Source: Jaenimonas drosophilae (taxonomy: Eukaryota; Euglenozoa; Kinetoplastea; Trypanosomatida; Trypanosomatidae). Taken from it: DNA of 21,417 nucleotides. Within the stretch, counting starts at the first letter, position 1. Each line of letters starts with the position of its first letter. The notes below the pieces were generated by a model. It did not search any database, was not told where the DNA came from, and was given only the letters and a program-made list of their open reading frames with translations. Shown here piece by piece: positions 1-21,417 of the stretch. A program made the translations under genes and the position numbers. The DNA lies in assembly GCA_030849065.1 (NCBI GenBank), contig JASAON010001405.1:1-21417 (forward strand), in the 5' to 3' direction.

Positions 1-1
1 G

Positions 2-286
2 TCTCACGTCTCCACCGGCGGCGGTGCGTCTCTGGAGCTACTGGAGGGCAAGACCCTTCCTGGCGTGGCGGTTTTGACGAACAAGGTGGAGATCCGTGCG
101 AGCCAGTCTTGCCCTTGCGAGTCCAACTGCCACTGCAACATGGGCAACAGCTGCGACTGTGGTAAGAAGAAGCGCTTCACCCCACCTACGTGGGCCAACT
201 ACGTCTATGTGGTCTTGATTCTTCTCATTGGCATCTTCATTGGCCGCAAGCTTAAGGTGAGCTGCGCACCACGCCTGAAGGCGTAA
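2..286 (+). CDS. PGK: Phosphoglycerate kinase, C-terminal end (5' partial), with Cys-rich transmembrane tail
   Basis: The window opens inside this gene; 94 codons and a TAA stop are visible. The first ~28 residues ([10 protein letters not shown] then L-E-L-L-E-G-K and L-P-G-V-A-V-L-T-N) are the conserved C-terminal nucleotide-site and closing helix of phosphoglycerate kinase, which transfers phosphate between 1,3-bisphosphoglycerate and ADP in glycolysis. A normal PGK would end here. This one continues about 65 residues: six cysteines within 17 residues (nt ~110-160, CxC pairs), a basic KKKR patch, a hydrophobic helix (nt ~200-244, [14 protein letters not shown]) and the terminus RLKA. Kinetoplastid glycosomal PGK isoforms are known to carry C-terminal extensions, so a glycosomal or membrane-anchored isoform is inferred. 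The last residues are not a standard SKL-type PTS1. The family call is firm; location is inference. Confidence 0.93.
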
Positions 287-387
287 CAAGCAGAGTGTGG
301 GTCAGAAGTGACCCCCTCTGAACCTCTTATCGTTAGGGTTTTCTTCCTAGTTTTGTCTGGAGAACAAGTGTTGTTCGTCGATCAAAT

Positions 388-403
388 AGAGAGAGAGAGA
401 GAG
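388..403. repeat. (AG)8 microsatellite
   Basis: Sixteen bases of perfect AG dinucleotide repeat in the PGK 3' flanking region. Confidence 0.9.
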
Positions 404-919
404 TCTTCTCATCTCTGAGAGTTGTGTTCCGAGACGTGGTGCCGATAATGCTGGTGGCGGTGTGTGTGTGTGGAATCTCCTCCTTGCAAAGGGCTATATC
501 ATCCCTCTCAGCTGTGTTGCACGTGGAACACACTGCGCGCTTCAGACTGGTTTCATGTTTTTATTCTATTTTTGGCAATATAGGATTGGTTTCTTGGGAA
601 GTCTCCATGTACTGCATCGCCGTCTCTGCATCGTCAATTCATGTGTGTGCGCATATTGATTTTCAGCAGAGCATCTCGCAACCCTGCTCGGGAAACGTTG
701 TCAGCCTCTCCCTCCAAAAAAAAAAAGACCAGCGCCAATTAATACGGAAGCAATGCATTTCTAAAGCACGCGTGCGCTAAATTTGTAGTGAGTCGGTGTT
801 GATGCCCATGATTGTGTGTGGTGAATGTAGTACCATTGTTAGCTTGTACGTCACTGTCACTGCCTCTTCGCATTGGTGTTGTTGTATCTCATAGTTTGTC
901 TTGTGGGGAGCCAGTCAAG

Positions 920-944
920 CTCACCCTTTTTCTCATATTCTTAG
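920..944 (+). promoter_or_regulatory. Putative trans-splice acceptor for the 975 gene
   Basis: Pyrimidine-rich run CTCACCCTTTTTCTCATATTC followed by TTAG ends at 944, 30 nt before the ATG at 975; a second TTAG ends at 948. This is the expected spliced-leader acceptor arrangement of kinetoplastids. The exact AG used is inference. Confidence 0.55.
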
Positions 945-974
945 TTAGGTCTTCCTCGGTGCCTGTGAAGCGTC

Positions 975-1787
975 ATGGAGGAGGTTCCATCCACTGCGTT
1001 GTTTGTGCGGCAACTATTGGGCGACAGACCCACTGCGGATCAAATTGTTTTCCCAGATGCCTTTACCGGCGTCTATAGCAACGCAAGTTGGAGTGCCCCC
1101 TCACGCGATGTTAGCGGGCATGCTGCCACGATGCGTCCAGTTGATGTGCGTTCACCTCAGTTGTGCTCGAATCAATCCACGTCGTGCCCTGCGCTGCAGC
1201 ACCCGCTTGCTGCTTCCAGTGAGGCTACTGCGACGGGCTCAGCCACATCTGCCCAGGAGGTGCGATATCGTGGTATTCACGAGGCCCTGCGGCTCACGTA
1301 CCGCAACCGCATAAAGGAGCGGCTTGCGCTGCAGGATCTTGCCGGCCAGGCCATCATGGAGCGCGGACACGAACAACCTGCGCGCTCCATGAATATCTTT
1401 GGGGAGCCCACCGCAGAACAAATCCGCCGTTGGGGGATGACTGACGCCTCACACGCCTCGTGGGTCCGCCACAACCCGGACCTCCTTGAGCGTCGTGCGC
1501 TCCATCGAGATACACAACTTCAAGTGATGCGCCATCGACGTTTGGATAACTTGGAAATGGAGACCTACTGTGGCATCGTTCACCCCACTGGGACGGGGCG
1601 TGTGCGGCGGCTGCCGAAGCTCAGTCGCGCCACACGCGGTGGAGGGGTGGAGCTCCGGGCGCCAGAGGGAGTGGGCATGACCACGCACGGCGATGACTGC
1701 CCGCCTTTCATGCCATATGGCCTGCTGGAAGGGGGCAGCCTGCTGCCGGAGTATACCGTGGATGGGCTGCCACTCTCTCGGAGATAG
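975..1787 (+). CDS. Hypothetical protein, Arg-rich, 270 aa
   Basis: I do not recognise a family. The ORF begins at the first ATG (975) after a plausible splice acceptor and ends with TAG. The first ~85 residues are Ser/Thr/Ala-rich and probably flexible. From about residue 90 the protein is charged and helical (R-Y-R-G-I-H-E-A-L-R-L-T-Y-R-N-R-I-K-E-R-L), followed by a W-G-M-T-D stretch near 156, many Arg/His residues at 170-200, and a Gly/Pro-rich C-terminus. There is no signal peptide, membrane segment or catalytic motif that I can name. Steady coding character over 813 nt in a unidirectional gene array, with UTR-like sequence on both sides, supports a real gene. Function unknown. Confidence 0.75.
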   Translation: MEEVPSTALFVRQLLGDRPTADQIVFPDAFTGVYSNASWSAPSRDVSGHAATMRPVDVRSPQLCSNQSTSCPALQHPLAASSEATATGSATSAQEVRYRGIHEALRLTYRNRIKERLALQDLAGQAIMERGHEQPARSMNIFGEPTAEQIRRWGMTDASHASWVRHNPDLLERRALHRDTQLQVMRHRRLDNLEMETYCGIVHPTGTGRVRRLPKLSRATRGGGVELRAPEGVGMTTHGDDCPPFMPYGLLEGGSLLPEYTVDGLPLSRR

Positions 1788-2291
1788 TGGTAGGCATGTA
1801 AATATCGAGCACCGTTTTGGTGGAGATGAGGTTGCGCAAACACACGCACGCCACACATCCTCTCAATTCATAATCGCGGAAGTATCACAAGAGAAACTGG
1901 ACGAGTTACTTAATGTGCTGCGACAATGATGTATGTTCTTTTTCGTTCTGTTGCAGCTGAACCAACCGTTGTTGTGGGGGAAACCCCCATTTCGTCCCCT
2001 ACGACGCAATCGTGCGTAGCGCAGGCTCAGGCCGAGTCTGTTTTGGTGTGGTTCCTGCTGATCCAAGTCGTACAGAGACTGTTTTTTTTGTTTTCTTTCT
2101 TCCATGCTGATGAATGGCTGAGATGTGCGAATCCATCAATGGTCATGATGAGAGATTATCAGGATCATCACTGCCACATACATGCGAATTGTTGCAGCCG
2201 CCGTGGCATGCCCTGCTTGTTTGTTTCACCCTTCCCAGCATTGCATTGTTATTGTAGGAAGCTCAGCTTCGTTGCTGGTTAATCTAGTTGG
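1788..2291. other. Intergenic with two candidate pyrimidine tracts
   Basis: No gene seen. A T-rich tract lies at about 2079-2102 (TTTTTTTTGTTTTCTTTCTTCC), and a shorter one closer to the channel gene at about 2215-2238 ends in CCCAG. The 118-codon frame 1926-2282 spans both tracts and looks like non-coding DNA. Confidence 0.55.
2215..2238 (+). promoter_or_regulatory. Putative trans-splice acceptor for the K+ channel gene
   Basis: The pyrimidine-rich stretch GCTTGTTTGTTTCACCCTTC ends in CCAG at 2238, 53 nt before the ATG at 2292. The longer T tract at 2079-2102 with the next AG downstream is an alternative that would give a longer 5' UTR. Confidence 0.4.
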
Positions 2292-5200
2292 ATGGAGCCA
2301 CAAGATGTTGTGGCGGAGTCACCTGGGGTGGTTGATCTCACTACGATGCGTGGAACACTCGGTCAGAGGCTCCCCGCAGCTCAACGCTACTGGCGGACAC
2401 GTTCCGCACGTCGCATCAAGTCATCGAAAGACGGCAATCTCCATGGTCGGCCGGAGGTTTCATCGGGAGATACCTCCGACTTTGTATACATCTCTGGTAT
2501 GAAGTACTTTTTTCAGCGCTTCATTCGTCAGTACCCGGTGGCGGCATTCATTGTGTGGCTCATTCTCTTCCTCGTGGAGCTTTCCATGATTGTGGTATAC
2601 ATTGTGCAATCGCAAATCACTGGTGATGAAAACATCTCCTGGACAAAGTACGATCCATCCTACCACAGCAGTTGGTTCTACGTACGCGCCATTCTCTCCT
2701 TTGTGTCGCTGCTGCAGCTCTCCTTTGCCTACTCACTGAGCCTTCTGACGATTACCGTGGTGCTCCTAACGTCCATCTACCAAAGCGTGCTCTTCTTCTT
2801 ATCCTTCGCACCCAACATGGCATGGGTGAGCGCCATGTACGTGCCACTCTTCTTACGGTGTTGGCCATTGCGCCAGTACTTCCTCTTCATGTTGGACTCC
2901 GTGGCCATCATGACGACTCGAAACCGGCGTTTAGATCTCTTCCGACTAGCCGCCGCACCACTGACGCTCTTCATTTGCATGGTCTTCTCCGCTGCTGGCG
3001 TGTTTCGCATCAATCAATCCTTTGAAGGATATCCAATCAACGTCCCCAACTCGATTTACTTCATCATCGTCACCATCTCCACCGTCGGGTTTGGTGATAT
3101 CGTGCCCAAGACACCCGATGGAAAGGCCATCACCATCGTCATCATCTTCATCTTCGTGGCACAGATGCCCACCTTCATCCAAATCATTCGCTCGACGGCA
3201 AAGATCATGAAGGCCTACCGTTCCTACAAGGGGAGAAAAAACCACTTCATCGTCTACGGCCGGGTGACGCGTGAGGAGGTCATTTCGATCATGGACGAGG
3301 TCTTTTGCCTCTACCCGATGAAGTCGGTGTGCTTCTGCAACAATGAGTTTGATGCGGAGGTGAAGTCCATTGGTCGGCACCCAACGTACCGCATGCGGAG
3401 TACCTTCTTGATCGTGGACACCATCGATGACTTCTCGTTGAAGCGCATGAAGGCCTCGGATGCTGCGGGCGTCATTCTCCTCCCGGTGCAAGAAGGCCAC
3501 TCCTCCCGGGTGGATGATGACGTGATGCTTAGCTCGCTCATCTTTGAGCGGCACTTCCCTGATATGCCACAGTACGTCTGGCTGCGCTACGGCTTGCACG
3601 CCAATCTTCTTCAACGCAAGTGCTCACCCATCTTGGATGAGCGCATGAAGAAGAACATCATGGCCACAGCCCTCCTCCTGCCAGGTATCGTACCTTTCTT
3701 GGTGAATCTGGTGCGAACGGCCTGGACGGAAGGTGAGGAGCCGAGCAACCTGTGGACGCAAACCTGCATCGAAGATTGGAAGCACCAGTATGAATTCAGC
3801 CGACGGAATGCCATCAGCATCTGCCACGTACCCGAATGCTTTGTTGATAAGAAGCTGCGTGAGGTGGTCTCACGCTTCAAGCGCAAGGATGTGTTGGTGG
3901 TTGGGGTTGAAGAAACGGCCCGTAAGACCATGCATCTCGACCTGGAGTACTGTTTAGAGTCGGATGATGTGTTGGTGGTGGTGTTTGAGCGCAAGCGCAA
4001 CAGCCTGGCGCTGGCCCTGGAGGCCTTTGACCAAGGAGAGGCCGAGGTGGCCCAGCAGGAGCACTACGGCGAGCGTTTCCGCCATGGCATTAACGATAAT
4101 GAGCTCTTTCAGCGCAACATGAATGAATCTTTTGTCTTTTACCCATACAGCAGTACCATGGACGTTGCTGCACAAGATGAGCGTCGCTTGGGCCAGACGG
4201 AGAATGATGACCTGGGCGATGTTGGCGGCGTGAGTGAGGAGGAGGTGAAACGTGCGCTGGCGGAGTTTGACTTCGTCGTGAAGAATCCACGCGCGGTGCA
4301 GCTCCAGTCGCTTCACTTTGGGGTGCGGGCGACGGAGCTACTCAGCTATCTCATTAAGCGTCATGAAATGGCCGCCAATGACCCCTACTACGCTGGCAAT
4401 GAGCGGCAGGAGCTTCTAAAGAGTGTGGAGGACCAAATCAACCGTGCCCTGTTGGAGGCAGCAGACAACTTCCTCAACGCCGTCACCGAGCGCGAGCAGC
4501 ATCTGTTGGATGATCATCTCCCCAAGGAATCGGAGGTCTTCCTCTTCGTGGATCAAACCACGTCCATCCTCCGCAAATCCAACCTCTCTGTCTATGAGGA
4601 CATCATCTCTCAAACGATTGCCCAGTATGAGCTCTACAGCATGATGCAGGCCATTTGCTCCATCCACGCTCAGTCTAGGCTGACCCTCCTCACGCTCCGC
4701 AAGTACCCGCAAGAGTTCCTCAACGCCTGGTCCGAAACGTTTGGCACACCGCTGCTCTACATTCGCGGTCAGGGCTCGTTGGAGTCGCACCTGAACTACG
4801 CCCTCAACGCGGAAACCGCCGTCTCTAGGGTTCGTGGCATCCTGTTGTATTGCTCACAAATGGGGCCACGAGACTTTGGTGATGTGCCCATCTTCTCCGT
4901 CGAGACAACCGTGCGGGAGCTCTTGGAGTGGAATGAGCGTGAACGGGAAGGTTTGCGCGATTTACCCGAACAGAACATTGTCGTAGAGCTACACTCCTTC
5001 ACTTCTTGCATCAAAGTGTCTCCCTTTCACAGCGACCCGGTGTGGCGTCGGCGTGGAGAGAAGAATTTCCAAGACTCCCTCGCCTTCATGATGGGCCGCT
5101 GCTTCTCAAGCAACATGCTTCAGACCTTGCTCGTACACAGCCATCGCGATTCACGTATACCAAAGTTCTTCGCCATGGTCCTGTGCCTCTCCACCGCCAC

Positions 5201-5492
5201 GGAAATATTTGAGATGACGCAGTGGTCCACGACGACGGGTGGCGATCGCCAAGCTCAGACGCTTTTCAAGCTCTGCGGCAACCACTCACTTCAGTTTCAG
5301 ACATTTGGTGATGCCTTTGAGTTCATGTTAGAGAAGCGGTCGTGCATCGCGGTGGGCGTATTTCGGCTGTTCCCGGCGACGGAGATGGTGAATGGCTATC
5401 CGCGCTACTTCATCACAAACCCACCGTTGCAGATGCCTCTTCTCGTGGAGGATATCATCTACTGCCTCGATGGAAGCAGCACCGATGTCTAA
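2292..5492 (+). CDS. Slo-family-like potassium channel with RCK-like cytoplasmic domains
   Basis: A 1066-residue K+-selective membrane channel subunit. After a ~70-residue cytosolic N-terminus there are hydrophobic segments at about 82-105, 130-153, 155-172, 180-202 and 219-239, a pore helix at 252-263, the canonical filter T264-V-G-F-G-D269 (nt 3081-3098), and a last helix at 278-298. The following R-K-N-H-F-I-V-Y-G (315-323) opens an RCK-like nucleotide/ion-sensing fold running to ~440, and a second such region is plausible between ~770 and the C-terminus. This order (about six TM, pore, two RCK) is that of Slo channels. The S4-like segment has few regular arginines, closer to Slo2 (Na+/Cl- gated) than to voltage-driven BK. 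Gating ligand and membrane are unknown. Start chosen at the first in-frame ATG, with UTR-like sequence before it. Confidence 0.88.
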   Translation: MEPQDVVAESPGVVDLTTMRGTLGQRLPAAQRYWRTRSARRIKSSKDGNLHGRPEVSSGDTSDFVYISGMKYFFQRFIRQYPVAAFIVWLILFLVELSMIVVYIVQSQITGDENISWTKYDPSYHSSWFYVRAILSFVSLLQLSFAYSLSLLTITVVLLTSIYQSVLFFLSFAPNMAWVSAMYVPLFLRCWPLRQYFLFMLDSVAIMTTRNRRLDLFRLAAAPLTLFICMVFSAAGVFRINQSFEGYPINVPNSIYFIIVTISTVGFGDIVPKTPDGKAITIVIIFIFVAQMPTFIQIIRSTAKIMKAYRSYKGRKNHFIVYGRVTREEVISIMDEVFCLYPMKSVCFCNNEFDAEVKSIGRHPTYRMRSTFLIVDTIDDFSLKRMKASDAAGVILLPVQEGHSSRVDDDVMLSSLIFERHFPDMPQYVWLRYGLHANLLQRKCSPILDERMKKNIMATALLLPGIVPFLVNLVRTAWTEGEEPSNLWTQTCIEDWKHQYEFSRRNAISICHVPECFVDKKLREVVSRFKRKDVLVVGVEETARKTMHLDLEYCLESDDVLVVVFERKRNSLALALEAFDQGEAEVAQQEHYGERFRHGINDNELFQRNMNESFVFYPYSSTMDVAAQDERRLGQTENDDLGDVGGVSEEEVKRALAEFDFVVKNPRAVQLQSLHFGVRATELLSYLIKRHEMAANDPYYAGNERQELLKSVEDQINRALLEAADNFLNAVTEREQHLLDDHLPKESEVFLFVDQTTSILRKSNLSVYEDIISQTIAQYELYSMMQAICSIHAQSRLTLLTLRKYPQEFLNAWSETFGTPLLYIRGQGSLESHLNYALNAETAVSRVRGILLYCSQMGPRDFGDVPIFSVETTVRELLEWNEREREGLRDLPEQNIVVELHSFTSCIKVSPFHSDPVWRRRGEKNFQDSLAFMMGRCFSSNMLQTLLVHSHRDSRIPKFFAMVLCLSTATEIFEMTQWSTTTGGDRQAQTLFKLCGNHSLQFQTFGDAFEFMLEKRSCIAVGVFRLFPATEMVNGYPRYFITNPPLQMPLLVEDIIYCLDGSSTDV

Positions 5493-6036
5493 GCAACCAT
5501 GAAGATGCTGTTGTTGTTGTTGCTGTTTTGTTTCTTTCGTTCTGGTGTGTTGTAGTGCTGGGGGACGGGAATGGCGGTTATCCGTCCATCTAAACTCTCC
5601 TTCATCACGCCAATCACGAGCACGCAACCACCTCACTTGCCCAACTTTTTCAGCACTCTCAGACTCTCTCAAAGAGCAACGATAGTGATTGTCCTTGTCT
5701 TGATATGGCTCTCGTACCTCTTATGTGGGCCACAATCATTGCTGCTTCAGCAACCAACCTCTCGTCTTTCTTCGTCCTCAAAGTCATTTATTCTTTAGTC
5801 GCTCCATTGCTTGTGGGAAGATCATCACGCACACACATCTGCAGCTTGTAGCAGCAGCCGTATCTGTCGGAGAAGCATCTCATCCACACCCTTTCTCAGT
5901 CGTTGGCGGAGCTCCAGCTGTGGCTTGGAACGTTTCTTTTTTTCTTTTTCGTCACGTTGTTGGTCGTTCACCACACACAGGTTGGCATCGATAGAACTGC
6001 ACCACTACTGGTTGAGGTGTTGAGGGGCAACAGCCA
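5493..6036. other. Intergenic: channel 3' UTR and leader of next gene
   Basis: Opens with a (TTG)n stretch near 5510-5525. No supported ORF. It ends with a strong T-rich tract and CACAG before the 6037 gene. Confidence 0.6.
5932..5980 (+). promoter_or_regulatory. Putative trans-splice acceptor for the 6037 gene
   Basis: The tract TTTCTTTTTTTCTTTTTCGT, at about 5933-5952, is followed by no AG until CACACACAG at 5980, 57 nt before the ATG. It is a strong acceptor by kinetoplastid standards. Confidence 0.65.
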
Positions 6037-7716
6037 ATGTCTGCACCACACATTTTTAAGCTCAAGTACTGTGATGAAAACAGTGGGTGGAGCGATAAAC
6101 GCAATGGCGCGAGCATGAGCTTCTCCGCCAAGACGCTCATGGCGATGAATGCCGACCTCAGTGGCATGGAGCTGGCGGACGTGGATCGTCTCATTGAGTA
6201 CATCGCCAACAACACCATCGCCATCATCACAGCCCAGAACATCTCATCGGCCCAACTCAGCCGCTTTCGCTCCAACACCCTCATTCGCAAGTCCTACGGC
6301 ATGCTGGAAACCGGTCGTGCCGAGCAGCAACAACACGATGCTGGCCTCGTCATTCTCGTGCGGGTTGGTCTTCCTGCGGATATAGAGGCCATCAAGATGG
6401 AAGCGAAGAGCACCCGCGCACTCAACATTTTGTTGCGTGTGCTCGGGGTGACCCTGGCGGTTTCTGTGTTGTTGGTGGATCCGTCGGCGGGCCAGCCACG
6501 CCGGCTCAGCGCCCTCAACGCCGTCATTAAATCCCTCCCGCAAGCCGATGCGGTCTTCTTGGTGGGCAGCCTGCCGGATAACTGGGCTCAGTCTGAGGAG
6601 TTTATGCATGAGATGCAATCCGCGCGCATCAATGGCGGCTTCTCCGACCCAGCAGAGGAGGGGATGGAGCGCGGCACCTACACCAACGCCACATTCCACG
6701 CGTGGTTCAAGAGCGTGAAGCTCGCCGCTGCACCGACACTGGTGGAGTGTGCCGGGCGTGGCCAGGAGTATCGCCACGTTGCCATCACCATCGCCGCCCG
6801 CACATCGCTCGCCACGACCATCGCCATACCGATGCCACGCAGCGCCACCACCGGCACCTCAGCCAAGAGCCCCTCCGCCTCCCCATCGGCGGCCAACCCC
6901 ATTCTCACTGACCCCGCTGTGCTGAGCGTGGAGGCCGCCAAGGCGGGCGGTGGTGGTTCAGCTTCACAATCAGCCTCAGCAGAGTTGCTGATGCGCATCG
7001 GCCGTCAAGGCCAGCAGGCCACACCACAATCTCCGCAACAACCTGCCAAGTGGGATGCGAGCCACTGCTTCCTCCTGAAGGGTAACGATACAAAGCTTAA
7101 CAACTGGGAGAAGCAGCTCGATCTCAGCAAGCTCTTCAAGACGACGGCCACGGCGGTGAGCGAGCTCAACACCCGCTTCTCCTTCTGGCCCGCGGACTAC
7201 TGTGTGGTGCATAACACGGTGCTGTGCAGCGTGGCCATCAACAACAACGAACGCCCCACTTTCCGACGCTACCTGCGTGATAACAGCAACAACACCTCCC
7301 TCCACAGCCAGCTGACGGCTGCTCTCACGCGCTATGCGAGTAGCCGGCAGGAGAAGTCTGCGTGGGGGAAGCCCGGGGATGGGGATGAGGTGAGCCTGCT
7401 CTTCCAGCGTCAGAAGAAGGAGGATGGCGGGCAGCAACGCAAGGAGTGGAGTGATGCCAACTGCACCATCGTGTACCAAATCACCCCACGTGAGATGAAG
7501 TTTAACGTGTCTCACTACGTTGGGATGGAGAAGGGCAACCTCGCCACCGTCATTCAGATGCTTAATCGTGATAAGCTTCTCTCCAAGGAGAATGCGCTGG
7601 CCGCCTACCCGTACGACTACGCCCTCCTATACTCCATGGAGCTGCAGGCCTACTGGCTGTTGGCGGCCTCTCACGTTCCCTGCGACATCGTGGCATGCCG
7701 GATGATGGCACAGTAG
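6037..7716 (+). CDS. Hypothetical protein, possible degenerate endonuclease/exonuclease/phosphatase fold, 559 aa
   Basis: Not firmly recognised. The N-terminal half has a spacing reminiscent of the EEP superfamily (APE1/DNase I-like): a strand with M-N-A-D (residues 37-40, where EEP enzymes have W-N), a strand ending I-T-A-Q-N (64-68, where they have Q-E), G-L-V-I-L-V (103-108), an Arg followed by a helix (156-166), and V-F-L-V-G-S-L-P-D-N (173-182, where they have G-D-x-N). If this homology is right the metal-binding Glu and Asp are replaced, so it would be a pseudoenzyme. Residues ~270-345 are Ala/Ser/Pro/Gln-rich linker. The C-terminal half (350-559) has regular secondary structure and is unassigned. 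Start is the first ATG after a strong splice acceptor. The gene is well supported; the fold is a tentative inference. Confidence 0.8.
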   Translation: MSAPHIFKLKYCDENSGWSDKRNGASMSFSAKTLMAMNADLSGMELADVDRLIEYIANNTIAIITAQNISSAQLSRFRSNTLIRKSYGMLETGRAEQQQHDAGLVILVRVGLPADIEAIKMEAKSTRALNILLRVLGVTLAVSVLLVDPSAGQPRRLSALNAVIKSLPQADAVFLVGSLPDNWAQSEEFMHEMQSARINGGFSDPAEEGMERGTYTNATFHAWFKSVKLAAAPTLVECAGRGQEYRHVAITIAARTSLATTIAIPMPRSATTGTSAKSPSASPSAANPILTDPAVLSVEAAKAGGGGSASQSASAELLMRIGRQGQQATPQSPQQPAKWDASHCFLLKGNDTKLNNWEKQLDLSKLFKTTATAVSELNTRFSFWPADYCVVHNTVLCSVAINNNERPTFRRYLRDNSNNTSLHSQLTAALTRYASSRQEKSAWGKPGDGDEVSLLFQRQKKEDGGQQRKEWSDANCTIVYQITPREMKFNVSHYVGMEKGNLATVIQMLNRDKLLSKENALAAYPYDYALLYSMELQAYWLLAASHVPCDIVACRMMAQ

Positions 7717-7794
7717 TGTTTGGCGGGGGTGTGATCGAGCATGGGTGCCGGGTGTGTGAGATGGGTGGCGCACAGACATCCGCACAGCTGGCCC

Positions 7795-7814
7795 CACACA
7801 CACACACACACACA
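7795..7814. repeat. (CA)10 microsatellite
   Basis: Twenty bases of perfect CA repeat, 79 nt after the stop of the 6037 gene, probably in its 3' UTR. Confidence 0.9.
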
Positions 7815-8253
7815 TTTTCTTTGGTTTGATTATGATTCCTTGTTTCTTCTTCTGGTGAGAGATGGCGTTGGGTGTGGGTAGTGGAAGACACTCATTCATC
7901 CCTGGTGGCGATGAGCACAATCATGAGGGATGATGTCGGAGGGAGCATGGTGCTTGCTGGGCTCCTCACTTCCTCTTTGGTTCTGTGAGTTTTGGCTGCA
8001 CGCATGCATGCATGGTGCAGAGGAGGATGGTTGTTGGTGATGGATAAGAATACCATTCAATCATCACACACACAGAGAGACAGAGATACGCACATCAAGA
8101 AGAAGAAACACGAAAAAAAAAATTATAGCGGTATCGTGGAAACGAATAATGAAAGCTCCGCCGCCATCTCCAACAACGAGCTGCTGCCCACATTCGCACA
8201 CATACACATGCGCAAATGTTTCCTTGTAGGAGATGTTTGAAGGATCATCTTAC

Positions 8254-8285
8254 AAAAAAGGAAGGAAGGCTTTCCTTCCTTTTTT
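8254..8285. repeat. Perfect 14-bp inverted repeat with 4-nt loop
   Basis: Left arm AAAAAAGGAAGGAA (8254-8267), loop GGCT, right arm TTCCTTCCTTTTTT (8272-8285). The left arm is all purine and the right arm all pyrimidine. In the + strand transcript it would form an A/G-U/C stem. It lies in intergenic DNA between the 6037 and 8616 genes. Confidence 0.85.
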
Positions 8286-8532
8286 TGCTTGATGGCCAAG
8301 TGTGTGGCGGCACATGCTCTGCAGGTTGGGTTGGTCTGAGGTTGTGTTTCACATCGTGAGCCCTCGTACTCCGTCCATACAACGAAAGCAACAACATCTT
8401 CATTCTTCAGGCGGGTGTAGGAGGGTTGTTCCCTCCCTCGCACCTGTACGACCGCATCACTCCAGAGTGAGTGATATGGTCGCAGCAATCAATCATGCCA
8501 TGTGCGGCATGCTGGCATAATCTCATTGATGC

Positions 8533-8567
8533 ACCTTCTCTCTTTTGTATTGTTGTTAATGAAGTAG
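8533..8567 (+). promoter_or_regulatory. Putative trans-splice acceptor for the MRG gene
   Basis: CCTTCTCTCTTTTGTATTG is followed by GAAG (AG at 8563-8564) and TAG (8565-8567), about 50 nt before the ATG at 8616. Confidence 0.5.
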
Positions 8568-8615
8568 GTTGGTGTGCTTCGGTGGCGGAGGCACATCATC
8601 ACCAACACGTGCAGC

Positions 8616-9215
8616 ATGGTACTGGCACATCGTCTGCAGTGGTCGCAAGAGCTACTCGCCATTGTGAAGGCGCATCTCTCACGGGTGGAGGATGTTGTGG
8701 CACCGCAGATTCCGCCCGTGTACGCGGCAGAAACAACCATCTTTTCCTTTTTCGAGGCCAACCGAGAGCGCCTGTGCGCGTCGATGCAGGAGGAGGATGA
8801 GATCGATCCAACCACGACGCATGTGTGCATTCACCTGATGATTGGCCTCCTAGAACAATCATGTGCGTTGAGCTTTCTTCATCCACGGGAGCGGCGAACC
8901 ATCACGACGGCTGCCTCACAAAAGGAGCGGCGGGTGTTGGGCATCAACTACGCCGCCAAGAAGAAGCGGCGTGTTGAAGGCGGCTCCGGCCTACGCCCAT
9001 CCTTCGCCAAGTTTTCACACACCCTCACTCTGGAGTATCTTCTCCGCCTCATCATCGCCCTCCCCTCCATCTTGGAACACTACGACCGCTTGGGGGATTG
9101 GGTGATGCCAGCCACGGCACAGAAGCCGCTGTGGGCCTTCGCACAACACGTCTTGAAGTTGCTCGACGAGCAGCCACACTATTTTTGCCGGCTCTCCACT
9201 TACATGGCACTTTGA
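8616..9215 (+). CDS. MRG-domain protein (Eaf3/MORF4L-like), 199 aa
   Basis: The C-terminal third matches the signature of the MRG domain: L-T-L-E-Y-L-L-R-L-I-I-A-L-P (137-150; the family has Y-G-x-x-H-L-L-R-L-F-V-K-L-P), then a helix ending F-A-Q-H-V-L-K-L-L-D (175-184) and H-Y-F near 188-190. MRG proteins are subunits of NuA4-type histone acetyltransferase and Sin3/Rpd3-type deacetylase complexes, where the domain is a docking platform. An NLS-like K-K-K-R-R is at 115-119. No chromodomain is present and the protein is shorter than Eaf3 or MRG15, so it would be an MRG-only form; the tyrosine and histidine of the usual motif are not conserved. The ATG at 8616 is preferred over an upstream GTG because this is a eukaryotic gene and the candidate acceptor is at 8564-8567. 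Assignment moderate. Confidence 0.68.
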   Translation: MVLAHRLQWSQELLAIVKAHLSRVEDVVAPQIPPVYAAETTIFSFFEANRERLCASMQEEDEIDPTTTHVCIHLMIGLLEQSCALSFLHPRERRTITTAASQKERRVLGINYAAKKKRRVEGGSGLRPSFAKFSHTLTLEYLLRLIIALPSILEHYDRLGDWVMPATAQKPLWAFAQHVLKLLDEQPHYFCRLSTYMAL

Positions 9216-9360
9216 TGATGTGTGAGGAGAGAGGGGGGAGGAGGAGAGGTGGTCTTCGCTGCTCATCCACGCGCATCCTAACGTTGCAACAACCACACTA
9301 GTTGGTGCTGCTTTCAGGAACTAGTTGTATGTCTGGTGCGTTTGATGTTTGCGTACAACA

Positions 9361-9402
9361 TCTTCTTCTTCTTCTTTTGCGTCTTCTCTACTACGTAGGT
9401 AG
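9361..9402 (+). promoter_or_regulatory. Putative trans-splice acceptor for BRCA2
   Basis: (CTT)n-like tract TCTTCTTCTTCTTCTTTTGC, then TCTTCTCTACTACGTAG (AG at 9397-9398) and GTAG (9401-9402) directly before the ATG at 9403. Use of the first AG would leave a 5' UTR of only four nucleotides. Confidence 0.6.
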
Positions 9403-12400
9403 ATGCGCGTGAGCTCAACACCAACGAGTGGTGATGAGCCGCGCACCTGCCCGCACTGCACCTTCATCAATCCAGCGGGGCGGCAAAAGTGCTCTGTTTG
9501 CCTAAGGAAGCTGGATCTCAAGCGCCAGCGTAGCTCCTCTGCATCTACATCATCCTCGCAGAACACATCGCAAACACGGGTACTGAAGGAACCTGCCGTG
9601 TCACAAAAGGTTGAAGCAAGAGCGCAACGTGTTGAGACGTTGTTCTCCACCGCTGCTGGCAGACGGGTTGAGGTAAGTGCAGCATCACTACAAAAAGCTG
9701 AAGCACTACTTGGTACAGATCCCAGGGATGGTGTTGGTTCTAGCTCAACGGCGGAAGTAGCACGATCCAGTGGCAGTGGAGGTGTTGAGACGTTGTTCTC
9801 CACCGCTGCTGGCAGACGGGTTGAGGTAAGTGCAGCATCACTACAAAAAGCTGAAGCACTACTTGGTACAGACGCGCCAGCCCCCCTCCCAGTGGCAGTG
9901 GCACCAACCACTTCCATAGCACCACAGGAGCGCACACCTGTTGCACCGCAGCAACGTCGCGGCAAGTTTCGTCCTCCGCAGAAGACCGCCCCCTCTCCGC
10001 AGCCACCAACGTCCTCAACCACGGTCGTTGGTGGCTTAGAGCCCATCACATCCATTCGTCTCGATCTGGCGCTCCTCCAGCACACAACAACAACATCAAC
10101 GGTGCGCAGCCTACCTTCGTTGGAGGATATTGCGAGTGGCTCCTTCGCCTTCATGAGCCAAGACTGCTGCTCCTACTTGCAAACGTTGTTGGGTGTAGAT
10201 GTTGGCAGCCATGAACGCCTCCGCACGCATCATTGGCGTCGCTTACTTCTTCAGCTGGGTGCTGCCGAACGTCAATGCACTGATGCGTGGTGCCAACAGA
10301 TGCTCCGCTCATCCATCATGAAGATGCAACGTTTGGCATCCCACTTCAACGACGTGCGCCATCTCTTCACTCCAGAATCTGTGGTGGTCTTGTTGAGCTA
10401 CCGGTACAATGAGGAGATGGTGCATGCTCGTCGGCCCGCACTCCGGCAAATCGCGGAAGGAGATGCTCCATCATCCAGCCTCTTTGTGGTCTATGTTGTG
10501 GCAGTGTGCTCGGAGCACATCAACGGCCACTGCAGCATCCTTCAAGTCTGCGATGGCTTCTACACACTTCGCGTCGCACTCGATCTTCCGCTGACGCATC
10601 TCGTGCGGCAGAAAAAGTTGTGCTCAGGGCGGAAGATCGCCATCTGCGGTGCCAAGCTGCTGCTTCACACCGCGCAGGACCCACTGGAGTGTGAAGAGGA
10701 GGTGGTGCTCTCCATCAACTACAACTGTGTGCGGCCTGTAGCGGAGCACACCACGTTGGGGCTCTGCCGCCAAGAGCCGCCGCCACTTCCGCTCGCAGAC
10801 GTACATCCTGCCGGTGGCCTCATTCCTGCACTGGCGGGTATCGTGGAGCGTGTGTTGCCACCATTTTTTCAACTGCAGCCGTCCGCACCACGTGCGCCAC
10901 GTCTGACGCTCAACGCACGAGCGATGGAGTTGTTGGTCTCAAACGCATCATCATCAGCAAACTCTGCCACGAAGGATGATGCTGATGGCCGGTGTTCGCG
11001 CATTCTCTCCTTTGTGTTGGTGTGCGAGAATGGTGGCCGCGCGTTGTTGCAGTTGTGGCAATCCACAACGATGGAGGCGATGATGCATGAGGAGGCGGAG
11101 ATGAGTGAGGCCAACAACATTCCCGACGTAGGCAAGTCGGTGGCGGTTTTTGCTATTAATCCATCCAAGAGTATCAACGCCGCAGATCCGTTTCGTGATG
11201 CGAAGCTCTTCTACTGCTCGCGTCGCATTCACTTTCGGTACAGCAACACTCGCCATACTTCATCATCATCATCATCATCATCCATTCACATCTATGACTC
11301 CCTCACCTCGTCGCAGGTGGCACGCGGTTCGGTCGCTGATTTTATCGCTCTCTACGTCGCAGCACACAACACATCTCATGGCATCTATGTGTTGTGTTGG
11401 TGTGCGGATGGAAGCTACATTCTTCTTCAGGTTCCCCTTCCCAACGAACAGAAGCGCATCATCCTCTCCCTCCCAACACGTGGCGGTGTGGCGGTGTTGG
11501 TGCGTCATGCCATCATGGTGGATGCGGAAGATGCCGCAGCTGGAGCAGATTGCGCAAGGACCTTCGCCTGCGAGACGACGCACATAACTCAACGTGCCCC
11601 GGCGGAGCTCCGCGCACAGATGGCTGCGTTAGAGAGCGCCGCGGCAGAGGGCTACGATGCCAACGCATCGCATCATCGCGCTAGACGTGACGCCATCTTT
11701 GATTGCCTCAGTCGTGGTGGTGGCGGTGAGGCGTACACCCACACGGCAAGCACAAGTGCGCCAGATGCATCTGCCTCATCCAGTGTGGCAGGCGATGAAG
11801 GCTCCAAACTACCATACTACCTACGTGCATCTTCTGCACCCAATCGCACCACTCCGATTGCCGCAAACACCCCAGCAGCAACAACAACAACATCTTCATC
11901 ATCATCAGCAACGGCGACTGCTGCGCGTGGAGTGTGCCTCCCACCTCCCATCATCACCGCATCAACGCCTACACGCGTCATGCCAGGGATGAAGGGTGCC
12001 ACCCTCTCCCACTTCTACGGCAACATCATCCGCCTGTGTGTGTGTTGGCCCAACGGCCGCACCGTGGAGCGAAGATTCATTGTGGATGCCACAACTCAAC
12101 GTCCAAGCGCGCTTTGCGATGGTCTCCCCGACCGCGGCAACATCTCCGGCATCTTTATGGAGCTGACGTGGAGGTTCGGCAGCCAAGGTGATGAAGAACG
12201 CACCGCACGACTACACCAACCACATGTACTCCACCGTCTTATTGACCCGCTCATTCGTGTGGAGGCGTGGGCGGCACTCCTCAGCGGTGATGCGCAGGAG
12301 CTGGATTGTGCGCTGCAGCGTAGCTCAATGTTGGCCGCCTACCGCAATCCAACAACAACATCAACGCCAGCGGTGGAGAAGGAGAGTCTGTGGTGGCGTG

Positions 12401-12624
12401 TGCTGCACGCCGGTCACCGCCTCGTCGTCGGCGGAGATGCATCAATGGATGAAGATGCTCGGCACATGTTGTGGCTGGCAACGGAGTGGGAGGCGGCGTT
12501 GGAGCTGCTGCGTCGAGCGCTCTCCACCGCCTTCTTCAAGTTTTCTGTGGAGGACGATGTGGTGGAGATGGTGTACCTCATCTCAGATCACTGTGACGTG
12601 CGCGATCTCTTCCGGCGTACATAA
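9403..12624 (+). CDS. BRCA2: BRCA2-like homologous recombination protein with zinc finger and two BRC repeats
   Basis: BRCA2 loads RAD51 onto single-stranded DNA at breaks and stalled forks. In this 1073-aa protein, residues 16-33 form a C-x2-C-x10-C-x2-C RanBP2-type zinc finger. Two BRC repeats follow (about 78-105 and 129-156), each with L-F-S-T-A-A-G-R-R-V-E-V-S, matching the RAD51-binding F-x-T-A-S-G-K core, and the second motif L-Q-K-A-E-A-L-L. Residues ~245-345 resemble the helical DNA-binding domain; Y-R-Y-N-E-E (333-338) and D-G-F-Y-T-L-R with G-R-K-I-A-I-C-G-A (384-417) mark OB1. Further OB folds are likely toward the C-terminus, interrupted by Ser/Thr/Ala-rich low-complexity inserts (about 615-630 and 780-850). 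It is much shorter than human BRCA2, as is usual in protists. Start: first ATG after the acceptor. Confidence 0.92.
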   Translation: MRVSSTPTSGDEPRTCPHCTFINPAGRQKCSVCLRKLDLKRQRSSSASTSSSQNTSQTRVLKEPAVSQKVEARAQRVETLFSTAAGRRVEVSAASLQKAEALLGTDPRDGVGSSSTAEVARSSGSGGVETLFSTAAGRRVEVSAASLQKAEALLGTDAPAPLPVAVAPTTSIAPQERTPVAPQQRRGKFRPPQKTAPSPQPPTSSTTVVGGLEPITSIRLDLALLQHTTTTSTVRSLPSLEDIASGSFAFMSQDCCSYLQTLLGVDVGSHERLRTHHWRRLLLQLGAAERQCTDAWCQQMLRSSIMKMQRLASHFNDVRHLFTPESVVVLLSYRYNEEMVHARRPALRQIAEGDAPSSSLFVVYVVAVCSEHINGHCSILQVCDGFYTLRVALDLPLTHLVRQKKLCSGRKIAICGAKLLLHTAQDPLECEEEVVLSINYNCVRPVAEHTTLGLCRQEPPPLPLADVHPAGGLIPALAGIVERVLPPFFQLQPSAPRAPRLTLNARAMELLVSNASSSANSATKDDADGRCSRILSFVLVCENGGRALLQLWQSTTMEAMMHEEAEMSEANNIPDVGKSVAVFAINPSKSINAADPFRDAKLFYCSRRIHFRYSNTRHTSSSSSSSSIHIYDSLTSSQVARGSVADFIALYVAAHNTSHGIYVLCWCADGSYILLQVPLPNEQKRIILSLPTRGGVAVLVRHAIMVDAEDAAAGADCARTFACETTHITQRAPAELRAQMAALESAAAEGYDANASHHRARRDAIFDCLSRGGGGEAYTHTASTSAPDASASSSVAGDEGSKLPYYLRASSAPNRTTPIAANTPAATTTTSSSSSATATAARGVCLPPPIITASTPTRVMPGMKGATLSHFYGNIIRLCVCWPNGRTVERRFIVDATTQRPSALCDGLPDRGNISGIFMELTWRFGSQGDEERTARLHQPHVLHRLIDPLIRVEAWAALLSGDAQELDCALQRSSMLAAYRNPTTTSTPAVEKESLWWRVLHAGHRLVVGGDASMDEDARHMLWLATEWEAALELLRRALSTAFFKFSVEDDVVEMVYLISDHCDVRDLFRRT
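9629..9719 (+). repeat. BRC repeat copy 1 (DNA-level direct repeat)
   Basis: A 91-nt block identical at nucleotide level to 9782-9872, period 153 nt (51 codons). It encodes the RAD51-binding BRC motif. Confidence 0.95.
9782..9872 (+). repeat. BRC repeat copy 2 (DNA-level direct repeat)
   Basis: Identical by eye to 9629-9719. The intervening 62 nt (9720-9781) encode a Ser/Gly/Ala-rich spacer. Confidence 0.95.
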
Positions 12625-13068
12625 ATCATCGTGATGAGGATTGCATGGCACAGATGTGGATGATCGGCTCCTGCCAAGATTGATGAAGATCGAGATCCAC
12701 GATGTTGTTTGTGCTAGATGCACCACACACACACACAACAAAAATACAAGATTGCTCATTCATCATCATTATCATTATCATGCACTACATGTACACCTTC
12801 ATCAACATCAACACTCTTCTTCACTCATGATCTCATCTCTAGCCGCCCATATCTAGTCATTGTTGCTACGTTTGCGTGGCGTCGTTCGGAGTATTGCGGT
12901 CGTGGCAGTCATCGGTACGACTTACTTGCGAAACAACAGCAACAACAACAACAAGAACAATAAAAGCTTCATCTCATTTTTGCTTAGCTCTTCAATCTCC
13001 CTATCGTCGTGGATTGATCTCCTGTAGTGAATCTTCTCGGTCACCCACAGATCATCATCATCATCATC
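12625..13068. other. Intergenic between BRCA2 and ASF1
   Basis: No gene seen. It holds a short CA run near 12724-12737, ATC/ATT-rich sequence at 12757-12785, and a CAA/AAC-rich run at 12938-12960 followed by AATAAAAG. The latter may be BRCA2 3' UTR, though kinetoplastids do not rely on AATAAA. Confidence 0.55.
12967..12987 (+). promoter_or_regulatory. Putative trans-splice acceptor for ASF1
   Basis: The pyrimidine-rich stretch CTTCATCTCATTTTTGCTTAG ends at 12987, giving a predicted 5' UTR of about 80 nt. A later CACAG near 13050 is an alternative. Confidence 0.5.
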
Positions 13069-13572
13069 ATGTCTGAGCCACTCGTGCAGCTGCTGGAGCT
13101 GGAGTTGTGTGGCCCTAACCCCAACACTTTTGGCAGCCCGCTCACCTGGCGTATTCGTCTTGCCGCACACGACGACCTCCCAGACCCCATCTCTGTTTCA
13201 TTCTTGTGGGTTGGAAGTGCCGCCTCGAGCGCTTTTGATCAGGTGTTGGACGACTTCGATGTCGGGCCCCTCGCACGTGGCACGACGGAGTGTTGTTTGG
13301 AGTGTGATGGGCCACAGATGTCGTTGGTGCCGCCCTCGGACCTCCTCGGGGTGACTATCCTCGTCATTTCGTTCCAGTATCATCAACAAGAATTCTTGCG
13401 TGTGGGGTACTACACGCAGGTGGCGTGTTTGGAGGAGGAGATGCAGCAGCACGTGGAGGGGGGCCTTCACTGGCAGACGACGGAGGAGATGATGGCCTAT
13501 GACGGAAAAATTGGCCGTTTTATAGCAATGCCGCAGCCCGCGGTGACGGTAACTCCGATTCAGTGGAGATGA
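13069..13572 (+). CDS. ASF1: Histone chaperone ASF1
   Basis: A 167-aa nuclear chaperone that binds the H3-H4 dimer and passes it to deposition factors in replication and transcription. Family signatures in order: N17-P-N-x-F-x-S-P24 in the first strands, F-L-W-V-G-S-A (45-51) followed by F-D-Q-V-L-D (56-61), V-G-P (65-67), D91-L-L-G-V-T (91-96) and Q-E-F-L-R-V-G-Y-Y (107-115). These span the whole immunoglobulin-like core (~155 residues). The acidic C-terminal tail of yeast Asf1 is absent. The ATG at 13069 sits at the end of an (ATC)n run and gives the typical M-x-x-x-V-x-L start, so upstream GTG codons in frame are not used. Assignment firm. Confidence 0.95.
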   Translation: MSEPLVQLLELELCGPNPNTFGSPLTWRIRLAAHDDLPDPISVSFLWVGSAASSAFDQVLDDFDVGPLARGTTECCLECDGPQMSLVPPSDLLGVTILVISFQYHQQEFLRVGYYTQVACLEEEMQQHVEGGLHWQTTEEMMAYDGKIGRFIAMPQPAVTVTPIQWR

Positions 13573-14068
13573 AGATGAAGATCATCATCATCCGACATGA
13601 ATGACAATCATCGTGGAGGAAGCGATGGGTGTGTAGGTCTCTGCCTACACACACGCACGCACACGCGCTATCTGCCAGCCTCCTCTTCTTGCTCTCGTAG
13701 GACTCATGCATCATGGAGTAGGACTGCGGTGGCGGATGATGATGGCTGGGATGAGCGCACGCATAGAGTTGTGAGGAAGATCTCGTAGCTTAAAGGATCT
13801 CCATATGGGCGATCGCATCATGTTTCGTGATAGACGCATGAGCTACATCACCCTCTTTGTTGTTGGGTATCATGATGAGCACACAACACACGAATGAGGA
13901 AGATGAAAGATGCAGCACCATGCCGGCATTGATGCGTTTGGGGTGTGCCCAACGGCACAGATACAATAATGATGCGAATGAAGAACAAGATGATGATGTT
14001 GATGATGCATGTGTGGTGGCCATAACACGTCATCATCACCTACTTTCTTGTTGCACCTACCATAATAC

Positions 14069-14137
14069 ATCTCTTTTACTATCTCCATCTATCACCTTGC
14101 GTGTTCAGGCACAACCACTTCCTGTTTCTATTTGTAG
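14069..14137 (+). promoter_or_regulatory. Putative ancestral trans-splice acceptor of the 17741 gene, now cut off by the retroelement
   Basis: CTCTTTTACTATCTCC and CTTCCTGTTTCTATTTGTAG resemble the acceptor regions of the other genes here. Without the inserted element, the AG at 14136-14137 would lie about 68 nt before the ATG now at 17741. This role is inferred from position and composition. Confidence 0.45.
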
Positions 14138-14138
14138 C

Positions 14139-14140
<2 letters not shown>

Positions 14141-14174
<34 letters not shown>
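14141..14174. repeat. (AC)17 microsatellite at the retroelement's left flank
   Basis: Thirty-four bases of perfect AC repeat. The right flank of the element (CATACACGCACACAG, from 17715) is also CA-rich, suggesting integration into this tract. Confidence 0.9.
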
Positions 14175-14176
<2 letters not shown>

Positions 14177-14178
14177 CA

Positions 14179-14258
14179 GCCTAGCAACAGTTGAGCGTTG
14201 CTGTGGCTACTGCACTTTATTGCTTCTCACTTCCATTCAGGACAACGAAAACGATCGC
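14179..14258 (+). repeat. Split direct repeat A1 (left terminus)
   Basis: 80 nt beginning GCCTAGCAACAGTTGAGC and ending ACGAAAACGATCGC. It matches A2 (17417-17496) without gaps, about 7 mismatches by eye. Confidence 0.9.
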
Positions 14259-14335
14259 TAGCAGGCCCGCTCGCTAAGTGAGTGTTTTCATCTTCACACC
14301 ATTCAAGTGTGCCAACAGCAGAGAAGACGTCAACG

Positions 14336-16234
14336 ATGGGGGAGCCCGAGCCTACGCAGCTCGCCAGGTATATGAAGACCTTGAGCGCCCAACACGCGGC
14401 AGGGAATATCACGGAAGCCCAACGGATCAAACTGGCCGAGAAGGCTGTTGCGACCGCGCTCCTCAACCCTGACCTGGTTGCTACCAGGTCAGAGAGCGGC
14501 ACCGACAGACTGGCCAACCTGATCGAGGAAACCCGATACCCGTGGAAGGCCAGGAAAAACATTGTGCTGACAGCATTTGCTGCAGGAGAAGCCCAAGGAA
14601 CCCATACCGAGCGCATGATGCATCTACGAAAGAGGTTCGAGTTGGGGGCCAAGAGGGGCGAGGTCTCCCCGATGGAGGCAGTCATTGGTTACCACATCCT
14701 GTTTAACCCAAACGTGGAGGATGCTCTTGATACACTTGCACGACTCCTTTTCGATACCGAACGCAGGGACCGTATCGAGACGCACAACTGGATGGTGCAT
14801 GACAAGATGATTGGAACCCAACGGGAGACCTTTGGGAACCTCATCCAGTCGCTGCCCTACCCTCTTTTTCCCCCACACGAACTGCCTGAGCTCAATGCGG
14901 ACGTGTTTGCGGCGTTGGACCACACACTACACGGCGGGGAGCCTATCAACGTCTCGAAGCGACGACGGAGGGAATTCTCGGACATCTACTTACTTGACGG
15001 GAATGCGGCCACGCCACCGCCAACGCTGGGGAATGAGAGGAACCTCACACATGTTGTGAAATATATGGCGACGCAACAGCTGGACACGCTACAACGTGGA
15101 ATGCAGATAGTGACGCGGGCTTTGGAGCGACTAACCCGGATGAGCCAGCCACAGCAAGCGGCGGCGCAGAAACCACGCCAACAACCCCAGCAGCAGCCAA
15201 GGGCAACTACCCAGGGAGGCTGGACGGGCGGTGAGGGCCCACGCGACGGGCCCGCCTCGGCAAAAGCAGGGCTTTATATCCCCACGGAGGCGGCCGACTG
15301 CACAAACATGTGCATGCGTAAGCCGGTCCTCTCCGACCTCAAACCTGAAAACGAAGATGGCTTGACCGCACCCCAGCTCAAGGCGGCGCGTCTCGACTTA
15401 GTGGCGGAGAAACGACTAGCCGTGGAAGCACAGGGAAAGCGATGTATGGCCAAGGAGCCGGATCTGTTGGTTGAGGAGGCAGAGAAGGCCCTCGCAACCC
15501 CTCTTGGCGCGCCTGTAAACGTCTTGGACGGGGTGCGAGAGCAGGACCTGCCCGAGAAACTGGACTCTCTCCGAAGTGAGTCCTCCCCTTCACGTGAGTC
15601 GCATGACCTGGCCGGGAATCACCGAGGAAAGCAGACGACTCCACCGCCAGTGGATCCACGACTTGATTACGATGCCCACATACCTGCTGACGTACAAACT
15701 CGTCAGTGCGGTGATCGAGCTGATCAGGGCCATGGCGTTTCACCGTCGGTGGAAGTGATCGACGATCAACGAGAACTGCGGATTGGTAGCAGATGGCCTA
15801 CGGGACCTCCCGCTGTACTCCACCGAAATGGAGGGCATCAACCTCTACAAGGAACCAGAGTGGCAGGCGACCATGCTCATGGTGGAGCGCATGGCACGAG
15901 AGGAATCCCAGACACAGGCACCACCGACCACACTGGAGCAGTACGAGGATGCGAGGAAGGTACTGAAGACACGATCCGCGGAAGCCGACCTACTCCTATG
16001 CATTATGTGGGCGTTTGCGGCACGGACGAGCGACATCGCCACGTTGCAGAAGCGAGATGTGGAGATGGAAATCATGGAGCCGAGCGAGACGGTGTTGGTG
16101 TCGCTGTCCCTCTGTCGAGGGAAGGGAGCGGAATACCGAGGAACGTACAAAACGCCGAAAATGATCCTTTCCAGAGCGGATGGATTAGGGGGCTCGGGTC
16201 ATACGCGACTCTCGACGCTGCAACAATTCCTTAG
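14336..16234 (+). CDS. Retroelement ORF1, Gag-like protein
   Basis: Open from the ATG at 14336 to TAG at 16234 (632 codons), but only the first ~400 codons look like a real protein. That part is helical and charged (region R-M-M-H-L-R-K-R-F-E-L-G at ~103-114), has a basic K-R-R-R-R-E-F near 205, a Gln/Pro-rich linker at ~270-300 and a helical tail. There is no CCHC knuckle. The position at the 5' end, before the recombinase, is where VIPER/Ngaro elements keep their nucleocapsid-like ORF. Beyond ~15520 the same frame is out of phase with the recombinase, and its composition (Gly/Arg/His-rich) suggests it is an open shadow rather than protein; natural ORF1 probably ends or shifts frame near 15520-15600. 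An in-frame GTG at 14282 is not preferred. An 8-bp perfect hairpin lies at 14469-14490. Confidence 0.65.
   Translation: MGEPEPTQLARYMKTLSAQHAAGNITEAQRIKLAEKAVATALLNPDLVATRSESGTDRLANLIEETRYPWKARKNIVLTAFAAGEAQGTHTERMMHLRKRFELGAKRGEVSPMEAVIGYHILFNPNVEDALDTLARLLFDTERRDRIETHNWMVHDKMIGTQRETFGNLIQSLPYPLFPPHELPELNADVFAALDHTLHGGEPINVSKRRRREFSDIYLLDGNAATPPPTLGNERNLTHVVKYMATQQLDTLQRGMQIVTRALERLTRMSQPQQAAAQKPRQQPQQQPRATTQGGWTGGEGPRDGPASAKAGLYIPTEAADCTNMCMRKPVLSDLKPENEDGLTAPQLKAARLDLVAEKRLAVEAQGKRCMAKEPDLLVEEAEKALATPLGAPVNVLDGVREQDLPEKLDSLRSESSPSRESHDLAGNHRGKQTTPPPVDPRLDYDAHIPADVQTRQCGDRADQGHGVSPSVEVIDDQRELRIGSRWPTGPPAVLHRNGGHQPLQGTRVAGDHAHGGAHGTRGIPDTGTTDHTGAVRGCEEGTEDTIRGSRPTPMHYVGVCGTDERHRHVAEARCGDGNHGAERDGVGVAVPLSREGSGIPRNVQNAENDPFQSGWIRGLGSYATLDAATIP
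14469..14490 (+). repeat. 8-bp perfect inverted repeat inside ORF1
   Basis: TGACCTGG - TTGCTA - CCAGGTCA, 8-bp arms and a 6-nt loop. Confidence 0.75.
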
Positions 16235-16247
16235 TCCTGGCCCCTGA
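15519..16247 (+). pseudogene. Retroelement tyrosine recombinase, nonsense-interrupted and truncated
   Basis: The frame opens at 15519, +1 relative to ORF1. After an N-terminal helical part (Y-L-L-T-Y-K-L-V-S-A-V-I-E-L-I) it meets a TGA at 15756-15758 and continues in the same frame to TGA at 16245-16247. The second part contains the recombinase box I: A-D-L-L-L-C-I-M-W-A-F-A-A-R-T-S-D-I, with catalytic Arg codon 16023-16025 followed by A-T-L-Q-K-R-D-V. The putative beta-strand lysine is in R-G-T-Y-K-T-P-K (Lys codon 16149-16151). The HxxR box and catalytic Tyr are not present in frame, so the C-terminal half of the catalytic domain is missing or scrambled. In intact elements this enzyme integrates the circular cDNA by strand exchange. 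It is inactive here unless the stop is read through and a helper acts in trans. Confidence 0.75.
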
Positions 16248-17388
16248 CTTTACGCGGATGATGAACGCCTTTCCTTGGCAGAAGAGCACAATACATTCCT
16301 GGACGAGGAATACAAGTGGTTAGGCACGGAGCGCGTAGTGCGCAACTCCACCAAAACGGTGGCAACCCACTGACCCTGGGACTCCAGGTAGTCGAGCACA
16401 CCTGCGCTCATTCGCCTCGCTGATCTCTCTTTTAATGTTTGCCCTGCACACGACGTACACCGACCCCGCTCGTACTTTCCACCCTTTTGGCGGTCTACAG
16501 CGGAATCGGGGCTCGCGTGGTGCGAGAGGACTTGGACGCACCCCTCGGAGACATCATCCAACCAGCTCTGGTCGGACTAGCCGAGGTTGGCTGATTCTGG
16601 CTGATCGGACACCATCCTACGAGGACGACGAAAATGATGCCATCGCATATACGGACGCGTCTGGCGTGGGATGGGGAGCAATCGTCATTTTCCCCCAAGT
16701 AGGCCGCACAACTCACCTTCCAACAGCGGTGGGTGCAAAAATTGAGCGAGGTCCGCACACGTTGCAACCTGGCAACAGAGGGCTCTCTCGAGGGGTACTG
16801 CAGAGCAAAGCACTCAGCCCATGCCGAGCCACGAGCGGCCCAACATCCCTTGGAACAACTTTCTTTGGTATCTGACCACGAAGCCATCGTACAGGGGCCA
16901 GAGAAGCTTAACGGTTTCGAGGGCATTGGCCGTGGCCCCTACTTCAACCGGCTCTACCGGTACGCATTTTGTTTTAGCCTTTACAACAGAGAGGCTTTGA
17001 CGTCTCCTTCTTCTATGTGGATGGTAAGCTGAACCCCGAGGACAACCTGTCGCAAAACTTCGAGGAGAACAACAACGGACGAGACACCGCCGTGGAGATC
17101 CTCGAGGCACCCACACAGGCGTACCGGCACTCACAAGCACGTACTCACCACTGTGCGACCCGTAACATGCGGGACACCACCACATCGGCAAATTATCTTA
17201 TACTTTGCAGGAACCTGGTAGAATTCACATTCAGATACGATGTAGGAGGGGAAAAGGGGCAGAGGAAGTCAAGGAGCTGGCCACTATGGGGTAGGGGCTC
17301 ACAGTGCTGCCACGACAGACGGCGCGCCATGTTCTCAACTAGACATGGTCATGACTACGTTCCTCTCTTCCCCCTTTCTCGTCTATAG
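16248..17388 (+). pseudogene. Retroelement RT C-terminus and RNase H remnant, multiply frameshifted
   Basis: Recognisable pieces appear in order but in different frames. Frame of 16248: Y-A-D-D (16251-16262), tentatively the RT catalytic box, then V-V-R-N-S-T-K-T-V-A-T. Next frame: P-L-T-L-G-L-Q-V (from 16367). Then L-R-S-F-A-S-L-I-S-L-L-M-F-A-L-H (RT-RNase H connection, ~16402-16449). RNase H: A-Y-T-D-A-S-G-V-G-W-G-A (16645-16680), S-D-H-E-A-I-V (16871-16891, another frame), and F-F-Y-V-D-G-K-L-N-P-E-D-N-L-S (~17008-17052, back in frame), which matches the V-x-G-x-x-N-P-x-D-x-L-S ending of RNase H in DIRS elements. The first ~200 residues of RT (fingers and palm) do not fit in the space after the recombinase, so an internal deletion near 16200-16250 is inferred. 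Non-functional. Confidence 0.75.
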
Positions 17389-17399
17389 AATCGTGGCAA
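17295..17399 (+). repeat. Split direct repeat B1
   Basis: Begins GGGCTCACAGTGCTGCCAC and ends CGTCTATAGAATCGTGGCAA, matching both ends of B2 (17561-17714). It is about 49 nt shorter than B2 because an internal segment is absent. Confidence 0.88.
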
Positions 17400-17416
17400 T
17401 CAGCTACTGGAGATGC

Positions 17417-17496
17417 GCCTAGCAACAGTTGAGCATTACTGTGGCTACTGCACTTTATCGTCTTTCACTTCCATTCATGACAACGAAAACGATCGC
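17417..17496 (+). repeat. Split direct repeat A2
   Basis: Ungapped match to A1, separated from the end of B1 by 17 nt (TCAGCTACTGGAGATGC). In Ngaro-type elements B1 and A2 abut at the circle-junction-derived site used to regenerate the ends. Confidence 0.9.
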
Positions 17497-17560
17497 GTTT
17501 TCACCCACCCTAAGAAAAAACGGCGCAACCATCAACAAATATTTACTGAAAATGAGCCAA

Positions 17561-17714
17561 GGGCTCACAGTGCTGCCACAACAGAAGGAGCGCAATCTCG
17601 ATTAGCTCCCCAACTACGTGAGGCGCCATGTCATATTGGTGCACCTCACGGACTAGACGTGGTCATGACTACGTTCCTCTCTCCTCCTTTTTCTCGTCTA
17701 TAGAATCGTGGCAA
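17561..17714 (+). repeat. Split direct repeat B2 (right terminus)
   Basis: Same ends as B1 and ~49 nt more inside. The last ~63 nt are nearly identical to B1 and contain a pyrimidine tract and TATAG. Confidence 0.88.
17674..17703 (+). promoter_or_regulatory. Pyrimidine tract and TATAG supplied by the retroelement, possible trans-splice acceptor
   Basis: CCTCTCTCCTCCTTTTTCTC then GTCTATAG ends at 17703, inside B2, 37 nt upstream of the ATG at 17741. It is stronger than most host tracts here. ACAG (17728-17729) and GCAG (17737-17738) are alternative AGs. Use as acceptor is inferred. Confidence 0.55.
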
Positions 17715-17740
17715 CATACACGCACACAGATTTTGCAGCC

Positions 17741-18592
17741 ATGCTGGCGGGGGAGCAGTACATCAACCAGTTTCTCCGCGACCACAAGACGTGGAAGCGT
17801 GCGGCCACACAGCACTCCGTGGGCGGTGACGCAAGTGCATTGCCTGCGGATGATCTTCCGTGGGGATTGCGGCGGCGTGGCAATTCGGAAAACGCAATCA
17901 CACTTCGATTTGCACACTCACTTCGCTCCGCCTCGTTGGCCTCTCCGCCAACCTCACTGCACATGACAACACGTTGGTCCTCGTCAACGCAACCATCTCC
18001 AAGCGATGATCTTCTCCGAAAGCGTTTGCAACGCAATCTTCGTTCGCGAGGCGTGGATGCCGCCTTTGCGCAAGCAGAAGCTGCGCGTGCATCGTCCGCC
18101 CACACGGCTGGCAAACACAACAACAACAAGAGCAACAACCTCACTGCTCATGGTGTACGCGAAGCCTTTGAGCGTTGCTGCGCTGAGATCAGTTCCGCAG
18201 AAGCCGCATTCCGCAAAGATGTTGCGACGATGGAGCGACGAACTCGACGACGTGTGATGGTGGCACACCACAGCAATCTCCTCGCCGTCATCGCCGTGGA
18301 CGAATTCCACGTTCGTCGGGACATCTTTCGTGCCGCCATCACCGAACATCGTCAGATTTTGGCGATGGAGCGCGCAGCCTTTGAGGGTATGACGGGCATC
18401 AGTCATGATGGAATGAAGATGATGATTGCACTTGCGCAGCAAGAATCGTCGCGACGCAATCTGATTGTAAACCAAGAGCACAATGACGCCACCACGATTC
18501 AGAAAGTGTTGTATGTACTCAACGTGGAGGTGGTGGAGCGCCTGATTGCATCCTGCGCACGTCGTGAGGCCCGACTTCTGCGGCAGCAATGA
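17741..18592 (+). CDS. Hypothetical protein, charged/helical, 283 aa
   Basis: No family recognised. The ATG at 17741 is the first after the retroelement end; an upstream in-frame GTG (17708) lies within the element and is not used. Residues 1-130 are Ser/Ala/Arg-rich with an N/K-rich run (H-N-N-N-K-S-N-N) near 125-132. From ~133 to the end the sequence is almost wholly alpha-helical (A-H-G-V-R-E-A-F-E-R-C-C, then F-R-K-D-V-A-T-M-E-R-R-T-R-R-R) and could form a helical bundle or coiled coil ending R-R-E-A-R-L-L-R-Q-Q. The stop is the first of six consecutive in-frame TGA codons (18590-18607) made by an (ATG)n run. The YR element just upstream probably sits in its 5' UTR. Function unknown. Confidence 0.75.
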   Translation: MLAGEQYINQFLRDHKTWKRAATQHSVGGDASALPADDLPWGLRRRGNSENAITLRFAHSLRSASLASPPTSLHMTTRWSSSTQPSPSDDLLRKRLQRNLRSRGVDAAFAQAEAARASSAHTAGKHNNNKSNNLTAHGVREAFERCCAEISSAEAAFRKDVATMERRTRRRVMVAHHSNLLAVIAVDEFHVRRDIFRAAITEHRQILAMERAAFEGMTGISHDGMKMMIALAQQESSRRNLIVNQEHNDATTIQKVLYVLNVEVVERLIASCARREARLLRQQ

Positions 18593-18609
18593 TGATGATG
18601 ATGATGATT
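18590..18609 (+). repeat. (TGA)6 run forming six tandem in-frame stops
   Basis: The stop codon of the 17741 gene is followed directly by five more in-frame TGA codons in a trinucleotide repeat, which would block readthrough. Confidence 0.9.
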
Positions 18610-18763
18610 AGATCATTTAGAGAATGATGAAGAAGTTTAGATGATGATAGATACTCTCCATGATTGATAGAAGCACTGACCTCCACACAAGATGTTTGGT
18701 GCGACGTACTGCGTACCACAACAGCTCTATTCTCTTCATGTTTGTGTGCACCTGCTTCAGCAT

Positions 18764-18812
18764 CATCTCACTTCTTCTTCTTCTTCTTTGTTGTCGTGAT
18801 GTAGCTTTTCAG
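18764..18812 (+). promoter_or_regulatory. Putative trans-splice acceptor for the DOT1-like gene
   Basis: CATCTCACTTCTTCTTCTTC and further TTC repeats are followed by GTAG (AG at 18803-18804) and CTTTTCAG (ends 18812), 65-75 nt before the ATG at 18878. Confidence 0.55.
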
Positions 18813-18877
18813 CATACGTACCACCTCCCTCCTCCTCCTCTCCGCTGTGGTGTTGTTGCCACAAATTGTTCGTGAAA

Positions 18878-19756
18878 ATGCTGCTGAATCATGTTCGACG
18901 AAGCTCCGATTTGAAGGCCGGTGCAGCCAAACGTGCTCGTGCAGAGCAGTCATCATCATCATCATCACGATTAACCAAAACACCCGCCACACCAAATACA
19001 GATGCGGTCCATGCGGAACAAGGCACCGGATCACCACAGCAGCCATATCGCCTCCCGCTCCGATCATCTCCCAACGACAGCGGCTGCCTCCACTGCCCCA
19101 CCACGTCGTGCATGTGCATCGAGATGCAAACCCTCCTCGATGAGTGCTACGCGGGCATCTCAGACAAGCGTCGCACCGAACACTATCGCCGGCGTGATTT
19201 GTGCGCCAAGTCGGTGCTACCTGAGTTTGTGGCGAGGCTCGTTCGTGCATCCGCCATCACCTCAAACGAGGTCTTCTACGACTTAGGCTGTGGCAACGGC
19301 AGCGTCTTGTTTCAGGTTGCCGCCATGACAGGCGCACGTTGTGTTGGCATCGAAATTGATGCACACAACGCCGGTGTGGCGCGGCAGGCGTGGGAGCGTC
19401 TGCGGCCTCTTCTCGAGGCCAAGGTTGGCCGATCTCTCCACGTCGAGATACGCTGCGCTGACTTCTGCACCGAGATGCAAGATGCGCACTACTTTGGGCA
19501 GAAGTGTGTCATTTGGGCTGCCAACCTTCTTCTCCCTCCGCCCATCAATCATTTTCTCTCGGAACGTCTCCGGGCGGTGCCGTCAGGCACGCACATCTTC
19601 GCGCTCGCCGATTTGTACCCGCACGGCCGCTCCGTGGCGGCATTGCGCGACCCGGACGCGTTTGAAAAGTTTGAGATGGCAGACTTCCGGTGGCAGCCCA
19701 TGAGCGTGGAGTGGTGTGTGATGGAGGGTAGCTTCTATCGCTACACCAAACGTTGA
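18878..19756 (+). CDS. DOT1: DOT1-like histone H3 lysine methyltransferase
   Basis: A 292-aa SAM-dependent methyltransferase of the non-SET DOT1 class, which methylates the nucleosome-core lysine (H3K79; H3K76 in trypanosomes). Residues 1-65 are low-complexity and basic. Residues 70-80 form a compact Cys motif (C-L-H-C-P-T-T-S-C-M-C), perhaps metal-binding. The D1-like helix region is K-S-V-L-P-E-F-V (111-118). Motif I is F-Y-D-L-G-C-G-N-G-S-V (133-143), with V-G-I-E-I (156-160) carrying the ribose-binding acid E159. V-I-W-A-A-N-L-L-L (211-219) corresponds to the V-I-x-x-N-N active-site loop, but the first Asn is Ala. Length matches the small trypanosome DOT1A/DOT1B enzymes rather than yeast Dot1 or human DOT1L; which paralogue cannot be told. 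ATG at 18878 preferred over an upstream TTG. Confidence 0.88.
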   Translation: MLLNHVRRSSDLKAGAAKRARAEQSSSSSSRLTKTPATPNTDAVHAEQGTGSPQQPYRLPLRSSPNDSGCLHCPTTSCMCIEMQTLLDECYAGISDKRRTEHYRRRDLCAKSVLPEFVARLVRASAITSNEVFYDLGCGNGSVLFQVAAMTGARCVGIEIDAHNAGVARQAWERLRPLLEAKVGRSLHVEIRCADFCTEMQDAHYFGQKCVIWAANLLLPPPINHFLSERLRAVPSGTHIFALADLYPHGRSVAALRDPDAFEKFEMADFRWQPMSVEWCVMEGSFYRYTKR

Positions 19757-20053
19757 TGGTGAATGTATGTGGGTGTGAAGGGGATGATTGCATCAAGCAT
19801 CATCATCGTCGTCAGCACACATCGTCCACCATCATTCTTGTACTCTCATCTTCACTTGGTTCGAGACTTGAGGTGCGCATCTATGCTGAAGCAACCGCTT
19901 AGACCCTCGTCACTCATGGTGGATGTCTATGCTTCTCATCTCATCTTCTTCCTGATTCTGCTTTTTTTTTGTTGTTGTGTGTTGCAGGCATCTTGTTGCT
20001 CAGTGCATACACACACAACACAAGATACCTACTGCCATCACCTCACGTGTAGG
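19757..20053. other. Intergenic between DOT1-like and WD40 genes
   Basis: An open frame runs through this segment into the WD40 gene from an ATG at 19763, but it crosses the poly-pyrimidine tract and AG and has no WD40 character, so it is read as leader sequence. No other feature. Confidence 0.55.
19941..19987 (+). promoter_or_regulatory. Putative trans-splice acceptor for the WD40 gene
   Basis: TCATCTTCTTCC, then CTGCTTTTTTTTTG and TTGCAG ending at 19987, 66 nt before the ATG at 20054. It supports the internal ATG (20054) as the true start rather than 19763. Confidence 0.65.
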
Positions 20054-21322
20054 ATGCGGTGGCTCTTCACCGCTGGAGACGACAACAAGGGCCAACTTTT
20101 GGATATCGCACGCAAGAGTGTTGTGCGAAACTACAACCTCCTCCCCGCCCACCGTTATGCCACCGCCTACTGTCCCAACACTGGATGTGTTGCCATTCAT
20201 CAGGCCAACCACTCCGTCTTCTTCTTCTCCCCACACAGCCAACAGGCACAGCAACGTAGCTTCACGACGGAGGAGGTGAGCTGTTGCGCTGTATCGAGCT
20301 GCGGCACCTTCATGATTGCGGGAACAGTGAAGGGAAACCTGCTCGTCTGGAATCTAAAGAGCGGCCAACTCCTCCGCAACTGTCGTGCGCATCTTCGGTG
20401 CATTCAGAACATCTGCCTCACGGCCGATGATGCGATGGTTTGTACGGCCTCAGATGATTCGCTCCTCCATGTGTGGTCATTGGCCTCGCTTGTGTCCCTG
20501 CGTGGCGCGGATGTGGTGTGCGCCGCCACCTTCTCAGGGCACACGTTGGCGGTGAAGAGTTGTGCCACGCTGCACCTCTCCTCGTGTGCGTTGACGGCCT
20601 CCGCCGACAAAACATGTTGTCTTGTGGAGCTGAGTAGTGGCAAGATGATGCGTCAGTTCGCTGTGGGCGAGGTGCTCACGTGTGTGGCGGTGAGCGGAGA
20701 TGATGAATGGATGGTGGCGGGGACGGAGAAGGGTGGCCTCTACTTCAATCGCCTACACGCACCCACACCAACAACAACAACATCATCATCATCATCATCA
20801 GCGCGCCGGCATGATCCAATTGTGCGTGAGCCCAGTGCAGATGGCCACTCATCCCCCATCATCTTCCTCGAGTTCAGCCGCGAGCAGCCACAACGTGTTC
20901 TGAGCGTGAGTGCCAGCGGCGTATGTTTGTGGTACGACGCCACCAACGGCGCCATCATTGATGTATTCAGTCTAAAGCTGAGCCACGGCTTGTTGCGCAG
21001 CTGCTGCAGCGTGGAGGCGAGTAGGGAGGAGGTGCAGATGACGTGCTCCTCCCTCTCCAAGAATCCCATGGACAGCAGCTTCAGCACATATGCGGTGAGC
21101 TGCAGTGAGGCTGCGGCAAACAACAACAGTCGTAACAACAACAGCAACAACAATGGTGGTGGTCGGGGATTGAAGCTGTTGGTGAAGCGAGCGCGTGAGG
21201 AAACGGCGGCGGATGAGGAGGCCCGTGCGGAGCTCGATCTCGTCCTCGCCAACAACGCCAAGATGCGAGCGATGAAGGAGAAGCTCGAGAAGAAGCGCGC
21301 CAAGATTGCGATAATCGGTTAA
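20054..21322 (+). CDS. WD40 protein, Ipi3/WDR18-like (ribosome biogenesis)
   Basis: A 422-aa beta-propeller. WD-type blades are visible: S-S-C-G-T-F-M-I-A-G...L-L-V-W-N (81-100), A-H-L-R-C-I-Q-N-I...S-D-D-S-L-L-H-V-W-S (112-142), F-S-G-H-T-L-A-V-K-S...S-A-D-K-T (160-187), V-A-V-S-G-D-D-E-W-M-V-A-G-T-E-K-G-G-L-Y-F (211-231) and V-L-S-V-S-A-S-G-V-C-L-W-Y (282-294). The order, the M-V-A-G-T-E-K-G blade and a C-terminal helix (last ~45 residues, Lys/Glu-rich, after an Asn-rich linker) fit Ipi3/WDR18, the propeller of the Rix1/PELP1 complex acting in 60S pre-ribosome processing in the nucleus. Thr/Ser repeats (237-249) come from AAC/ATC microsatellites. WD40 is firm; the orthology is likely but not certain. 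The ATG at 20054 is chosen because it follows the splice acceptor. Confidence 0.82.
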   Translation: MRWLFTAGDDNKGQLLDIARKSVVRNYNLLPAHRYATAYCPNTGCVAIHQANHSVFFFSPHSQQAQQRSFTTEEVSCCAVSSCGTFMIAGTVKGNLLVWNLKSGQLLRNCRAHLRCIQNICLTADDAMVCTASDDSLLHVWSLASLVSLRGADVVCAATFSGHTLAVKSCATLHLSSCALTASADKTCCLVELSSGKMMRQFAVGEVLTCVAVSGDDEWMVAGTEKGGLYFNRLHAPTPTTTTSSSSSSARRHDPIVREPSADGHSSPIIFLEFSREQPQRVLSVSASGVCLWYDATNGAIIDVFSLKLSHGLLRSCCSVEASREEVQMTCSSLSKNPMDSSFSTYAVSCSEAAANNNSRNNNSNNNGGGRGLKLLVKRAREETAADEEARAELDLVLANNAKMRAMKEKLEKKRAKIAIIG

Positions 21323-21417
21323 TTACGTGGAAACACGCACACACACACACGTGCATTGACATCTGTGTGAGAAGATGCGTGTGTTGTTTGTGTGTTGTTT
21401 GTGCGTCTAAAGAAAGA
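21323..21417. other. 3' flank of the WD40 gene
   Basis: CA/GT-rich sequence with a short CA run near 21336-21349; no gene visible before the window ends. Confidence 0.6.

Follow-up and report, generated by a model that had tools for sequence, protein, structure and literature searches.

The window analysed is a stretch of 21,417 nucleotides of Jaenimonas drosophilae (contig JASAON010001405.1), which was found to carry on its plus strand a 3.5 kb element at 14176..17714, beginning with TCAGC, ending with GGCAA and placed between two predicted genes, directly ahead of one of them. Along the element lie an ORF in the Gag position, a tyrosine recombinase (YR) and the remains of a reverse transcriptase (RT)/RNase H region, in that order. 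An initial annotation had recognised here a degenerate DIRS-group YR retroelement whose split direct repeats are of the Ngaro style, and the present analysis upholds that description. The proposed kinetoplastid host also fits, as the genome gives four matches to the paraflagellar-rod family, which is not known from outside the euglenozoans; a control search of 14 genomes gave no match, a result which says little because the control genomes named are prokaryotes. That annotation did not mention the loss of the RT core, the CA repeats that flank the element or the copies consisting of A and B repeats alone, all of which are described below.

The repeats follow the order A1...B1-A2-B2, as had been claimed. 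The A repeats match over 80 nt at 91% identity with a BLASTN E-value of 7e-27, and their likeness is therefore not due to chance, while B1 and B2 share blocks of 45 nt (82%), 40 nt (90%) and 25 nt (100%). The right edge at 17714 stood, whereas the left edge, previously placed at 14179, was moved to 14176 because the internal B1|A2 junction at 17399|17400 reads GGCAA|TCAGC; the copies C262, C57 and C65 elsewhere in the genome were also used in setting the edges. The repeats had been called intact. When compared with each other, however, A1, A2 and B1 were each found to bear private deletions: A1 (14176..14290, +) lacks 14 nt near its 5' end, A2 (17400..17503, +) lacks 25 nt internally, and B1 (17295..17399, +) is 49 nt shorter than B2 (17561..17714, +). 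Longer forms of the repeats are present in copies elsewhere in the genome. Near its end each B repeat has a pyrimidine tract followed by AG, at 17360-17384 and 17387-17388 in B1 and at 17674-17699 and 17702-17703 in B2, the latter being a candidate trans-splice acceptor. DIRS-like elements are marked by inverted terminal repeats and an internal complementary region; the termini here are direct repeats, and with a minimum length of 20 nt a single inverted pair (20 nt at 85%) was detected between 13500 and 18500.

The Gag-like ORF of the initial annotation is present as a long ORF at 14336..15601 (+), with the same frame remaining open until 16231. Its Gag identity is assigned from its position and from four other matches in its own genome, the best of which (C244) is 39% identical. 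No zinc-knuckle pattern and no Pfam match were detected in it, and of the 7994 candidates that were scored, namely those sharing most words with it, none was an outside homologue at E ≤ 0.001. Its match to C59, a long copy in the same genome, is marginal (E 0.004), and tblastn in the reverse direction gave none. The YR is an ORF remnant at 15519..16244 (+) with an in-frame stop at 15756, in which the reported AARTSDI motif was confirmed at 16017-16037 and corresponds to YR box I. An active tyrosine recombinase possesses the catalytic residues R-H-R-Y. In the window copy the box I arginine is kept, the middle is absent (~65 aa missing between 16181 and 16194), and the C-terminal box at 16194-16241 carries F in place of the Y seen in C59. 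An earlier reading in which the whole C-terminal half had been lost was dropped, this box being present. The YR of C59 itself gave a Phage_integrase match below the cut-off (E 0.0055) and a fold model (pLDDT 42.8) too poor for a structure search.

The RT region is represented only by its end (16254..16364, +; positions 262-298 of a TATE profile), the preceding RT core having been deleted, and is followed by an RNase H domain in pieces in two frames (16405..17127, +; profile 311-569 in part). Both RNase H signatures noted previously were confirmed, YTDASGVGWGA at 16649-16681 and NPEDNLS at 17032-17052. The profile search proposed in the initial annotation had a divided outcome, as a Pfam search of the window ORFs, even with the threshold relaxed to E 1, gave no Gag, YR or RNase H match, while a TATE-type RT/RH profile did match. 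Since Pfam was blank, the analysis had to turn to relatives within the genome, and the profile was built from C59 and 57 of 87 proteins, these being 480-670 aa long and chosen after five distant ones had been left out; at E < 0.001 it matches the window solely over profile positions 262 to 569. The RT/RH of C59 is 46-61% like the seven listed proteins that NCBI names TATE, these seven being among the 87 listed relatives of C59, none of which is called VIPER. Within this 87-sequence set, the window pieces match up to 81 proteins at E ≤ 0.01. Mean identity between the window and the TATEs over three stretches is 0.57, 0.39 and 0.43, compared with 0.58, 0.43 and 0.49 among the TATEs themselves. 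Over profile positions 382-424, two distant proteins reach 0.33 and 0.37 (P0086 and P0087) against 0.39 for the TATEs, and another two (P0084 and P0085) are roughly as near to the window as the TATEs. Branches of the RNase H tree are poorly supported (0.49, 0.27, and 0.77). As judged from sequence, the protein evidence favours TATE, the comparison having covered the listed relatives of C59.

TATE (telomere-associated transposable element), known from Leishmania braziliensis and Leptomonas pyrrhocoris, has in common with the window element the RT-end and RNase H sequence, the gene order Gag-like, YR, RT/RH, and the A1...B1-A2-B2 repeats. Judged by RT/RNase H type (of which the RT end and RNase H alone survive), gene order and split repeats, the element very probably belongs to the TATE clade among the kinetoplastid YR retroelements, as a dead copy with internal deletions; its RT core and YR middle are gone and its reading frames are broken. 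In Ngaro the recombinase lies downstream of RT/RH, whereas here the YR (15519-16244) is ahead of the RT end and RNase H (16254-17127), and the label Ngaro-like thus holds for the style of the repeats and not for the gene order. The A1...B1-A2-B2 split direct repeats are shared with both Ngaro and PAT (PMC6681497). VIPER of Trypanosoma cruzi has the same repeat order and gene order, and its short form SIRE corresponds to the A2-B2 part of VIPER (PMC6681497), so that the element could be taken for a VIPER copy and the short copies described below for true SIRE. However, the RT-end and RNase H pieces lie near the TATE identity range and look TATE-like within the set of C59 relatives compared, and the names given to the listed relatives of C59 also speak against this reading, which is considered highly improbable. 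The earlier preference for VIPER over TATE found no support.

The A and B repeats do recur at other genomic copies, one of the two points on which the initial annotation had staked its reading. Three of these (C262, C57, and C65) have the A2+B2 form without genes and are better kept than the window copy; C57 and C65 are 92% identical over a shared 2 kb and are therefore counted as one site. New here is that this genome has short copies reduced to A and B, in the arrangement of T. cruzi SIRE, a likeness by form alone. In one source, SIRE-like sequences are called exclusive to T. cruzi (PMC11957388). The short copies may be products of recombination between A1 and A2, or they may themselves have been mobile as a non-autonomous form; both routes have been considered for SIRE and VIPER. 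C326, being truncated, has no left end and was excluded from the count of left ends. C250 (E 1e-10 in one search) was not used; it is absent from the BLASTN matches of the element, and when the copies were compared its row stood in the unmatched orientation. Ahead of its left repeat C59 has GGGTTGGGGTTAGGG, the sole basis for a telomeric site, and a search for B repeats in C59 found none; such a site is thus suggested at most.

A (CA)n microsatellite lies directly 5' of the element (14141..14175, +) and the 3' flank (17715..17729, +; CATACACGCACACAG) is CA-rich, and the two appear to be the halves of a target. All four outer left ends found, from three independent sites, stand directly behind a sense-strand (CA)n tract. 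No CA occurs at the internal B1|A2 junction, and together these observations make CA look like the target. It is possible, though rather unlikely, that the tracts are not a target, either having met the element by chance at three sites in a genome where such tracts abound or forming its own 5' end. CA tracts are indeed frequent (20-base matches, counted with overlaps and over the two strands, number 1152), and C57 and C65 have CA on the 5' side, their 3' flank not opening with CA repeats. However, the number of tracts is estimated at ~310 in 18.8 Mb (the first 100 listed of the matches fall in 27 tracts) and sites directly behind one at ~1 in 10^5 of the genome per strand, odds against which the abutment of every left end has to be set; the junction without CA argues against CA belonging to the element. 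With (CA)n as the target, the findings suggest that this lineage aimed at CACACA runs instead of chromosome ends.

A telomeric site is the target reported for the TATE clade in the literature considered. TATE of L. braziliensis is described as occupying an exact position within the telomeric GGGTTA repeats, where it is accompanied by a TT duplication, internal sites holding nothing but remnants (PMC2696322; PMC6681497). The window element differs in being flanked by (CA)n and not by GGGTTA, and in its genome having short A-B-only copies. The site lowers the case for a classical TATE and not that for the TATE clade, because a telomeric site is a property of the type element rather than a sequence criterion of the clade. 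Insertion of large elements into simple repeats, in some cases by a tyrosine recombinase, is described for endogenous nimaviruses of crustaceans in PMC10871703; there, those with a recombinase occupy telomeric TAACC or 28S rDNA and those in (AT)n have a DDE transposase. These are unrelated DNA viruses and offer an analogy only. The living element would have relied on its split repeats during reverse transcription to yield a circle bearing the B-A junction GGCAA-TCAGC. Its recombinase would have crossed this junction into (CA)n, always in the same orientation and with no visible target duplication. VIPER and TATE are stated to lack target duplications in PMC12278014.

The B end, a pyrimidine tract with AG, lies 38 nt ahead of the ATG of a downstream ORF of 283 aa (17741..18592, +), and from its sequence it is a possible trans-splice acceptor serving the gene that follows, a reading much less sure than that of the target. 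The ORF has an overall codon score of 0.105 per codon, within the range of five training genes (0.10-0.27) and above five antisense ORFs (≤ 0.057), and its overall codon usage resembles the weaker training genes. It is about an even chance that the element is mere spacer, with the ORF using a native acceptor before the CA tract or another start, or being no gene at all, and the pyrimidine tract of B having no host role. A pyrimidine-AG does occur just ahead of the CA tract (AG 14136-14137). The pyrimidine end of B, in which extra conservation was sought, is no better kept than the rest, and no homologue of the ORF was found among 3705 candidates. The codon score does not place the coding start at 17741, because it is close to zero in windows starting at 17816-17966 and higher upstream in the same frame inside B2 (0.16, 0.23). 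The places from which SIRE is known are 3' UTRs and poly(A) sites, not 5' leaders (PMC11957388). With that native acceptor, however, the leader would be ~3.6 kb long and contain 57 ATGs, while a leader starting after the AG of B2 would contain none, and the overall codon score also speaks for a gene. A search for a 19-nt stretch of the spliced leader, with ≤ 2 mismatches allowed, found no match.

It is tentatively proposed, as the less likely reading, that a branch of the TATE clade switched from telomeric repeats to (CA)n, including (CA)n in 5' leaders, and brings at its 3' edge a trans-splice acceptor now used by the next gene. Each insertion would then renew the leader of the neighbour rather than disrupt it, and A-B-only copies would be portable splice acceptors. 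With a TATE relative that targets a dinucleotide repeat, recombinases and their targets could be compared as a matched pair, and the occurrence of SIRE-like short copies in the TATE clade would mean that VIPER of T. cruzi is not alone in having been reduced to A-B. If the B end is a splice acceptor, it would offer a mobile element a simple route of survival inside polycistronic gene arrays.

The element occupies positions 14176–17714 of the plus strand, and its split direct repeats were found in the claimed order A1...B1-A2-B2. The left-end repeats A1 (14179–14258) and A2 (17417–17496) are 91% identical over 80 nt, and the right-end repeats B1 and B2 share three blocks, of 45 nt at 82%, 40 nt at 90%, and 25 nt at 100% identity. 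By script count, gapped alignment gives 89 of 97 aligned positions identical for A1/A2 and 99 of 110 for B1/B2, with deletions of 14 nt in A1, 25 nt in A2, and 49 nt in B1; longer repeat forms are present in short copies on other contigs. The edges are set by the internal B1|A2 junction, GGCAA|TCAGC at 17399|17400, which retains the right end of the initially annotated span (14179–17714) and moves the left end to 14176.

The assembly (18.8 Mb, 370 contigs, the window being contig C114) was searched for further copies. Six places, the window included, were identified by DNA search with the element, showing A and B at other copies in the same genome, and a search with the copy on contig C262 returned eight rows on six contigs. 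Pattern searches gave six matches for B and five for A, with none in the genome for the reversed controls. Contigs C262, C57, and C65 carry copies in which no genes separate A from B, the C326 copy is truncated on its left side and the C250 match is weak. C57 (stretch L003, 1365–3336) and C65 (L004, 3–1996) have the same A-B copy within 2 kb shared at 92% at contig ends, representing either alleles or a duplication, and were scored as one site. A tandem repeat of ~165 bp, with units 98–99% alike, adjoins the truncated copy on C326 (L005, 1784–2233). The A-B-only copies, which are part of what is new here, have the same layout as SIRE, described in PMC6681497 as the A2-B2 part of VIPER; SIRE-like sequences are termed exclusive to T. 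cruzi in PMC11957388.

None of the three ORFs of the element matched a Pfam family, even at E 1. Relatives were nevertheless found in the genome, with at least six further matches on at least five contigs for the tyrosine recombinase (YR) and at least four further places for the Gag-position ORF (14336–15601), the best being on C244 at 39%. A long TATE-type copy on C59 has a Gag-position ORF, a 1453-aa ORF with YR at its end and an overlapping reverse transcriptase/RNase H (RT/RH) ORF. About 1200 aa precede YR in this copy (L024, 2217–6578); the first 200 aa gave a sub-threshold Peptidase_C48 (Ulp1) match (E 0.17), and no match among PDB sequences was found. On C311 (L028, 2–2095), a single 698-aa open frame at the contig end, near a protein kinase gene, has two separate weak YR-like matches and is possibly a host gene derived from a recombinase.

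In the window, a stop at 15756 interrupts the YR ORF. Beyond this stop, likeness to C59 is 39% over 150 aa; ~65 residues are then lost, and a C-terminal box comes next (raw score 41, a value that none of 5000 shuffles attained), in which F stands at the Y position of C59. The RT end and RNase H are split into pieces in different frames, and the window copy is presumably unable to move itself at present.

With the C59 RT/RH as query, 87 public proteins were obtained, the majority without an organism name. Among those named, seven are called TATE (46–61% identity to the query) and others are hypothetical or uncharacterized proteins from Leishmania, Novymonas, Angomonas, and Trypanosoma. Two carry bacterial labels (Providencia and Oceanobacter); the authors of PMC6681497 regard their own Oceanobacter hits as likely contamination. 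Stop-free window pieces were compared with this set at E ≤ 0.01, those at 16248–16370 and 16339–16872 each matching 81 of the 87, followed by 16703–17029 (75), 16978–17385 (66), and 17028–17162 (16), with a single match for the Gag frame. A profile built from 57 of these proteins plus C59 matched the window over profile positions 262–569 at E < 0.001 and weakly on to 579 (E 0.14). No match to earlier positions was found within the element, which indicates that the RT core is missing. The profile hit expected by the initial annotation came from TATE-type RT/RH and not from Pfam.

Mean window-to-TATE identity in three stretches is 0.57, 0.39, and 0.43, against 0.58, 0.43, and 0.49 between TATE proteins. 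The middle stretch gives no separation, as two distant proteins (P0086 and P0087) are nearly as like the window (0.33 and 0.37) as TATE proteins are (0.39); P0084 and P0085 are also about as close to the window as TATE proteins, and a 79-row tree from a single stretch of RNase H gave the window no firm place. The initial reading as a VIPER/Ngaro-like element stands as to a YR retroelement with split repeats. It is not Ngaro, and the RT-end and RNase H identities suggest that TATE is more likely than VIPER. With corrections to the left edge, the state of the repeats, and the family name, the observation holds. Four paraflagellar-rod family matches in the genome fit a kinetoplastid or other euglenozoan host, as this family is not known outside euglenozoans.

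An ASF1 gene lies upstream of the element, and a BRCA2-like gene at 9403–12624 has two stretches of BRC repeats as well as an OB domain. Downstream is a 283-aa ORF from ATG 17741, for which protein search found no homolog among 3705 candidates. B1 and B2 hold the top-scoring pair of pyrimidine tracts on the plus strand of 13570–17760 (22 and 23), and the B2 AG (17702–17703) lies 38 nt before this ATG with no ATG between, compared with 57 ATGs between the likely native acceptor (14136–14137) and the ORF. The B end may be proposed, on sequence grounds, as a testable candidate trans-splice acceptor. The ORF scores 0.105 per codon overall (references: 0.10–0.27 for five training genes, ≤0.057 for five antisense ORFs). 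However, the codon score gives no support for a start at 17741, being near zero in windows starting at 17816–17966 and 0.16–0.23 in the same frame upstream, within B2. The C262 copy is followed, after 47 nt, by the first ATG of a 625-aa ORF whose codon score, taken from stop to stop, is low (0.057) and whose match to Aldedh stays below the cut-off. In the C57/C65 stretches examined, the 5 kb beyond the copy hold no start of a same-strand ORF that is ≥180 aa long and scores >0.05, so two of three sites are loosely consistent with leader insertion. Counting against an acceptor role are the lack of extra conservation at the B end in the gapped B1/B2 comparison, the location of SIRE in 3′ UTRs (PMC11957388) and the failure to find a spliced-leader piece in the genome at ≤2 mismatches, though the assembly may lack such arrays. 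A1 has a weaker pyrimidine tract with AG (14215–14240), some 96 nt upstream of the ATG that opens the Gag-position ORF (14336), and this may serve as acceptor for the mRNA of the element itself; A2 has ATG in place of this AG.

All four outer left ends found (C114, C262, C57, and C65) abut a (CA)n tract on their 5′ side, sense strand; the fifth A match, the internal A2 of the window, was left out of this count. A CA run also directly follows the copy on C262, the 3′ flank of the element in the window is CATACACGCACACAG, and the 3′ flank of C57/C65 starts without CA repeats. Matches to a 20-base CA sequence number 1152 genome-wide (overlapping, both strands); the first 100, those listed, form 27 tracts by our count, which scales to an estimated 310 or so. 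For either strand taken alone, roughly 1 position in 10^5 would then lie directly behind a CA tract, too few for three independent sites at CA to be put down to chance. Titles and abstract openings, mostly of open-access papers, yielded no description of kinetoplastid YR elements that target CA; in the text available, PMC6681497 contains neither "microsatellite" nor "dinucleotide", and PMC12278014 does not contain "microsatellite". TATE of L. braziliensis is described in PMC2696322 as inserting precisely in GGGTTA with TT duplication, with only remnants at internal sites, whereas here (CA)n precedes the left end. The probable CA target is the other new feature, besides the A-B-only copies.
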